The translations under genes were made by a program, and so were the position numbers. The notes under the pieces were generated by a model that saw only the letters and a list, made by a program, of their open reading frames with translations, searched no databases and was not told the DNA's origin. From positions 1 to 54,365 of the IMG/VR virus record IMGVR_UViG_3300021226_000131: a DNA stretch of 54,365 bases. One strand, given 5' to 3'. Every line of letters begins with the position of its first letter. The first letter of the stretch is position 1. The stretch is from a virus. This document shows positions 1-54,365 of the stretch, piece after piece.

Positions 1-121
1 CTTGTTTGCGTTCGTTTTCAGTCGGAACAAATGCTTTTCTTCCTGCGTTTTCTCGCGCTCCGCCGTTTTCCTTAATGCTTTTTCGCTTAAGACTTGATTT
101 TTCAACTTTCTGTGTTGACAT
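1..121 (-). CDS. terS: Terminase small subunit, N-terminal part (cut by window end)
   Basis: This frame begins with ATG at 121-119, about 7 bases after a strong GGAGG Shine-Dalgarno, and overlaps the end of the methyltransferase gene. It reads MSTQKVEKSS and continues to ...GRKAFVPTENERKQ before leaving the window at position 1. A basic N-terminus followed by G-R-x-A-F-x-P-T-x-x-x-R-x-Q is what I know from small terminases of this type. The remaining part is the minus-strand frame entering at 54365: the leftover G of position 1 plus GA of 54365-54364 gives one in-frame codon. About 8 residues usual in the family are missing at the junction, so a few bases may be absent from the assembly. TerS recognises phage DNA and loads TerL for packaging. 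Confidence 0.75.
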   Translation of the reverse strand, partial: MSTQKVEKSSLKRKSIKENGGARENAGRKAFVPTENERKQ

Positions 122-1412
122 TTTTCACCTCCGCAAACGTTTTTCCAGAGGCTTCATGGACAGCCTCTTTGCCCGTAAATTCCTGCCAGCGCGTGACGAT
201 CACGTCGCAGTATTTTGGGTCCAACTCCATGAGCCGTGCAACCCGGCCGTTTTTCTCGGCTGCGATCAGGGTGGTGCCCGAGCCGCCGAAGCTGTCGAGC
301 ACGATGTCGCCGCCCTTGGTGTTGTTGAGAAGCTGGTACTCGAACAGGGCCACGGGCTTCATGGTTGGGTGTTCGCCGTTGCGGCTGGGCTTGTCGAACT
401 CAAGGATGGTGGTCTGCTTGCGGTCGGATGCCCACAGGTGGCCAGCGCCTTCCTTCCAGCCGTACAGGCAAGGCTCGTGCTGCCAGTGGTAGTCCTGGCG
501 GCCCATAACAAGCGACGATTTCTTCCAGATCAGGCACTGGCGCACGGCCCAGCCCGCGTCCTTGGCCGCGCCTCGGAAGTTGTAGCCCTCGCTGTCGGCG
601 TGCCAGATGTAAAACACGGCGCCCGGCTTCATGACGGCGTCGGCAGCGGTGTAAGCGTCGCGCAGGAACTGCCGGAACTGATCGTCGCCCATCTCGTCGT
701 TTTGAATCGTCAGGGCGTCTTTGGTTTTGCCCTCGTAGGCCACGTTGTAAGGCGGGTCGGTGAGCCACATGTCCACCGGTTGGCCGTCGCACAGGCGCTC
801 CAAGTCTGCGATGCTGGTGCTGTCGCCGCAAAGCAGGCGGTGCTTGCCCATGACCCAAACGTCGCCCTGGACGGTCACGGGGTCGACCGGAACGGGTGGT
901 GCATCGTCCGGGTCGGTCAGGCCCTCGGGCAGCTCCTCGGGCATCAGCGCGTCGATCTCGTCCTGGCTGAAACCGGTGAGCTCAACGTCGAAGCCCATCT
1001 CCATGAGATCCTTGAACTCCAGCGCCAGCATTTCGTTGTCCCACCCGGCGTTCAAGGCGAGGCGGTTGTCGGCCACGATGTAGGCGCGTTTCTTGGCCTC
1101 GGACCAGCCCTTGGCCACCATGACCGGGACCTGGGTCATTTTGAGGCGCTGTGCGGCCAACGTGCGGCCGTGTCCGGCAATGATGCCGCCTTGCTCGTCG
1201 ACCAGGATCGGCGTGGTCCATCCCCACTCTTTGATCGAGGCCACCAGCTGCCCGATCTGCTCATCGGAGTGGGTGCGGCTATTGCGTGCGTAGGGGATCA
1301 GTTTTTCGATCGGCCAGTGCTCGATTTTGTCGGCAGGATTTCCGGTGAGGATTTCGCCGGTAATTTGTGGGGCTTGATTTTCCCCGGTTTTTTCAGTCTG
1401 CTGTTTTTTCAT
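102..1412 (-). CDS. ParB-domain DNA methyltransferase (N6-adenine/N4-cytosine type)
   Basis: A 436-residue protein. The N-terminal third (about 32-125) is a ParB/sulfiredoxin-like domain with I-I-A-G-H-G-R-T (77-84). The C-terminal part is an amino-methyltransferase with catalytic TDPPYN (218-223) and an AdoMet-binding D-x-F-G-G-S-G-T-T (373-381); DPPY before FGGSGTT fits the beta class. ATG at 1412 is chosen over a TTG four codons upstream because a GGAG lies 8 bases before it. No restriction endonuclease is adjacent, so it looks like an orphan phage methyltransferase that protects or marks phage DNA; the target sequence cannot be read from the protein. The ParB domain here is a known fusion partner of methyltransferases, not evidence of partitioning. 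It overlaps the start of the small terminase. Confidence 0.93.
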   Translation of the reverse strand: MKKQQTEKTGENQAPQITGEILTGNPADKIEHWPIEKLIPYARNSRTHSDEQIGQLVASIKEWGWTTPILVDEQGGIIAGHGRTLAAQRLKMTQVPVMVAKGWSEAKKRAYIVADNRLALNAGWDNEMLALEFKDLMEMGFDVELTGFSQDEIDALMPEELPEGLTDPDDAPPVPVDPVTVQGDVWVMGKHRLLCGDSTSIADLERLCDGQPVDMWLTDPPYNVAYEGKTKDALTIQNDEMGDDQFRQFLRDAYTAADAVMKPGAVFYIWHADSEGYNFRGAAKDAGWAVRQCLIWKKSSLVMGRQDYHWQHEPCLYGWKEGAGHLWASDRKQTTILEFDKPSRNGEHPTMKPVALFEYQLLNNTKGGDIVLDSFGGSGTTLIAAEKNGRVARLMELDPKYCDVIVTRWQEFTGKEAVHEASGKTFAEVKNVNTES

Positions 1413-1424
1413 GCAGGGCTCCAA

Positions 1425-1686
1425 GTGGTGGGTTGTGAATTATGCAACGGTTTGCCGGGGTTGTGGCTCCGCACAGGATCGCACCGGATTGCACGGGAAA
1501 AATCCCACTCCGCTTGTATTCTTTCTTGCGTGTGTGCGTGTGTGTGCATATGCATAAGGGTATGTTTTATCCTGTGCGATCTTGTGCGGGGGTTAAAAAA
1601 CACAATTAAATCAAAGGGTTAGGTTGTTTTTTGCATCTTGTGCAATCTTGTGCGGCACAGGATGCATCTTGTGCCAAATGCAAAAA
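1425..1686. other. Non-coding gap between methyltransferase and primase genes
   Basis: 262 bases without a supported gene. It holds most of the iteron copies, the 30-nt alternating pyrimidine-purine run at 1527-1556 and the AT-rich stretch at 1592-1634 (with runs of A and T). No clear promoter or terminator was seen. Confidence 0.6.
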
Positions 1687-1803
1687 TCAGAATGGTTCCG
1701 AGTCGCTCTCCCAGTCGTGACGCAGCCGAATTCCGATGCAAAGGTTCAATCTTGTGCGAGATGCGCCATCCGCACAGGATGGATCTGCGGGTGATCCTGT
1801 GCG
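1471..1803. repeat. Iteron-like array, candidate replication origin
   Basis: About eleven degenerate copies of the 10-mer ATC(C/T)TGTGCG lie in both orientations in 330 bp. Reverse-type copies sit at 1471, 1481, 1491 (tandem, increasingly degenerate), 1655 and 1771; forward copies at 1569, 1579, 1635, 1645, 1666, 1749 and 1794. Several are in direct 10-bp phase. An AT-rich stretch (1592-1634) lies between two groups, and a perfectly alternating pyrimidine-purine run spans 1527-1556. The array starts in the gap downstream of the primase-helicase gene and extends into its 3' end. P4-type primase-helicases are known to bind short iterons at their own origin, so this is the best origin candidate. 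Confidence 0.65.
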
Positions 1804-4338
1804 GGAGGCCATCGGTTGGCTGCGTTTGATGCTCGGGAAAGCAGCCGAAAGCTGCCGTCCAAACGACACTTTTGTGCCTGCGTGATCGCGGCCCTGGGCC
1901 TCGCACCACTTCTTCCAGGCCTTGAAAAGCTCGTCGCGGTCGACCTGGGCGTGCTCGCTGACCACGCAAAGTTCGTCCACAAAAGCCCGGATCGGGCTGG
2001 TCTGATCGACCAAGTCGGAGGCCAGCTCGTCGGCTGATTTGGGGCGCTGGAAGTACCCGCGTTGGTTCAAGCGAAGCAGGCCGTCCAAGGCCCACAGGAC
2101 GATGCCAGGCAGCTCCTTAAGCAGTCGGTCGGTCAGGCCATGGTCCTCGCGGCCCAGGAAGCTCGTGTTGAACTTGAAGGGCAAAAACCGGTTGGCCAGG
2201 GCGGCCGAGGCGTCCGAGAAGGCGGGAAGCTCGTTGGAGGCCAGCACGAAGCGAATGGCCATCTTGCCGGACCAGGCGGTCATGTTCTTGCGGTCGATCG
2301 TGATCGTGTCCTCGCCCGAAATCCGCAGCAAGTTTTCCACGATCGGCTGCTGATCGGCCCGGCCGGACAGGCGCGCGTCCGAGATCATGGCCAGGCGCTT
2401 GCCGATCAGGGGCTGCAGGCCGAACTGCGTGCCCAGGGACGCCAGGCTTGGGCTTACCCGGTTGGCGTACCCCACCAGGGCCTCGAGGATGCGCAGGATC
2501 GTGCCCTTGCCGCAGCGCGGGGGGCCGATGAGCATGAACATCTTTTGTTGGCTGGTGTCGTCGGTCAGCAGGTAGCCGAACACCTCGGCCAGGGTGTCGA
2601 TCGACTCGGGGTCGTCGGGCCAGAGGCTGTGCAGGAATTTCAGCCACTCGGTGGGCTCACTGGCGCTGGGGTTGTAGTCAAACGCCAGGGACGAGACGCA
2701 AAACAGGCGGTCCGTCGAGGGCATGATGGTTCGCGTGGGGTGGTGCAGAAACCCGTTTTTAAAGGCCACGATCTCGTGGGCGGGAAAGTCGCCTGGTTTC
2801 GGGTCGATCCAGACCTGGGGCTCAGGCAGGTCGGCGTAGCAGACCGCGCGCAGGGCGTGGGCCACATCGTTGACCGTGCTGGTCTTGGGGTTGAAGGCCA
2901 CCGTTTCGCTGTCGCCCGTTTTGGGGTTGACCTTGAGGGTCATGCACCCGGCCATGAAGTGGTAGAGGCGCTGGTCGATGTAGACCCGGTCCCGGGTGAC
3001 GTAGCGGGTGGTGTCCCAGCTGTAGAACTCGCCGCGCCAGTGCAGGATACGCCCAGCCTCGGGCAGGGTGTCATGGAACAGGGTGGCGGTTTTCATCGGC
3101 GAGGATGAAAAAATCATTGGGGCATCGTGGCTGTCCGGTGGAATGTCGTCCGGGCCGTCGTCGGGCGGGGGTGGGTGGTCAGCGCCGCCAGAGGAGTACT
3201 CCGGGGGGTGGGCAAAAGGGTGGGCCGATTCTGCAAAGCGTTCTGCAGATTCTGCGGAATGGTTCTGCAAAGGCACATCATCCCAAGGCGCACCTTCGGG
3301 CCCGTCGTCACCAGGTGGCAGGGTCTCGGGCTCATCCGGTGAGCCTGCCTTCATGATACCGTCCTCGACTGCAATGAGGCCCTCGGCCAGGTGCAGGTCG
3401 TTGAAGTCGGTACCGGTGCCCCGGTCCACAGACCACAAGGGGATGGCCACCAGGGCGTTGATTTCTCGCGCAGCCTTGCGGGCATCGGTGATGCCCGGAT
3501 TGCCCTTGGTCTGGAAGTCATCGTCGGCCGCGATCACGATTCGGGCGTCGGGAAGGGCTGCGCGGATTTTTCGGGCGACCGGCGCCAGGTTGCCGGAGTT
3601 AAAGGCGACCACCACGCAGTGCCCGGTGGCCATGCGGATGGAGCAGCAGGTGGCCCAGCCCTCGGCGATGATGACCGTACCCTGCTTGTCGGGCTTGCCC
3701 AGGACGGTGTAGGCGCCGCCGGACGGGGTGCCTTTCAAAAACAGCTTTGTGCCGTCGGACTTGATGCGCTGCAGGCCGACCAAGGCGCCGGGGCCGTGGC
3801 GCATGGGGATGAGCAGCTCGTCGGCCAGCTGGCGGGCGCCCTCGGGCTCGATCAGCTTGCGTTGAGCGTAGGGGTGAACGGTTGGGGTGCTGGCCCGGGC
3901 CCACATCTCGGCGGCGCGTTGGGCGGCCAGCTCGCGCTCGATGCGCGCTGCGGTTTCCTCTTCGGCCATCCGGGCCTCGCGCTCAGCGATGCGGCGGGCA
4001 CGTTCTTCGGGGTCGACCGGCTTACGGTCCTGGGCTGTGGATTTGTAGCCGCCCTCTTTGGCCAAGGCGATCAGGGTGCCGATCGTGGCGCGGTTTGTGC
4101 CGCCGCCGGGCTTGCACGATTTCCAGACGTCGCGCGCGTCGCGGGGGTTGTAGTTCGAGCCCTGCTGGCTCCAGGCGTCCCAAGCATCAAAGGCTGGCTC
4201 GCCGAATTCTTCTTTGAGGATGAAGGCCATCTTCACCCAGGTTTCGCGGTCATCAACACCGCGAACGAATGAGAGCATGCGCTCTGCTGTCTCAAGGGAA
4301 ATGGGATCCCTTTGCCCTGTCGGTTTTTTTGTTGTCAT
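1687..4338 (-). CDS. P4-type primase-helicase (PriCT/Toprim/D5-like ATPase)
   Basis: An 883-residue replication protein. Residues about 15-98 form a PriCT-2-like domain (W-V-K-M-A near 34-38). Residues about 160-300 form a Toprim primase domain with EGWAT (226-230) and an acidic cluster ADDD (271-274). A Pro/Asp/Ser-rich linker spans about 335-410. The C-terminal superfamily 3 helicase has Walker A GPPRCGKGT (605-613) and a sensor-like VLASNELP (698-705). This order is the phage P4 alpha / D5 family: primer synthesis and DNA unwinding in one polypeptide, usually paired with an iteron origin, and such repeats overlap this gene's 3' end. The last 40 or so residues are encoded in the repeat region and look like poorly conserved tail. 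ATG at 4338 is the only good start. Confidence 0.93.
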   Translation of the reverse strand: MTTKKPTGQRDPISLETAERMLSFVRGVDDRETWVKMAFILKEEFGEPAFDAWDAWSQQGSNYNPRDARDVWKSCKPGGGTNRATIGTLIALAKEGGYKSTAQDRKPVDPEERARRIAEREARMAEEETAARIERELAAQRAAEMWARASTPTVHPYAQRKLIEPEGARQLADELLIPMRHGPGALVGLQRIKSDGTKLFLKGTPSGGAYTVLGKPDKQGTVIIAEGWATCCSIRMATGHCVVVAFNSGNLAPVARKIRAALPDARIVIAADDDFQTKGNPGITDARKAAREINALVAIPLWSVDRGTGTDFNDLHLAEGLIAVEDGIMKAGSPDEPETLPPGDDGPEGAPWDDVPLQNHSAESAERFAESAHPFAHPPEYSSGGADHPPPPDDGPDDIPPDSHDAPMIFSSSPMKTATLFHDTLPEAGRILHWRGEFYSWDTTRYVTRDRVYIDQRLYHFMAGCMTLKVNPKTGDSETVAFNPKTSTVNDVAHALRAVCYADLPEPQVWIDPKPGDFPAHEIVAFKNGFLHHPTRTIMPSTDRLFCVSSLAFDYNPSASEPTEWLKFLHSLWPDDPESIDTLAEVFGYLLTDDTSQQKMFMLIGPPRCGKGTILRILEALVGYANRVSPSLASLGTQFGLQPLIGKRLAMISDARLSGRADQQPIVENLLRISGEDTITIDRKNMTAWSGKMAIRFVLASNELPAFSDASAALANRFLPFKFNTSFLGREDHGLTDRLLKELPGIVLWALDGLLRLNQRGYFQRPKSADELASDLVDQTSPIRAFVDELCVVSEHAQVDRDELFKAWKKWCEAQGRDHAGTKVSFGRQLSAAFPSIKRSQPMASRTGSPADPSCADGASRTRLNLCIGIRLRHDWESDSEPF

Positions 4339-4657
4339 ACCTGGCGTCTGTTGGCTGGCGAGTAAAAGGTGGGGCAGCCCTCGCCAGGGTCAGGCTTTGT
4401 CCCGCGTGGATCAGACGCGGTAAGCCCCGTGGACAGTATAAAGGTGTGTGGGCGGAAAAACGCAACAGATGCGCAAATAAATGTGCGGAAAACCCGTACA
4501 GGCGTGGTAGGATTACGCCCGACACGCTGCCGGAATGGAGTTCAAGAAACTCGGCGAAAACAGGTCGGTGGCGTGTCAAACTGTCGCGGGCGGTGCTGGG
4601 CACCGGCAGGTCTCATAAGCCTGATCGCGCATGGTTCGATTCCATGGCCCGCAACCA
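4339..4657. other. Intergenic region upstream of primase, with tRNA and inverted repeat
   Basis: 319 bases without a protein gene. It holds the tRNA (4585-4657) and a 7-bp perfect inverted repeat GACACGC (4521-4527) / GCGTGTC (4571-4577) with a smaller GAGTT/AACTC hairpin (4538-4552) inside. On the minus strand, TATACT at 4440-4435 could be the -10 of a primase promoter, but only a poor -35 (TTGCGT, 19 bases away) is visible. Confidence 0.5.
4585..4657 (+). tRNA. tRNA-Met(CAT), initiator-like, short D arm
   Basis: A cloverleaf can be drawn. The acceptor 5' strand CGCGGGC (4585-4591) pairs with GCCCGCA (4647-4653), leaving a first-pair C x A mismatch, the hallmark of bacterial initiator tRNA. 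The anticodon arm is CAGGT-CTCATAA-GCCTG with anticodon CAT (4614-4616), and its loop is identical to that of bacterial tRNA-fMet. The T arm is CATGG-TTCGATT-CCATG (4630-4646). Discriminator A4654 is followed by an encoded CCA (4655-4657). The D region is only 15 bases (4592-4606) and folds as GGTGC-TGG-GCACC, a 3-nt loop, so the molecule is 73 nt instead of about 77. The three G:C pairs typical of initiator anticodon stems are incomplete. It lies opposite to the flanking minus-strand genes. Confidence 0.72.
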
Positions 4658-4969
4658 TCATTCCGCCAGCACCCGCCTGGCGTCCTCCACCGACCGCACG
4701 ATCCCGGCCAAGGCGCCGCGCTTTTTCATGGCGGCGATGAATGCCAGCTGCTCTTTGGTGGCCCGGCCGGTGGCGGTCTTCACCTCCAGGTAGAAAGCAT
4801 GGCAATCAGCCTGGCGGTGGCCAAACAGGTCCGAAAAACCGACGGGCAGGCCCGAGCGCACCGGCCGTCCGTCCTTGGTGAAGAACAAGCCCACGTTGGC
4901 CCGGGCCACGAAGTGCCCGTCCTCCGAGAGAGCGACCATGATCTGGCGCATCAAATCGGATTCGGTCAT
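4658..4969 (-). CDS. VRR-NUC domain nuclease
   Basis: 103 residues, the size of stand-alone phage VRR-NUC proteins. The PD-(D/E)XK core is visible: G-F-S-D-L (catalytic D), A-F-Y-L-E-V-K-T (E and K), then the downstream R-A-T-K-E-Q-L-A-F-I helix typical of the family. Such nucleases process structured DNA, and in phages they sit with replication and recombination genes, as here beside a helicase and a primase. ATG at 4969 overlaps the stop of the upstream zinc-binding gene (ATGA), so it is preferred over an in-frame codon at 4987. Confidence 0.9.
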   Translation of the reverse strand: MTESDLMRQIMVALSEDGHFVARANVGLFFTKDGRPVRSGLPVGFSDLFGHRQADCHAFYLEVKTATGRATKEQLAFIAAMKKRGALAGIVRSVEDARRVLAE

Positions 4970-5241
4970 CGCCTGCCGTGCTCCCACACACGCCGCACCA
5001 AGGCCTCGAGCTCTAGGCAGGCCTTCTCGCCGCGCACCTGCAGGATCCCGCGCTTGACGATCTTGCCGCCTTCCTCCCGGCCGCGCAGGTACTCGCGGCG
5101 CAGGACTTTGTCGGGGATGGCCAAGATGTGGCGGGCTTCACATTCCTGACGCCAAGCCTTGCACCAAGTGCACACGGTGGTGCCGTCGATCAGTTTGGTC
5201 ACCTGGTCAGTCTCCAGGCGGTTGCATCCGGCGCAGCTCAT
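4966..5241 (-). CDS. Small zinc-ribbon protein, function unknown
   Basis: 91 residues starting MSCAGC. Two Cys pairs (C-A-G-C near 3-6 and C-T-W-C near 24-27) form a probable zinc ribbon; the rest is a charged helical region rich in Arg and Glu. It overlaps the helicase stop by ATGA and the VRR-NUC start by ATGA, so the three are translated together and may cooperate in replication or DNA processing. The role is inferred only from context. Confidence 0.8.
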   Translation of the reverse strand: MSCAGCNRLETDQVTKLIDGTTVCTWCKAWRQECEARHILAIPDKVLRREYLRGREEGGKIVKRGILQVRGEKACLELEALVRRVWEHGRR

Positions 5242-6656
5242 CGTCGTTGTGCCTCCTTGGCGTGGCGGGCGCGGAGAACATGGCGAGCCCAAAGTTCAGG
5301 CCTCTTCATGCCGCGTTGTCGGCCAATTTTTATGAGGTCCTCCAGCGTCTGCGACCTACCCTGCTCCATCTTGCGGGCCTTGATCGCTTGAGCCTTGGCG
5401 GCGTCGGTGATCTCCTGAAGCTCCCCATCCACCTCCTCGATCTCGCGCCCAACCGGCTCGAAGTGGTGGCCACAAGCGCAGTCGGTGACGATGCTGGGCA
5501 CGGTGGCAAAGCAGGCCGGGCAGGTCTTGACCGGCACTTCAGACTTCTTGGCGCCCTTGCGCTTTTCTACGGCGGCCAGGGTCCACTCGCGTTTGTCGGT
5601 CGGAAGCCCGTGGCGCTTCACGTTGCCAGCATGGTCGAGGATGATGCAGTCCTCCTTGCCTGGGTGCGTGCGCAGGCCACGGCCGACGGACTGCAAGTAC
5701 TTCACGACCGACTGCGTGGGCGCGAGTTGGATGATGCAGCCAATCGACGGGGCGTCCACACCAGCCACCCACAGTGCGCAATTGCACACAACGTCCAGGC
5801 TGCCATCGCGCAGGCCCTGCAGTGCGGCGTCGCGCTCGACGGTGTCCGAGTCACCGCTGATGGCCACGGCCCGGTACCCAGCCTGGCGAAACTGCTCGGC
5901 CACGTTGGTGGCGTGCTCGACAGTCACGCAAAACGCCACGGCCGGGCGACCGTGCGCCAGCTTGCGGTAGTGCGTGACAGCCGACCCGGTGATCACCGGC
6001 TTGTCCATCGCGGCGGCCAGCTCGCCCTGGTTGAAGTCGCCCGCAACGGTGTGCACACCGGACAGGTCCGGCTCGCTGGGGGCGTAGTAACGGATGGCGG
6101 CCAGCAGCTTCTCGTCGATCAGCTCCTGGGTACCGCAGGTGAGGATCAGAATGTCGGCCACCTCACCCATGCCCCGGCCGTCCAAGCGGCAAGGCGTGCC
6201 GGTCAGGTGCAGCAGGTGAGTGCCACCGGGCCGCTTGAACTTCGGGCCTGCGCCAGCCCACTGGAAGATGGTCTGGTAGGTGTTGGCCACGGCCAGATGC
6301 GCCTCGTCCACGATGATCAGGTCCGGCGGCTCGAACTGGTCCAAGCGGCGCACCAGAGTCTGCACCATGGCCACCTGAACCGGGTGGTGTCTGTTGCCAT
6401 CACGGCCAGCGGCGATCCAGCCGTGGTCAATGCCCGCATCGGTCAGGCGACTGCTTGTGTCGTTGAGGATTTCCTTGAGGTGCGCGATGAACCACACGCG
6501 ATTTCCTTTGGCCAGGGCGCTGTGGATCATGCAGATCGCGGTTGCACTCTTGCCAAAACCCGTGGGGGCTACCAGGATGGGCGCCTTGAAGCCGCGACGG
6601 TATGCGGCGCGCAGGTCGTCGATGGCTTTTGCTTGTCGGGGGCGAGGAATGATCAT
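5238..6656 (-). CDS. Superfamily 2 DEAD/DEAH-box helicase
   Basis: 472 residues. Motif I is APTGFGKSA (30-38), motif II DEAH (117-120), motif III-like TGTP (152-155) and motif VI QSVGRGLR (322-329), so both RecA-like lobes are present. After the helicase core a C-P-A-C ... C-A-C-G zinc ribbon (379-396) precedes a helical tail. This is the SSL2/RadD-like type frequent in phage replication modules, presumably for origin opening or recombination. ATG at 6656 overlaps the previous stop (ATGA) and fits the usual start (MIIPRPRQ); the 42 residues that could be added upstream look non-coding. Confidence 0.93.
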   Translation of the reverse strand: MIIPRPRQAKAIDDLRAAYRRGFKAPILVAPTGFGKSATAICMIHSALAKGNRVWFIAHLKEILNDTSSRLTDAGIDHGWIAAGRDGNRHHPVQVAMVQTLVRRLDQFEPPDLIIVDEAHLAVANTYQTIFQWAGAGPKFKRPGGTHLLHLTGTPCRLDGRGMGEVADILILTCGTQELIDEKLLAAIRYYAPSEPDLSGVHTVAGDFNQGELAAAMDKPVITGSAVTHYRKLAHGRPAVAFCVTVEHATNVAEQFRQAGYRAVAISGDSDTVERDAALQGLRDGSLDVVCNCALWVAGVDAPSIGCIIQLAPTQSVVKYLQSVGRGLRTHPGKEDCIILDHAGNVKRHGLPTDKREWTLAAVEKRKGAKKSEVPVKTCPACFATVPSIVTDCACGHHFEPVGREIEEVDGELQEITDAAKAQAIKARKMEQGRSQTLEDLIKIGRQRGMKRPELWARHVLRARHAKEAQRR

Positions 6657-6892
6657 CGCTTCCCCCGAATCGGAGCGCGCTCGACGAAGTAGCGGCCGGT
6701 GGCGTGATTGAATTTTCCAGTCAAGCCGCGCTGATTGAGCAGCTCCTGCAGCGTAGTGTTGTGCGGGATGTGCGCAAGCCACTCGCCACCAATCTCGTTT
6801 GGCTCGCCGGTTGACGCGATGCGGTTCAGGAAATCGATGATCTCCAGGTAAGCGTTCTTCTTGAGCGTTGCTTCGTATTCATCCCTGGTCAT
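6653..6892 (-). CDS. Hypothetical phage protein (79 aa)
   Basis: Not recognised. The start MTRDEYEA at 6892 overlaps the stop of the upstream gene by ATGA, and its own stop overlaps the helicase start in the same way. The sequence is polar, with an N-terminal amphipathic helix and a basic C-terminus (APIRGKR), no Cys and no membrane segment. Tight coupling to the helicase suggests an early replication accessory, but nothing in the sequence shows a function. Confidence 0.75.
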   Translation of the reverse strand: MTRDEYEATLKKNAYLEIIDFLNRIASTGEPNEIGGEWLAHIPHNTTLQELLNQRGLTGKFNHATGRYFVERAPIRGKR

Positions 6893-7209
6893 ATCAAGTC
6901 CCCCGGCCTGACCAGTGCTTTTGCCTTCCTGCGCCGCCAACCTGCATACTGCACCGCTTTCAGATCGGCCAACACCTCGCGGTGCACGATCTCGACGTTG
7001 TGCATCTGCATGTAGTTGTCGATCACGTTGAAGCGGTTTTTCTCAAACATGAATTTCGGCTTGCGATGCAGGCGCAGGCGAAAACGGTAGGTTGTTGCGC
7101 TGTGCGCGGAAAAGTCGTACCAGGCCCAAATCAGCACAAATCCGCCGGGCGTGAATCGAAAGTTCAGTCCAATATGGATGTGCTCGCCTTCGCGTGTGTA
7201 GTGGATCAT
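6889..7209 (-). CDS. Hypothetical phage protein (106 aa)
   Basis: Not recognised. The first half alternates hydrophobic and polar residues with many aromatics (F-V-L-I-W-A-W-Y), suggesting beta strands. The second half is basic (W-R-R-R-K-A-K) and could bind nucleic acid. The start at 7209 and the stop both overlap neighbours by ATGA, supporting a translated gene in the early minus-strand operon. Confidence 0.75.
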   Translation of the reverse strand: MIHYTREGEHIHIGLNFRFTPGGFVLIWAWYDFSAHSATTYRFRLRLHRKPKFMFEKNRFNVIDNYMQMHNVEIVHREVLADLKAVQYAGWRRRKAKALVRPGDLI

Positions 7210-7427
7210 GTGTTTTCCTTGATGGTCCCCGGATCAGTGGAATGACTGTTGTCGCCGGTTGCGCGCCGAAAACCCTCCTGGTACCCCTCGTAATGAGCCA
7301 CCCAGTCCCAGTTCAGTTGTTTTGGGTTACGTCGCTCCACCTCGCCGCGATTCATTGCTCTTGCATAAGCTTCACGACGATTGGTTGCATAACGGGCGGC
7401 TTTCATGTGCAGTTCTTCATCAGTCAT
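7206..7427 (-). CDS. Hypothetical phage protein (73 aa)
   Basis: Not recognised. Charged and helical at the N-terminus (MTDEELHMKAARYATNRREA), with W-D-W and Y-E-G-Y in the middle and a hydrophilic tail. ATG at 7427 is preferred because AGGAG lies 8 bases upstream; an ATG two codons earlier would sit too close to it. It overlaps the previous gene by a few bases and the next by ATGA. Confidence 0.7.
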   Translation of the reverse strand: MTDEELHMKAARYATNRREAYARAMNRGEVERRNPKQLNWDWVAHYEGYQEGFRRATGDNSHSTDPGTIKENT

Positions 7428-7578
7428 CTTCATTCTCCTGGTAGTCCTGGATTAGCTGGGCCTTGACCAAGTCCAAGCATCCGAGAGCGGTGGGCAGCAG
7501 CATGGTCTGCTCGTATTTGTGCACGACGGCAAGCAGCTCGTCGACCAAGGCTTGGGTGATGGCGCCGTGGTAATTCAT
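7420..7578 (-). CDS. Hypothetical small helical protein (52 aa)
   Basis: Not recognised. The start (MNYHGAITQ) overlaps the stop of the 27-residue gene by ATGA. Almost entirely predicted helix with an acidic end (YQENEDD). Too short for a domain assignment. Confidence 0.65.
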   Translation of the reverse strand: MNYHGAITQALVDELLAVVHKYEQTMLLPTALGCLDLVKAQLIQDYQENEDD

Positions 7579-7658
7579 TTGTTGGTCCTCGGTGGGAGTT
7601 GCGAAATCGCCCGCGCAAGTTGGCGCAGGCGTTCGAGGGCGGTTTGTAGCGGTGTCAT
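7575..7658 (-). CDS. Very small gene (27 aa)
   Basis: MTPLQTALERLRQLARAISQ then a Pro/Arg/Lys end. At 27 residues it would normally be ignored, but its start overlaps the upstream stop by ATGA and its stop overlaps the downstream start by ATGA, the same spacing as every gene around it. The sequence is one amphipathic Leu/Arg helix, suitable for binding a protein partner. No family recognised. Confidence 0.55.
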   Translation of the reverse strand: MTPLQTALERLRQLARAISQLPPRTNK

Positions 7659-7876
7659 GGCCAGAGCACCCCCGAGCGAACCTGCTCGCGCAGCGCGGAA
7701 TAGTCGCCACACATGCATTCGTCCAGGTGGTCTGCGATGCGTTGGCGCTCGGCCACAGCCCCTAACTCTTTGAGCTTGTCGCAAAGGGCGTGAAACCCCG
7801 TGATGTTGATGTCGCTGTCCGAGCCTTTGATTTTGCAAATGCTCAAGATTCCCACTCTGATTTCTTGGTCGGTCAT
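7655..7876 (-). CDS. Hypothetical phage protein (73 aa)
   Basis: Starts MTDQEIRVGI at 7876 in an ATGA overlap. It contains G-A-V-A-E-R-Q-R-I-A-D-H-L-D-E, a pattern often seen in small phage proteins of unknown role, and a C-x-C pair (E-C-M-C-G). Function not recognised. Confidence 0.7.
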   Translation of the reverse strand: MTDQEIRVGILSICKIKGSDSDINITGFHALCDKLKELGAVAERQRIADHLDECMCGDYSALREQVRSGVLWP

Positions 7877-8112
7877 GCTTGCCCCCTCATCATCTTCCAC
7901 AACACCGGCGCTGGCCGCCTGCTCAGCGCTCGCTTGCGACCGCGCATGCCTCTGGCCTTGCGGATGGGTGGTCGCCACATCAGGTTGAGGAATAGCGCGG
8001 GGGGCACGATCAGGTGCGTGGGACGCAAAGCGATGCGCTCTTCCATGGCATCGATGTGCCCAGCCATTTGCATAAGTGCCTGTTCCAGGCTTTCCTCGGT
8101 AAGTGCAGTCAT
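7873..8112 (-). CDS. Hypothetical phage protein (79 aa)
   Basis: The first 35 residues are an acidic helix (MTALTEESLEQAL...AMEERI); the last 35 are strongly basic with many Arg/Lys and Pro (RKARGMRGRKRALSRR), a possible nucleic-acid contact. Both ends are coupled to neighbours by ATGA. No family recognised. Confidence 0.7.
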   Translation of the reverse strand: MTALTEESLEQALMQMAGHIDAMEERIALRPTHLIVPPALFLNLMWRPPIRKARGMRGRKRALSRRPAPVLWKMMRGQA

Positions 8113-8390
8113 GATTCCCCCCTTGCCTTGATAGCCGCGATGCATTCCTGTGCCTGCCAGTCTGTGGCGTACCTCTTCATGTGATATTTGGCTGCGATCT
8201 GCTCGCACGCTTTCAGGCAGCCATTGCGCTCCATCGCGGCGATCTTTGCGACCAGGATCTTGGCGATTCGAATCTCGTCCTGCAGGTCAACGCCCATGCG
8301 GTAGTTGCAGATTTGCCCGTCTGAGGTTCTGAGGTTGTGCACCTCGATCAGGAACTGCTCGACGGGGTCGGTGCTTTCAAAGCTCACCAT
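8109..8390 (-). CDS. Hypothetical phage protein (93 aa)
   Basis: Acidic N-terminus and a C-terminal half rich in Ala, Ile and Lys with two Cys (G-C-L-K-A-C) and a final A-I-K-A-R-G-E-S. The end resembles small early proteins of many GC-rich phages, whose function is unknown. Start at 8390 overlaps the upstream stop by 7 bases, and the stop overlaps the next gene by ATGA. Confidence 0.72.
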   Translation of the reverse strand: MVSFESTDPVEQFLIEVHNLRTSDGQICNYRMGVDLQDEIRIAKILVAKIAAMERNGCLKACEQIAAKYHMKRYATDWQAQECIAAIKARGES

Positions 8391-8494
8391 GGCGCCTCCT
8401 CAGCATCGTTGAGCTGCTTGCGTTTGTACGCAGCTTCTTGCTTTGGAGTCCACGGCACGGGGCCGGTGGGCGGGGGGAATGGCCAGGTGTTCAT
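8384..8494 (-). CDS. Very small Pro/Trp-rich gene (36 aa)
   Basis: MNTWPFPPPTGPVPWTPKQE followed by a Lys/Glu helix ending E-A-P-W. The start overlaps the upstream stop by ATGA and the end overlaps the next start, so it is probably translated despite its length. No family recognised. Confidence 0.55.
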   Translation of the reverse strand: MNTWPFPPPTGPVPWTPKQEAAYKRKQLNDAEEAPW

Positions 8495-8922
8495 GCAGCA
8501 CCCCCGGTTGACTTGAATTCCAGGCTTACGCTCTCGCTGTAGTAACCGTTGGACTCGCCAAGCCAACGCACATCGACATAGCCTTTGCGCGTGGCGAACT
8601 TGTAGAACGTCCAGGTGTAGGACTCTGGCTCGTATTCGAACTTGTAGTCGGCAAGGGTTTCGCCTTGAGACTCTTCGGCGATCAGGAGCGGCTCGCCGAC
8701 CAAGTCCTGGAGGTCGCCAGCGATGTCGTTGATCTCCACACGCTCGCAGCAATCTTGATGATGCAGGAAGGTGAAGACACCCTCATCGCATTTGAAGCGC
8801 ATCTCGTCATCATCGGCTTCCACACTGGTGAAGACGACGCCGAGTAAGTCCTCGATCTTTGGCTCGTAGACGATGCCACCATCCCAGCCTTTGCGCTGGG
8901 CAATTTTCTCAAGCAGGCTCAT
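8491..8922 (-). CDS. DUF7448-like protein
   Basis: 143 residues. The segment H-H-Q-D-C-C-E-R-V followed by I-N-D-I-A-G-D-L and G-E-P-L-L-I-A-E-E is the signature I associate with DUF7448, a small phage and plasmid family of unknown function. The His/Cys cluster could hold a metal. The rest is acidic and beta-rich with many aromatics (Y-T-W-T-F-Y-K-F). It starts 24 bases after the preceding gene, the only non-overlapping spacing in this stretch, so it may open a new translational unit. Confidence 0.8.
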   Translation of the reverse strand: MSLLEKIAQRKGWDGGIVYEPKIEDLLGVVFTSVEADDDEMRFKCDEGVFTFLHHQDCCERVEINDIAGDLQDLVGEPLLIAEESQGETLADYKFEYEPESYTWTFYKFATRKGYVDVRWLGESNGYYSESVSLEFKSTGGAA

Positions 8923-8946
8923 ACAGCCCTCCGTTGGTTTCCAGGC

Positions 8947-9192
8947 TCACGCCCGGTGTTTGCACCCTTCACATTTTTGATCGGCCTGGCCAAGTGATGT
9001 GCGGGTGTAGTTGCACTCGGCAGACATGCGAAACGGGCTGGGGACCATCTTGGCCACGCGGGTCTGGCCATCAAGCCACCAGCCGTCTTGCACAGGAAGC
9101 ATGTTGCGATACTGTGGGCGATTAAAGCAACCATATTTTTTGGCCCCGGATTTTTGTGCGGTTTTGGCCACATAGTCTGCAATCGGATTCAT
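8947..9192 (-). CDS. Hypothetical Cys-containing protein (81 aa)
   Basis: Not assigned. It ends with E-C-N-Y-T-R ... K-C-E-G-C-K-H-R, and has another Cys (Y-G-C-F) further up, enough for one zinc or iron site. Start at 9192 overlaps the upstream stop by ATGA. Similar small proteins with a C-terminal C-x2-C-x-H occur in phage early regions, without known function. Confidence 0.75.
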   Translation of the reverse strand: MNPIADYVAKTAQKSGAKKYGCFNRPQYRNMLPVQDGWWLDGQTRVAKMVPSPFRMSAECNYTRTSLGQADQKCEGCKHRA

Positions 9193-9395
9193 GTGATTCG
9201 CGCCTGTCTTGATCGGTACAGAAAGCAGGTCGGGCCCGGCACACGCTCGAGCTGGCCGGATCGAATCAGGCGGCCGAGCGCGGCGTTGATGCGGCGCTTG
9301 CCCACGCGCACGGCAATGTCACGTGGCAGCTCATAGCGGATGTGCGAAATCGCACCCAACAGCTGCCGATCTGTAACAGACCGCTCACGATTCAT
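9189..9395 (-). CDS. Small winged-helix-like protein (68 aa)
   Basis: The sequence D-R-Q-L-L-G-A-I-S-H-I, then R-R-I-N-A-A-L-G-R-L-I-R-S-G-Q-L-E-R-V looks like the last helices and wing of a winged-helix DNA-binding domain; the end is basic. It is the second gene after the divergent control region and overlaps the regulator gene by 11 bases, so an early transcriptional role is plausible. No exact family recognised. Confidence 0.65.
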   Translation of the reverse strand: MNRERSVTDRQLLGAISHIRYELPRDIAVRVGKRRINAALGRLIRSGQLERVPGPTCFLYRSRQARIT

Positions 9396-9660
9396 TGGCG
9401 GCCCAGTCCTGAGCGGTTCGCAAAATCAGGTCCTCGGCCGTCAGGCTCAGGCCGCGAGCCTGGGCGATGGCCAGAATTCGGCCCTGCAAAGCGGACGGAA
9501 CGGCGCCAGCGCTGCCGCCCTCGTCCTTGGGCTTGCGCCAGCGCACGACGGAGCTGGGGTTTCGCTCCAGGGCGCGGGCCAAGGCGCGTACCCCACCGAA
9601 GGCGTCGATGCACTTGTCTGCGGGGGTTTCCAGGGCTGGATCTTTGGTTTCTGCGGTCAT
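9385..9660 (-). CDS. carph-isopro / Cro-like helix-turn-helix regulator
   Basis: 91 residues. The core I-D-A-F-G-G-V-R-A-L-A-R-A-L-E-R-N-P-S-S-V-V-x-W is a helix-turn-helix, followed by G-x-x-G-A-V-P-S and a helical end with G-L-S-L-T-A-E-D-L-I, the arrangement of carph-isopro domain proteins, which replace Cro/CI-type regulators in many proteobacterial phages. It is the first gene leftward from the control region and faces a rightward operon, the classic position of a phage switch regulator. ATG at 9660 is chosen because upstream codons run into the inverted-repeat region. No integrase is present, so a lysogeny role is uncertain. Confidence 0.82.
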   Translation of the reverse strand: MTAETKDPALETPADKCIDAFGGVRALARALERNPSSVVRWRKPKDEGGSAGAVPSALQGRILAIAQARGLSLTAEDLILRTAQDWAANES

Positions 9661-9787
9661 GGCGGGGGAGTGTAGCGTAAAAAGCAACACTCAACCGAAA
9701 ATATCTTAAAATAACCCACGCAAACCACTTGCAGCCCACGATTTGCGATGGCAAGATGCAGTTATCGCAACACCGACCGGAGAAAAC
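9661..9787. promoter_or_regulatory. Divergent control region with two inverted repeats
   Basis: The only place where genes diverge. Two inverted repeats are visible: AGTGT-a-GC / GC-a-ACACT (9669-9691), just upstream of the regulator start, and TTGCGAT (9743-9749) / ATCGCAA (9764-9770), just upstream of the rightward operon. These are candidate operators for the adjacent regulator. A weak rightward promoter TTGCAG (9729-9734), 17 bases, CAAGAT (9752-9757) would be covered by the second repeat. The segment between them is AT-rich. No experimental-quality promoter can be claimed. Confidence 0.6.
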
Positions 9788-10033
9788 ATGGAAATCGAGA
9801 CACGTGTCGCAGGCATTCCCTGCATCGCCAGAGTGACGCACTACTTTCGCCAGGCACCGCACCGGGGCAGCGCGCACACCTGCGACAGCGACCTGGATTA
9901 CTACGGCTACACCGAGTGCGAGTTTGACATCCTCGACCGGCGTGGCCGCCCCGCCCCCTGGCTGGAGCGCAAGGCCACCGACGATGATCGCCAGCGCATC
10001 GAGCAAGAAATCACTGACCAACTGGAGGACTGA
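9788..10033 (+). CDS. Hypothetical phage protein, first rightward gene (81 aa)
   Basis: ATG at 9788 follows GGAGA by 6 bases; an in-frame ATG at 9743 lies inside the inverted repeat and lacks a Shine-Dalgarno. The protein (MEIETRVAGIPCIARVTHYF) has an acidic middle rich in Asp/Tyr (C-D-S-D-L-D-Y-Y-G-Y-T-E-C-E-F-D) and a helical acidic end. Similar proteins occur in Burkholderiales phages, function unknown. Confidence 0.8.
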   Translation: MEIETRVAGIPCIARVTHYFRQAPHRGSAHTCDSDLDYYGYTECEFDILDRRGRPAPWLERKATDDDRQRIEQEITDQLED

Positions 10034-10036
10034 ACC

Positions 10037-10219
10037 ATGAGCACCAAGAAAACCAAACCCGAACTGACGCCCCCGCCAAGGCGCGAGATTTTTGACCGCC
10101 CAATCTACGACGGCAAGGAGCTGCGCCGCAATCCTGGCATCGCCGACGAACGGTTCCGCGCCTACGAGCTGCCCAGCCCGCAAGGCGGCCGCCTGGTTTA
10201 TCCCAAGGAGCAAGCATGA
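10037..10219 (+). CDS. Hypothetical phage protein (60 aa)
   Basis: Lys/Pro-rich start (MSTKKTKPELTPPPRREIFD), then charged and Pro-containing with no predicted domain. It starts 3 bases after the previous stop and ends in an ATGA overlap with the next gene. Not recognised. Confidence 0.7.
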   Translation: MSTKKTKPELTPPPRREIFDRPIYDGKELRRNPGIADERFRAYELPSPQGGRLVYPKEQA

Positions 10220-10470
10220 ACACAAAGATGCTGACCACCGCCCGCCGCCTCTGGTGCGTGGGCCACGCCGACCGGGCCACGCAGCGGGCCAACATGCGCA
10301 AGTGGGTGCGCTCGGTGCGCCTGCTCGGCGACCGCTGGATCATGGCCGCGCCCGAGCCCAAGCTGGCCACGCCGATCGCCGACGGCAAGCTCTCCAGCCT
10401 GGTGCTGCCCTTCCCCCTGCGCACGCCGCGCAGCCTGCACGAGGCCTACGAGGCGCGGAGGCAGGCATGA
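10216..10470 (+). CDS. Hypothetical basic phage protein (84 aa)
   Basis: N-terminal half with many Arg/Lys (T-A-R-R-L-W-C-V-G-H-A-D-R-A-T-Q-R-A-N-M-R-K-W-V-R) and a second half with V-L-P-F-P-L-R-T-P. Coupled by ATGA on both sides. Not recognised. Confidence 0.7.
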   Translation: MNTKMLTTARRLWCVGHADRATQRANMRKWVRSVRLLGDRWIMAAPEPKLATPIADGKLSSLVLPFPLRTPRSLHEAYEARRQA

Positions 10471-10748
10471 GCACACAACCCGAAGCCCTGCGGCTGGCGC
10501 ATCTACTGGAGCACGCGCTTGGCAACACATTCAATTCAGAAGCCGCCGCCGAACTGCGCCGCCTGCACGCGACCCGCGACGAATGCGAACGTCAATATCA
10601 AGCCAAGTGTGACGAAATCGGAGAATTGCTTGAGATTAAGCATGAACTGCTGGAGGCGTTGAAAGCAATTCTCGAAAACGGCGCAGATTACACCGCGACA
10701 CGCGACCAAGCCCGCGCCGCCATCGCCAAAGCGAAGGGCCAGCCATGA
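10467..10748 (+). CDS. Hypothetical coiled-coil phage protein (93 aa)
   Basis: ATG at 10467 is fixed by the ATGA overlap with the preceding stop. Almost all helix: a long charged stretch with heptad-like Leu/Ile spacing (E-L-R-R-L-H-A ... E-I-G-E-L-L-E-I-K-H-E-L-L-E-A-L-K) and a final A-R-A-A-I-A-K-A-K-G. This pattern is frequent in small accessory phage proteins of unknown role. Confidence 0.75.
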   Translation: MSTQPEALRLAHLLEHALGNTFNSEAAAELRRLHATRDECERQYQAKCDEIGELLEIKHELLEALKAILENGADYTATRDQARAAIAKAKGQP

Positions 10749-11122
10749 GCGACGCCGCAGAGCGCCAGGCCTACACGTGCACGCGTTGCAACGGCACGGG
10801 CCGTTACAGCTTCAATTTGATGCACGGCACCAAGTGCTACGGCTGCAACGGCTCAGGCAAGCAATACACCAAACCAAAGGCGCCCACGCCGAAGTGGGCC
10901 GTGTTTGGCCAGCACCGGCAGACCGGCGAGTGGCTTCGGCTCTACAACGTGGTGGCGCGCTCGAAAAACGCAGCCATTGAATGCGCCCAAAACATGTACG
11001 ACCAGGCCAGCATGTCCTGGAAGGACACTTACACCCTGGCCGACGCCAGGGCCCTTAAATGGTCCGACATGGCCAGCCTTGATGCGCTGAGCTGGGCCGA
11101 TGCAACGAAGGAGAGCAAATGA
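10745..11122 (+). CDS. DnaJ-type zinc-knuckle protein, function unknown
   Basis: 125 residues. Two C-x2-C-x-G-x-G knuckles (C-T-R-C-N-G-T-G and C-Y-G-C-N-G-S-G, about 12-37) match the zinc-binding repeats of DnaJ, but there is no J domain, so it is not a co-chaperone by itself. The C-terminal part is helical with many Ala, Lys and Trp. Coupled by ATGA on both sides. Confidence 0.75.
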   Translation: MSDAAERQAYTCTRCNGTGRYSFNLMHGTKCYGCNGSGKQYTKPKAPTPKWAVFGQHRQTGEWLRLYNVVARSKNAAIECAQNMYDQASMSWKDTYTLADARALKWSDMASLDALSWADATKESK

Positions 11123-11337
11123 GCGAAATAAACACAGGTGGGCCAGCGTTCCCCGGCCCATACGCAAATGAAAACGGGAGTATTGAAGCCTTGTTTAAAC
11201 AGCAAGGCATGACCCTGCGCGACTACTTTGCAGCCAAGGCGATGCAAGGGTTGATGCCAACAAATTACATAGATTCCAATGCAAAAGTGGCCTATCAAAT
11301 GGCAGATGCCATGCTCCGCGCACGGGAGGCTGCATGA
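11119..11337 (+). CDS. Small conserved phage protein (72 aa)
   Basis: Contains G-G-P-A-F-P near the start and G-M-T-L-R-D-Y-F-A-A-K-A-M-Q-G in the middle, a pair of motifs I recognise from many small phage and prophage proteins of unknown function, usually in early accessory clusters. The end is a helix (A-Y-Q-M-A-D-A-M-L-R-A-R-E-A-A). ATGA overlaps on both sides. Confidence 0.82.
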   Translation: MSEINTGGPAFPGPYANENGSIEALFKQQGMTLRDYFAAKAMQGLMPTNYIDSNAKVAYQMADAMLRAREAA

Positions 11338-11534
11338 CCCCCACCGCAAAACTTCGCTTTGTCGAGCGCAGCGTGCCGATGCATCCGTTTTATAAAAGCG
11401 TGGATGGGCAGGGCAAACTGGTGCAGGCCACTCAAACCTACCGCGTCCTCCAGCAGTGGTGGGCGGTCGAGCGCGCTGGCCAGATCACGCCAACGGGCGA
11501 GTGGCGCGACGTTCCTTTGGAGGCCGAGCAATGA
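11334..11534 (+). CDS. Hypothetical phage protein (66 aa)
   Basis: Starts MTPTAKLRFVERS and ends G-E-W-R-D-V-P-L-E-A-E-Q, with a central L-Q-Q-W-W-A. A short soluble protein of a type common in phages of Burkholderiales; no function known to me. ATGA overlaps on both sides. Confidence 0.72.
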   Translation: MTPTAKLRFVERSVPMHPFYKSVDGQGKLVQATQTYRVLQQWWAVERAGQITPTGEWRDVPLEAEQ

Positions 11535-11725
11535 CCCCCCTGCCCTTCGATTACACGCGCTGCAGGCCCAAGGAGCCCGACGACAACTGCCAAAACTGCC
11601 GACGCTGGTGGGACCACCCGCAGCAGACGCACAACCCGCACCGCCAGTCCTTTGTGGTGACGGCCAACAGCAAGGACCGTGCGTGCGTTTGCATGCCGGT
11701 GAGTTTTATGGAGATACCAGAATGA
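11531..11725 (+). CDS. Hypothetical Cys-rich phage protein (64 aa)
   Basis: ATG at 11531 set by the ATGA overlap. Five Cys are present (T-R-C-R-P, N-C-Q-N-C-R-R-W-W, R-A-C-V-C), suggesting one zinc site. Otherwise short and polar. Not recognised. Confidence 0.7.
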   Translation: MTPLPFDYTRCRPKEPDDNCQNCRRWWDHPQQTHNPHRQSFVVTANSKDRACVCMPVSFMEIPE

Positions 11726-11856
11726 AACATTGCAACGAATGCAACCGCGACCGCCTGCCAGAAGGCGGTATTTTTCTCACGGCCACGCGCTGGATTTGCG
11801 CCGAGTGCTGGCTTAAATTTCTGCAAGGACGGCGCAGCGTGAAGGAGACAGCGTGA
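11722..11856 (+). CDS. Very small zinc-finger-like gene (44 aa)
   Basis: MKHCNECNRDRLPEGG then W-I-C-A-E-C-W: two C-x2-C pairs about 20 residues apart, enough for a single treble-clef or ribbon zinc site, with a basic end (Q-G-R-R-S-V-K). The ATGA overlap at its start and the overlap at its end support it. Function unknown. Confidence 0.65.
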   Translation: MKHCNECNRDRLPEGGIFLTATRWICAECWLKFLQGRRSVKETA

Positions 11857-12092
11857 TGTACACCCCAGAAGATTCCCCGTTTGAAAAGTTCCGCACCGAG
11901 AAGCTCAAGGGTGTGGCCATGTCGCCAGACGTCCGCGAGCTGGTGGCGATGGCCTACGAGTCCGGATTTATCGATGGCATGCAAAAGCAGATGCAGTCCA
12001 GCGTTGACCGGGCTGTGAACCGCATGACAGCGATTCCGGTACCGCGCTACAACCCAGAAATCACAGCGTTTAAAACAGGAGACGAAGCATGA
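11853..12092 (+). CDS. Hypothetical phage protein (79 aa)
   Basis: Either GTG at 11853 (GTGA overlap) or ATG at 11856 (TGATG overlap) may start it. The sequence has E-L-V-A-M-A-Y-E-S-G-F-I-D-G-M-Q-K-Q-M, a helix pattern seen in several small phage proteins, and a polar end. Not recognised. Confidence 0.7.
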   Translation: MMYTPEDSPFEKFRTEKLKGVAMSPDVRELVAMAYESGFIDGMQKQMQSSVDRAVNRMTAIPVPRYNPEITAFKTGDEA

Positions 12093-12691
12093 AAGACGAA
12101 GACTGCGAAGACCGCGCCCAGGCGCAGCTGGCATCACTTAAGCGCTCCATGCGCAAAACGCTGGAGGATGCAACGGTGCGCGCGATGCACAAAGTGATGG
12201 CGGAGTTTGAGGCTAAGTCAGACGAGCGGGTGATGAAGATGCCGAAGCAGCGATGCACCTTATGCAATTATCAGCACGGTCACGCGATTGGCTGCAAAAA
12301 CAACCCAGTAGACATTGCGATTGCCAAGATGGTTGATCAGCCAGCGCAGCCGGTCGGGCAACCAGAATACAAATTCTGCGACGACGGGAAAGTGATTTTT
12401 AAAAACCCCGAAATATTGTCTCAGCGTGCGCAAGAGCAGCATCAAGAGTTGGTAGCGATTGGTTGGTACATTGAGGGCTACGGCGCAGTGCTTGGGGCAG
12501 TTAGGCCAAACCTACGTTATGAAGAATGGAGGCCCTTCTACGCCATTAAAACCCCACCACAGCGCAAGCCGCTGACGGATGAGGAAATCGAAGAAGTTTG
12601 GAGGCGCGTCCAAGCAAATGATTTTCACGATTGTGTGCAGCCGTTTGCCCGAGCCATTGAAGCCAAACTCAAGGAGAAGAATCATGGATAA
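12089..12691 (+). CDS. Mosaic accessory protein with Cys/His knuckle and EAKLKEKN tail
   Basis: 200 residues in apparent modules: a charged helical N-terminus (1-55), a C-x2-C-x5-H-x4-C knuckle (C-T-L-C-N-Y-Q-H-G-H-A-I-G-C, about 56-69), a spacer with A-Q-P-V-G-Q-P, an aromatic segment, then K-P-L-T-D-E-E-I-E-E-V-W and the tail A-I-E-A-K-L-K-E-K-N. The last module recurs in the next genes. In these genes the tail codons also carry the AAGGAGAAG ribosome-binding site of the following gene. GC content looks lower than in the flanking genes, suggesting transfer. Function unknown. Confidence 0.75.
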   Translation: MKDEDCEDRAQAQLASLKRSMRKTLEDATVRAMHKVMAEFEAKSDERVMKMPKQRCTLCNYQHGHAIGCKNNPVDIAIAKMVDQPAQPVGQPEYKFCDDGKVIFKNPEILSQRAQEQHQELVAIGWYIEGYGAVLGAVRPNLRYEEWRPFYAIKTPPQRKPLTDEEIEEVWRRVQANDFHDCVQPFARAIEAKLKEKNHG

Positions 12692-13211
12692 GCAAACAGA
12701 AGCACTAAAGCTGGCACTGGAGGACGTTTACCTGACCATCATTCAATGGGATGTAGGAGGTGGAAAGCGCAGTCGCAGAGAATTGGCAAGACGCATCGTT
12801 GCACTAGCCGACCATTTTCCTGGCGCCACGAAAATGGTGGAGCTAGCACAGCAGCAGGAGCCTGTGTTGTGCGGATACCTTGATAAACGTGGCTACCGAG
12901 TGGCTGCTGATTTCGTAAGTGTGCCGGGGTACAAAAGCATGGAGTTGTGGCAGCAAGCGTACTACCAACCCGTCTACACATTCCCGCTGGTAAGCAAGCC
13001 GTGGGTGGGGCTGGTGGAAGCCATTAATTGGGTCAAGAAAAGGCGTGACGACTTTATAAACGCGCACGGCTCAACAGACCCGGATACCGGCACTCTTGAG
13101 TTCGGCAGTGGGCGACACGCCGAAGCAAAGGTTGAGTACGTTGGGGAGCTTGAAGAAATCATTGAGGGCTTGAGTGATTTGGAAGCCAAGCTGCGGGAGA
13201 AGAACGCATGA
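12684..13211 (+). CDS. Mosaic accessory protein with QQEPV and AKLREKNA modules
   Basis: 175 residues. ATG at 12684 overlaps the preceding stop by 8 bases and follows AAGGAGAAG. It begins MDKQTEALKLALEDV, then carries Q-Q-Q-E-P-V-L-C-G-Y, K-P-W-V-G-L-V-E-A-I and ends L-E-A-K-L-R-E-K-N-A. The same blocks, in other combinations, occur in the genes at 12089 and 13360, so these are paralogous or shuffled family members. The family is common in phages of Burkholderiales with no assigned function. Confidence 0.75.
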   Translation: MDKQTEALKLALEDVYLTIIQWDVGGGKRSRRELARRIVALADHFPGATKMVELAQQQEPVLCGYLDKRGYRVAADFVSVPGYKSMELWQQAYYQPVYTFPLVSKPWVGLVEAINWVKKRRDDFINAHGSTDPDTGTLEFGSGRHAEAKVEYVGELEEIIEGLSDLEAKLREKNA

Positions 13212-13213
13212 GC
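13184..13213 (+). repeat. Junction repeat, copy B (30 bp, identical to 14343-14372)
   Basis: Thirty bases identical to 14343-14372, starting AGCCAAGCTGCGGGAG and ending GCATGAGC. They encode the A-K-L-R-E-K-N-A tail of the upstream gene, its TGA, and the Shine-Dalgarno and ATG of the downstream gene. Diverged copies lie at 12661-12686 and 14022-14051. Confidence 0.9.
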
Positions 13214-13363
13214 CGAGAAATTGAAATTGAACGTGAGATGTTTAGTCGGGCATTGCACAACGCAGTGTACTGGCAGAACAGAGTCGTTGAACTGATGCAG
13301 ATTATTGAGATGTTTTGTTTGGATGCAGAAGCCGCTCACGACATTACAGGAGAACATAAATGA
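13208..13363 (+). CDS. Small hypothetical protein (51 aa)
   Basis: MSREIEIEREMFSRALHNAV, continuing Y-W-Q-N-R-V-V-E-L-M-Q-I-I-E-M-F-C-L-D-A-E-A-A and ending G-E-H-K. One long amphipathic helix. Both ends overlap neighbours by ATGA and the start is served by the GGGAGAAG of the junction repeat. Not recognised. Confidence 0.7.
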   Translation: MSREIEIEREMFSRALHNAVYWQNRVVELMQIIEMFCLDAEAAHDITGEHK

Positions 13364-14049
13364 GCAAGAAAGACCAAGCAATGAAGCTGGCGCTGGAAGC
13401 GTTGGAAGATGCCCGCACATTCACTGGCGCATGGCCTACTGGCGCTAAAGCCATTACCGCCATCCGCGAAGCACTAGCCGAGCAGCCAGCACAGCAAGAG
13501 CCTTTTGGTTATTTCAAAGCCGAGCCATTTGGTTGGACTGACTGCGCTGAAACAGATGAAGGTGCAATTGCGCTGTATGAGCGCCCACAGCCAGCACAGC
13601 AGCAGGAGCCTGTGGCGCATTGTGAGGCAGGGCCAGAGCATTGCCCTGTTTGCTTAGCAGAAACTAGGTCGTTGGCATTGGCGGCGGCAGTTGGATATAT
13701 CCAGCGCAATACTCCAAAGTTGGTTAGCGAAGAAATTTGCAGGGCTTTGGAAAAAATATCTCCACCAGCAAGCAAGCCTGAGCAGCAGGAGCCTGTGGCG
13801 TGGCGCGTCAAAGTTGAAACCAAACTTAGAGATGGGTCAGTGGATGTCGGATACCAACTCCGCAACGGGAGACTGTCTGAATATGATGAGCCCCTCTACA
13901 CATCCCCACCAGCAAACAAGCCGTGGGTTGGGCTGACGCTGGAAGAAATTGACATCGAGTGGGGGTTGTTTATGTCTGGGCAAGGTTCGGGGTACATCCC
14001 AGATTTTGTTCACGCCATCGAAGCCAGACTTAAGGAAAAGAACGCATGA
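13360..14049 (+). CDS. Mosaic accessory protein with three QQEPV repeats
   Basis: 229 residues: a helical start (MSKKDQAMKLALEALEDART), then three linker repeats A-Q-Q-E-P-F, Q-Q-Q-E-P-V and E-Q-Q-E-P-V separating small modules (one with C-P-V-C), then L-Y-T-S-P-P, K-P-W-V-G-L-T-L-E-E-I and a tail A-I-E-A-R-L-K-E-K-N-A. The repeats reflect a 17-bp DNA repeat (12850-12866, 13598-13614, 13781-13797). The protein looks assembled from interchangeable cassettes; related mosaics occur in many betaproteobacterial phages. No function known. Confidence 0.75.
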   Translation: MSKKDQAMKLALEALEDARTFTGAWPTGAKAITAIREALAEQPAQQEPFGYFKAEPFGWTDCAETDEGAIALYERPQPAQQQEPVAHCEAGPEHCPVCLAETRSLALAAAVGYIQRNTPKLVSEEICRALEKISPPASKPEQQEPVAWRVKVETKLRDGSVDVGYQLRNGRLSEYDEPLYTSPPANKPWVGLTLEEIDIEWGLFMSGQGSGYIPDFVHAIEARLKEKNA

Positions 14050-14210
14050 TCTACTTTGAAACAGACCAACCCCACTTTGTGGTCTGGCCTTACCTTGCCG
14101 TTGGGGTTCGTGATGAACTCTGGATCGGCATCGGCTGGCTCAACTTTGAGATCGGCTGGCGCAACGGCGACGGCGGTTGGGGTAACCACACTGAGGAGAA
14201 AAAATGTTAA
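14046..14210 (+). CDS. Small aromatic-rich protein (54 aa)
   Basis: MIYFETDQPHFVVWPYLAVG, then D-E-L-W-I-G-I-G-W-L-N-F-E-I-G-W-R-N-G. Alternating aromatic and Gly residues suggest a small beta sheet. ATG at 14046 is in an ATGA overlap with the mosaic gene. Not recognised. Confidence 0.65.
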   Translation: MIYFETDQPHFVVWPYLAVGVRDELWIGIGWLNFEIGWRNGDGGWGNHTEEKKC

Positions 14211-14299
14211 CTGGAATTCTTATTGGGCTCGGCATCGCGGCAGTGATTGCGCTTGTCGGTTACATCTACGCCATTTGCAAATGGGGAGGCCTGTTTTGA
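14204..14299 (+). CDS. Single-span membrane micro-protein (31 aa)
   Basis: MLTGILIGLGIAAVIALVGY then I-Y-A-I-C-K-W-G-G-L-F: nearly the whole chain is one transmembrane helix with a short positively charged end. GAGGAGAAAAA precedes the ATG. Its stop overlaps the TTG start of the glutaredoxin fragment. Function unknown; phages often carry such inner-membrane micro-proteins in early accessory clusters. Confidence 0.65.
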   Translation: MLTGILIGLGIAAVIALVGYIYAICKWGGLF

Positions 14300-14370
14300 A
14301 CATCACCATCTACACCAAATCAGGTTGCCCAAACTGCACGACAGCCAAGCTGCGGGAGAAGAACGCATGA
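14296..14370 (+). pseudogene. Truncated glutaredoxin fused to the AKLREKNA junction tail (24 aa)
   Basis: From TTG at 14296 (GGAGG 8-12 bases upstream) the frame reads M-N-I-T-I-Y-T-K-S-G-C-P-N-C-T-T-A-K, the first strand and the C-P-N-C active site of a glutaredoxin/NrdH-type protein, and then jumps at A-K into L-R-E-K-N-A and stop. A glutaredoxin is normally 75-85 residues, so over two-thirds is missing. The break coincides with the 30-bp junction repeat, pointing to recombination there. It may still be translated because it lies between overlapping genes. Confidence 0.7.
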
Positions 14371-14372
14371 GC
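14343..14372 (+). repeat. Junction repeat, copy D (30 bp, identical to 13184-13213)
   Basis: Perfect copy of 13184-13213. Here it follows a glutaredoxin remnant instead of a full mosaic gene and again supplies the ribosome-binding site and ATG of the next gene. Confidence 0.9.
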
Positions 14373-14561
14373 AAACCTGAGACTGTCATGAGCATCAACG
14401 GCTCGTACACTTTTGAAGAAGCAGACGAGAAGCGCAGCAAGCTGCGCGACCCCGAACGCTACGGCCTGTTCTGCATTTGCACGAAAGAAAACACGCAGCT
14501 CTGGTGCGTCATGCCCAAAGAAATTTTGAACGCCATCATGAACCACAAGGAGCGGACATGA
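14367..14561 (+). CDS. Small hypothetical protein (64 aa)
   Basis: ATG at 14367 lies at the end of the junction repeat. The chain has S-I-N-G-S-Y-T-F-E-E-A-D-E-K-R-S-K and F-C-I-C-T-K-E-N-T-Q-L-W-C-V, a polar first half and a beta-like Cys-containing second half. Not recognised. Confidence 0.7.
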   Translation: MSKPETVMSINGSYTFEEADEKRSKLRDPERYGLFCICTKENTQLWCVMPKEILNAIMNHKERT

Positions 14562-14776
14562 ACTGCTGCGACGAATACGGCAACTGCAACCAAGGCCGCG
14601 ACTGCCCGGTGCGCAAGGAGCGCCAGGATTGCCCACACTGCGGGGGCCTGGGCTACGACGCCAGCGGTCTGAAATGCACCTGCCAGCCGGACCACTTTGG
14701 CAACACGCTGGCCTGGATCCTGGGCGGGTTCATCGCCGTGATGCTGGTCTTGATGACGATCAGGAGCTGTGCATGA
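14558..14776 (+). CDS. Cys-rich protein with C-terminal membrane anchor (72 aa)
   Basis: The first 45 residues contain many Cys, including C-P-H-C-G-G-L-G-Y and C-T-C-Q, like a DnaJ-type zinc knuckle. The last 22 residues (A-W-I-L-G-G-F-I-A-V-M-L-V-L-M-T-I) form one transmembrane helix, which would leave the zinc-binding part in the cytoplasm. ATGA overlaps on both sides. Function unknown. Confidence 0.72.
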   Translation: MNCCDEYGNCNQGRDCPVRKERQDCPHCGGLGYDASGLKCTCQPDHFGNTLAWILGGFIAVMLVLMTIRSCA

Positions 14777-14922
14777 TTTACATACCGTACACCGGCCCCG
14801 CAAAACCCATCCCAACTTGGCGCAGGCCAAAAATCGACTACGTTGAAGCTGTTGTATTTTTGTCTGGAATTTTGATAACAGGACTTGATGTTTTTGCGTG
14901 GCGAGCGAACATGCCACTGTGA
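14773..14922 (+). CDS. Small membrane protein (49 aa)
   Basis: Polar, Pro-rich N-terminus (M-I-Y-I-P-Y-T-G-P-A-K-P) followed by one hydrophobic segment (A-V-V-F-L-S-G-I-L-I-T-G-L-D-V-F-A-W). The ATG is fixed by an ATGA overlap. Not recognised. Confidence 0.65.
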   Translation: MIYIPYTGPAKPIPTWRRPKIDYVEAVVFLSGILITGLDVFAWRANMPL

Positions 14923-14973
14923 TTTTTAAAGCCGGATTTCCCGGCGAAAAACGGAAGCTGAAAGGAGCAACCA

Positions 14974-15381
14974 ATGTTTGATCGGACCATAGTCCACCAG
15001 GCGCCAGGCCACATCCGCGCCGAAATAACCGTCACTGAAAAACGCGCACCGACCGACGATTCGGTGCGGCTGTTGCGCGAAATGGAGGCCAAGGCAAAGG
15101 CCGAAGTCATCAAAGCGGTGGCCATCAACGACAACCTGTTCAACGGCGTGATTCACACGATGTTTGACACGCTCTCGTATCGAACCACGGTGCGGATGGT
15201 TTATTCGATGAACGGGAAAAAGCTCACCACGGATTACCACATCGATGATTCAAGATCGCTGGACGATTCGATAACGGGGTTGATCGATGCCGTCGCTCGG
15301 GACATTGCCATCGAGATTTTTCGCAAGCCGATATCAGAGGCGATGAAAGCAAACCACGGAATTTTCGGGAGCAACAAATGA
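14974..15381 (+). CDS. Hypothetical phage protein (135 aa)
   Basis: Starts MFDRTIVHQAPGHIRAEITV after a GAAAGGAG ribosome-binding site. The middle is helical and charged (L-L-R-E-M-E-A-K-A-K-A-E-V-I-K-A-V); later strands contain Y-R-T-T-V-R-M-V-Y-S-M. No Cys, no membrane segment, no family recognised. It starts about 50 bases after the previous gene and ends in an ATGA overlap. Confidence 0.75.
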   Translation: MFDRTIVHQAPGHIRAEITVTEKRAPTDDSVRLLREMEAKAKAEVIKAVAINDNLFNGVIHTMFDTLSYRTTVRMVYSMNGKKLTTDYHIDDSRSLDDSITGLIDAVARDIAIEIFRKPISEAMKANHGIFGSNK

Positions 15382-15599
15382 AAGTCCACAAAGTAATCTG
15401 GTTCACCAGCGGCAAGGGCCTGGTTGGCATCGTTGAGGCCACGCAGGATGACGGCGAGCACGGCTATTGGATCGCGCCTTGCGACGGTTTCAACGAGGTG
15501 ATCGACCAGAACCTGGTCGCGGTGCAGGGAGCGCGGTTTCCGGACCACGCGGGTCTGGCGTTGTTTGGAGGTGGCCATGAAAAAACGACCAGTAATTGA
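15378..15599 (+). CDS. Hypothetical phage protein (73 aa)
   Basis: Reads MKVHKVIWFTSGKGLVGIVE, then Y-W-I-A-P-C-D-G-F-N-E and G-A-R-F-P-D-H-A-G-L-A-L-F-G-G. Small beta-rich fold likely. It overlaps the following HNH gene by 23 bases. Not recognised. Confidence 0.7.
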   Translation: MKVHKVIWFTSGKGLVGIVEATQDDGEHGYWIAPCDGFNEVIDQNLVAVQGARFPDHAGLALFGGGHEKTTSN

Positions 15600-16026
15600 A
15601 CGCCTGATGGACAAAATCCAGCGCGTGCCTTTCTCTGGTTGCTGGATTTGGACGGGAACAACAGCTCGTGGCGAATATGGCCTGATTGGCAACGGATACA
15701 CCGAAGCAGGAAATGCACGGATGGTCTACACGCACAGAGTTTCATTCCAGCACTTTGTTGGCGAGATACCGCCGGGCCAAGAGGTTTGCCATCATTGCGA
15801 TGTGCCAAGTTGTTGCAACCCAGAGCACCTTTTTTCAGGCACCCACAGTGAAAACATGCAAGACATGATTTCCAAGAAACGAGGCGACGCCTATCGCCGA
15901 GGATCACAAACAGAATGCCAGCGAGGCCACAGCCTGACTGGTGAGAACCTTCGCATCCGGCCTGACGGCCGACGTTATTGCCACCAATGCAAACTGGACT
16001 CGCAGCGCGCCAGGAGAATTAAATGA
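15577..16026 (+). CDS. HNH endonuclease
   Basis: 149 residues from ATG at 15577, which follows GGAGG (a start four codons earlier lacks one). The HNH zinc-finger core is clear: Y-T-H-R-V-S-F, then V-C-H-H-C-D-V-P-S-C-C-N-P-E-H-L-F and G-T-H-S-E-N-M-Q-D-M. A second Cys pair near the end (C-H-Q-C) makes an additional zinc site. This type is common as a free-standing homing-like nuclease in phages; here it interrupts the accessory cluster just upstream of the recombination genes. A role in phage DNA processing cannot be excluded. Confidence 0.9.
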   Translation: MKKRPVIERLMDKIQRVPFSGCWIWTGTTARGEYGLIGNGYTEAGNARMVYTHRVSFQHFVGEIPPGQEVCHHCDVPSCCNPEHLFSGTHSENMQDMISKKRGDAYRRGSQTECQRGHSLTGENLRIRPDGRRYCHQCKLDSQRARRIK

Positions 16027-16976
16027 CAACAGAAATCATTGTGCCGAACAGCCAAGAACACTGGCTTGAGCTTCGCAAACAAGACGTCACTTCCACCGAG
16101 TCAGCGTGCTTGTTTGGTGAAAGCCCCTACATGACCCACTTTGATTTGTGGCACCGCAAGCGCACAGGTGTTGTTCCAGAGTTCAAAGCAAACGAGCGCG
16201 TTCTTTGGGGCCAGCGACTTGAGTCGGCAATTGCTTATGGAATCGCTGAAGAACAAGGGTGGGACGTTAAGCCGATGAAAGAGTATTTGAGAAATCCAGA
16301 CTTACGCATGGGTAGCTCGTTTGATTTTGTCATCACGAATCTTGGAGAACCCGTCCATCTGGAAATCAAAAACGTGGACTACCTTGCATTTCGGGATGGA
16401 TGGCTGGAACACGACGATGGGTCCATCGAGGCCCCAATCCACATTGAGCTTCAAGTTCAGCACCAGATGGCCGTGAGCGGTTTCAAGCGCGCGTTCATCG
16501 GCGCGTTCATCGCGGGCAACCGTGGCGTGGTGATCGAGCGCCTGCGCGACGACGATGTGATCGCAGCGATCCGCGCCAAGGTGGCCGATTTCTGGCGCAC
16601 GGTGGACGCAGGCCTGGAGCCCGAGCCCGTGATGCCAGGCGACGCTGAGGTGATCATTCGCATGAACCAGTACGCCAAGCCGGGAAAAATTCTGAGCGCA
16701 GAGGGCGACGACACCCTGGCCGAAATGCTGGAGCGGTACAAAAAAGCCGCCGCCGCCGAGAAGAACGCCAAGGAGGACAAGGAAGTCGCCAAGGCTGAAA
16801 TTTTCCAGCACATCGGGGACGCCGAAAAGGTGCTCACCAACGCCTGGAGCGTGAGCTGCGCGATGCAGGCCGACACCCCGCCAACGCTGATCACCGAATC
16901 GATGGTGGGCCAGTCCTACGGCGGCCGATCGGGGTTCCGAAATCTTCGAATTTACCCACGCAAGCCCACGAAATGA
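16023..16976 (+). CDS. YqaJ-type viral recombinase (exonuclease)
   Basis: 317 residues. The N-terminal 200 residues fit the YqaJ / lambda-exonuclease fold: S-Q-E-H-W-L-E-L-R-K ... T-S-T-E-S-A-C-L-F-G-E-S-P-Y, the G-x-x-L-E-S-A-I-A segment, S-S-F-D-F (catalytic D) and H-L-E-I-K-N-V (E and K). A Lys/Glu/Ala helix follows and the end is short and basic. It degrades DNA 5' to 3' to make single-stranded ends for the RecT protein encoded next, a standard phage recombination pair. ATGA overlap with the HNH gene. Confidence 0.93.
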   Translation: MTTEIIVPNSQEHWLELRKQDVTSTESACLFGESPYMTHFDLWHRKRTGVVPEFKANERVLWGQRLESAIAYGIAEEQGWDVKPMKEYLRNPDLRMGSSFDFVITNLGEPVHLEIKNVDYLAFRDGWLEHDDGSIEAPIHIELQVQHQMAVSGFKRAFIGAFIAGNRGVVIERLRDDDVIAAIRAKVADFWRTVDAGLEPEPVMPGDAEVIIRMNQYAKPGKILSAEGDDTLAEMLERYKKAAAAEKNAKEDKEVAKAEIFQHIGDAEKVLTNAWSVSCAMQADTPPTLITESMVGQSYGGRSGFRNLRIYPRKPTK

Positions 16977-17066
16977 TGGTACACTGTTTGTAAATTCCAA
17001 ACGGAACCCCCAGACGGAATCCACCCCGCAGCCGGTCGGCCACCGGCGTTTTCAGGAGCAACTCAA
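16977..17066 (+). promoter_or_regulatory. RecT leader: inverted repeats and hairpin
   Basis: The gap between exonuclease and recT contains GTTTG-taaattc-CAAAC (16986-17002) and a GC-rich hairpin GCCGGT-cggcc-ACCGGC (17031-17047) followed by GTTTTC and then the AGGAG of recT. The hairpin could attenuate transcription or shield translation; the T run is too short for a confident terminator. Confidence 0.35.
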
Positions 17067-17924
17067 ATGAGTCAAGTCGCTGTAATCAACGAAGTCAGAA
17101 GCGCCATTGAGCGCATGTCCCCGCAATTTAAAGCAGCCCTGCCAGCGCACGTGAACGTTGACAAGTTTGTGCGCGTCACCCTGACGGCCGTGCAAACCAA
17201 CCCCAACTTGCTGGAGGCTGATCGCCGCACGCTTTTTGCCGCTGCCACCAAGGCCGCGCAGATGGGCTTGCTGCCAGACGGCCGCGAGGGCGCGATCGTC
17301 ACTTTCAAAGGCCAGGCGCAATGGATGCCAATGGTCGCAGGCATCATGAAGCTGGTGCGCAACTCGGGCGAGATCAGCACCTGGTCGGTCCAGGCGGTCT
17401 ACGAGAACGACACCTTCGATTTCTGCCTGGGCGACGAAGAGCACATCACGCACAAGCCCAACCTGTCCAACCGGGGCAAGCTGATTGCGGTCTACTCCAT
17501 CGTAACAATGAAGGACGGCGAAAAGTCCCGCGAGGTCATGAGCGTCGAGGACGTCAACCAGATCCGCGCACGCAGCCGCTCAGGCAGCTCCGGCCCCTGG
17601 CAGACAGACTTCGCCGAAATGGCCAAAAAGACTGTGGTGCGCCGCCACGCCAAGCGCCTGCCGCTTTCGACCGACATTGACGGCGTGATTCGCGAGGACG
17701 ACGAGCTGTTCATGCCACCCGAACCCGCAGAGGCGCCACGAGAGGCCGCACAAACGCCCGAAACACCATCGGCAACCAAGCGCCCCAGCCGCCTGCAAAA
17801 GGTTGCGGAACAGGCCCCACAGGCCGCCCACGCTGCCGACGCAGACGGCGTGATCGATGTGCCGCACACCGAGGTGCATGACGGCCAGGAATACGTCGGC
17901 GACGAAGCTGACAGCCCGATCTGA
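17067..17924 (+). CDS. recT: RecT-family single-strand annealing protein
   Basis: 285 residues. The core (about 20-200) matches RecT: V-R-V-T-L-T-A-V-Q-T-N-P, A-A-T-K-A-A-Q-M-G-L-L-P-D-G-R-E-G, the strand Q-A-Q-W-M-P-M-V-A-G-I-M-K-L and G-P-W-Q-T-D-F-A-E-M-A-K-K-T-V-V-R-R, the DNA-binding Lys/Arg helix. The tail after about 215 is Pro/Ala/Glu-rich and disordered. It pairs complementary single strands and works with the upstream YqaJ exonuclease. AGGAG precedes the ATG. Confidence 0.95.
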   Translation: MSQVAVINEVRSAIERMSPQFKAALPAHVNVDKFVRVTLTAVQTNPNLLEADRRTLFAAATKAAQMGLLPDGREGAIVTFKGQAQWMPMVAGIMKLVRNSGEISTWSVQAVYENDTFDFCLGDEEHITHKPNLSNRGKLIAVYSIVTMKDGEKSREVMSVEDVNQIRARSRSGSSGPWQTDFAEMAKKTVVRRHAKRLPLSTDIDGVIREDDELFMPPEPAEAPREAAQTPETPSATKRPSRLQKVAEQAPQAAHAADADGVIDVPHTEVHDGQEYVGDEADSPI

Positions 17925-17938
17925 AAGGACCCGAAAAA

Positions 17939-18145
17939 ATGAAATACCTGATCTACCTTGTCCGCGAATCCAACGACCCCGATGGCGACTTCCGCTTGAT
18001 TCGCGCTGGCAGCCCCGCCCAGGTGATGCGCCACCTCATGAAGGACCGTTTCATCATCGAGCGCCCGGGCACGGCCGAAGTGGCCGACTACATGGAGGCT
18101 GGCATTCCCATCGAACGCGTGGCCAACAACGACCTCGAAAACTGA
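17939..18145 (+). CDS. Hypothetical phage protein (68 aa)
   Basis: Starts MKYLIYLVRESNDPDGDFRL; contains A-S-P-A-Q-V-M-R-H-L-type helix residues and ends with an acidic stretch. Small alpha-beta protein following recT with 14 bases between. Such a gene often follows recT in phages of this kind; function unknown. Confidence 0.72.
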   Translation: MKYLIYLVRESNDPDGDFRLIRAGSPAQVMRHLMKDRFIIERPGTAEVADYMEAGIPIERVANNDLEN

Positions 18146-18277
18146 TTTTTGGGCTGAAAGCGGATGCTGTGTAAGCCTTACCCGTCACAGAAACTGCGGC
18201 TTGACGCTACGGTTGACGGATACGACCACAGACGCAGCGAGTAGGCCCACCCACTTTTTAACCACTGAAAGCAAACC

Positions 18278-18502
18278 ATGGAAAACCAAACCGCATCTTC
18301 TATTCCAACCCCCACCATCACCATCGAGTACACCGTCGAGGAGTTCAACTTCCTGCACGCCATCTTGAGCGACCTGCCCACCAAGTCCAACGCCTGGGTG
18401 CTTCGCAACAACATGGAGCGCCAGGCGCAAGCCCAGGCCCAAGCCAAGAGCATCCCGGTTGTGGATCCCAACGCAGCGCCAGCCGCACCGGCCGCCGAAT
18501 AA
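18278..18502 (+). CDS. Hypothetical phage protein with Ala/Gln tail (74 aa)
   Basis: A Thr/Pro-rich start, then Y-T-V-E-E-F-N-F-L-H-A-I-L-S-D-L-P-T-K-S, a helix pattern known from phage proteins of unknown function, and a low-complexity Q-A-Q-A-Q-A-Q-A then Pro/Ala end. The preceding 130 bases show no convincing gene. Confidence 0.72.
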   Translation: MENQTASSIPTPTITIEYTVEEFNFLHAILSDLPTKSNAWVLRNNMERQAQAQAQAKSIPVVDPNAAPAAPAAE

Positions 18503-18547
18503 CGCGAAACGGGGCCGCTCTCGGGCGGCTCCCACCAAGGAGTACGA

Positions 18548-18754
18548 ATGGAAAACAACCCGAATCAGCTGCTCACACCACAACAAGTGTCCGACCTGCT
18601 GCAGATCTCGGTGGGCACGCTGGAAAACTGGCGCATGCGCGGCCATGGACCGAAGTACCTGAAGCTCGGCGGCACGCATCGCAGCCCTGTCCGGTACCGG
18701 CAGCAGGACGTTGAAGATTTCATGTTTGAAGACGCGAAAGGCGGTGAGAAATGA
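18548..18754 (+). CDS. AlpA/MerR-like helix-turn-helix protein
   Basis: 68 residues: L-L-T-P-Q-Q-V-S-D-L-L-Q-I-S-V-G-T-L-E-N-W-R is a MerR/excisionase-type helix-turn-helix, followed by G-P-K-Y-L-K-L-G-G and V-R-Y-R-Q-Q-D-V-E-D-F, the wing and closing helix of the HTH_17 family. Members act as excisionases or small transcription regulators. Without an integrase in the genome, a regulator role is more likely. CAAGGAGTACGA precedes the ATG. Confidence 0.88.
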   Translation: MENNPNQLLTPQQVSDLLQISVGTLENWRMRGHGPKYLKLGGTHRSPVRYRQQDVEDFMFEDAKGGEK

Positions 18755-19164
18755 ACGACCCATACGCAAGCGAAGCCGACACACTGGCGCTGCTTCGACC
18801 AGACCAGCGCAGCGACGCTGAAAAGAAACTGGACGCCATGCTTGAGGAGCGCGGCGCCTGGGAACAGGGATCCGATGCTTACCCAATCCTGTACCAGTTT
18901 GCGCTGGAGCAGATGGTGGAGCGCGAATCCATCATGCAAGCGATCACCGACCCGGAAAACCAGCCGTCGCAGTTTGGAACGGTGACACTGGCGTACATGC
19001 AGCGCGAGGTTGCGGCCGAGCGTGAGGCGTGTGCGAAGGTGTGTGAAGGTGTTGTTGAGCGTCCGTCTGGATATAACGGCACATGGGAGGGCTATGGCAA
19101 ATTCAAAACCAACATGACCGGCCCTGAGTGCGCCGCCACCATCCGTGCAAGGGGCCAATCATGA
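18751..19164 (+). CDS. Hypothetical phage protein (137 aa)
   Basis: Acidic and helical. Contains V-A-A-E-R-E-A-C-A-K-V-C-E and, at the end, C-A-A-T-I-R-A-R-G-Q, a split motif I have seen in many small phage proteins (E-R-E-A-C-A ... A-I-R-A-R) of unknown function. ATGA overlaps on both sides. Confidence 0.75.
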   Translation: MNDPYASEADTLALLRPDQRSDAEKKLDAMLEERGAWEQGSDAYPILYQFALEQMVERESIMQAITDPENQPSQFGTVTLAYMQREVAAEREACAKVCEGVVERPSGYNGTWEGYGKFKTNMTGPECAATIRARGQS

Positions 19165-19280
19165 CCGACGCCCAGATCGCCATGCTGACCTCCAATATTT
19201 TCCTAGCCGCCTGGCTGGGTAAACACTGGCTCACAGGCCTGCTGTGCATCGCTTACACCGTCGCGGCGCTTCTCAAATGA
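19161..19280 (+). CDS. Membrane micro-protein (39 aa)
   Basis: MTDAQIAMLTSNIFLAAWLG, then K-H-W-L-T-G-L-L-C-I-A-Y-T-V-A-A-L-L-K: one or two short hydrophobic helices separated by K-H. ATGA overlaps at both ends support translation. Function unknown. Confidence 0.62.
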   Translation: MTDAQIAMLTSNIFLAAWLGKHWLTGLLCIAYTVAALLK

Positions 19281-19516
19281 ACCAGTCCCGCGTCGCATCC
19301 CTTGCCGAGTCGGTCATGAACGTGCTGATTGGTTACGGCGTTGCACTGGCCAGCCAACTGGCGATCTTTCCGATGTTTGGCATCCACCTGCCGCTGTCCG
19401 ACAACCTGGCGATCGGCGCCTGGTTCACCCTTATCAGCCTGGTTCGCAGCTACGCGATCAGGCGCTGGTTCAACGCGCGGCTGCACCGAGCCGCACAAAA
19501 GATCGCGGGAATATGA
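19277..19516 (+). CDS. DUF7220-like small membrane protein
   Basis: 79 residues from ATG at 19277. S-L-A-E-S-V-M-N-V-L-I-G-Y-G, then F-P-M-F-G-I-H-L-P-L, a second hydrophobic span and S-Y-A-I-R-R-W-F-N fit the two-span DUF7220 family of phage and prophage membrane proteins. The role is unknown. It forms an overlapping trio with its neighbours. Confidence 0.82.
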   Translation: MNQSRVASLAESVMNVLIGYGVALASQLAIFPMFGIHLPLSDNLAIGAWFTLISLVRSYAIRRWFNARLHRAAQKIAGI

Positions 19517-20097
19517 AAAAACGCAAACCAGCCAAGACGGTCTACGTGTATCGCTACAGCCTCATCGATGTGATGATGGCCAGCCCAACGGAGCCGTTGC
19601 CCGAGTCGCACCGGGTGCACCAGCTTACGCGCATGCATTCGGGCTTGGACGCCATGGAAAAAGCCCCACAGCCCACCACCGACGACTGGCGCGTGGTGAG
19701 CGACGCGGTCAACATCATGGAGACGCTGGTCACAGCGGGTGATCTTTTCGAGATAAAAATTGATCCTGAAACCGGCGAGGCATACAAGGCCCCGATTCCA
19801 GGCATGTGGTACGGATGCGACCAGCAGCCCGTGCACATCATCGACGCCAGCGGATTGCTCAACGACGCCGTGACCGCCATGGCCATGGCGGGCAAGCGCC
19901 ACAAGGCGGGCGGCAACATTCGGCTCGATGGTGCTGGCATCCAGGCCGTGCGCGGCGTGCTGGCCGACTACGCCGACATGCTGGACGCGCTGCCAGCCAG
20001 AACCATGATCAAGGCGCACCGGGAAACCGAGCGGCGCATTCACGAAATATTGGCTGGCAAGAAAAAGCCGCACGATGTTGAGGTCATGGATTTATGA
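19513..20097 (+). CDS. Hypothetical conserved phage protein (194 aa)
   Basis: Lys/Arg-rich start (MKKRKPAKTVYVYRYSLIDV), then a long soluble region with V-S-D-A-V-N-I-M-E-T-L-V, I-P-G-M-W-Y-G-C-D and A-L-P-A-R-T-M-I-K-A-H-R-E-T-E-R-R-I-H-E-I-L. The all-helical second half resembles uncharacterised proteins of betaproteobacterial phages. No motif gives a function. Confidence 0.75.
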   Translation: MKKRKPAKTVYVYRYSLIDVMMASPTEPLPESHRVHQLTRMHSGLDAMEKAPQPTTDDWRVVSDAVNIMETLVTAGDLFEIKIDPETGEAYKAPIPGMWYGCDQQPVHIIDASGLLNDAVTAMAMAGKRHKAGGNIRLDGAGIQAVRGVLADYADMLDALPARTMIKAHRETERRIHEILAGKKKPHDVEVMDL

Positions 20098-20309
20098 GCG
20101 GGTCTGCGCTGCCGGAATCACCATGGCCCTACATCACCAGCATCTTGGGCCCAGGCCTGCACTGGTCGCGCACACCGCAAGAGCTGCTCCGAGCGATCGC
20201 CAGGGCTGAGCACGACAACCGGCACGACGCGGCCGAGCACCTGCGCATCATCTTGGACCTGCGCAACCGGGTTGCTTTCGACGGCGCAGAAAAAACCCCG
20301 CCGGGTTAG
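20094..20309 (+). CDS. Hypothetical phage protein, last rightward gene (71 aa)
   Basis: Contains Y-I-T-S-I-L-G-P-G-L-H-W-S-R and a helical H-D-A-A-E-H-L-R-I-I-L-D-L-R-N. The final codons overlap the terminator hairpin of the opposing transcript. Start set by an ATGA overlap. Not recognised. Confidence 0.68.
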   Translation: MSGSALPESPWPYITSILGPGLHWSRTPQELLRAIARAEHDNRHDAAEHLRIILDLRNRVAFDGAEKTPPG

Positions 20310-20316
20310 GGCGGGG
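20288..20316 (-). terminator. Rho-independent terminator at convergence point
   Basis: On the minus strand CCCCGCC (20316-20310) and GGCGGGG (20302-20296) form a 7-bp GC stem with a 7-nt loop, followed directly by six T (20295-20290). It lies 33 bases downstream of the last leftward gene and ends the late minus-strand transcript. On the plus strand no T run follows. Confidence 0.85.
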
Positions 20317-20348
20317 CAAGGTTCCCAACAGGAACAGGAGACAACCAG

Positions 20349-22343
20349 TTATTTGCGGCCAGCAGCCTCAATATCAGCCTCGATGGACGGAATTTCAGGC
20401 GTGGGCTGCGCTGAAATGTCGGCCTCAATGTCCGTGGGCTCCGGGGTCGCCTGCTCAACACTTGGCGCAGGCCACACGGTGGTTGTGCCGCCCATCACAG
20501 CGCCACGCTCGGCTGCCGTGGCCTTGACGGCACGCGGGGCCTCGCTGGCGGCGTGTTGCTCGAGGAACTTCACCACAGCGGCTACCTCGTGCGGGTCTTT
20601 GGCCATCAGCATGTCAGACAGCTTGTCGGCCACCTGGGGCGTGATTGTTTTGTTGCGCAGCGATTTGAGCGTGATGTTCAGCAAGCCGGATGCAAATCCA
20701 CCTGGGCCAGCCACGGCAGTGGCAATCGCGTCGCCAACTCCAGGCCCTTCTTCCAGTGATTCTTTCATCATTCCGCGTTTTGCTGTTTGCGAGCCACCCA
20801 AGATTTTGTCGGCCTGCTGGAACAACTGAGCCTCTCGTGTTAATGCTGTCTGAAACAAACGGAACTGCGACGGGTTGTCGAAAAGCGGCTGCAACTTAGC
20901 CACGGTTTCGGGCGAGTTGATGATGTTGGCCGCAGCGTTTCGATTTTGAGCGGGCTCCATGATTTTTGCGTACAAGTCGCGAGCCACGCCGGTGCGGAAG
21001 GCATCCTTTTCGGCGTCACCCATGCCAGACACCAGCTTAATGACCTGCTCGTGGTCGAGCTTTTTAAAGTCGTTCATGCCAGCGCGCATCGCATCGATCA
21101 CCTCCAGATCGCCCGCGTAGGCTTGCCGGGCGGCCTTGTATGCGGGCACGTTCTCGTCGATCGCGTTCACAAACTCGCGGCGCAGATCGCGCAGCGCACT
21201 GGCCTCGGCCTTGGAAAGACCCTGGCCTTTGAAGCCGGACTCGATCGTGGCGTCGATGCCGCGCTTGATGTAGTCCAGCGTGCGAACGTCTGGCAGCTTG
21301 GTCAGCTCCAGGATTTCCGCGCCGCTGTCGGTGAACTTGCCCGTGGGCTTGTAGAGCTCCGGCAGCGCAAAGCGGCTTGGGTCCTCGCCGCGCAGTTTGG
21401 CCGCCTGGCCCTCGGTTTCAGCGATGCCACGGGCTTTGTTGAAGAACTCTTGGAAGCGTGGGTTCTTGAGCACCTCCACGATGCGCGGGTCGTCCACATC
21501 GCCGTGGGCGTAGGCGTCGTCGTAAATGTCCTTAGCCTTGCCGCGCAGCTCTTTGACCAAGCGCTCCTCGTCGGCGTAGTAGTCGCCAGGCTGCAGGCCT
21601 TTGCGGACCTGTTGGTACGTGCGCTCGCGGGCGCCGGTTTTTTGCTGGGTGAGCGTCTTTTCAACGCGGCGGGTGCCTTTGCCGGTGCGCTGGGCCACAG
21701 CCTCGGCCAGATCGGCCATGGCGTTGTCCACGTTTGCGACCACACTGGGCACGCCCATGGCGCGATCGCGGGCGGCCAACTGCTCAATTTGCTGGGGCGT
21801 GAGGTTCGACTCGCGCATGGCCTGTGTCATTTTTTCGCCAGCGCGTCGGGAAATCGACGCCTCGGTGGGCGCCAGGCGGTCACGGAGCCAACGAGCGGCC
21901 CCTGTGGCGCTTCGCATGGCCACGGGGGTACCCACGCCAAGGATTGTGCCAATCGTCGCGCCTGACACGGCGCCGGAGCCCCGTTGGCCCTCTTCGGCCG
22001 AGCCTGCACCGGACACAGCGCCGGTTGCGCCTCCCAGGGCGGCCAGTTTGGCCAGCGCGCCCATGGTCGATGTGCCAAGCTGGGCAGCGCCTGCGGGCTG
22101 AGCGCCCGGAACAAACATCATGCCAACGGCGGGAGCCACGCCACCGGCAAACTCTGCGGCGGTCGATGTGATCGGGTAATCCTTGGAGTACTGGGCGTAC
22201 TCCTGGCGAATCTGCTTAAGCGCCTGCTCATAGGGCACGCCGCCGAGCTTGGAGCGCAGCCAGGCCTCGCCCTCGTCGCCCCAGCCCATGCCCAGGCCTT
22301 GGCCCAAAGCGGCGCGCGCGGCGCCAACATACGGATCTGCCAT
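20349..22343 (-). CDS. Large virion-associated protein, candidate internal/ejection protein
   Basis: 664 residues, last gene of the late block. It begins with a soluble segment (W-G-D-E-G-E-A-W-L-R-S-K-L-G-G), then a Gly/Ala-rich hydrophobic stretch of about 100 residues (70-160), a long charged helical middle and a Pro/Glu tail. A helical protein with an internal glycine-rich amphipathic region at this place, in a row of similar genes, is what ejected internal proteins of short-tailed phages look like. No enzymatic motif was seen. The start overlaps the previous stop by TAATG. Confidence 0.6.
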   Translation of the reverse strand: MADPYVGAARAALGQGLGMGWGDEGEAWLRSKLGGVPYEQALKQIRQEYAQYSKDYPITSTAAEFAGGVAPAVGMMFVPGAQPAGAAQLGTSTMGALAKLAALGGATGAVSGAGSAEEGQRGSGAVSGATIGTILGVGTPVAMRSATGAARWLRDRLAPTEASISRRAGEKMTQAMRESNLTPQQIEQLAARDRAMGVPSVVANVDNAMADLAEAVAQRTGKGTRRVEKTLTQQKTGARERTYQQVRKGLQPGDYYADEERLVKELRGKAKDIYDDAYAHGDVDDPRIVEVLKNPRFQEFFNKARGIAETEGQAAKLRGEDPSRFALPELYKPTGKFTDSGAEILELTKLPDVRTLDYIKRGIDATIESGFKGQGLSKAEASALRDLRREFVNAIDENVPAYKAARQAYAGDLEVIDAMRAGMNDFKKLDHEQVIKLVSGMGDAEKDAFRTGVARDLYAKIMEPAQNRNAAANIINSPETVAKLQPLFDNPSQFRLFQTALTREAQLFQQADKILGGSQTAKRGMMKESLEEGPGVGDAIATAVAGPGGFASGLLNITLKSLRNKTITPQVADKLSDMLMAKDPHEVAAVVKFLEQHAASEAPRAVKATAAERGAVMGGTTTVWPAPSVEQATPEPTDIEADISAQPTPEIPSIEADIEAAGRK

Positions 22344-23623
22344 TACTCACTCCCGCCAATGTTGGTTTCTCGGTACAGGCCTTGATTGATCTCGTTGAGG
22401 CGCTTCTTGGACCGCTGGTAGATCGCCTGCATGGCTTTGGCCGCGTTGTCCATGATCTTGCCACGCTCCTCGATGCTCTTGGCGCCCAGGCCTTGCGTGG
22501 CCATGAGGGCCTTGCGCTCGTCGTTGGAAATTTGGCCAGGGAAGGTGGACTTGAGCTGAGACAACGCTGCTTTTTCGAGCAGGTTTTCCATTTCTCGCGT
22601 GTCTTGCAGCTTCTTGTCCTTGCTGCCAGCGGCCTCCAGCAGCTTGCGCTGGGCGGTGTCTGGCAGTGAGGTGTCGAAGGTGGTCGGGTTAAGAGCCATG
22701 GCTTTTTTCAGGTTCTCGTAGCCCTGCTGCGTCTGCGCCAGAACGTCCTCGGTCTCCGTCTTGAGCTTCATCTCCTGCGGCGACAGTTTGGCCTGTTGGG
22801 CCTTGGTCTGCTCGAACTTCTGCTGGTTGAGCAGCAAGTTGGACTGCGCCACCGACATGTTGGCCAGCGTCGCGTTGACCTGGGCCATCTGCTTTTCGAC
22901 GTTGGCCTCAGCGATCTGAGCCACGCGCTTTTGGAACTCGGGCGTGCCAGGCTGCAAGCCCTCGTCCTTGGCCTGCTTGCCTGCGCTGGACTCCGGCTGA
23001 CCGGACTTCACGTAGTCCTTGATCAGCTCGGTGGCGATCGTGCGCTTGTCTTTCATGCCTTCGGCAGCCAGGGCGCGCAGCGTGTTGACGTCCTCTTTGG
23101 CGCCGGTCATGCGCAGCTTCTGCGCTTCCAGGCCAAGCTGCAACTGGCGGTTGCGTTCTGCCAATCCAGCCTCGCGCTGCTCCTTGTTCATCGTGGCGGC
23201 GGCCTCACCGGCCTTGCCCAACGACTCCATGAAGTTGCCGGTTTTGGTGGGGGCACCGAAGGCGGCGGCCAGACGGAAGTACATCTCGGCCTTGCTGGGG
23301 CCCGATTCCTGAGGCTGCTTGATTGCGTCCTGAAGCAGCTTGTTGAAAGCCTCAGACTCGCGGGTCATGGTCTCACGTGCCGTTTTCAGCTCGGGACCGT
23401 AGTCCTCACCCTGGGGGAAATACCGACCAAGCAGCGACAGGAGCTGCTGGTTGCCTTGCTCGGGTAAACCCGCGGGCGCAGCGGCAACAGGCGCGGCGGC
23501 CATGGGTGCCGCGGCAACTGGGGCGCCCTGCATCGGCTGCGCGATCGGGGCACCAGCGACGGGCAACCGAATGCCGGGCTCGCCGAGGTCGTAGTTCGAG
23601 GCCAGGTCGTAGATCGATGGCAT
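22343..23623 (-). CDS. Coiled-coil virion protein, candidate internal protein
   Basis: 426 residues from MPSIYDLASN. Residues about 25-55 are an Ala/Pro repeat (P-V-A-A-A-P-M-A-A-A-P). The remainder is almost wholly charged helix with Gln/Lys/Ala heptads, e.g. R-N-R-Q-L-Q-L-G-L-E-A-Q-K-L-R and Q-S-N-L-L-L-N-Q-Q-K-F-E-Q. Its position between two other low-complexity structural genes suggests an internal or tail-tube protein ejected with the DNA. Family not recognised. Confidence 0.55.
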   Translation of the reverse strand: MPSIYDLASNYDLGEPGIRLPVAGAPIAQPMQGAPVAAAPMAAAPVAAAPAGLPEQGNQQLLSLLGRYFPQGEDYGPELKTARETMTRESEAFNKLLQDAIKQPQESGPSKAEMYFRLAAAFGAPTKTGNFMESLGKAGEAAATMNKEQREAGLAERNRQLQLGLEAQKLRMTGAKEDVNTLRALAAEGMKDKRTIATELIKDYVKSGQPESSAGKQAKDEGLQPGTPEFQKRVAQIAEANVEKQMAQVNATLANMSVAQSNLLLNQQKFEQTKAQQAKLSPQEMKLKTETEDVLAQTQQGYENLKKAMALNPTTFDTSLPDTAQRKLLEAAGSKDKKLQDTREMENLLEKAALSQLKSTFPGQISNDERKALMATQGLGAKSIEERGKIMDNAAKAMQAIYQRSKKRLNEINQGLYRETNIGGSE

Positions 23624-23638
23624 GTGTGCCTCCAAAAA

Positions 23639-24976
23639 TTAACTGCCGAGCAGCTTGTTCAGGCCAGCCGATGCCGACAGGCCCGTGGCCAGCTGCTGCA
23701 GTGGCGAGGCCGAGTAAGTTTGACCGGTTGTAACACCGCTTTGCGTCTGCGAGGTCTGCACGTTGGGCGCCATGCCGCGAACCTGCGTGGACAGCCAGTC
23801 GAGCTGCGTTTTGGGGTATTGCAGCTCCGTGAGGTACTGCTGGTACGCCGAATCTGCCTGCTTCTGGGCAAGCTGCTGCTGCGACAAACCGGCGGCCTCC
23901 AAGGCGGCGACGTCTTGCGTGCGCATCTGCTGGCCTTGCTGGGCCTGCGCTGCCATCTGCTGGAGCACGGACTGCTGGCGCTGCAGGTCGGCGCCGGTGA
24001 GCTGGCCTGTTTGCGATCCGGCGCTGAGCAGGGCTTGCTGCTGCTGCTGGGTCAGGCCGCCAAGCTGTGTGCCAACGGTCCCTAGGGCTTGGGCGCGCGC
24101 CATTTCCTGCTGCGCTGCCTGCTGCTGGGCCGATGTGAGCGCCTGGCCACCGGCCATGATCGCTTGTTGCTGGGCGGTGCCGAGACCGCCAGCCGTGGTG
24201 GCAAGGCCTGCTTGGCGCTGGGCCTCCTGCTGCGCGGCCGACAAGGCCTGGCCGTAGCCAGCCTGCAAAGCCTGCGACTGCTGGTTCAGGATGGACTCTT
24301 GCGTGTCACGCAGCGCGCGGCTGCCAAACTCGCCCATGCGGGTGCCGCCGAATTGGCCAGCCCGCACAAACGAATCGGACACGGCTGGCAGTAAGTTTTC
24401 AGACAGATTTCGCGCCCCGAGCTTGGCGATCTGGTTGGTCACGCCCTCGGTGTATGGGCTCATGAAGTCTTGCACCGCACCGGCCGTGGACTGGCTGGCG
24501 GCCTGCAGGTATGGCTGCGCGGCAGACAGGCCCGAGCTGCCCAGGCTTTGCTGGACATACGGGGACAGGGTGCGTGCGCCTGCGCTGGTGTCAACACCAC
24601 CCAGGGCGGCAGCGGACTGCGACAGGTAGGGCTGGGCCGCGCCCACGCCACTTGTGCCAACGGCCTGCTGAATGAACGGCTGAGCCGCAGCGGCGCCACC
24701 AGGGGCCGCGCTCAGCGCAGTCAGGCCGGTTTGAGCCTGCTGGAACGCGGGCTGCCATGCGCCTTGGTTGGCGCTGACGGCCTGCCAGGCTTGCTGCTGT
24801 TGCGGCGTTGCGCCAGCCACCAGAGTGCCGCCATACGGGGTGAATGGCGTGTTGGCCACGTTGGTGGCCTGGTAGATCTGGTTGTAGATGGCGTCCTGCA
24901 GCCACTTCGGGGTTTCCGTTGTGCTGGTGACGTAGGAGGTGGCTTTCTGGGGATCGCCTTGGAACAAGCTGGCCAT
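23639..24976 (-). CDS. Gln/Ala-rich virion protein
   Basis: 445 residues with very high Gln, Ala and Ser content and repeated S-A-A-Q-P-Y-L-type units (A-A-Q-P-F-I-Q-Q, A-A-Q-P-Y-L-S-Q, A-A-Q-P-Y-L-Q-A). A more regular block in the middle contains F-V-R-A-G-Q-F-G-G-T-R-M-G-E-F-G-S-R. Similar proteins occur in the tail-associated or internal-protein cluster of environmental short-tailed phages; the exact role is unknown. It opens a group of three adjacent genes transcribed toward the terminator. Confidence 0.6.
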   Translation of the reverse strand: MASLFQGDPQKATSYVTSTTETPKWLQDAIYNQIYQATNVANTPFTPYGGTLVAGATPQQQQAWQAVSANQGAWQPAFQQAQTGLTALSAAPGGAAAAQPFIQQAVGTSGVGAAQPYLSQSAAALGGVDTSAGARTLSPYVQQSLGSSGLSAAQPYLQAASQSTAGAVQDFMSPYTEGVTNQIAKLGARNLSENLLPAVSDSFVRAGQFGGTRMGEFGSRALRDTQESILNQQSQALQAGYGQALSAAQQEAQRQAGLATTAGGLGTAQQQAIMAGGQALTSAQQQAAQQEMARAQALGTVGTQLGGLTQQQQQALLSAGSQTGQLTGADLQRQQSVLQQMAAQAQQGQQMRTQDVAALEAAGLSQQQLAQKQADSAYQQYLTELQYPKTQLDWLSTQVRGMAPNVQTSQTQSGVTTGQTYSASPLQQLATGLSASAGLNKLLGS

Positions 24977-25006
24977 GTTATGCGCTCTCTTTCATGCGGG
25001 GGGCAA

Positions 25007-26953
25007 TCAAGCCGCCTCTTTCAGATATGCCAATGGTGATTTGGCGTTCGCGCTGAACTTGCCCCGGGCCATTGATTTGCCTTTGTGCTGCCGAATTTTA
25101 GCCCGCATCTCGTCCAAACGGCGAGCCCCATCCTTGGTGGAGCCATCGCCCAAGAGCGACACGGTTTCAGCGTCCATGACGTACTCGCCATCGGAGAGCT
25201 TGGCGTTGATGGTGTCATCGCGGCCAGAGCCGCCTCCGGTTGCCAGGCGCGACAAAATGCCGCCCCGGGCCTTGGCCACCGCAGTGGTGTCCGTGGCGAC
25301 CGGGTTGTCGTACATGCCGCCGCCGACCTTGTCCCAGTTGCGGGCAATGTAGCTGCCCAGCGGCAGGCCCTGCATCTTGGCGGCCGCGCCAAGCGTGTCC
25401 CAGTTCCAGGTGCGCATCGGGCGGTTGAAGTACTCCTTCTGCTCGGGCGTCATACCAGCAACCACTTGTTGCACCTGCTCTGGCGTCTGGGCGGCGCTGA
25501 ACAGGGAGAGCAGCGGCAGCATGCTGGCGGCAGAGCTCAGGCCGCTCACGCCCAGCTTGTTTGTGGACCCGGCGTCGGTCTTGGCAACCGTCGGCATCGC
25601 TTCGGCGGTCTGCGCGGCGATCGCGTTAAGTGGGGACTGCTGGATGCCAGTGCCAAGCTCCGGTTGGGCCGAGGCAGTTTGCGCGGTGGGGGCCGTCAGG
25701 GAGTAATCAACGGTCGGGGTTTCCGGACCAGTGTATGTCGGCGTGTTGCCGCCGGTCAGGCTGTAGTTTGTGCCCAGGCCCATCTCCGGGACGCTGGCTG
25801 TGTTCAGGGCCGGGGCTTTCAGGCCTTCGACAGCAATGTCGGACGGCGATTTCAGGCCCAGGCCGCCGGTGTCGGATGGGGTAATGTCGTAAAGCGATTT
25901 CGCGGGCTCAGCATTAAGACCTGCGGCCAAGCCGGTCAGTGCGCCTTGAGCCAAAGCCTGCGTTGGTGTTGCGCCCATGGTCAGCGCGTTGCCAAACTGC
26001 TGGCCTGCGGTCTGCAAGCCTGAGCCAAGCTGGCCACCAACGCCGCTGGCAACGTTTGACAATGTGCTGCCGGTGTACCCGCCAAGTGCGCCTTGCAAAG
26101 CGCCCTGCGTGGCTCCCTGGCCGCTCAGTGCCCCCTGGGCTGCGCCAGCAAGTGTGCTGCCGACGACGTTTTGGGCCGTGCTGCCAAGACCCAGGTTCAG
26201 GGCGTCGCTGGCTGCACCACCCAAGGCAGATGCACCGCCAGCGCCAATAGCGCCACCAAGGGCGCCTTGCAAGGCGTTGCCACCGGCAGCGGCCGAGCTG
26301 GCGCCGCCAATCACCGCACTGCCCAGCATGCTGGCTGCCGTACCGCTGGCCCCAAGAGCCGTGCCGATCGCGGTACCGATGCCGGGAGCCACGATCGACA
26401 GCACAACGGGGGCCACGGCCGAGATCAGCTTGCCGATGCCGCCCTTGAACTCGACCAGGCCGGTTGTGGGGTTCACGGTGCCGGAGCCGCCCATGCGAGC
26501 CAGCATCGAGGCCTCACGCGGATTGATGTGCGCCAGCATGGTGTCGCCACCACGGCCAGCCGCGGCAACGCGCTGGGCCGCCTGAGCCAGACCGCCACGG
26601 GCAAACGCCTGCGAGCCGCCGGACTGGTAGCGGGTCTGCACCTCATAGAGCGCCACCAGCATGGACACGATCAGCACGGGGTCGAATTCCGCGGGGAAGT
26701 CCTGCTCAGAGCCAAAACCGGCGCGAATCGCAGCCTCGCGGACCTTGGGGTATTCCTGCGGGTTTTGAAGCACGTACTCCAACGTGGCCACCAGTTGGTC
26801 GACCATGTTTTCCGTGATGCCCGGCATGTTGGCGATGCGCGCCTCGATGACGTCAGCGGCTTGCTGAACCTGCGGGTTGTTGGCCGCCATGGCCATGATC
26901 GTTTGCTTGTCGATTTGCGGGGTCATCTGTTCACCAGTCTGGAAGTTGTCCAT
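25007..26953 (-). CDS. Gly/Ala-rich virion protein with SDGEYVMDAETV motif
   Basis: 648 residues. N-terminal 130 residues are globular and helical; then F-A-R-G-G-L-A, a hydrophobic Gly/Ala repeat region (about 170-340), a Thr/Pro spacer and a C-terminal block with S-G-R-D-D-T-I-N-A-K-L-S-D-G-E-Y-V-M-D-A and L-L-G-D-G-S-T-K-D-G-A-R-R-L. That C-terminal block recurs in many short-tailed phage proteins encoded beside internal-protein genes. The start is ATG at 26953 (TGATG overlap with the acetyltransferase stop); a GTG one codon upstream is possible. Confidence 0.65.
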   Translation of the reverse strand: MDNFQTGEQMTPQIDKQTIMAMAANNPQVQQAADVIEARIANMPGITENMVDQLVATLEYVLQNPQEYPKVREAAIRAGFGSEQDFPAEFDPVLIVSMLVALYEVQTRYQSGGSQAFARGGLAQAAQRVAAAGRGGDTMLAHINPREASMLARMGGSGTVNPTTGLVEFKGGIGKLISAVAPVVLSIVAPGIGTAIGTALGASGTAASMLGSAVIGGASSAAAGGNALQGALGGAIGAGGASALGGAASDALNLGLGSTAQNVVGSTLAGAAQGALSGQGATQGALQGALGGYTGSTLSNVASGVGGQLGSGLQTAGQQFGNALTMGATPTQALAQGALTGLAAGLNAEPAKSLYDITPSDTGGLGLKSPSDIAVEGLKAPALNTASVPEMGLGTNYSLTGGNTPTYTGPETPTVDYSLTAPTAQTASAQPELGTGIQQSPLNAIAAQTAEAMPTVAKTDAGSTNKLGVSGLSSAASMLPLLSLFSAAQTPEQVQQVVAGMTPEQKEYFNRPMRTWNWDTLGAAAKMQGLPLGSYIARNWDKVGGGMYDNPVATDTTAVAKARGGILSRLATGGGSGRDDTINAKLSDGEYVMDAETVSLLGDGSTKDGARRLDEMRAKIRQHKGKSMARGKFSANAKSPLAYLKEAA

Positions 26954-27399
26954 CACTTACTCCTGCGATTCCATTTGTGTTGCTCGTAATCTTCGCGCAA
27001 GAAACCGTAAACGCAAAGATCGTCGTCCTTGAAAGCCCGGCGCATCACGCCCTCGAGCTGAAAACCGATGTGCTCGTCAAACCGACGAGCGGCCGTGTTC
27101 TTGGCCCTCACCAAGCCCGTCACGCGCTGTGCCTGAAAGTGGTCGAAGGCGTACTCAAAAACGCCCCGGAACATCTCCAGCGCAGCGCGCGGCGTGGCCC
27201 ATCTGGCACCAGGCTTGGCGGCGGTGTGCATGTCCACGTTTGTGTCGGTGAAGTTCGAGAGCACCACCACAAACACAAACTCGCCAGCGTCATCCACAGC
27301 GGAAAGCGCGCGGCAAAAACCAGTCGGGCTCTCGATGTTCAAAACATCCTTGGCCCATTCGATGGCCTCGTGCTCGCGCTGTGTGCCGATGTACTTCAT
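26953..27399 (-). CDS. GNAT-family acetyltransferase-like protein
   Basis: 148 residues. The fold pattern of a GNAT enzyme is visible: early strand V-F-V-V-V-L-S-N-F, then Q-A-Q-R-V-T-G-L-V-R-A-K-N-T-A-A-R-R-F-D-E-H-I-G-F-Q-L-E-G-V, the strand-4/helix-4 region with N-T-A-A-R-R and G-F-x-x-E-G, ending with a Tyr-containing strand. The acetyl-CoA loop is not textbook Q/R-x-x-G-x-G/A. Such proteins occur in the structural region of many short-tailed phages; substrate unknown. Confidence 0.85.
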   Translation of the reverse strand: MKYIGTQREHEAIEWAKDVLNIESPTGFCRALSAVDDAGEFVFVVVLSNFTDTNVDMHTAAKPGARWATPRAALEMFRGVFEYAFDHFQAQRVTGLVRAKNTAARRFDEHIGFQLEGVMRRAFKDDDLCVYGFLREDYEQHKWNRRSK

Positions 27400-27623
27400 G
27401 ACAGCGAGCCCACCAGGCGCTCAGCCCACTCGCGCCAGTCCGTGAAACCGTAAGGAATAGGCAAGTTTCGGCCGATCGTCGTGTTGTTCAAAAACTGCAT
27501 GCCCCAGTCCTGCCATTTGTCAGGATTATCGAGCCGACCGAAGGAGCCGTAAGCGTCCAGGTCGATGCTGATCTGAGAAGCCCAGTCGAGCAACTGCATA
27601 CCGGTGGGCCTTGTGATGATCAT
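27396..27623 (-). CDS. Small structural-region protein (75 aa)
   Basis: Starts M-I-I-T-R-P-T-G-M-Q-L-L-D-W-A-S-Q and contains several W (W-Q-D-W-G, W-R-E-W-A). It overlaps both neighbours by ATGA. Similar short proteins lie next to the acetyltransferase gene in related phages as I recall; no function known. Confidence 0.65.
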   Translation of the reverse strand: MIITRPTGMQLLDWASQISIDLDAYGSFGRLDNPDKWQDWGMQFLNNTTIGRNLPIPYGFTDWREWAERLVGSLS

Positions 27624-29449
27624 CCCAGCACCGTCTTGTCCCCGGTCTCAAGGTGACCGATGATTTGCCCCATCTGGTAGTCGCCGTACAGCGCGTTGGA
27701 CTCAAAGCGCAAGCGCAACTCGCGGCGCTGCTCTTTGAGCATCACGATCTGCTCGTATGGCTGGCTGGCCTGGTCGGGGAAGGTGAAGATCGAGCTGTAC
27801 ACCTCTGGCGCGCGGGCGTTGGCCCGGCCGGTGACCTGCACGGTCATCGGGCCGTTTTGCACAAAGTCCGGCTCGATGACCGAAATCCGCAAGTACTCGT
27901 TGCTGCCCTGGGCAACCGGCGAGAGGTCGGCGGTCTCGAAATACGACTGCACCGGCTCGGCCAGCGTGCCGTCGATCATGTCCACACCCTGCTCATGCAC
28001 CCAGGTGCGGTAGCCGCTGGCGGTTGGCACGGCATCGACCAGGATGGGGGCAGCGAAAGCGTTATTGAAGCCGCCAGCCGACCGGCCGGACTCGGGCAGC
28101 GCGGTGTCGTACCAGGTGTTTTCCCGCACGTTGTAAATCACGGCGTGCGTGCACTCGGTGGCGTCGCCGCGTGGGTAGCACCACCAGATTTCGCCGTAGC
28201 GCGGCACCTTGAAGGCAAAAACCTTGCTGTGCTGGTGCGGGTTCAGGCCGTCCAAGAAGTAGTTGATGTTGAGCTGGTTGGGCACATCGCGCACCACGCC
28301 GTTGAACATCAGGAAGCGGTCCACCCCGGCCCAGTAAAACACGCCGTCGTAGTCCACGACCGAGTCAGCGGACATGATCGAGGTGTCGGTGGCAATCGTG
28401 TCGAACTGAAACACCGTGGCGCCGCCCGTGAAGGTGGCGCGGATCACGGCGTCGTAGGCCCAGAAGATGCCAGCCGGGGCCGAGCCAGAGCCTGCGCGCA
28501 GTGGCATGCCCTTGACGATCTTTTGGCCCCAGACGCGGGCAATACCGGAGCCTGCGCCGGTCAGGTTTGTGGGGGCACCAGCAACGGACCAGCCGATGAT
28601 GCCCGCCGTGCCGTAGTAGAACAGGTACGGGTGCAGCGCCACGATGCCGCCCGTGGCGTTGGCGCCGGACGGAATCTGTACGCTTTTCAAAGGCGCGGTG
28701 CCCAGAATGTCGCCGTAGAAAATCTGGCCGCCAATATCGTTGCACAAACAGTTGCCGTTGGGCGCCACGTGGGCCAGCAAAGAGTTGTACGTGGTCGACG
28801 AGTCGTACTCGGACTGGAACATCCAGCGGTTTGCAGGTGAGGCCACCAGCGCGTCCGAGCCGCCCGCCATGTCGGTCGATGTGGCCGTGATCGTGGTCAC
28901 GCTGGGCACGACTGCATAGCCGTTGGTTGTGCCGTTTGCCGTCACGGCCGTGATGGTGATCACCGGTCCAACGGCCACAGCGGTGTAGTCGGGGGACGAG
29001 GTGAACAGGTTGATGTTTGTGGCCACAGCCGTTGCCGTTGCGGCCAGGCTGCCAACAAACGCCACGCCACCGGACATGATCTGCACGCCGTTGACCGTGA
29101 TGCCGTTGACCGAGCCCGCAGCGCCGCCCGTGAGCGTCACCGTGCCCGTCGCGGCCACAGCCACTGGGGTGCGGTTGGACACCAAGCTGGCGTTCTTGCT
29201 GGCGTCGATCGTGAAGCGCTCCAGCGTGCTTGGGCCGCCGCTGTGGCAGTACTGCAACAGTTGCTGCGTGAAGCTCATAAAGCCGCGCGAAATCTCGGTC
29301 AGGTACTTGGAAATCGAGCGGTACCCGCCGATCTTGCGAGGCAGGCCGCGCTGAAACCGCACCCATTGGCCGTCGGTGTAAAACTCACCGTCGAACTTGG
29401 TGCCGTCGCGCTTGATGCCGGGCTGGGAGCGGAGGATTTGCGTTGGCAT
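27620..29449 (-). CDS. Tail hub / DNA-stabilisation protein (P22 gp10-like), tentative
   Basis: 609 residues, mostly beta. It opens with P-G-I-K-R-D-G-T-K-F-D-G-E-F-Y-T-D-G-Q-W-V-R-F and R-G-L-P-R-K-I-G-G-Y, the start typical of the P22 gp10-like tail accessory proteins that close the portal channel. A Thr/Ala/Val-rich inserted domain (about 95-200) looks like an extra Ig-like or fibre domain. Later blocks (F-W-A-Y-D-A-V-I, D-G-V-F-Y-W-A-G-V-D-R-F-L-M-F-N-G) resemble beta-propeller blades. Located next to the adaptor gene, as expected for a neck protein. Confidence 0.7.
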   Translation of the reverse strand: MPTQILRSQPGIKRDGTKFDGEFYTDGQWVRFQRGLPRKIGGYRSISKYLTEISRGFMSFTQQLLQYCHSGGPSTLERFTIDASKNASLVSNRTPVAVAATGTVTLTGGAAGSVNGITVNGVQIMSGGVAFVGSLAATATAVATNINLFTSSPDYTAVAVGPVITITAVTANGTTNGYAVVPSVTTITATSTDMAGGSDALVASPANRWMFQSEYDSSTTYNSLLAHVAPNGNCLCNDIGGQIFYGDILGTAPLKSVQIPSGANATGGIVALHPYLFYYGTAGIIGWSVAGAPTNLTGAGSGIARVWGQKIVKGMPLRAGSGSAPAGIFWAYDAVIRATFTGGATVFQFDTIATDTSIMSADSVVDYDGVFYWAGVDRFLMFNGVVRDVPNQLNINYFLDGLNPHQHSKVFAFKVPRYGEIWWCYPRGDATECTHAVIYNVRENTWYDTALPESGRSAGGFNNAFAAPILVDAVPTASGYRTWVHEQGVDMIDGTLAEPVQSYFETADLSPVAQGSNEYLRISVIEPDFVQNGPMTVQVTGRANARAPEVYSSIFTFPDQASQPYEQIVMLKEQRRELRLRFESNALYGDYQMGQIIGHLETGDKTVLG

Positions 29450-29463
29450 CTGTTTTTTCCCGC

Positions 29464-30663
29464 TTAGAAGGTCCCGCCCACCACAACGCCAGAAGGTGCG
29501 ATGCCCAGAGCAGCGTAAGCCGATGCGCCGTCTGCGGCCGTGAACACCGCGTCGCCCACAGCCGTGGCGCCCAGGTTGATGCGAGCCGAGCCTGCCGTGG
29601 TTGCGCCGGTACCGCCGTCGGACACCTGAATGGGCACGGCCAGACCGCCCGTGTCGGCGTTGACCACGTTGGTGCCATCGCAGTAAAGGATGGAGCGCGA
29701 GCCGGATGCCACCAAAACGCCCGCACCGCTGGCTGTTTTGATGGTGAAGTTGTAAGCGCCGGTCGTGGCGTTGGTCACCCAGTACTGCTGGACGGTGGCG
29801 GGGACGATGATCGTGCGGTTGCCGGTCAGAGTGCCGGTGAACGAGTACGCAATCCGGTTCAGCTCGGTACCGGTCAGGGTGTAGTTGCCAGAGCCGGAAA
29901 CGCTGATCGAGGTGTAGTCGAAGGCAAATGTGGCCGACTGGCCAAAGCCGATCGTGAAATAGTTGGCGCCGTCCGAGACGATGATGGCCGACTCGCCAGG
30001 CTGGAAGGACAGAATCGGGCCACCGTCAATCAGGATGGTGCCCGCAGGGTCGGCCACGATGGCGCCCGAGCCCGAGTTGCGCAGGTAGATGAACCAGTTG
30101 TTGCCAACGATCGTGGGCGCTGGCAGCGTGATCGTGCCGCCTGCGCCGGTCCAGACAAACATCCGGGCGCGGTCTTGCGCGCCTGCGGTGTAGTTGCTGT
30201 TGAACTGCGTGACCGGGACCGCCTGCGAGAGCAGTGTGCCCACGGCCACGATGCCGGTACCGGCCAGAGCCGAGGCGTTGGCTTGCGAGATGGCGGCGCC
30301 GTACTGCAGCGTTTCCCATGCACCGGCCGCCGTGCTGTTGTCGGTCAGGTAGACCTGCCACAGTGTGCCGGGGGCAACGGTCATCACCTGGACGCCAGCG
30401 TTGTCCTTGACCGTGAAAGTGAACGTGCCCAGGTTGTTGAACAGGATGGTCTGCCCCGTGCCGGTGCCGTTGGCAGGCGGCAGCGTGATCGCCAGGCCAT
30501 CGGCAGCCTGGGTGACGTCCATGATCTTGGTGGCCAGGTTCTGGCTGGTCGAGGTCTCGTCGGGCCAGCTCAGCGTGATGTTGGTGGCCAAGGCGACGGC
30601 GCTGTAGTCAATCTCGCTGGGGTAGATGTTCGCCCCACCGAAAACGTCGGTGTATGTGGTCAT
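29464..30663 (-). CDS. Tail fibre / appendage protein with GGTGATT motif
   Basis: 399 residues of Gly/Thr/Ala/Val-rich beta sequence with repeated T-I-T-L-P-A-P-T-I-V-G-N-N-type strands. Near the end V-S-D-G-G-T-G-A-T-T-A-G-S-A-R-I-N-L-G is a motif frequent in phage tail-fibre proteins. Likely a trimeric appendage exposed at the tail. It overlaps the adaptor gene by ATGA and precedes the tail-hub gene by 14 bases. Confidence 0.7.
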   Translation of the reverse strand: MTTYTDVFGGANIYPSEIDYSAVALATNITLSWPDETSTSQNLATKIMDVTQAADGLAITLPPANGTGTGQTILFNNLGTFTFTVKDNAGVQVMTVAPGTLWQVYLTDNSTAAGAWETLQYGAAISQANASALAGTGIVAVGTLLSQAVPVTQFNSNYTAGAQDRARMFVWTGAGGTITLPAPTIVGNNWFIYLRNSGSGAIVADPAGTILIDGGPILSFQPGESAIIVSDGANYFTIGFGQSATFAFDYTSISVSGSGNYTLTGTELNRIAYSFTGTLTGNRTIIVPATVQQYWVTNATTGAYNFTIKTASGAGVLVASGSRSILYCDGTNVVNADTGGLAVPIQVSDGGTGATTAGSARINLGATAVGDAVFTAADGASAYAALGIAPSGVVVGGTF

Positions 30664-31289
30664 GCTTCAGTCCTTTGGGCGCTGCGGTCCATGATCTTCT
30701 TCAGGTCCTCGCCGTTAAGCGCCTGGGCAGCGCGGTCGTACATCTGCTGCCAGGTGCCGATGCGCTCGTCCTTCTTCAAGAACGGCGTGGCCTCCAGCAG
30801 CGTGGCGTACAGCAGCAGGTCGGGCGCGTACTCGGTGAGCCAGTTGGTCTGGAAGTCCTCACCCAAGAAGCGCGGCTGCTCATAGTACATCACCTCAAGC
30901 GTGCTGTTTGCGTTGGGCGTTGGCGTGATCAGCCAGTGGTTGTAGTCGTAGTCGGCATAGAACTGCGGCGTGGCCGTCTGGGCCTCGTCGGGCCAGTAGT
31001 TACGGCAATACTCGTAGGCCCGCGCAAAAATCGGCGCCCCGTTGAGCGTCATGCTCACGGTGTCGCGCCAGCGGTCGGGCTTGCGGTAGGTGGCCACACC
31101 GGCCTGCAAAGGGGTGGTGACTGCGCGGATGAAGCCTTGAATCTTTAGCTCGCGGGAGATGCGGCGCTCGCCCAGGGTGATCAGGCGTGGAAGCTGCTCG
31201 TAGACGATCTGGTCGCTTTCAGCGGTAAAACCCCGCTCAAGGTAGCGGCGCACATCTTCCAGCAGGCTGCTGTACGTCATTGTGTACAT
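30660..31289 (-). CDS. Phage head-tail adaptor protein (SU10/P22 gp4-type)
   Basis: 209 residues, helical with I-V-Y-E-Q-L-P-R-L-I-T-L-G-E-R-R-I-S-R-E-L-K and, toward the end, T-N-W-L-T-E-Y-A-P-D-L-L-L-Y-A-T-L-L-E-A-T-P-F-L-K-K-D-E-R-I. This second block is the signature I know from adaptor proteins of short-tailed phages, which bind the portal base and hold the tail. ATG at 31289 has GGAG 5 bases upstream. Confidence 0.8.
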   Translation of the reverse strand: MYTMTYSSLLEDVRRYLERGFTAESDQIVYEQLPRLITLGERRISRELKIQGFIRAVTTPLQAGVATYRKPDRWRDTVSMTLNGAPIFARAYEYCRNYWPDEAQTATPQFYADYDYNHWLITPTPNANSTLEVMYYEQPRFLGEDFQTNWLTEYAPDLLLYATLLEATPFLKKDERIGTWQQMYDRAAQALNGEDLKKIMDRSAQRTEA

Positions 31290-31380
31290 GTGGACTCCAG
31301 GTGGTTGTGAAGCCGCTGGTCCAGCTGGCGCTTGATGCCCGAATTATGCCCGGGAACGGCCTGGGCTGGCAAACCGATCG

Positions 31381-31821
31381 TCATATCAGGGCAGCCTCAG
31401 CAGCTCGGCGTCGGACCAGGCCTGGCAGCACGCGGCCACCACCACGCACCCACTTGGCCAGTTCTGCGGGAACGGCCGCCCAGTCACCGGCGTTGATCTT
31501 GCGGCGAAGTGTGGAGGAACGCAGGTTGCCTGAGCCGAGGTTGTAGGTGAAATCCAGCAGCGCAGCGGCGCGGTTTTCCGTGTTCAGGCCGGGGCACAGG
31601 CGTGCAACGGCTGGGAGCACCTCTCGCTGAAGTTCGTGCTGCAGCAACTGCTCGGCACGCTCGCGGGTGATTGCTGGGTCGCGCAAAGTGACGGAACGGC
31701 CGTCCTCATAGCGGGTGGAGCCGAAACCGATCGTGGGCACACCAGCGGGGCACAAATAAGGCTCGCTGTAAAAGCCCTCAAACTGACGGCACAAAGCGGC
31801 GGCGGTTACGACTGAGGACAT
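31381..31821 (-). CDS. Endolysin, T4-type lysozyme (GH24)
   Basis: 146 residues. F-E-G-F-Y-S-E-P-Y-L-C-P-A-G-V-P-T-I-G-F-G gives the catalytic set E15, C24 and T30 with the usual E-x8-(D/C)-x5-T spacing; Cys in place of Asp is known in this family. Later N-R-A-A-A-L-L-D-F-T-Y-N-L-G completes the fold. There is no signal peptide, so release depends on the holin encoded just upstream. It hydrolyses peptidoglycan at the end of infection. Confidence 0.94.
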   Translation of the reverse strand: MSSVVTAAALCRQFEGFYSEPYLCPAGVPTIGFGSTRYEDGRSVTLRDPAITRERAEQLLQHELQREVLPAVARLCPGLNTENRAAALLDFTYNLGSGNLRSSTLRRKINAGDWAAVPAELAKWVRGGGRVLPGLVRRRAAEAALI

Positions 31822-32286
31822 TCACTTGCCCCGTTTTGCCAAGTTGCGATCGGCCAAAAAGATGCCCAAAGCGGCGCTGCACACAGAGGCGGCAAACGCG
31901 CTTAAGGTGATCAGCTTGAACTCCGAGCAGGTAATCATGGCAATTGCCCAAGTGGCAACACCTGGTCGAATCACAGCATTCCAGGCGTCCACCCAGGCGA
32001 TGCCAACCTTGGTGGCTGTGGCCTTGACAGCCTCAAGCCAACCGTTGGCCTCCACCTCGCCAATCGCGGCCTCGGCCTGCGCCCGGATGACCTGCACACC
32101 CATGTCTGCTTGGAGCTTGATTGCCTCCAGATTTCTGGCGTGTTGTGCAGCGTCCAGGTCGCCTTGGAGGCGCATGCGTTCGATCTCGTGGGCGTGGTCT
32201 TGGTTCTTGGTGACCCAGTGGCTCACCTCGCCCCAGATCATGCGAAAAACAGACCCACCAAGAAATGACAGTAGGGCTTCAAGCAT
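31822..32286 (-). CDS. Holin-like membrane protein (GTA 3TM holin type)
   Basis: 154 residues directly upstream of the lysozyme. A short hydrophobic start (L-L-S-F-L-G-G-S-V-F-R-M-I-W) is followed by a long charged helix rich in Gln/Ala/Glu (about 30-85), and two C-terminal hydrophobic segments (A-T-W-A-I-A-M-I and F-A-A-S-V-C-S-A-A-L-G-I-F). V-D-A-W-N-A-V-I-R-P fits the conserved W-x-x-x-x-R-P region of three-span holins. It would form the lesion that releases the endolysin. Confidence 0.75.
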   Translation of the reverse strand: MLEALLSFLGGSVFRMIWGEVSHWVTKNQDHAHEIERMRLQGDLDAAQHARNLEAIKLQADMGVQVIRAQAEAAIGEVEANGWLEAVKATATKVGIAWVDAWNAVIRPGVATWAIAMITCSEFKLITLSAFAASVCSAALGIFLADRNLAKRGK

Positions 32287-32374
32287 AAATAACCTCCATG
32301 AAAATGCGGACGGACCAAAGCACCACGCCCACCAGCAGCAGGGCGGCGATCAGTGCTTCGGCCCAGTCTCTCAT
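32279..32374 (-). CDS. Membrane micro-protein in lysis cassette (31 aa)
   Basis: MRDWAEALIAALLLVGVVLW then S-V-R-I-F-M-E-V-I-Y-A: one transmembrane helix with charged flanks. The ATG overlaps the preceding stop by ATGA and the end overlaps the holin gene start by 8 bases, so it is placed exactly like a real gene. Candidate antiholin or pinholin-like partner; inferred from place and topology only. Confidence 0.65.
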   Translation of the reverse strand: MRDWAEALIAALLLVGVVLWSVRIFMEVIYA

Positions 32375-32694
32375 GCCGACCAGGGCAGTGGCGGCTGCAC
32401 CACTGGCGGGTTGATCTGGTTGGCGATCTGCTGCGCAACAGCAGCTTCAGTTGCATCTTTGTCCACGCCAGATTCCCAGCACCAGCTCAGAACTTGATCT
32501 TGGGTTAATTGTTCGTAGGGGGTGTAATTCACGCCTGGCTCAGGAGGCGGGAAAGCGCAGGTGCTGTACACGTTGCCCGTAAATTCGCCATCCACGCCAG
32601 AGCAGCTCCAGTGTGCGCAAGTTGCGTAGTTTTTGGCTCCGTCCGCGTCAGGCAAGCAGTCAAGTGCTGTGATTGTCCAAGTGATTTGCATCAT
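32371..32694 (-). CDS. DUF7936-like phage protein
   Basis: 107 residues beginning M-M-Q-I-T-W-T-I-T-A-L-D, with A-H-W-S-C-S-G-V-D-G, Y-T-P-Y-E-Q-L-T-Q-D-Q-V-L-S-W-C-W and a Pro-rich end P-P-V-V-Q-P-P-L-P-W. This set matches the DUF7936 proteins found near phage fibres and lysis genes; the function is unknown. AAGGA lies 7 bases before the first of two adjacent ATG codons. Confidence 0.82.
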   Translation of the reverse strand: MMQITWTITALDCLPDADGAKNYATCAHWSCSGVDGEFTGNVYSTCAFPPPEPGVNYTPYEQLTQDQVLSWCWESGVDKDATEAAVAQQIANQINPPVVQPPLPWSA

Positions 32695-32702
32695 GCTTCC
32701 TT

Positions 32703-33044
32703 TTAAATATGATCGCCCGACGGGTCAATTGGGTCAAGCACAGGCTCGAACCAACGGGCCAACGAAGTACGCCAGCCGTCTTCGCTGTGATTGTGCCGCT
32801 TCAACCGGCTGGTCACGGTGAACTCTTTGGGCAACTCCAAGAACAGCACCGTCATCACAAAGGTGTTGCACAGGAAGTCCAGCACCAAGCCGATAATCAG
32901 CGTCGGATAACCGAACACCATGCCCAGCTTGGTCAACTTGCCCATGTCACGGACCCGCTTGATGTTCATCACGGCGCAGTAGAAGACGTACAAGCCGTAG
33001 GTAACGACCAGCGACAGGCCTAGGTAGATTGCGATTTCTTTCAT
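32703..33044 (-). CDS. Two-span membrane protein
   Basis: 113 residues. Hydrophobic helices at about 5-25 (I-Y-L-G-L-S-L-V-V-T-Y-G-L-Y-V-F-Y) and 42-70 (V-F-G-Y-P-T-L-I-I-G-L-V-L-D-F-L), followed by a charged tail containing Arg/His. This type of protein is common between the fibre and lysis genes of short-tailed phages. A role in lysis is possible but unproven. The start overlaps the fibre stop by ATGA. Confidence 0.75.
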   Translation of the reverse strand: MKEIAIYLGLSLVVTYGLYVFYCAVMNIKRVRDMGKLTKLGMVFGYPTLIIGLVLDFLCNTFVMTVLFLELPKEFTVTSRLKRHNHSEDGWRTSLARWFEPVLDPIDPSGDHI

Positions 33045-34378
33045 ACTTTTCCTTCAAGTTGTGCCACACGGGCGCGGAGTGATTGCAACTCTTTTACAAG
33101 CATGGGGACGAGCTTGGAGTAGTCCACAGCCATCATTTCTTCTGGGTCTTCAGGTTGATGCACAGCCTCTGGGGCCACAGTTACCAGTTCTTGTGCGATG
33201 AAACCTGCACGTTGATGGCTGCCGTCTGCTTTCCAGTCGTAGCTACGCACCTTGATGGAATCAATGACGCTACCGAACTCAGGGGCATCAACAATGTTTT
33301 CCTTCAGACGCTGGTCGGAAGTGACGTTGTACAGAACTGCGGTTGTGCCAGATTGAGTGATCGAACCGATGATTGAGCTGTTGTACCAAAATTGCTCATA
33401 TACCGAGCCTGTGGCAGTCCCGGACACATGACCAATGTTGATAAAACTTGCATTGGAGTTAGGAACAACGGCAAAACCGCCTGTTGGCGCAGAACTACTC
33501 GTCGTCCCCACCAGCAAGTTACCGCTGGAGTCGATACGTGCGCGTTCGGTATTTGCACCATTACCGTAAAACACAAGCGAACCATCAGGAAGACCGGCGA
33601 TTGCTGACGAAAGTGTCGGGTTAAACGTCAGCTTTTGTGCAGTAGCGCCACTTACCCCAATAATAATTTGAGAGTTAAAGGTTGCGTCTGGAGAGCCTAC
33701 GACGTGTAATTTTGCAAGTGGGCTACTCGTCCCAATGCCAAGACCTGTGGAGGTCAGGCGCATTTGTTCGACGTTGTTCCTAGTGAACAGCAAATCGCTT
33801 AGCGAATTTACTTTGCCAAGGAATTGCGAACCATCCCAATAATGCCCAAGGCTTGTGATTTCAGTGCTTGTGTAGAGCGTTGCGAGTTTTGCGCCAGCGT
33901 TTGTCGTGGTGTTATCGTTCCGAGAACTGGCTTGAACCGTTGTTGCAGTATTGCCTACAACACCCAAATTCGTCCCATCAAACGTCAGCGCAGAACCTGT
34001 AGCAAGCGTACCCGCACCCGATGCGTATACAACACCGTTTGCAGTGAATGAGGTCAGGCCTGTGCCGCCGTAGGCTGTGCCCAGTGCGTTGGTCAGGTTC
34101 AGTGTGTTCGCGGTGAGAGTCGTGCCATTAAACGTCAGGTTAGCCGACCCCGCCAACGCGCCGGAGCTGTTGTACTGCACCTGTGTGTTGGAGCCGCCGA
34201 TGGTGCCTGCGCCCTTGGTGGCCAGCACCTGCACAACGCCGCCGTTGTCCTTGTAAAACAGCTTGCCGTCTGTGATGTTGATCGCCAGCTCGCCGTTGGC
34301 CAGATTGCCAGCGGAGGGGGCTGTGGATGCGGTGGTGCTGTAGTACAGCTGTATTGGAGTGAACCCACTTTGCGACAT
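33041..34378 (-). CDS. Tail fibre with C-terminal S74 intramolecular chaperone
   Basis: 445 residues. N-terminal part has T-P-I-Q-L-Y-Y-S-T-T-A-S and G-E-L-A-I-N-I-T-D-G-K-L-F-Y-K-D, typical of fibres; the shaft carries G-T-A-Y-G-G-T-G-L-T-S-F and several G-I-G-T-S-S-P repeats. The C-terminus is a peptidase S74 chaperone: T-S-D-Q-R-L-K-E-N-I with the Ser-Lys dyad, then R-A-G-F-I-A-Q-E-L and a final coiled coil. The chaperone trimerises the fibre and then cleaves itself off. It is likely a host-recognition appendage. Confidence 0.9.
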   Translation of the reverse strand: MSQSGFTPIQLYYSTTASTAPSAGNLANGELAINITDGKLFYKDNGGVVQVLATKGAGTIGGSNTQVQYNSSGALAGSANLTFNGTTLTANTLNLTNALGTAYGGTGLTSFTANGVVYASGAGTLATGSALTFDGTNLGVVGNTATTVQASSRNDNTTTNAGAKLATLYTSTEITSLGHYWDGSQFLGKVNSLSDLLFTRNNVEQMRLTSTGLGIGTSSPLAKLHVVGSPDATFNSQIIIGVSGATAQKLTFNPTLSSAIAGLPDGSLVFYGNGANTERARIDSSGNLLVGTTSSSAPTGGFAVVPNSNASFINIGHVSGTATGSVYEQFWYNSSIIGSITQSGTTAVLYNVTSDQRLKENIVDAPEFGSVIDSIKVRSYDWKADGSHQRAGFIAQELVTVAPEAVHQPEDPEEMMAVDYSKLVPMLVKELQSLRARVAQLEGKV

Positions 34379-34382
34379 GGTC

Positions 34383-34718
34383 TTACCTCAGGTTTTCAAG
34401 TTTGAAGAGCGCGTCGAGGTAGAACTTGCAGACCTCGTCGACGATATTTTCGATGGCCGGGACCTCGCGTGCGAGTTTCTCACGGTTCTCAACCAGCCAC
34501 AGCATGTTTTCCCGGATCTGCGCGATCGCGTTGCCGTCCGATTTCGGCTTGTCACCGAAGGCGGCCACGCTGGCCTCGACCAGGGTGTCAGCCTGCTCGA
34601 TCACGCCCTCGTAGAACTCGCCCAGCGTGGTGTGCTGATAGCCCGAATCGGTGGTCCAGTGCGCACGGTGCGCAACGTCGCGGATGGCAAACTGCCTTGC
34701 AATGAATTCTTCCAACAT
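34383..34718 (-). CDS. DUF5856-like (ferritin-like) protein
   Basis: 111 residues, all helical: R-Q-F-A-I-R-D-V-A-H-R-A-H-W-T-T, H-T-T-L-G-E-F-Y-E-G-V-I-E-Q-A-D, with His and Glu placed as in ferritin/Dps-like helical bundles. This corresponds to DUF5856, a phage family of unknown function. It overlaps the stop of the large fibre gene by one base and lies between two fibre genes, so an assembly role is possible; whether metal binds is untested. Confidence 0.82.
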   Translation of the reverse strand: MLEEFIARQFAIRDVAHRAHWTTDSGYQHTTLGEFYEGVIEQADTLVEASVAAFGDKPKSDGNAIAQIRENMLWLVENREKLAREVPAIENIVDEVCKFYLDALFKLENLR

Positions 34719-37714
34719 CAGAATGTGCCTCCAGAAATGCCGCCGGTGATTTTTCCGGTGCTTGGGTTGACGGTGAGGCCCGAGTTCACCAGCTCAGGCA
34801 GGTTGCCGGTCGTGGCGCTCTTGAACACCAGGTAGTTGGTCGCGTTCGTGCTGTCGGCCGTGGTGCCGGTCTTCGTTGCATTTGTTGCGTTTGTGGCCGC
34901 CCCCACAGACAGCGAGCTTTGGGCCACGTACTGCGGGGCCGATGCGCCTGCTGTGAGCACGTAATTCGTGGTGCCAAGCGTGAGCTTGGACAGCGTCGTG
35001 GAGCCGCTGGCATAGAGCATGTCGCCCGTTGCGTAGCTGGTCTGGCCGGAGCCGCCCAGGGCCGCCGTAACGGGGGCCTTGAGGCTGAATTGCGTGCCGG
35101 TGAGGGTCAGGCCCGTGCCTGCGGTGTAAGTGCCTGCGCCGCTGAACTGTGCCCATGTGACGGCCGTGACACCCAGCGTGCCGCCCGGGTCGGATGTGCA
35201 CACCCAGCCGGTGTCACCCAAGGTGGCGCCGGACTCGACAAACACAAACGCGCTCACCAGCTCGTTCCAGGTGTCAGCATCTGCCGTGCGCGTCCAGCCA
35301 GCGGCCGAGGCGGCGTAGATGCCGTTTTGAGCGGGCAGCGTCTGGTTCTTCACCAGGATGCGATCGCCTGCCGTGAGGGTCCCGGTCCACTCGCCACCGG
35401 CCTGCGTGGTCAGGCCCAGCAGTGTGATGTTTGCCGTCGTACCCCACAGCACTGCTGCCTTCACGTTCAGGCCCTGGGCCACGCTGTCCACGTACTGCTT
35501 GGTGGCCAGCTGCAGGGCGCTGGTGGGGTCTTGCGTCACAGCAACAGAGGTCAAACCGCCCAGCGTGAGCGATGTGCCGCCCAGCGCCACGGTCGTTGTG
35601 CCCAGCGTCAGGGACGAGTTCACAAGCGACGCGTTGCCGATGTTCGAGAGCGTGTTCGACGAACCGGAGATCGTCTTGTTGGTCAGCGTCTGCGAGCCGC
35701 TCAGCGTGGCCACGGTCGAGTCGATGGCGATCGTGACCGCAGACGAGCCATTAAAACTGGTCCCGGACAGACCGGTGCCGATCGTGAGCGCGTTGGCCAG
35801 AGAGCCAATACCTGTGACCGCGCTGGGGTTCACGTTGCGCCAGTAGTTGCCCGCGCCGTAGTACTGCAGGAGCTGGTTGTTGGCCACAGAGGTGAGCTCG
35901 ACGTTCGAGTCGGTACCACCCAAAACGGATCCGTGGTTGATCTCGACCTGGATCGAGCCGGAGCCGCCATTACCTGCCTTGATCAGCACACCGACGGATA
36001 CCTTCAGATTCGGAGCGGTGGGTTTTACGTTGGTCGGGTTGCCGGTGACAGGGTTGTACCAAATCGTGTCGCCATCAGCCCAAACCTCGCCGTAGGCTGT
36101 GCCGTTGGTGGTGATGCCTCGCACGATGCCGTAGGAGGTCACACGGCCAAAACCGTTGTTTGCGATGGGTTCAGTGGCCACACCAATGATCAGGCCACCA
36201 TCGGTAATTCCCGCAACCGTGGGGCCAAACGTGATGACCCCTGAGCCGCCAACGGTGCCGGTCTGGTAAACAATCTGCAGCGGCGAGTCGTTGATTGCCG
36301 CTGAGGCTTTCCCGTAGACGAACAGCTCCTCGCCGATCTGCTGGGTGATGTTGCCACCGCCCATACCGGCGTTCCAGGAGCCGGTGGCGCCGTCGTACCA
36401 AAGGCGGCCAGCAGCCAAGGCCACGGCCGAGCCATTGGCGAAGTCCAAGTAAGGCGTGGCGCCGTCGACCACATACCCGCCGATGTTGTTGCTCCAGGTC
36501 GGGGTGCCTGCGCCGCCGGATTTCAAGAAGTAACCGCTTGTGCCCGCCGCGCTGAAAGCGTAGGCCGTGCCAGTGCCGTAGGCCACAGCGCCCGCCGTTG
36601 GCGTTGCTGAGCCGTTGGTGCCGCCGTTTGCGATCGCAAGCGTGCCTGCCAGCGTCACAGCGCCCGTGGTGGACGTGGCGGGCGTCAGGCCCGTGGTGCC
36701 GCCGCTGAACGACAGCACGCCGGTGTTCGTGATGGTCACGGCCGCCGAGCCGTCGTAGCCAGAGCCGCCCAGGCCGGTACCGATGGTCAGCGCGTAGGGG
36801 TTGGCCGCCGTGATGGTGCCAGAGGACCCCAGGGCAACGCTTACGCCGTTGTAGGTCACAGCACCGCTGCCTGGCAGGTCGGTGTTCACGATCTGCCGGA
36901 AAGTCGGGTCAGCATCCACGCCCGTGATCGGGCCACCGAAAAACCGCTTGGCAGCCACAGGCGCCAAAATCAGCGTCGAGCCCCAGGTCGGGGCCCCGGT
37001 GCCGCCCGAGACCAGCACCTGGCCAGCAACACCGGCCGCGCTGACGTACATGCCGTCCGAGCCGGACCAGATCACAGCGCCGGGCTGCATCACCAAGGAG
37101 CGGGCCGTGCCGCCGCTTTGCAGGCCCAGGATGCCGTCCACCTGGGTGTCATCGGCCAGATTAACGGCCGGGTGGCGGTGGTCCGAGCGCGACAGCGTCA
37201 GAGCGGCACCGGCCGAGCCCGAGTTCGAGCCAGTCAGCGGAGTGCCGCCGTAATTCACGGCAAGCGTCACGTTCGTGTTGAGCGCGCCACCGCCGGTCAG
37301 GCCGTTGCCTGCGATCACTTGTCGCGAAACGGGCACATACCCGGAAATCGACAGAGGAACGGTTGTGGCCGCCATCACGCGGCCCGTGGCGTCAACAGTG
37401 AACTGCGGCACACTGGTGGCATCGCCGTACACACCAGGCGTCACACCCGAGGCGGCAAGCTGAGCGGTTCCGATGCCGCCAGGAGCAACGCTGAGTGTCA
37501 CATTCGAGCTCAGCTGGCCACCGCCTGTAAGCCCCGTGCCAGCAATCACCTGGCGCGATGTGGGAACACCGGCCACCTGCAGCAGGTCCCCGGCGCGAAT
37601 CTTGTAAGTGATGCCCTGATAGACGCCAACCAGCAGTGTGTCTTCCGACGTCGTCAAAGGGACGGGAAGTTGCGTGATGCTGATCGGGATCAGGTTTGAT
37701 GGGACTTGTGCCAT
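34718..37714 (-). CDS. Large tail fibre / adhesin
   Basis: 998 residues, low in Cys and Lys, rich in Gly/Thr/Ala/Val. Repeats of S-R-Q-V-I-A-G-(T/N)-G-L-T-G-G-G-x-L appear near residues 50 and 130, and later units G-T-G-L-G-G-S-G-Y-D-G and A-L-T-I-G-T-G-L-S-G recur. The pattern is of a long fibrous trimer with repeated shaft units; a variable domain lies at about 500-640. It is the biggest fibre candidate and probably binds the host surface. Confidence 0.78.
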   Translation of the reverse strand: MAQVPSNLIPISITQLPVPLTTSEDTLLVGVYQGITYKIRAGDLLQVAGVPTSRQVIAGTGLTGGGQLSSNVTLSVAPGGIGTAQLAASGVTPGVYGDATSVPQFTVDATGRVMAATTVPLSISGYVPVSRQVIAGNGLTGGGALNTNVTLAVNYGGTPLTGSNSGSAGAALTLSRSDHRHPAVNLADDTQVDGILGLQSGGTARSLVMQPGAVIWSGSDGMYVSAAGVAGQVLVSGGTGAPTWGSTLILAPVAAKRFFGGPITGVDADPTFRQIVNTDLPGSGAVTYNGVSVALGSSGTITAANPYALTIGTGLGGSGYDGSAAVTITNTGVLSFSGGTTGLTPATSTTGAVTLAGTLAIANGGTNGSATPTAGAVAYGTGTAYAFSAAGTSGYFLKSGGAGTPTWSNNIGGYVVDGATPYLDFANGSAVALAAGRLWYDGATGSWNAGMGGGNITQQIGEELFVYGKASAAINDSPLQIVYQTGTVGGSGVITFGPTVAGITDGGLIIGVATEPIANNGFGRVTSYGIVRGITTNGTAYGEVWADGDTIWYNPVTGNPTNVKPTAPNLKVSVGVLIKAGNGGSGSIQVEINHGSVLGGTDSNVELTSVANNQLLQYYGAGNYWRNVNPSAVTGIGSLANALTIGTGLSGTSFNGSSAVTIAIDSTVATLSGSQTLTNKTISGSSNTLSNIGNASLVNSSLTLGTTTVALGGTSLTLGGLTSVAVTQDPTSALQLATKQYVDSVAQGLNVKAAVLWGTTANITLLGLTTQAGGEWTGTLTAGDRILVKNQTLPAQNGIYAASAAGWTRTADADTWNELVSAFVFVESGATLGDTGWVCTSDPGGTLGVTAVTWAQFSGAGTYTAGTGLTLTGTQFSLKAPVTAALGGSGQTSYATGDMLYASGSTTLSKLTLGTTNYVLTAGASAPQYVAQSSLSVGAATNATNATKTGTTADSTNATNYLVFKSATTGNLPELVNSGLTVNPSTGKITGGISGGTF

Positions 37715-37727
37715 TTCTGCGTTGCTT

Positions 37728-38033
37728 TCAGTCGATCACGAACAGGAACTGCCCGCTGTCGGTAACGATGAACTGCGTGCCGTCCGGCGTGATCAGGCCC
37801 GAAGGATGCGTGTTGATCGGCGTGTCCGGCCGCACAAACGGCAGCACGACTTGGTCCTCTGGCTTGGCCGCCAGACGGTAGGGGTCGTAATCGTCCGTGT
37901 CCTCGTCGCAGACCATGAGCGCCGGGTAGTTGGGGTCCGGGTGCAGATCGGCCAGCCGGAACTTGCGCGAACAACGCGCGCAAATACCAAGCCCGTAGGT
38001 TGGTTCGCCGGATGGGTCAATGAAGCGTGGCAT
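37728..38033 (-). CDS. Small Cys-containing structural-region protein (101 aa)
   Basis: Starts MPRFIDPSGEPTYGLGICAR; C-A-R-C near 18-21 and a later C-D-E-D give a possible zinc site in the N-terminal half. The C-terminal half (P-F-V-R-P-D-T-P-I-N, F-I-V-T-D-S-G-Q) is beta. It lies between the 330-residue neck-type protein and the fibre, and probably is a minor virion or assembly protein. Family not recognised. Confidence 0.65.
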   Translation of the reverse strand: MPRFIDPSGEPTYGLGICARCSRKFRLADLHPDPNYPALMVCDEDTDDYDPYRLAAKPEDQVVLPFVRPDTPINTHPSGLITPDGTQFIVTDSGQFLFVID

Positions 38034-38036
38034 GGC

Positions 38037-39029
38037 TTACTTCGTGTAGCACCCGATGCCGGGATTGATGAACGTGGGCGAGCCGTCGTTGTCGCCGTCC
38101 CAGGCGGCCTGGCGCGCGGCGTACCACTTCTGCTCCAGCATGGTCACCAGGCTTGGGTCCACGGACGGAGTTTCTGCGCCAACTTTGGCCGACAGACCGG
38201 CCGTGATCGCTTCAAGCCAACGCTGAGGCACCTCGACGTCCTGCTGCAGGTTCTGCGTGTCCATGATGTGGCGGTGGCGCCAGACGATCAGCTGCTGGTG
38301 CTCGGCTGCCGCATTCGGGCTTGGCCAGAGGTTCATTACCGGCTGGGGCAGGTCGCGCTGGAACCAGTAGGTCAGCGGGCGGCCCAAGAACACCTTGTTG
38401 CTTTGCGCCACATAGGTGTCGCGGTTGAGCACACCCATAGGGATTTCCTGCGGCATGGTGCCCAGGTAAACCTCTTCCATCAGCATGGGAGCCGTGCTGG
38501 TGATGCGGAAAAACGCCTTGGGCCGGGCCGGAATCACATCGGTCCAGGTCCACTCGCCAGATGTTGCCGCGGTGGTTTGTGTGCCGACCGTGACCCAGAC
38601 CAAGCCGTCGTTTGAGGTCTGAAACGTCAGGTCGACAGCGGCGCCGAGCCACTTCACTCCGACCGAGTTCACGGTACCGACGCCGCCATCTTGGTCCGTG
38701 AAGTCCACGGTGTAGCTCGTGGGCAGCGCAACGGTGGCGCCAGTGAGCTCCTGCATCGTGCGCAGGTTGGCGTTCAACACCTCAACGGTGCCGTTGGTCA
38801 GCGTGACGATCGGCTGGCCTTCGTAGAACGGGTAAATCTGGCGCTCAATGCACCAGCTCGGGGTCTTGGTGTTGGCCAGCTCGCTGAGCAGCAGGTACAG
38901 CGCCTCAAGCGCGTAGGTCTGCATTTCGGCCGTGATGGCCTGGGCAGGCAGGCGGCAACGCCGGAAGGCGTGATCGACGACCTTCAGTGCGTTGAATGTT
39001 GTGCTGCTGATGCTGCCGGAAAAGGCCAT
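38037..39029 (-). CDS. Neck / head-tail structural protein, tentative
   Basis: 330 residues. The first 70 are helical (F-N-A-L-K-V-V-D-H-A-F-R-R-C-R-L-P-A-Q-A), then a central beta sandwich (V-D-F-T-D-Q-D-G-G-V-G-T-V-N-S-V) and a helical end with W-L-E-A-I-T-A-G-L-S-A-K. This layout, a helical adaptor domain with an inserted beta domain, resembles neck proteins of short-tailed phages. No enzymatic site was seen. It begins 100 bases after the DUF6496-like gene. Confidence 0.62.
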   Translation of the reverse strand: MAFSGSISSTTFNALKVVDHAFRRCRLPAQAITAEMQTYALEALYLLLSELANTKTPSWCIERQIYPFYEGQPIVTLTNGTVEVLNANLRTMQELTGATVALPTSYTVDFTDQDGGVGTVNSVGVKWLGAAVDLTFQTSNDGLVWVTVGTQTTAATSGEWTWTDVIPARPKAFFRITSTAPMLMEEVYLGTMPQEIPMGVLNRDTYVAQSNKVFLGRPLTYWFQRDLPQPVMNLWPSPNAAAEHQQLIVWRHRHIMDTQNLQQDVEVPQRWLEAITAGLSAKVGAETPSVDPSLVTMLEQKWYAARQAAWDGDNDGSPTFINPGIGCYTK

Positions 39030-39135
39030 GCTAACTCCGTGTTGGGTCGTCAGATGGCCGCCGATTCAGCGCGCCCGATGGGGTTGGGGAATTGTAGAGC
39101 AAGCGACAAGGGGCGGCAACGCACCCCTGCCCCGC

Positions 39136-39768
39136 TCAACGCTTGGATGCCTTGCGGCCTTCGGACATGGCAATCGCCATGGCCTGCTTGCGGCTGGTGA
39201 CCTCGGGGCCCTTCTTGCTGCCAGAGTGCAGCTCGCCAGCCTTGAACTCGCCCATGACCTTGCCGATCTTGGCCTGGCCAGCCTTGGACGTCACCTTACC
39301 ACCGGTTTTCATGCCGCCGATCATGGGCTGCGCAGGAGCGACGGGCACCATCTTGCGGCGAACGGATGGCATCTTCACCTGCGTGCGCTCGGTCAGCTCT
39401 TCGCGCTGCATGCGAGGCGTTTCCATCTTCTCGTGCTTGACCATGGCTTGGCGGCTGGGGTATTTCTCGCCGGTGGCCTTTTCGACCACGGGGCCGCCCT
39501 TGGCCAGCTTGAGCGTGGGCAAGCTGGGCGCCACAGGCTTGGAGCCTTTGACACCAGGGTTCTTGTTGTCCTTGATGCCAAGCGAGCTCTTGTCGGCGAT
39601 CATGGTCTGGCCCTTGAAGCCAGGGGCCTGGACTTTGCCGCCCTTGGCATAACCCGAGTCGCAAGACCCGCCTTTTTCGTACTTCACCGCGCCGCCCTTG
39701 GCGTACTTCACGGCGCCGTCCTTGCCTTTGGTGCCGAAGTCGAACTCTTTGACGTATGTGCAGCCCAT
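39136..39768 (-). CDS. Basic Gly/Lys-rich protein with DUF6496-like C-terminus
   Basis: 210 residues starting MGCTYVKEFD; 25 further codons upstream are possible but would lie in the preceding gene. Repeats of A-K-G-G (K-Y-A-K-G-G-A-V-K-Y-E-K-G-G, G-Y-A-K-G-G-K-V, L-A-K-G-G-P-V) fill the first half. The end K-V-M-G-E-F-K-A-G-E-L-H-S-G-S-K-K-G and S-R-K-Q-A-M-A-I-A-M-S-E is DUF6496-like. Strongly basic, so it could associate with DNA or with scaffolded capsids. Role unknown. Confidence 0.75.
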   Translation of the reverse strand: MGCTYVKEFDFGTKGKDGAVKYAKGGAVKYEKGGSCDSGYAKGGKVQAPGFKGQTMIADKSSLGIKDNKNPGVKGSKPVAPSLPTLKLAKGGPVVEKATGEKYPSRQAMVKHEKMETPRMQREELTERTQVKMPSVRRKMVPVAPAQPMIGGMKTGGKVTSKAGQAKIGKVMGEFKAGELHSGSKKGPEVTSRKQAMAIAMSEGRKASKR

Positions 39769-39778
39769 AACTTGCTCC

Positions 39779-40021
39779 TTATTCGCGGTCGGAATGACCT
39801 TTGAGGTTGTCGATCTTGCGCTCGATGCGGTCAAAGCGATCAATCAACTGTTGCATGTCCGCGCGGAACTCGGCGCGGGTGATGTGGTCCCTGGCGACTT
39901 CTTCGCGGGTCTTGTTGAGAAGAATGCTGATGCGGTCAAGCTCGTCGAACTTGCCCTTCAACAAAAATCCCATCACGGCCACAATTGCACTCAGGGCAAC
40001 GTTCCAAAGCATCATCTCCAT
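39779..40021 (-). CDS. Membrane-anchored coiled-coil protein (80 aa)
   Basis: N-terminal hydrophobic helix (L-W-N-V-A-L-S-A-I-V-A-V-M-G-F-L-L) then K-G-K-F-D-E-L-D-R-I-S-I-L-L-N-K-T-R-E-E-V-A-R and a coiled coil D-R-F-D-R-I-E-R-K-I. This arrangement is that of small phage proteins called holin- or spanin-like; the cytoplasmic tail is the longer part. Located outside the lysis cassette, so the role is open. Confidence 0.7.
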   Translation of the reverse strand: MEMMLWNVALSAIVAVMGFLLKGKFDELDRISILLNKTREEVARDHITRAEFRADMQQLIDRFDRIERKIDNLKGHSDRE

Positions 40022-40042
40022 CGCGTACTGCTCCGGAAATGA

Positions 40043-40306
40043 TCAGGTGTAAGCGACGTTGACGGTCCCGGCTGCCACGACCACCAGGCCGTTGTTTGCC
40101 GCAATACCGTGGCTGGCCCAGGTGGCAATCTCACCGACCGCCATGGTCTTGGTGTAGAGGATGGTGCCGCTGGCTGCCGATGCGTTGTCGTAGACCGTCA
40201 CGGCGCCTGCAGCGATGCAGGTCACCGAAAACAGTCCGGCGGGGGTTGGCTTGATCACAGCGGTTGCGGCGGCAACCTGCTGATAGCCTAATTTGTCGGT
40301 CATCAT
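40043..40306 (-). CDS. Small beta-rich virion protein (87 aa)
   Basis: Reads M-M-T-D-K-L-G-Y-Q-Q-V, then alternating hydrophobic/polar strands with A-S-G-T-I-L-Y-T-K-T and A-N-N-G-L-V-V-V-A-A-G-T-V. The length and beta character fit a capsid decoration or small structural subunit downstream of the capsid genes. Not recognised precisely. Confidence 0.62.
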   Translation of the reverse strand: MMTDKLGYQQVAAATAVIKPTPAGLFSVTCIAAGAVTVYDNASAASGTILYTKTMAVGEIATWASHGIAANNGLVVVAAGTVNVAYT

Positions 40307-40332
40307 GAGGTGATCTCCTGGTTTGGTTGAAG

Positions 40333-40350
40333 CCCCGCGCGAGGGCGGGG
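40333..40350 (-). other. GC-rich hairpin between two small genes
   Basis: CCCCGC (40333-40338) and GCGGGG (40345-40350) pair with a 6-nt loop in the 63-base gap. On the minus strand only CTTC follows, not a T run, so this may be an mRNA-stabilising or attenuating hairpin and not a real terminator. Confidence 0.35.
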
Positions 40351-40369
40351 TGCGTCACAACGCAGGGGA

Positions 40370-40579
40370 TCAGCTCAGAGCCGCGCCGACGGCAGTCACC
40401 CAAGCAGAGCCGGTGTTGATCACCAGGCAGTACTCGTTGTTGCCTGCGCCGTTGTCGGAAATGATGTAGCAAAGGCCAACGGGCGAGCTTGCGGGCGCCG
40501 GAAGGTTTGCGGTCGTGGTGAAGGGAAAGTCAAAACCGGCCAAAGACGAAACTGGGCCGCTGAAAGTGGTTTGAGCCAT
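40370..40579 (-). CDS. Small structural-region protein (69 aa)
   Basis: Reads M-A-Q-T-T-F-S-G-P-V-S-S-L-A-G-F-D-F, ending in E-Y-C-L-V-I-N-T-G-S-A-W-V-T-A-V-G. A short two-sheet beta protein found downstream of capsid genes in related phages; likely virion-associated. Its function is not known to me. Confidence 0.62.
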   Translation of the reverse strand: MAQTTFSGPVSSLAGFDFPFTTTANLPAPASSPVGLCYIISDNGAGNNEYCLVINTGSAWVTAVGAALS

Positions 40580-40691
40580 GATGATTCCTCACATGCGAGT
40601 TGTGCGCAGCCGTCTGCATGTCGTCGGCCAGGGCGGGCCGTCTGCTGCGCGTAAAAAAGGTGCCCTGCGAGGACATATTTGAACACAGAGT

Positions 40692-41153
40692 TCAGGTGTT
40701 TTCAAACTTTGCGTTTTTCCTGCAGTTCTCAAACCACGGGATGACTTGCAAATTCCATGGGACATGAAGACCAGAAACGGTTTTTCCTTGCAAAGGAACG
40801 ATGTGGTCAACATGCCATTGAAAGCCTGTGAGCTTTGACCGCACTTGAGCAAGATGATATGCCTCGTCAACCATCCACAACTCGTCTTCTGACAACCAGG
40901 ATGGGACTCTATTTTTTAACGCAGCATCACGTTTACGCTGGTAGGCGGCACGCTTGTGTTGATTTTTTGAAAACCATTCGCGACTATAAGCATTGCGTTC
41001 TTCGGAATGTTTTTCACGATTTATTGCACAGATTTCTTTTCTTCGTTCTTGGTTATTTGAAACCCATGCGGCAGAGCGACTTTTGGTCAGCTCCTTATTT
41101 TTAAGGTACCACTCCCTTGAAAGGCGCTTTGCGTTTTCTTTGTCTCTGGCCAT
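40692..41153 (-). CDS. HNH endonuclease (homing-type), inserted between structural genes
   Basis: 153 residues. The N-terminal 75 residues are very basic with repeated K-N-x-x-x-x-K-S and R-E-W-x-x-K-N units, a DNA-contact region. The nuclease core is W-H-V-D-H-I-V-P-L-Q-G-K then S-G-L-H-V-P-W-N-L-Q-V-I-P (H-N-H residues). Base composition is visibly more AT-rich than in the neighbours. It stands just behind the terminator of the major capsid gene, a typical free-standing homing endonuclease position. Confidence 0.9.
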   Translation of the reverse strand: MARDKENAKRLSREWYLKNKELTKSRSAAWVSNNQERRKEICAINREKHSEERNAYSREWFSKNQHKRAAYQRKRDAALKNRVPSWLSEDELWMVDEAYHLAQVRSKLTGFQWHVDHIVPLQGKTVSGLHVPWNLQVIPWFENCRKNAKFENT

Positions 41154-41162
41154 TTTGAAAAT

Positions 41163-41197
41163 AAAAAAGCTCCCACCGCGAGTAGCAGTGGGAGCTT
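41163..41197 (-). terminator. Rho-independent terminator after major capsid gene
   Basis: A 10-bp perfect stem, AAGCTCCCAC (41167-41176) with GTGGGAGCTT (41188-41197), 11-nt loop, followed on the minus strand by a run of T (complement of the A run 41163-41168, then more T-rich sequence). It lies 39 bases after the capsid stop codon and should stop most late transcription here. Confidence 0.9.
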
Positions 41198-41235
41198 AGA
41201 TCGGCTTTTAAACTAAGTCGAGTAAGGGTTTACCC

Positions 41236-42150
41236 TCAAACGCCAGCTGTGCCAAAAACACCTCGTGGATCCGTCCATCCGAGGGCATAACGCTCCGTCG
41301 CTTTGTAGCGCATAGAGTCAGTTTCAAAATCCCCCTCCATGGATTTCTCCAAACCGCGACGCATCATCAGCTTCAGACCTTCGGGAGCGTCGGTCTGAAC
41401 CCACCAGGCGGTGGTGCTGGTGATACGAGACAGGTTGGCTTGGCCATCGGCCAGCAAGCCCATCGACTTCACAGGGTTGATGTCGTTGTCGGCGGTGCCG
41501 GTGCGCAGCACAGACTTCAGCAGCACTTCAGCCTGGAACACGTTAGAAGGACCGGCAACGATCTTCTTGGGTGTCAGACGGATGCGCTTGCCGTTGTTGT
41601 CCACGGCATTGCGGATCTGGATCAGCATCTGCTCGAGGGACGTCTGCGACAGGGCAGCGGCGGTGGCCAGCTGGTTGCTGAACGTGCCGTTGACGATGGG
41701 GTGAGCCGTGGAAACCAGAGACACGCCGTCACCGCCTGCATACGCGCTGTTGAAGGCTCGGTTCAGGATGTTGGCTGCCAGGGTCTCTTTGGTCTCGATC
41801 AGGGACTGCGCCAGGTGCTTGGCGTAGGTCTGACCGATACGGATGTGGTCACCGTCCTCGACCAGCACTTTGGTCAGGGCAAAGGCCAGGCCGTACACCT
41901 TGTAGAGGTAGCGCTGCAGGAACAGCACGCCGCCGGACTGGTAGGTCACGGCCATGCCATCAGGCAGCTCGGGCGCAGCACCGAAACCGTACAGGACGGG
42001 TTCTTCGTGGTAGTTGCGCGGGATGCCTTTTTGTTCGCGGAAGACTTGCTTCCACTCGTCAGCACGCTGCTCATAAACGCCGTCGAACACTTCGTTCAGA
42101 ATCGGCTCGACTACGGAACGGAAGTCCGTACTACGCATTGGGGTTGCCAT
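41236..42150 (-). CDS. Major capsid protein
   Basis: 304 residues. It has V-E-P-I-L-N-E-V-F-D-G-V-Y, an F-L-Q-R-Y-L-Y-K-V-Y-G-L-A spine-like helix, and D-G-V-S-L-V-S-T-A-H-P, followed by N-N-G-K-R-I-R-L-T-P-K-K-I-V-A-G-P-S-N, the pattern of HK97-fold heads of the Mu-gpT type. Size, position downstream of scaffold and decoration genes, and its own terminator fit a highly expressed capsid gene. No protease gene is seen nearby, so cleavage is not obvious. Confidence 0.88.
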   Translation of the reverse strand: MATPMRSTDFRSVVEPILNEVFDGVYEQRADEWKQVFREQKGIPRNYHEEPVLYGFGAAPELPDGMAVTYQSGGVLFLQRYLYKVYGLAFALTKVLVEDGDHIRIGQTYAKHLAQSLIETKETLAANILNRAFNSAYAGGDGVSLVSTAHPIVNGTFSNQLATAAALSQTSLEQMLIQIRNAVDNNGKRIRLTPKKIVAGPSNVFQAEVLLKSVLRTGTADNDINPVKSMGLLADGQANLSRITSTTAWWVQTDAPEGLKLMMRRGLEKSMEGDFETDSMRYKATERYALGWTDPRGVFGTAGV

Positions 42151-42166
42151 GTTTCAGCCCTCCTTA

Positions 42167-42769
42167 TTAACCGACTGTGTTCACAGAAGCTTTGTACTGG
42201 TGTTCGTTGATGCGAACAGTCACTACAGCGTAAGCGTCGGTGATCGAGTCATTGATTTCGTAAGCAAAGCCAGTGATCTGGAACTGGCCAGAGGTCGCTT
42301 GCAATGCGGTGAGTTGGGTTGTGGACAAACCAGTGCGGGTCGAGCCGCCAGGCGATGCCACAGTCCAGTCGGCTTCTTCGCCAACAGCAGTTTGCATGCT
42401 GGTGACGCCAGGAGTGCCCGGATTGGTGTACTGAACGTCGAACAGCGTCTCGGGATCGTCGTAGACCCAAGCGATGATGTTCGTTGCAGTCACGCCACTT
42501 GGCCAGAAAGGGCTGATGGTGGGTTTGCCGGTAACGTCGAGGTACTGGCAGCCAGCGAAAATGCCCAACAGCTTGACGCCGTCAGTAGTTCCGCTGCGTG
42601 TGCCGTCGGATGTGCCCAGCTGGACAGTACCGTCGGCGACGAGCTTCACGGGGTCGCCCGAGAAGATGTTGGCAGCATAAGCGCTGGCAACGGTGTAGGC
42701 TTTTGGACGAATCTGACCACTGTTGTGGAAAGACGCGCGGAAGCCAAAGGGTGCGCTAGTCGAAGACAT
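42167..42769 (-). CDS. Capsid-associated structural protein, probable decoration protein
   Basis: 200 residues: M-S-S-T-S-A-P-F-G-F-R-A-S-F-H-N-S-G, F-S-G-D-P-V-K-L-V-A-D-G-T-V, a beta-rich middle and end. This start and the Gly/Asp-rich turns are typical of small proteins encoded directly upstream of the major capsid gene in related phages. Probably cements the head; no direct evidence. Confidence 0.7.
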   Translation of the reverse strand: MSSTSAPFGFRASFHNSGQIRPKAYTVASAYAANIFSGDPVKLVADGTVQLGTSDGTRSGTTDGVKLLGIFAGCQYLDVTGKPTISPFWPSGVTATNIIAWVYDDPETLFDVQYTNPGTPGVTSMQTAVGEEADWTVASPGGSTRTGLSTTQLTALQATSGQFQITGFAYEINDSITDAYAVVTVRINEHQYKASVNTVG

Positions 42770-42804
42770 TTGCTTTTCCTTTGATGGGTTGAGTGGACTT
42801 CAGA

Positions 42805-43335
42805 TCAGGTCAGCTCAAACTGAGCTTTCCGTTTTTGTCCAATTTCAGACATGCCATCACCCGCATCCATGCGCGACCCCGATGCACGAGCCTGTTGCTC
42901 CATGAACTCAGCCGTGTCAGTGAGCTTTTCCTCTTCGCGCAGCGGCGCGTCGTGGTGAGCTTCCTGCATGTACTTTTCGTACAGGCTGATAGGGAGTTTG
43001 AAGGCGAGCATTTCGTTGACACCGATAAAGCCCTGCCACTCGCCAGTTTTGACGGTGACATATTCCCAGCCAGGCACGTCGCTCGGCTTCAGGGGCTCGT
43101 AACCCAGACGCATACGCATGTGGATCGAGTCACGGGGGTTGGTCGTGGTTAGCCAGCAGCAATGCCAGCCATCGAGTTTGGGCAAGTCCGGAAGTGAGGA
43201 CTGGTGGAACTGCTGTCGGAACATTTCAACCCGCTCATCATCGGACAGGGCGCGCGATTCAGAAACGGCGCGATCTACCATCGCACGGTTCTCGCGGTTG
43301 TCACCAGCAGATTTCTTTAAGCGTTCGTCAGACAT
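42805..43335 (-). CDS. Conserved head-region protein (176 aa)
   Basis: Charged N-terminal helix, then a core G-W-H-C-C-W-L-T-T-T-N-P, P-G-W-E-Y-V-T-V-K and L-A-F-K-L-P-I-S-L-Y-E-K-Y-M, followed by a polar end. The core occurs beside the capsid and scaffold genes in short-tailed phages; function unknown. AAGGAGC lies upstream of the ATG, and a strong -10 sits about 30 bases upstream, so this is probably the first gene of the capsid transcript. Confidence 0.7.
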   Translation of the reverse strand: MSDERLKKSAGDNRENRAMVDRAVSESRALSDDERVEMFRQQFHQSSLPDLPKLDGWHCCWLTTTNPRDSIHMRMRLGYEPLKPSDVPGWEYVTVKTGEWQGFIGVNEMLAFKLPISLYEKYMQEAHHDAPLREEEKLTDTAEFMEQQARASGSRMDAGDGMSEIGQKRKAQFELT

Positions 43336-43363
43336 TTCTCGCTCCTTTCAGCGATTGGGAAAA

Positions 43364-43391
43364 ATTATAGGTTGGATTTCAAAAAACACAA
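43364..43391 (-). promoter_or_regulatory. Sigma-70-like promoter for the capsid genes
   Basis: On the minus strand TTGTGT (43391-43386), 16 bases, TATAAT (43369-43364). The -10 is a perfect consensus; the -35 has only TTG. It lies directly downstream of the scaffold terminator, whose T run overlaps the -35, and about 30 bases upstream of the 176-residue gene. Confidence 0.65.
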
Positions 43392-43413
43392 CGCGATTTT
43401 TAAGCGCGGTTGT
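43381..43413 (-). terminator. Terminator after the scaffold gene
   Basis: ACAACCGCG (43413-43405) pairs with CGCGTTGT (43395-43388) with one bulge, AT-rich loop, then six T (43386-43381). It overlaps the stop codon of the scaffold gene and is followed immediately by the -10 of the next promoter. Confidence 0.65.
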
Positions 43414-44401
43414 TTTTGTCGTATTCGGCATAGCGTTTTACGTACTTCATTCGAAGCACGGGATCGTCCCAAACGCCTGCGTCAATCAGAGCCTGCTTGC
43501 GCTCTGGGCTGATGTACACCTCGGTGCGGGTGCTGGTTGGTGCATGCTCACGGCCAGAGCCAATCGCAGGGCCGCCACGAGTCTGGCGTTGCTGGCGGGG
43601 CTCGTCGCGGGTGCCACGGTCATCGCCATGGTCGTTGCGGCGCTGGGTCTGCTTGAAGCGCTCGGGCAGGCGGCGGGCAACGCGATCGCGCAGCTCGTCC
43701 CAGTACTCCTCGGTGTCAGGCCGGAAGCCCTCGCGGTGCAGGGCGCCGTCGATGGCCAGCACAACAGCGCTGTCCTCGTCTTGGCCCTTGAGGTCGTACC
43801 AGGGGTTTTCGCTGATGAACTCCTTGGCGTAGTGCACCGCCATGTCGTCCAAACCGTCGTCTTGCTTGACCGGGCGCTGGTTGGCCGCCTGCTGCTTGGC
43901 AAACGCCAGTTGTTGCGCTTTTTGCAAGGCCTGGTCACGGTAGCGCATGGCCTGGGTGACGTCGTCCCCGTTGCCAGCGGCCACGGCCTTGGCGATCACA
44001 CGCTCAGCCATTTCGGCCTCGTTGCGGGCCTGGGCGATCTGGGCGTCGAGCTGAGACAGGTCAGCTTGGTGCGTGCGCTGCTCGACGGTACCGAGGCGGC
44101 GCTCGAGGTCGTCGTTGCGCTTGCGCAGGAAGTTCAGCTCCAGCTTGTCGCGGCTGATCGCCTCTTCGCGGCGTTGCTTGCGCTCGGCCTTTTCCTTTCG
44201 GCGGCGTTCGCGGATGGCCTCGCGCTCGGCGTCGTTTCCGTCGCCACGGTTGTCGTCGTCGTTGCCATTGAGGCGCGCGTCGCCGTCGTCATCGTGGCCG
44301 TCGTCGGCGTTGTCGTTGGGCAGGTTTTCAACGATGACCAGCTCTTCCCGGTTTTCCGGGTTGTTGCTGTTGTCGTTGTCGTCTTCGGTGAGTGCAGGCA
44401 T
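43400..44401 (-). CDS. Capsid scaffolding protein
   Basis: 333 residues, extremely charged. The first 60 residues are Asn/Asp-rich, then a long helix of Arg/Glu/Lys (E-R-R-R-K-E-K-A-E-R-K-Q-R-R-E-E-A), Gln/Ala heptads, a short ordered block and a basic end (Y-V-K-R-Y-A-E-Y-D-K-N-N-R-A). Size, charge pattern and position between portal and capsid fit a scaffold. The basic C-terminus would dock on the capsid protein. Followed by its own terminator. Confidence 0.85.
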   Translation of the reverse strand: MPALTEDDNDNSNNPENREELVIVENLPNDNADDGHDDDGDARLNGNDDDNRGDGNDAEREAIRERRRKEKAERKQRREEAISRDKLELNFLRKRNDDLERRLGTVEQRTHQADLSQLDAQIAQARNEAEMAERVIAKAVAAGNGDDVTQAMRYRDQALQKAQQLAFAKQQAANQRPVKQDDGLDDMAVHYAKEFISENPWYDLKGQDEDSAVVLAIDGALHREGFRPDTEEYWDELRDRVARRLPERFKQTQRRNDHGDDRGTRDEPRQQRQTRGGPAIGSGREHAPTSTRTEVYISPERKQALIDAGVWDDPVLRMKYVKRYAEYDKNNRA

Positions 44402-44419
44402 GGTTTTCTCCTGTGATGT

Positions 44420-44767
44420 TTATTGGCAGGCCTCGCAGGTGCCTTCGCCCGAGAGGTCGCAGGCTTGGCCGAGGGGGAAGTCGTCGTCGTGGGCAGCCTT
44501 GGCGGCCAGCTTGCTGCGCAGCTCGTAGCCCATGAGCGGCCAGAGCTCGTTCTTGGCGTTTTTGATGGCCACAGCCTCGCCGATGGCGGGGTCGTCGTTT
44601 GCCGGAGAAACGGACGCTGATGGGCGGCCGGTCACGGCAAAACCATTACGGGTGGTCAAAACGGCCCAGCGCAGAATTTGGCCAGACTTCGACACGTGCT
44701 TGACGATCTCGGTGTCCACGATGTTGGCGTCAAGGTCCGCCGGTGTAACTCGATTTGCGGTGCTCAT
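44420..44767 (-). CDS. Gp49/gp66-family phage protein
   Basis: 115 residues. R-V-T-P-A-D-L-D-A-N-I-V ... L-T-T-R-N-G-F-A-V-T-G-R-P-S-A-S-V-S-P-A-N-D-D and G-E-A-V-A-I-K-N-A-K-N-E-L-W-P-L-M-G-Y match the N4 gp49 / Sf6 gene 66 family of small phage proteins. The C-terminus ends in G-T-C-E-A-C. ATG at 44767 overlaps the preceding stop by ATGA. Function unknown. Confidence 0.9.
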   Translation of the reverse strand: MSTANRVTPADLDANIVDTEIVKHVSKSGQILRWAVLTTRNGFAVTGRPSASVSPANDDPAIGEAVAIKNAKNELWPLMGYELRSKLAAKAAHDDDFPLGQACDLSGEGTCEACQ

Positions 44768-45252
44768 GAGTGGCAGCTCCAATCTTCGGACAGGCAGTCG
44801 TTCACGCTGGGAACCCAGGTGCTCACGCTGTTGTCCACGTTTTTGATCGCCAAGTAGGCGTTGTAAGGGACCAGTGCGTCATCGCCAAAGTAGGCCTTGG
44901 CCGTTGGCGTGCGCGCCGGGTAGCTGTCGGCCGGGACGTAGTAAACGAACATGCCCTTGCCATTCCAGCCAGCGCGGGAAACCTTCATCCCCGCCTTGAG
45001 CGCTTCCAGGGCTTGGCCGAAGGTCATGTTTTCGGACGGCCGGTAGGCGCGCTCGAACACATCCTTGGGGCTCCAGCTCACGTATCCAGCGTAATGGTCA
45101 GTGTTGCCCTTGCCTCCGTCGACGTACTCAACAAGGTAGCCCGCATCCGCAGGGTTCTCGTCTGCCGGGACAGTCCAGCCACGGAAGTCGTTGTATTCCT
45201 GGCGGGTCATAGGCTTGGCGTTGATCAGTTTTGTGCCGATATAACGTTTCAT
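44764..45252 (-). CDS. Tad2-like (DUF2829) protein with additional N-terminal domain
   Basis: 162 residues. Residues 1-72 form a small module with Y-I-G-T-K-L-I-N-A-K-P-M-T, D-A-G-Y-L-V-E-Y and G-Y-V-S-W-S-P-K-D-V-F, seen alone in other phage proteins. Residues 75-158 are a DUF2829 domain: N-M-T-F-G-Q-A-L-E-A-L-K-A-G-M-K-V-S-R-A-G-W-N-G-K-G-M, Y-V-P-A-D-S-Y, final S-E-D-W. DUF2829 includes Tad2, which sequesters the signal molecule of the Thoeris defence system. The W-N-G-K-G-M pocket segment is intact. It sits in the head-gene cluster, coupled to its neighbour by ATGA. Confidence 0.88.
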   Translation of the reverse strand: MKRYIGTKLINAKPMTRQEYNDFRGWTVPADENPADAGYLVEYVDGGKGNTDHYAGYVSWSPKDVFERAYRPSENMTFGQALEALKAGMKVSRAGWNGKGMFVYYVPADSYPARTPTAKAYFGDDALVPYNAYLAIKNVDNSVSTWVPSVNDCLSEDWSCHS

Positions 45253-45261
45253 GGTGCCCCC

Positions 45262-45672
45262 TCAGATGAACGCACGGATGGCCAGCGGGTCGCCGGTCAC
45301 CTGGCCAATGATGTCGAGATCGTTGAAGATCACGAACAGAGCCGACTCGCCGGATTCCATGGGGACTTCCCAGCGATCGCCGCCGTACTTGGGCACGCGA
45401 ACGTAGTCGCCCGGCTTGCACCAGCTGCCTTCCGGCCAGGAGTCCATGGTGTTTCGGTTCTTGAACGCAAGCGCGCCAACAGAGACAACGCGGGCCACCT
45501 GGGTGTTCCACTTCTCGGTGTCACGCGAGCCGTTGTCAATGATGATGCCCGAGGCGGTCTTGGTCTTGGGGGTGCGAATCTGCACCAGGACGCGGCTTCC
45601 AAACGGGATGATTCCCGGGGATGCGTCGGGAAATGCCTCCCGCATCGCGTCAATCAGCACTTCAGCTGTCAT
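45262..45672 (-). CDS. GroES-like co-chaperonin
   Basis: 136 residues. After a 20-residue leader: I-I-P-F-G-S-R-V-L-V-Q-I, K-T-A-S-G-I-I-I-D-N-G, V-A-R-V-V-S-V-G-A-L-A-F, K-P-G-D-Y-V-R-V-P-K-Y-G-G, and an end with I-F-N-D-L-D-I-I-G. This is the GroES fold with a mobile-loop region (T-K-T-A-S-G-I-I-I). Phage co-chaperonins such as T4 gp31 replace host GroES to fold capsid protein; the nearby capsid genes fit that. No GroEL is encoded, so host GroEL is required. Confidence 0.85.
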   Translation of the reverse strand: MTAEVLIDAMREAFPDASPGIIPFGSRVLVQIRTPKTKTASGIIIDNGSRDTEKWNTQVARVVSVGALAFKNRNTMDSWPEGSWCKPGDYVRVPKYGGDRWEVPMESGESALFVIFNDLDIIGQVTGDPLAIRAFI

Positions 45673-45697
45673 CTTCTGCTCCTTTCAGCAGGTGTAC

Positions 45698-45716
45698 GGC
45701 GGCCACAGCGGCCGCC
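45698..45716 (-). other. GC-rich hairpin upstream of the GroES-like gene
   Basis: GGCGGCC (45698-45704), loop ACAGC, GGCCGCC (45710-45716). On the minus strand it comes after the T run of the neighbouring terminator and just before the ribosome-binding site region of the next gene, so it may guard the 5' end of the downstream mRNA. Confidence 0.45.
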
Positions 45717-45719
45717 ATC

Positions 45720-45755
45720 AAAAAATCGTCACAGACCTGTGCAAATCACAGGTCT
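45720..45755 (-). terminator. Probable terminator after the small portal-region genes
   Basis: AGACCTGTG (45755 region) and CACAGGTCT form a perfect 9-bp stem with a 5-nt loop (45733-45755); on the minus strand a 6-T run (45725-45720) follows 7 bases later. The spacing is longer than ideal. It overlaps the stop codon of the 65-residue gene. Confidence 0.55.
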
Positions 45756-45943
45756 CGGTCGCCGTGTCGCTCGTCGTCCAGAAGGGCAAGCAGGGCTGCA
45801 ATGGCCGCTTCGTATCCAGCGACCATGCCCACGCGGTATCCGTACTCGAAAGCGTCACGCTCGACCGGGCGCTTGAGGGCTTCAAGCGCAAATGCCTGCT
45901 GGTCAGCCTTGAGCTTTCCGAGCAGGCGGTCCTCGATGGCCAT
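45746..45943 (-). CDS. Small helical protein (65 aa)
   Basis: MAIEDRLLGKLKADQQAFAL followed by a helix with Y-G-Y-R-V-G-M-V-A-G-Y-E-A-A-I-A-A-L-L-A-L-L and a charged end. All helix; the C-terminal hydrophobic stretch is probably a buried helix, not a membrane span. The start overlaps the preceding stop by TGATG. Not recognised. Confidence 0.65.
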   Translation of the reverse strand: MAIEDRLLGKLKADQQAFALEALKRPVERDAFEYGYRVGMVAGYEAAIAALLALLDDERHGDRDL

Positions 45944-46080
45944 CAGGCGGGGGTCTTAGGCATCGTGGGGGCAGACGGCAAGGTCTGGCCGGTCACGGGC
46001 TGGCCAGCGGCCATGCGGTGGTGCTGCTTGACCAGTGCACCAGTCATTGGCACGGTGCTTTGGGTGGGTTTGTCGCTCAT
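45943..46080 (-). CDS. Small hypothetical protein between portal and head genes (45 aa)
   Basis: MSDKPTQSTVPMTGALVKQH, then H-R-M-A-A-G-Q-P-V-T-G-Q-T-L-P-S-A and a Pro/Thr/Lys end. Shine-Dalgarno AAGGAG lies upstream of the ATG, and its stop overlaps the next gene by TGATG. Hydrophilic and short; function unknown. Confidence 0.6.
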   Translation of the reverse strand: MSDKPTQSTVPMTGALVKQHHRMAAGQPVTGQTLPSAPTMPKTPA

Positions 46081-46101
46081 GGAGTGCTCCTTGGGGTTGG
46101 A

Positions 46102-48630
46102 TTATCGTGTGCCCGGGTTGATCCCGGTACCGGTGCTGACGGCGATTTTCTCGCCGGAGGCAATTTCTGCTGCAGCCAGGCGCATGGCCGTGGCGTTGTC
46201 CGCGTCGTTCATCTGCAAGCGGGCATCAATTTCAGCGGCCGTGCGCTGATTCTCGGATGCTTGGCGCAACTGCTCGGACTGGAACTCTTCGGCGCGAGAC
46301 TGCTGCTTGTCGGCCAGAGCGGCGGCATCCAGCTGCGACTTCTGCGCGGCTTTTTGCTGCTCGAGCTGCAATCGTGCCGCGTCGGTCTGGGCCCGCTGCT
46401 GCAGTGCAAGCTGCTGCACCTGCGCATTGAGCTGCGCAATCTGCATGCTGTTGTCTTGCGGCATCTGTGGCGGCTGAGGTGCAAACTGCTCGGCCATCTT
46501 GTCGATCTGAGCCAGCTCCTGCGCAAACTGCGCCAGCTGCTGCTCGATGATCTGCTGGACCTTCACAATCACGCGAACTTGCTGCTCGGCATCGCCGTCG
46601 GCGATCAGGTGCTCACGCTCAGCGCGCTGCACAGCCTCGTGTGCTTGCGTGAGGTAGAAGTTCAGCAGGTGGTCGCGCAGGTGCTGCGCCATCGGGTAGA
46701 TGTAGGTCTTGACGATGGCCGGGTTCATGCCAAACATCGGCGACTTCAGGAACGCCAGGTGCGTCTGGATGTGCGCCACGTGGTCCTGCTTGGGCAGCAC
46801 GTAGACCGGACGGCCCATCGAGGCGGCAACGTTCTCGCTCACCGGGTCAACGTCGTCTTGGCCAGGCTGAGGCTGCAGCACATCGTCTGGGCTGAGCTTC
46901 AGGTTGCGCAGGAACATTTCCTCGACCTTGCGCAGGTCGTACATCTGCGGCATGGCAGCCGCGCGGGCCTGCACGGCCTGAACCTGGGCGAAGCGCTGGG
47001 CCTCGCTGAAAATGGCCGGGTCGCTCACAGGCACAACGTCCATCGGGCCGTCGAAGTCCTCGGGCTTGATCTCCAGACCAGATTCTTCGGCCTCGATATC
47101 CTCGTCGGTCAGGTAGGCGCTGTTGATGCGGTGCAGGATCTGGAACACGCGCGCCATCGAGTTGTGTAGGCGCGAGTGGATGGAGCTGAACACCACCATG
47201 CCCTGCTCGATGAGCGCCAAGGTTGTGCCCACCGGAGCGTTGGGGTTCTGGTCAGACAGTTTCTCGAACGAGGTCTGCACCACGCCCCTGCCAGCGTCCA
47301 CCAAGAAGCCGAGCAGCTGGAACAGCGTGGGGCTCGGGCCGTTGAACGGCAGCGGCATGGCCAGCTTGCGAATGTCGTCTACCAGGGCGCCGCCCTCGAT
47401 CTCGACCACCTCGGTCGGCTGCACGTTGATGGTTTGCCCGCCAGGCCCGCCCTTGAGCTTGATCATGGTCGGGATGTTCTGGATGTGGGCCGAGTCCAAC
47501 AGCGCGCGCAGGGCGCCGGTGGCCGCACCGGACAGGCCGCCGATCATGTGGGTGAGGCCAATCGGGTAGGCACCGCGCCACGGCACGAACGGGAACTCGA
47601 CAATCCAGTCCAGTTCTTTGCGGCGCTTGTCCTCGGGCTCCCAGTTGCGATACAGGGCCAGGGCCTTGCGCGTGGACTTGTCGATGCTGATGATGTACGG
47701 CTCCATGCCGTCACCGAAGTCCAGGTGGGTGTAAATCTCGAAGATGGTGCGCAGGCCGTCCTCGTTGTAGCTGGTGTCCTCGCGGCCCTCGATCTTGTCG
47801 TTGGCCACTGTCGAGCGGCTGAACTCGATCTGATCGGGCGAGCCAATAACCACATCGGCGTACATCCCGGCCTTGACGCGGCGGTTGAACTCGGACTTGG
47901 TGACGTACTGCACGTGCGTCTTGCGCTCGGCCGAGTAAAAGTTGGTGGCCGCAAACGGCAGGTAAATGTCGTCGATCGGGATGAACTCAGCGGTCGGGCG
48001 CTTCCACTGCGGCGACCACATGAGCTTGAGGTACTGGCCGCCGCCCAGGGGCAGCTGCGTGGACAGTTGCTCAAGCTCACCGCGCAGCTCTGGCATCTGC
48101 TGCGTGGTCTGCCAGTTCATGAAGTCGGCCTTGCGGCGGGCTTTTTCCAGCTTCTCGGGCTCGACCTCGCCCAGAATCTTGGACTTCACGGGACCGGAAG
48201 GCGGGAATACCTCCTTCATGAAGCGGGCGCTGAAGTCGACGCAGGCCTCGACCAGCATCGGGTGCACGACCTTGTTGGCGCCGGTGAATTGCGCGCCGCC
48301 GGGAGCATCGTCGCCCAGGCCGGTGCGGCGCAGGCCTTCCTCGTAGAGCTTGTCGCGCTTTTCGCGGGCGTCCTTGTCGCGCTCGATCTTGTCGAGCAGG
48401 TCGCTGGTCGCGTCGGCCAGCATGCTGCGATCGACCTCGTCAACGATGTTGGCGAAGTGGGCCTTTTTGTCGGCCACATCCTGCTCATTTTTCATGCGAA
48501 TGACCGCACCACCGTCGTCGGTGTCCTCGACCTCCATCTCGTCCTCGGTCGGCAGGGTGACGGTCTCGCCGCGCTGCTCTTCCTCGGAGTCGTTGACGTC
48601 GGTGCCGTTGTTCAGAAGTTCGTCTGCCAT
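46102..48630 (-). CDS. Portal protein
   Basis: 842 residues, a large portal. After an acidic start come F-I-P-I-D-D-I-Y-L-P-F-A-A-T-N-F, Y-R-N-W-E-P-E-D, W-I-V-E-F-P-F-V-P-W-R-G-A-Y-P-I-G and N-A-P-V-G-T-T-L-A-L-I-E-Q-G-M-V-V-F-S-S-I-H. These blocks match portals of large short-tailed phages (SU10/N4-like type). From about 690 a Gln/Ala-rich coiled-coil barrel continues, ending with a basic tail. It forms the DNA entry ring. The PcfJ-domain gene is two bases upstream. Confidence 0.88.
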   Translation of the reverse strand: MADELLNNGTDVNDSEEEQRGETVTLPTEDEMEVEDTDDGGAVIRMKNEQDVADKKAHFANIVDEVDRSMLADATSDLLDKIERDKDAREKRDKLYEEGLRRTGLGDDAPGGAQFTGANKVVHPMLVEACVDFSARFMKEVFPPSGPVKSKILGEVEPEKLEKARRKADFMNWQTTQQMPELRGELEQLSTQLPLGGGQYLKLMWSPQWKRPTAEFIPIDDIYLPFAATNFYSAERKTHVQYVTKSEFNRRVKAGMYADVVIGSPDQIEFSRSTVANDKIEGREDTSYNEDGLRTIFEIYTHLDFGDGMEPYIISIDKSTRKALALYRNWEPEDKRRKELDWIVEFPFVPWRGAYPIGLTHMIGGLSGAATGALRALLDSAHIQNIPTMIKLKGGPGGQTINVQPTEVVEIEGGALVDDIRKLAMPLPFNGPSPTLFQLLGFLVDAGRGVVQTSFEKLSDQNPNAPVGTTLALIEQGMVVFSSIHSRLHNSMARVFQILHRINSAYLTDEDIEAEESGLEIKPEDFDGPMDVVPVSDPAIFSEAQRFAQVQAVQARAAAMPQMYDLRKVEEMFLRNLKLSPDDVLQPQPGQDDVDPVSENVAASMGRPVYVLPKQDHVAHIQTHLAFLKSPMFGMNPAIVKTYIYPMAQHLRDHLLNFYLTQAHEAVQRAEREHLIADGDAEQQVRVIVKVQQIIEQQLAQFAQELAQIDKMAEQFAPQPPQMPQDNSMQIAQLNAQVQQLALQQRAQTDAARLQLEQQKAAQKSQLDAAALADKQQSRAEEFQSEQLRQASENQRTAAEIDARLQMNDADNATAMRLAAAEIASGEKIAVSTGTGINPGTR

Positions 48631-48632
48631 GT

Positions 48633-50834
48633 TTACCCTGCGTTGAGTGCGTTGAGATCGCCCACGATGGCGTCGATTCTAGCCGGGTCGAAGTCTACTG
48701 TGTGGGAATTCGCAACCAGGCCGCCGTCAGCGTAGGCTCGAACGTCCCCAGCTTGACCACCGTCTGCGAATCGGTAGGCCGACGCTGGGTCCTGCATCGC
48801 GTCGCTGTTGTAGATGTTGGAGCCGACCAGGCCGTTGCCTGTCTGGCCGTTGCTCACCACGCCGCCTTCAGCGTATTTCTGGACCAGGCCGCCCATGGCG
48901 AAACCTTCGCCGCGCACGCCTGGGGTGAGGCCGGTGCCAAAGGTCCGCTGCAGGTCTTCAATCTCCGCAGGTGACAGGTAGTTCCCCACCTCGCGGCCCG
49001 AGCTCTTTAGGGTCTCCAGCTCCAAGTCGTTAAAAACATCACGTGACGAACGAAGCCCCGTGTTCTGCAGATCACCGATTCGACCCCAGTTCCCAGACCG
49101 GATGAAGTCCTGCACGGCAGGCAGGTACTCTTCCTTGGGTGCGCGGTTGGCCTTGCCTTTGATCTGGACGATTTCAGGGGTGCTTATTTTTCGCGCGTAA
49201 TCCTGAGCTTCTTCAAGAGTTGGGAAGCCGTTACCTTGGTTGTTGACGATAAATGTCGGTCGTCCTTTGAAATTGCCTTCGGTGATCGATGGATTTTCAA
49301 CGCCCGGCGCCACCTCGATCGTCACGTGCGGCTGGCCCTTCTTGTCGCGCAGGCTGTAAATCTTGGACCGACCCTCGACCACATCAGGGCAGTAGCCGCC
49401 GACGCAGTGGCCCATGGTCTCGCCTTCGTACTTGAGGGCGTCCTCCAGGGCTTTGTAGGACTCGTCCATTTCGACCTTCTTCTTGCGGCCGAAATCCTCC
49501 ATGGTCCGGCGCACGAAGTCGTTGAACTCGCGCGTGCCTTCCTCGAGCCCTTCGTCGTATGCCATGTCCATGGCCACTTCGCGGCCCATGGCCTCGTTGT
49601 AGTCAGGAGGCAAATCCATCTCAGGTTTCTCGACGCTGATCTTGCGGCCAGTTTCCTTGGGGGCTTTGAGCTCCACCCACTTGAAGCCCTGGTCCGGGTA
49701 CTCCTTAATCACATGCGTGGCGGGCCCCATCGCCCGCGCCATGTCTGCCTCAGCCTTCTGCGCCGCACGCCACTCGTTGATCTTGGCCACGCGCTCGACC
49801 GCCTGGGGCACGGTGACCTTTTCCAGGTCGGAGTACTTCAGGCGCAGGTTCTCTGGCAAACCGGACGCAGGGTTGATGGCGTTTTTCAGCTCGTCGACCA
49901 GGTGGGTGAATCCAAGATTGGCTGCGGCATCAGACTGCGACGGTAAATAAACGGGCGTCTCTGGGGGAACCTTGGCCAGCCAAGGCATCTGCTCGGCGTA
50001 GCCTTGCCGTAGAAGCTCACCAGCTGGCATCTGGCCAATCGTCACATCACTTGCATCTTCCCACGCTTTTGCCGCTTCGCTTTGGCCCATGGCTTGGTTG
50101 CCAGATTTTCTGCGAAGGTCTGAAGCCAAATACCGATTCAAACCAATTTGCTCTGGGGCAATGTGCAAAACGCCACGCTCAGCCAGCGCGCGGACGGGGT
50201 CCTCGGGCGTAGCCATCTCGTTCTTGATGTACTTGCCGAGCTTGGTTTCAATCCAGCGGTTCATGGCCGCCTCTGGAAGTTGACGAGCACGCACGCTTTC
50301 TGAAACATCGACGCCCGCACGCTCTGCCAAGTTTTGAAGCCCGGTTTCGTTGAGGACCGTTTGCTGCATGGGATTTACTACGCGCTCAACGCTTCCCGTC
50401 ATCCAGTTCCCGCCCTTGGGTTTCACTACGTTCACGGCGGGCTGCCCTGCGGCCATGGCGAAGTCACGCCCAGCGCGCGACACCGCCGATGGCAAGCCAG
50501 CGATCGCACGCAGCGGGGAGCCGGGCCCGGCGTAAAACCCGCCGCCCAGCGTGCCCAACTCGGTCGCGGCACGGCCAACGGGCGTCTGGCTTACGCTGCG
50601 CAACGGAAGGCCAGCCTCGACGTCACGACTGGTTGGCAGCACGGTTTTTTCAGACAGGCCCGGCAGCATGCGCACCAGGGACTCAATATCGCCCGGGGCG
50701 CCAAGCACGCCAGAGGCCAAACCGCGCAGGGCGGCCAGAGGAGCGTTGGCAGATGCGGCGCGGTCGTTGAGCTCAGGACGGCGGCGGCCAGCGGAGCGGT
50801 AGCCTATATACGGCTGGTTCAGATCATCGGCCAC
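48633..50834 (-). CDS. Large protein with PcfJ-like domain and C-terminal A-x-GG motifs
   Basis: 733 residues. N-terminal 1-135 carries Leu/Gly-rich helices (A-A-L-R-G-L-A-S-G-V-L-G-A-P-G-D-I-E-S-L). The middle is helical and charged. Residues about 455-520 carry G-E-T-M-G-H-C-V-G-G-Y-C, then I-Y-S-L-R-D-K-K-G-Q-P-H-V-T-I-E-V, the signature of PcfJ-like proteins, first seen on conjugative plasmids and of unknown biochemistry; the His-Cys and Arg residues are intact. The end repeats K-Y-A-E-G-G-V-V, Y-R-F-A-D-G-G and A-Y-A-D-G-G-L. Placed between TerL and portal, it may be packed in the virion and delivered. Confidence 0.75.
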   Translation of the reverse strand: MADDLNQPYIGYRSAGRRRPELNDRAASANAPLAALRGLASGVLGAPGDIESLVRMLPGLSEKTVLPTSRDVEAGLPLRSVSQTPVGRAATELGTLGGGFYAGPGSPLRAIAGLPSAVSRAGRDFAMAAGQPAVNVVKPKGGNWMTGSVERVVNPMQQTVLNETGLQNLAERAGVDVSESVRARQLPEAAMNRWIETKLGKYIKNEMATPEDPVRALAERGVLHIAPEQIGLNRYLASDLRRKSGNQAMGQSEAAKAWEDASDVTIGQMPAGELLRQGYAEQMPWLAKVPPETPVYLPSQSDAAANLGFTHLVDELKNAINPASGLPENLRLKYSDLEKVTVPQAVERVAKINEWRAAQKAEADMARAMGPATHVIKEYPDQGFKWVELKAPKETGRKISVEKPEMDLPPDYNEAMGREVAMDMAYDEGLEEGTREFNDFVRRTMEDFGRKKKVEMDESYKALEDALKYEGETMGHCVGGYCPDVVEGRSKIYSLRDKKGQPHVTIEVAPGVENPSITEGNFKGRPTFIVNNQGNGFPTLEEAQDYARKISTPEIVQIKGKANRAPKEEYLPAVQDFIRSGNWGRIGDLQNTGLRSSRDVFNDLELETLKSSGREVGNYLSPAEIEDLQRTFGTGLTPGVRGEGFAMGGLVQKYAEGGVVSNGQTGNGLVGSNIYNSDAMQDPASAYRFADGGQAGDVRAYADGGLVANSHTVDFDPARIDAIVGDLNALNAG

Positions 50835-51276
50835 AAGAGCACTCCTTGATGTGGTTGAGGGGGCTGTGAATCAAACCACCCTGAGCTTTGTTGACCCACG
50901 GAACACCGGCTTGTTGCTCGCGGGCGGCGCGTTCTGCTGCTTGCTGCACAAGGTCCTCAAGTTCGCGCTGCGACTGAGCGCGACGCGCCAGCTCAATACC
51001 CAGCGCGTTGTTGTGCATGTCCTGCTTGTAATCCGGCGGCATCTCGCCCCGGCCAAGCATCATCATCAGCGCGCGCAACGGAGAGGTGGAATACTCGTGT
51101 GCCCGACCTGCCAGATCGGCAACCGTTGGACCGTACTTCCGCGCCATGGTGCCAGCGGCCAACATGTGGCGGGCAGCGTCTTGCTGATCATCTTGGCCAA
51201 GCTGGCCGGGGTACATCTCGCGAGCAATCGCACGCGCGTAAGGCGAGACAGAAAAAATTGATGGGGTATCGGGCAT
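50824..51276 (-). CDS. Protein with H-x-AA...HE...D-x-NN pattern (DUF6973-like)
   Basis: 150 residues. A-A-R-H-M-L-A-A-G, A-R-K-Y-G, A-G-R-A-H-E-Y and D-M-H-N-N-A-L-G-I-E-L-A-R are spaced as in DUF6973-type domains, where His, Glu, Asp and Asn may bind a metal; similar domains occur in polymorphic toxins and phages. The end (N-K-A-Q-G-G-L-I-H) carries the same A-x-GG motif as other late proteins. It overlaps the PcfJ-domain gene by 11 bases. Function not known; an enzyme delivered with the virion is one possibility. Confidence 0.6.
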   Translation of the reverse strand: MPDTPSIFSVSPYARAIAREMYPGQLGQDDQQDAARHMLAAGTMARKYGPTVADLAGRAHEYSTSPLRALMMMLGRGEMPPDYKQDMHNNALGIELARRAQSQRELEDLVQQAAERAAREQQAGVPWVNKAQGGLIHSPLNHIKECSCGR

Positions 51277-51280
51277 AAAT

Positions 51281-51556
51281 TCACCACTTCACTTTGTTGG
51301 CCCAGTAGGCCGCGCTCGACGGCCCCTTGGCGATGTTCTTGGCGTGGCGTGCTTTAAACGCGTCGCGCTTGGCGGTGGTGGCTGCCGACTCGCCAGCCTT
51401 GGGCTTGCCCGCCGTCTTGGCACCCTGCTCACCGAAGCGGATCACCTTCTCGGTGCCGTCGTAGCAGGCTTTGACAACGTGGGATTTCGTCGGGTGGTCC
51501 GGCGTGCGCTTGGGTTTGTTGCAGTCCATCTCGGACTTTTTCACCGGCCGCGTCAT
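51281..51556 (-). CDS. Conserved basic protein near terminase (91 aa)
   Basis: Lys-rich: K-S-H-V-V-K-A-C-Y-D-G-T-E-K-V-I-R-F-G-E-Q-G, K-A-G-E-S, then F-K-A-R-H-A-K-N-I-A-K-G-P-S-S-A-A-Y-W-A-N-K-V-K-W. I recognise this as a protein often present between terminase and portal genes of short-tailed phages. Function unknown; the charge suggests DNA binding or packaging contact. Confidence 0.8.
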   Translation of the reverse strand: MTRPVKKSEMDCNKPKRTPDHPTKSHVVKACYDGTEKVIRFGEQGAKTAGKPKAGESAATTAKRDAFKARHAKNIAKGPSSAAYWANKVKW

Positions 51557-51726
51557 TTTGACTTCCTCGCGGCGCGCATGTTGTCGACCAAGTTGGGATA
51601 AGGTCGCCCGGCCTTCTCGGCTGCGCGCTTGGCGCTGGACTTGGCGCTGGGGGAAAGTGCCTTGGGTGCGCCCAAAGAGCTGGGGCGCTTTTTGTCCCAG
51701 ATGGGCTTGGGTGTTTTAGACGGCAT
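51553..51726 (-). CDS. Small basic protein (57 aa)
   Basis: MPSKTPKPIWDKKRPSSLGA, then A-K-S-S-A-K-R-A-A-E-K-A-G-R-P-Y-P-N-L-V-D-N. The ATG at 51726 overlaps the TerL stop by 11 bases, and the end overlaps the next gene by ATGA. Strongly basic and small; likely a packaging or virion accessory, inferred from context. Confidence 0.7.
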   Translation of the reverse strand: MPSKTPKPIWDKKRPSSLGAPKALSPSAKSSAKRAAEKAGRPYPNLVDNMRAARKSK

Positions 51727-53296
51727 ACGGGTTGACCTTTCCTTCACGACGATGGGGCCGATCTTCGTCAACGTCGCGTGCCTGTGGCAGTTCGAACCAC
51801 CCGTCGTTTTTGAGGTAGATGACCGCCTGCGTGAAGGTGTCCACATAGTCGTCATGCTCCGCAACGGGGAACTTCGCCACTTGGGTCATAAACGGCTGGG
51901 CCCAGCTCACAGGCTGGCCGGGGTTCTTGGCAGACTCCGGGATCCACAGCAGTCCAAGCTCCAACGTCGGCGCGGTTTGGTGTGCCCTCGACACCTTGTC
52001 CGCTTGTCCGGGATTGTAGCCAACGGCCGGGACCTTTGCCAGACGCAAGTCCTGCAGCAACGACTGCCCCGATGCCTTGGCCTCAACCAGCAGCCGGTCC
52101 GGCTTGCGGCCCTTGGTGGGCATGCCAGCCTTGGCCGAGCTGTCGGCGCCGTACTCCGAGCGCCAGTCCCGAATCACCCGGGCGCGCAGGTCCGGATATC
52201 CGAGGTGCTCATCCCAGGCGTCCAGCAGCATGGCGTTGCGCTGGCCTCGGTGCGAAAACACGCCCCAGACCGTGCAGGCCGTCGGGTCGCCAGTCGTGCG
52301 CTCAGTGAAGGCGCAGTCGTAGCTTTGCAGGATGTACTCGAAAGGCGGCAGGCGTTGGGCCACGGGCCAGAGCTGAAAGTGCTGCGTCTTGAGGATGCCG
52401 CCCTCGGTTGGCGTGGGGTCCTGCTGGAGCTGGCCCGAGGCGCCGTAGGTGCCCAGCAGCTGCTTGAGCTTGGTGATCTCGGCCTCGCCAAAGCGATCAG
52501 GGCAGATCAGCTCACCCTTCGTGCGGCGAGGGTCGTAGGGCCCAAGCACCGTGCGCCTGGCCTTGCCGTCCCACTCTGCCGGGATGCAGATGTGCTCCCA
52601 GCCGCCAATGTCGTCAATGATGTGCCCGCTGATGTCCTTCTCGTGCAGGCGCTGCATGACCGTCACCATGGCGTCGGTCTTAGGGTTGTTCAGTCGCGTG
52701 GACCAGACCTGGTCGAACCACTCAAGCGCGGTTTCACGCATCGCGTCGGACTGCGCGTCCTGGGCCCCGTGCGGGTCGTCAAGGATCAGGCGCGAGCCGC
52801 CCTCACCCGTGGCAGTACCGCCGACCGAGGTGGCCAGGCGATAGCCGGTCTTGTTGTTCTCGAAGCGCTGCTTGGCGTTTTGGTCACCGGCCAGCGCAAA
52901 CATGTGCCCCCAGCGCTCTTGGTACCAGGGCGACTGGATCAGGCGCCGGGCTTTCAGGTTGTCCCGGATGGACAGCGTGCCCGAATAGGACGCGGCGAGG
53001 AACTTCTGCTCGGGCGAGGTGAGCCACTCCCAGCAGCACCAGGCCACCGAGACGATGGTGGACTTGGAGTGGCGCGGCGGGATGTTGATCAGCAGCCGCT
53101 GAATCTCGCCGGAGCTTACCGCCTCCAGGTGCTCGCAGATCGCCTCGATGTGCCAGCTCGGCACGAAGGGCACGCCGGGCTCCATCACATGCCAGGCCTG
53201 CTGCACGAACTCGTACAAGCTGGCGCTGGCCTTGCGCCGGGCCTGCTCCTTGGCGATCAGGTCCAGCATGACGGCGGGGGAAACGGGCGCGTTCAT
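51716..53296 (-). CDS. terL: Terminase large subunit (TerL)
   Basis: 526 residues from ATG at 53296. Walker A P-P-R-H-S-K-S-T (73-80), Walker B L-I-L-D-D-P (170-175), coupling motif region S-V-G-G-T-A-T-G-E-G-G-S. The nuclease half has S-Y-D-C-A-F, L-V-E-A-K-A-S-G and the late acidic E-H-D-D-Y-V-D. This is the large subunit of the psiM2-ORF9 type (PPRHSKS), which translocates DNA and cuts it. The ATG overlaps the upstream stop by ATGA; a longer N-terminus in the same frame would be anti-coding to that gene. Confidence 0.95.
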   Translation of the reverse strand: MNAPVSPAVMLDLIAKEQARRKASASLYEFVQQAWHVMEPGVPFVPSWHIEAICEHLEAVSSGEIQRLLINIPPRHSKSTIVSVAWCCWEWLTSPEQKFLAASYSGTLSIRDNLKARRLIQSPWYQERWGHMFALAGDQNAKQRFENNKTGYRLATSVGGTATGEGGSRLILDDPHGAQDAQSDAMRETALEWFDQVWSTRLNNPKTDAMVTVMQRLHEKDISGHIIDDIGGWEHICIPAEWDGKARRTVLGPYDPRRTKGELICPDRFGEAEITKLKQLLGTYGASGQLQQDPTPTEGGILKTQHFQLWPVAQRLPPFEYILQSYDCAFTERTTGDPTACTVWGVFSHRGQRNAMLLDAWDEHLGYPDLRARVIRDWRSEYGADSSAKAGMPTKGRKPDRLLVEAKASGQSLLQDLRLAKVPAVGYNPGQADKVSRAHQTAPTLELGLLWIPESAKNPGQPVSWAQPFMTQVAKFPVAEHDDYVDTFTQAVIYLKNDGWFELPQARDVDEDRPHRREGKVNPYAV

Positions 53297-53490
53297 TGCC
53301 AGCGAATCTCCCCGCGTTCGAGCTTGTCGCGTTGGTCCATAGCGTTGTGCAACATCACCTCGGGGTAGTCCTTGCTGGGCGTCGGGTGGCACCAGCACGC
53401 GCGGGTGAGCTCGTGCTCCCGGAAGTCGGCGAGCGGGATGACGTGGCAAAGCACCTCGTCATCGCCCGGGAAAACCGCCGAGGCAGTCAT
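53293..53490 (-). CDS. Hypothetical protein in packaging operon (65 aa)
   Basis: Starts MTASAVFPGDDEVLCHVIPL from ATG at 53490, set by the ATGA overlap. Contains H-E-L-T-R-A-C-W-C-H-P-T-P and D-Y-P-E-V-M-L-H-N-A-M-D. His/Cys cluster C-W-C-H may bind a metal. Conserved beside terminase genes in similar phages as I recall; function unknown. Confidence 0.7.
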   Translation of the reverse strand: MTASAVFPGDDEVLCHVIPLADFREHELTRACWCHPTPSKDYPEVMLHNAMDQRDKLERGEIRWQ

Positions 53491-53762
53491 CCGACGTTGA
53501 TCGCTTCCTGCAGCAGACGCACAGCGTCGAGCTGGGCATTCACGGTGCACGTGTCGCCGTGGCCGGTTTCGCTCATGGCCATGGCCTGCGCCAGGCACTG
53601 GTTGCCGAAGGTGTCCAGCAGCGCCAGGATTCGCTGGCGCTCGGAGAAGAGCATGTCCTCGCCGTGCTTGCGCACCAAGTCCTCGGGGTACAGGGCCTGA
53701 AAGCGGCCGTCGTGGTCCATCAGTGCGGGCAGGGGCGACTCGGGAAGGGTGGGTTTGTTCAT
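53487..53762 (-). CDS. Hypothetical protein in packaging operon (91 aa)
   Basis: Starts MNKPTLPESPLPALMDHDGR, then L-F-S-E-R-Q-R-I-L-A-L-L-D-T-F-G-N-Q and an amphipathic end. No domain recognised. ATGA overlaps on both sides place it in the terminase operon. Confidence 0.68.
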   Translation of the reverse strand: MNKPTLPESPLPALMDHDGRFQALYPEDLVRKHGEDMLFSERQRILALLDTFGNQCLAQAMAMSETGHGDTCTVNAQLDAVRLLQEAINVG

Positions 53763-54034
53763 TCTTTGACCTTTAAATTAAATCGTTCGCACTGTTCGTC
53801 AGAGGCTGGATCAAGGCTGGCTTCGTGCTTGTCAATCCATGCATCAAGGGCTGCATGCAAAGCGGCCCGGTTTCTTTGACCAACAGTGAATCCGTTTGTT
53901 GTTTTGAGTTTGTCGCCAATCAGTTCTTGAAATCCATCATCACGAGAAACCGAGAATTTTTTTTCCTCTAGCTTCAAACTCACAACAGAACCATTGCCGT
54001 AGGCAGAGATGATGCAATATTCCTGCGTTTTCAT
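53759..54034 (-). CDS. Hypothetical protein in packaging operon (91 aa)
   Basis: MKTQEYCIISAYGNGSVVSL, L-E-E-K-K-F-S-V-S-R-D-D-G-F-Q-E, and a helical end D-A-W-I-D-K-H-E-A-S. Base composition is more AT-rich than in its neighbours, a possible sign of separate acquisition. Start fixed by overlap with the small terminase stop. Not recognised. Confidence 0.65.
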   Translation of the reverse strand: MKTQEYCIISAYGNGSVVSLKLEEKKFSVSRDDGFQELIGDKLKTTNGFTVGQRNRAALHAALDAWIDKHEASLDPASDEQCERFNLKVKE

Positions 54035-54365
54035 TCCTCACCACCCTTCGCCTTCATGAGCAGCGCCTGCATCTGCGCCAGCTCGGCGTCGCTCAGGCCT
54101 TTGAAGTCCACGCTGGCCACCGAGATCGGGGCGCCGTTGGGGCCGCTGTGCTCAACCTGCTGGGTTTCTCGCCAGCCGATCTGAGTTGTGGCCCAGAACT
54201 TCATGAGAACCGTGTCGCCCGCCATCGCCTTTTTGAAGATGCCGCCAGCGACTTGGGCGTTGGCCGTGGCCTTGCCAACAAGAAGCTCGTCGGCAAAATG
54301 TGTGCGCAAAGTATCAACGTGAATTCCGTCGCGAATCAGCGCGGCAATTTGAGGAAATGGAAGTC
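54031..54365 (-). CDS. terS: Terminase small subunit, C-terminal part (cut by window end)
   Basis: Open from the window edge: L-P-F-P-Q-I-A-A-L-I-R-D-G-I-H-V-D-T-L-R-T-H-F is a helix-turn-helix of the small-terminase type, followed by G-K-A-T-A-N-A-Q-V-A-G-G-I-F-K-K-A, F-W-A-T-T-Q-I-G-W-R-E-T-Q and an acidic end. An internal TTG at 54309 could be mistaken for a start, but the homologous frame continues upstream through 54363. Joined to the frame at 1-121 it gives a protein of about 150 residues. It is the upstream gene of the packaging operon. Confidence 0.85.
   Translation of the reverse strand, partial: LPFPQIAALIRDGIHVDTLRTHFADELLVGKATANAQVAGGIFKKAMAGDTVLMKFWATTQIGWRETQQVEHSGPNGAPISVASVDFKGLSDAELAQMQALLMKAKGGEE

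Follow-up and report, generated by a model that had tools for sequence, protein, structure and literature searches.

An array of short iterons at the 3' end of a phage primase-helicase gene is most probably a replication origin that is bound by the primase-helicase's own RFX-type winged helix, specific to iteron class and exchanged as a cassette. The array lies in a 54,365-bp viral record, hereafter the window, and its features are collected in Table 1.

Searching both strands of the window for exact copies of ATCYTGTGCG revealed seven, all within 1470-1803 (334 bp), whereas dinucleotide-preserving shuffles of the whole window gave a mean of 0.47 and a maximum of 3, which agrees with the expectation of an earlier note that the 10-mer is strongly enriched only here. 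Allowing up to one mismatch raised the count for the window to 14, and 11 of these sites belonged to the array. The 11 matched the about eleven copies that the note had described, in both orientations and several in 10-bp phase, with tandem pairs at 1569/1579 and 1635/1645 and the 1470/1480 pair on the opposite strand. The end of the array at 1803 was as given there, while its start was 1470 and not 1471. Three sites (1749, 1771 and 1794) fell within the last primase codons (about 846-864), in agreement with the proposed overlap with the primase C-terminus, and the remaining eight lay beyond the primase stop, in the intergenic DNA before the next gene. The AT-rich segment placed amid the array was likewise confirmed (72% AT, compared with 39% for the whole window); the 43-mer at 1594 was the joint most AT-rich of the window, and alignment of relatives showed that the segment contains a conserved CCTTTGATTT-like element on the minus strand. 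The iterons of the window thus flank an AT-rich region in sets directly 3' of the proposed initiator gene, as in P4/SaPI-type origins. No second cluster of the word occurred elsewhere in the window, and cumulative GC skew rose almost steadily along the contig with no clear minimum. Scans of 1300-2000 returned no sigma-70-like promoter, no RNA family in Rfam and one terminator-like site (1342-1360), no more than in shuffles.

Table 1 Features of the iteron array and its surroundings in the window.
Feature	Positions	Strand	Remarks
ParB_N / N6-N4 DNA methyltransferase gene	102..1424	-	downstream of array; context only
Variable cassette	1450..1890		approximate; wing coding sequence and array
Iteron	1470..1479	-	exact, ATCCTGTGCG
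Iteron	1480..1489	-	1 mismatch, ATCCGGTGCG
Alternating purine-pyrimidine tract	1527..1556		perfectly alternating, 30 nt, Z-DNA-prone
Iteron	1569..1578	+	exact, ATCCTGTGCG; tandem with 1579 iteron
Iteron	1579..1588	+	exact, ATCTTGTGCG
AT-rich segment	1592..1634		candidate melting site
Iteron	1635..1644	+	1 mismatch, ATCTTGTGCA; tandem with 1645 iteron
Iteron	1645..1654	+	exact, ATCTTGTGCG
Iteron	1654..1663	-	1 mismatch, ATCCTGTGCC
Iteron	1666..1675	+	1 mismatch, ATCTTGTGCC
P4/SaPI-type primase-helicase, 883 aa	1687..4338	-	proposed initiator; Pfam and PHROG matches
RFX-type winged helix	1717..1992	-	residues about 783-874; proposed origin-binding domain
Iteron	1749..1758	+	exact, ATCTTGTGCG; within primase codons 861-864
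Iteron	1771..1780	-	exact, ATCCTGTGCG; within wing-loop codons
Iteron	1794..1803	+	exact, ATCCTGTGCG; within wing codons 846-849
Residue 843 codon	1810..1812	-	at the wing tip; putatively reads base 1 of the iterons

The Pfam matches of the primase (PriCT_2, Toprim, D5_N, DUF5906 and Pox_D5) place it in the D5/P4 class of primase-helicases, and its closest solved structure in the PDB was 7ola, titled 'DNA primase', which we take to be the SaPI5 primase-helicase. A full-length AlphaFold model was too poor to use (pLDDT 55), and the C-terminal domain was modelled alone instead with AlphaFold2, at a moderate pLDDT of 74 and under 50 in the wing loop. This model resembled hRFX1 (1dp7, Z 8.9), RFX5 (8zjr, Z 8.8) and the origin-binding domain of P4 alpha (1ka8, a moderate Z of 7.2 over 81 residues), and the assignment to the P4 origin-binding fold gained independent support from sequence profiles, in which the domain matched RFX5 with an E of 2e-5. 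Across 57 family members, Pox_D5 was detected in 53 and RFX_DNA_binding (PF02257) in 37 (best E 2.5e-8); the window primase itself scored 18.9 bits for PF02257, for which the cut-off is 27. RFX1 reads the DNA major groove with its wing and not with the recognition helix (PMC4333399), and by analogy the wing of the primase C-terminal domain may contact the major groove of the iterons. A viral primase-helicase tail that resembles both P4 alpha and RFX1 has already been described for the C962R protein (PMC10516667).

We compared the locus with 50 viral loci encoding a close primase, some of them cut. Wherever a close relative included the 3' end of the primase gene, an array was present there, as expected from the earlier note, with its iteron sites spaced from the primase stop as in the window. 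Tandem GGCACARGAT occurred in 23 contigs of a 2.9-million-contig collection, of which 21 encode this primase alongside; the remaining two were an array at a contig end (L084) and a chance match (L074). Tandem C-, T- or A-class 10-mers without the primase (L059/L062/L066, L060 and L064) proved unrelated to the family. The first three of these share a near-identical non-primase sequence with four tandem similar 10-mers, TGCACAGAAT CGCACAAGAT CGCACAGGAT CGCACAGATC. Six further matches yielded a single family member, L184, on a contig already known.

In many distant relatives (about 40-60% identical), found on viral contigs and on genome contigs that carry the labels Steroidobacteraceae, Acetobacteraceae, planctomycetes and Mesorhizobium, the unit repeated at the primase 3' end was another word, in sets of both orientations: ten copies of TGGAACGC in L092, ten of CGGTACT in L174, and also TGGCACGC and GCGACGGT. 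Distant initiators with other wings had other words. In short-wing relatives the two upstream coding iterons were missing because the insertion in the wing loop by which they are encoded is missing too. Not every member of the wider family has this arrangement: several distant relatives lacked an array in this position, and no repeat enrichment was seen at the primase 3' end of three named phages (9NA, Yara and RS10pmA), with only a borderline one in the uncultured freshwater phage LR797314. Searching with the primase region at the nucleotide level matched none of the named phages, and at the protein level every relative was under 60% identical.

Pairwise comparison of near-identical phages showed that the wing and the array vary together. 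The window and L008 were about 95% identical on both flanks (the helicase part and the methyltransferase gene) but only 63-79% identical across 1500-1799, the wing itself being 79% and the intergenic array 68% identical. The same held for 30 close pairs with both flanks over 92% identical, several of them near-copies and all falling in several separate lineage clusters, in which the module was only 68-82% identical. The drop in identity began sharply at the wing; between L018 and L033, for example, it went from 99% in the core of the domain to 72% in the wing. Nearest neighbours by module and by flank disagreed for the window, L008, L018 and L027. L017 and L063 had 99% identical modules in different methyltransferase backgrounds, and the modules of L034 and L041 were 93% identical over downstream DNA that was 46% identical. 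At the level of sequence, such a pattern is that of recombinational exchange, and some of the low identity of the module could be due to rapid divergence in place. Two other variable stretches were observed between otherwise near-identical phages: a short patch at 100-199, in the 3' end of the methyltransferase gene, where identity to L008 and L027 fell to about 70%, and 4400-4700, just upstream of the primase gene, where differences were strong.

To this cassette-like variation, which upholds the earlier proposal that origin and initiator tail evolve together, we could add a correspondence between one residue and one base. Written in primase orientation the iteron word is NGCACARGAT, and its base 1 differs between classes: most phages have G there, the window, L012 and L190 have C, and L017 and L063 have T (words of the window, L008 and L017 classes: CGCACAAGAT, GGCACAAGAT and TGCACAAGAT). 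Base 1 was G at 237 of 276 NGCACA sites in G-class phages, C at 16 of 20 in the window and L012, and T at 8 of 12 in L017; no A-class phage was found. The switch to C is incomplete in the window, as 3 of its 10 NGCACA sites retain G or T. Residue 843 was Arg in all G-class primases, Met in the window, L012 and L190, and Ser in L017 and L063. Only columns 843 and 846 among the 883 separated all three classes; 846 is encoded by iteron DNA, and the codon of 843 lies outside it. Residue 836, the other C-class candidate outside iteron DNA, was eliminated by L190, a phage retrieved later that again combines M843 with C-class iterons although its residue 836 is Gly; its module is only about 71% identical to that of the window, and its upstream sequence is too short for placement by helicase. 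In the profile alignment, position 843 stands opposite the Gly of the RFX wing turn, and Arg-guanine is a standard contact. We infer that residue 843 helps read iteron base 1, pairing Arg with G, Met with C and Ser with T. In the methyltransferase tree, well-supported branches force four class changes, and the mutational origins of the switches may number only two or three; a sign test on independent pairs gave p 0.125 with four pairs, a number with which 0.05 cannot be reached.

The coding iterons also seem to leave a mark on the protein. The only AGA codon of the primase sits in the 1749-1758 iteron (AGA makes up 0.9% of Arg codons in 15 window genes), and at the same iteron the family's GTRLN becomes RTRLN in C-class phages because the switch to C dictates the change. 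At these codons, a constraint at the DNA level thus appears to override the protein sequence.

Three other readings of the repeats were weighed. Since the adjoining methyltransferase gene has a ParB_N domain and is transcribed away from the array, the repeats might form an operator or parS-like site, or the regulatory region, of that gene. We rejected this reading, which is highly improbable, because arrays persist where the fetched DNA contains no methyltransferase gene (L034, L029, L030, L067, L152, L092 and L174); the nearly shared module of L034 and L041 over dissimilar downstream DNA, the position of repeats inside the primase gene and the tracking of classes by a primase residue also speak against it. 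If the primase tail bound the array as an autoregulatory operator that keeps expression or copy number in check, with the origin elsewhere, winged-helix binding would account for all the covariation, and P4 does have a second iteron cluster far off, in ori. The array is, however, downstream of the primase gene and not at its promoter, 1300-2000 gave no sigma-70-like promoter, the window has no second cluster of the word, and SaPI/PICI elements use an identically laid-out array as origin (PMC6092414), which together make an operator an unlikely explanation.

It is similarly doubtful that a host protein or another phage protein binds the repeats and that the primase wing covaries only by sharing a recombining segment. 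The wing is physically linked to the array, so that hitchhiking would give association without contact, and the independent switches are few; yet only 2 of 883 columns split the classes, the sole one not encoded by iterons is the wing-tip residue of an RFX-type domain, L190 repeats the Met-C pairing in a module far diverged from that of the window, and other wings go with other words in distant initiators. Both a purely autoregulatory role and binding by another protein are therefore less likely than a P4/SaPI-like origin.

A further conserved element of this putative origin is the alternating purine-pyrimidine tract, which is the longest such run of the window (the next longest is 15 nt) and sits between the tandem 1569/1579 iterons and the oppositely oriented distal iterons 1470/1480. 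In the close family, a 16-30-nt run was present at the tract position in 31 of 31 distinct sequences, the window included. At distant loci, the longest alternating run lay within the origin window in 17 of 34 cases compared with 1.4 expected (binomial p 3e-15, a value that ignores relatedness, several loci being near-copies). The tracts differed in sequence, and with 53-72% GC and only 4% TA steps they are of the CA/CG type that is prone to form Z-DNA rather than AT-rich melting sequence. The property was kept while the sequence changed in L089, L157, L160, L166, L174 and others, relatives with other iteron words included. The 1527-1556 tract may accordingly form Z-DNA. A literature search of incomplete coverage found no description of Z-DNA paired with iteron phage origins.

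The evidence points to a P4/SaPI-type origin, with iteron binding, melting and origin activity as its presumed functions, and to the following mechanism. The RFX-type winged helix at the C-terminus of the primase-helicase would bind the 10-bp iterons, with the wing probably inserted into the major groove and residue 843 at its tip helping to read base 1. Oligomers would assemble on the iteron sets to either side of the AT-rich segment and the alternating tract; DNA opening and helicase loading would follow, and then priming by the primase domain. Because the array lies partly inside the wing codons and the rest directly after them, a single recombination event could transfer lock and key together, so that near-identical phages would carry different and probably mutually incompatible origin specificities. 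Selection may have favoured such changes because they let a phage evade an attacker that targets the origin, or avoid competing with relatives in the same cell. It is quite possible, if short of probable, that this represents a widespread origin type in which iterons lie partly inside the initiator wing, wing and iterons form one cassette, a wing-tip residue-base code sets specificity and the Z-DNA tract is a working part.

Comparison with known systems placed the array close to two of them. As in P4 alpha, a primase-helicase carries a C-terminal winged helix, here the predicted origin-binding domain, and short iterons in both orientations lie directly 3' of the gene (P4 crr 4291-4590, alpha end 4636). 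The parallel with P4 drawn in the earlier note holds for the protein class, as judged by Pfam; P4 crr itself begins only after the alpha gene, without overlapping it. P4 also differs in that its iterons are divided between crr and ori, several kb from each other, where the window has one cluster, in its word, GTGAACA, and in the lack of a long alternating tract (maximum 12 nt). In SaPI/PICI elements the origin is immediately 3' of pri-rep, with two iteron sets around an AT-rich region (PMC6092414), and the C-terminal domain of Rep recognises the origin (PMC7581432). The window shares the position of the array 3' of the primase gene and the iteron sets flanking an AT-rich region. Unlike these satellites, it is a phage of about 54 kb whose record has its own terminase large subunit and head/tail-type matches, its array extends into the initiator's wing codons, and its family has the alternating tract and single-residue/single-base class switches between near-identical phages.

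For the exchange itself, the nearest precedent of origin diversification appears, by analogy, to be the RepA/origin modules of the Vibrio cholerae PLE, in which origin and RepA domain swap as a module and escape the ICP1 origin-directed nuclease Odn (PMC8263062). In both systems the origin, here a putative one, covaries with the initiator's DNA-binding domain and is exchanged as a module, but PLE RepA has a RepA_N domain and belongs to a different protein family, and the PLE origin is intergenic, outside the initiator gene, with semi-palindromic iterons of about 30 bp. The winged helix appears to share the fold of hRFX1 and RFX5, by profile (RFX5) and by modelled structure; RFX proteins are eukaryotic regulators, whereas here the fold is a predicted viral origin-binding domain, fused to a primase-helicase and bearing an extended wing loop.

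These phages offer a natural mutational series in which initiator and origin would change specificity together, with a single candidate residue and a single base. Judging by the cassette pattern, diversifying pressure may act on phage origins, as in PLE satellites facing an origin-directed nuclease (PMC8263062), which makes a search for origin-directed attackers or origin-based incompatibility concrete. The persistence of the tract despite changes in its sequence and in the iteron word would make a role of Z-DNA-prone DNA at origins directly testable.

Two further observations concern the genome as a whole. L045 and L048 are the same 54,326-bp contig with the primase gene split across its two ends, which suggests that the genome, of about 54 kb, is circular or circularly permuted. 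At 48633-50834 the window encodes a large protein with a PcfJ-like match (PF14284).
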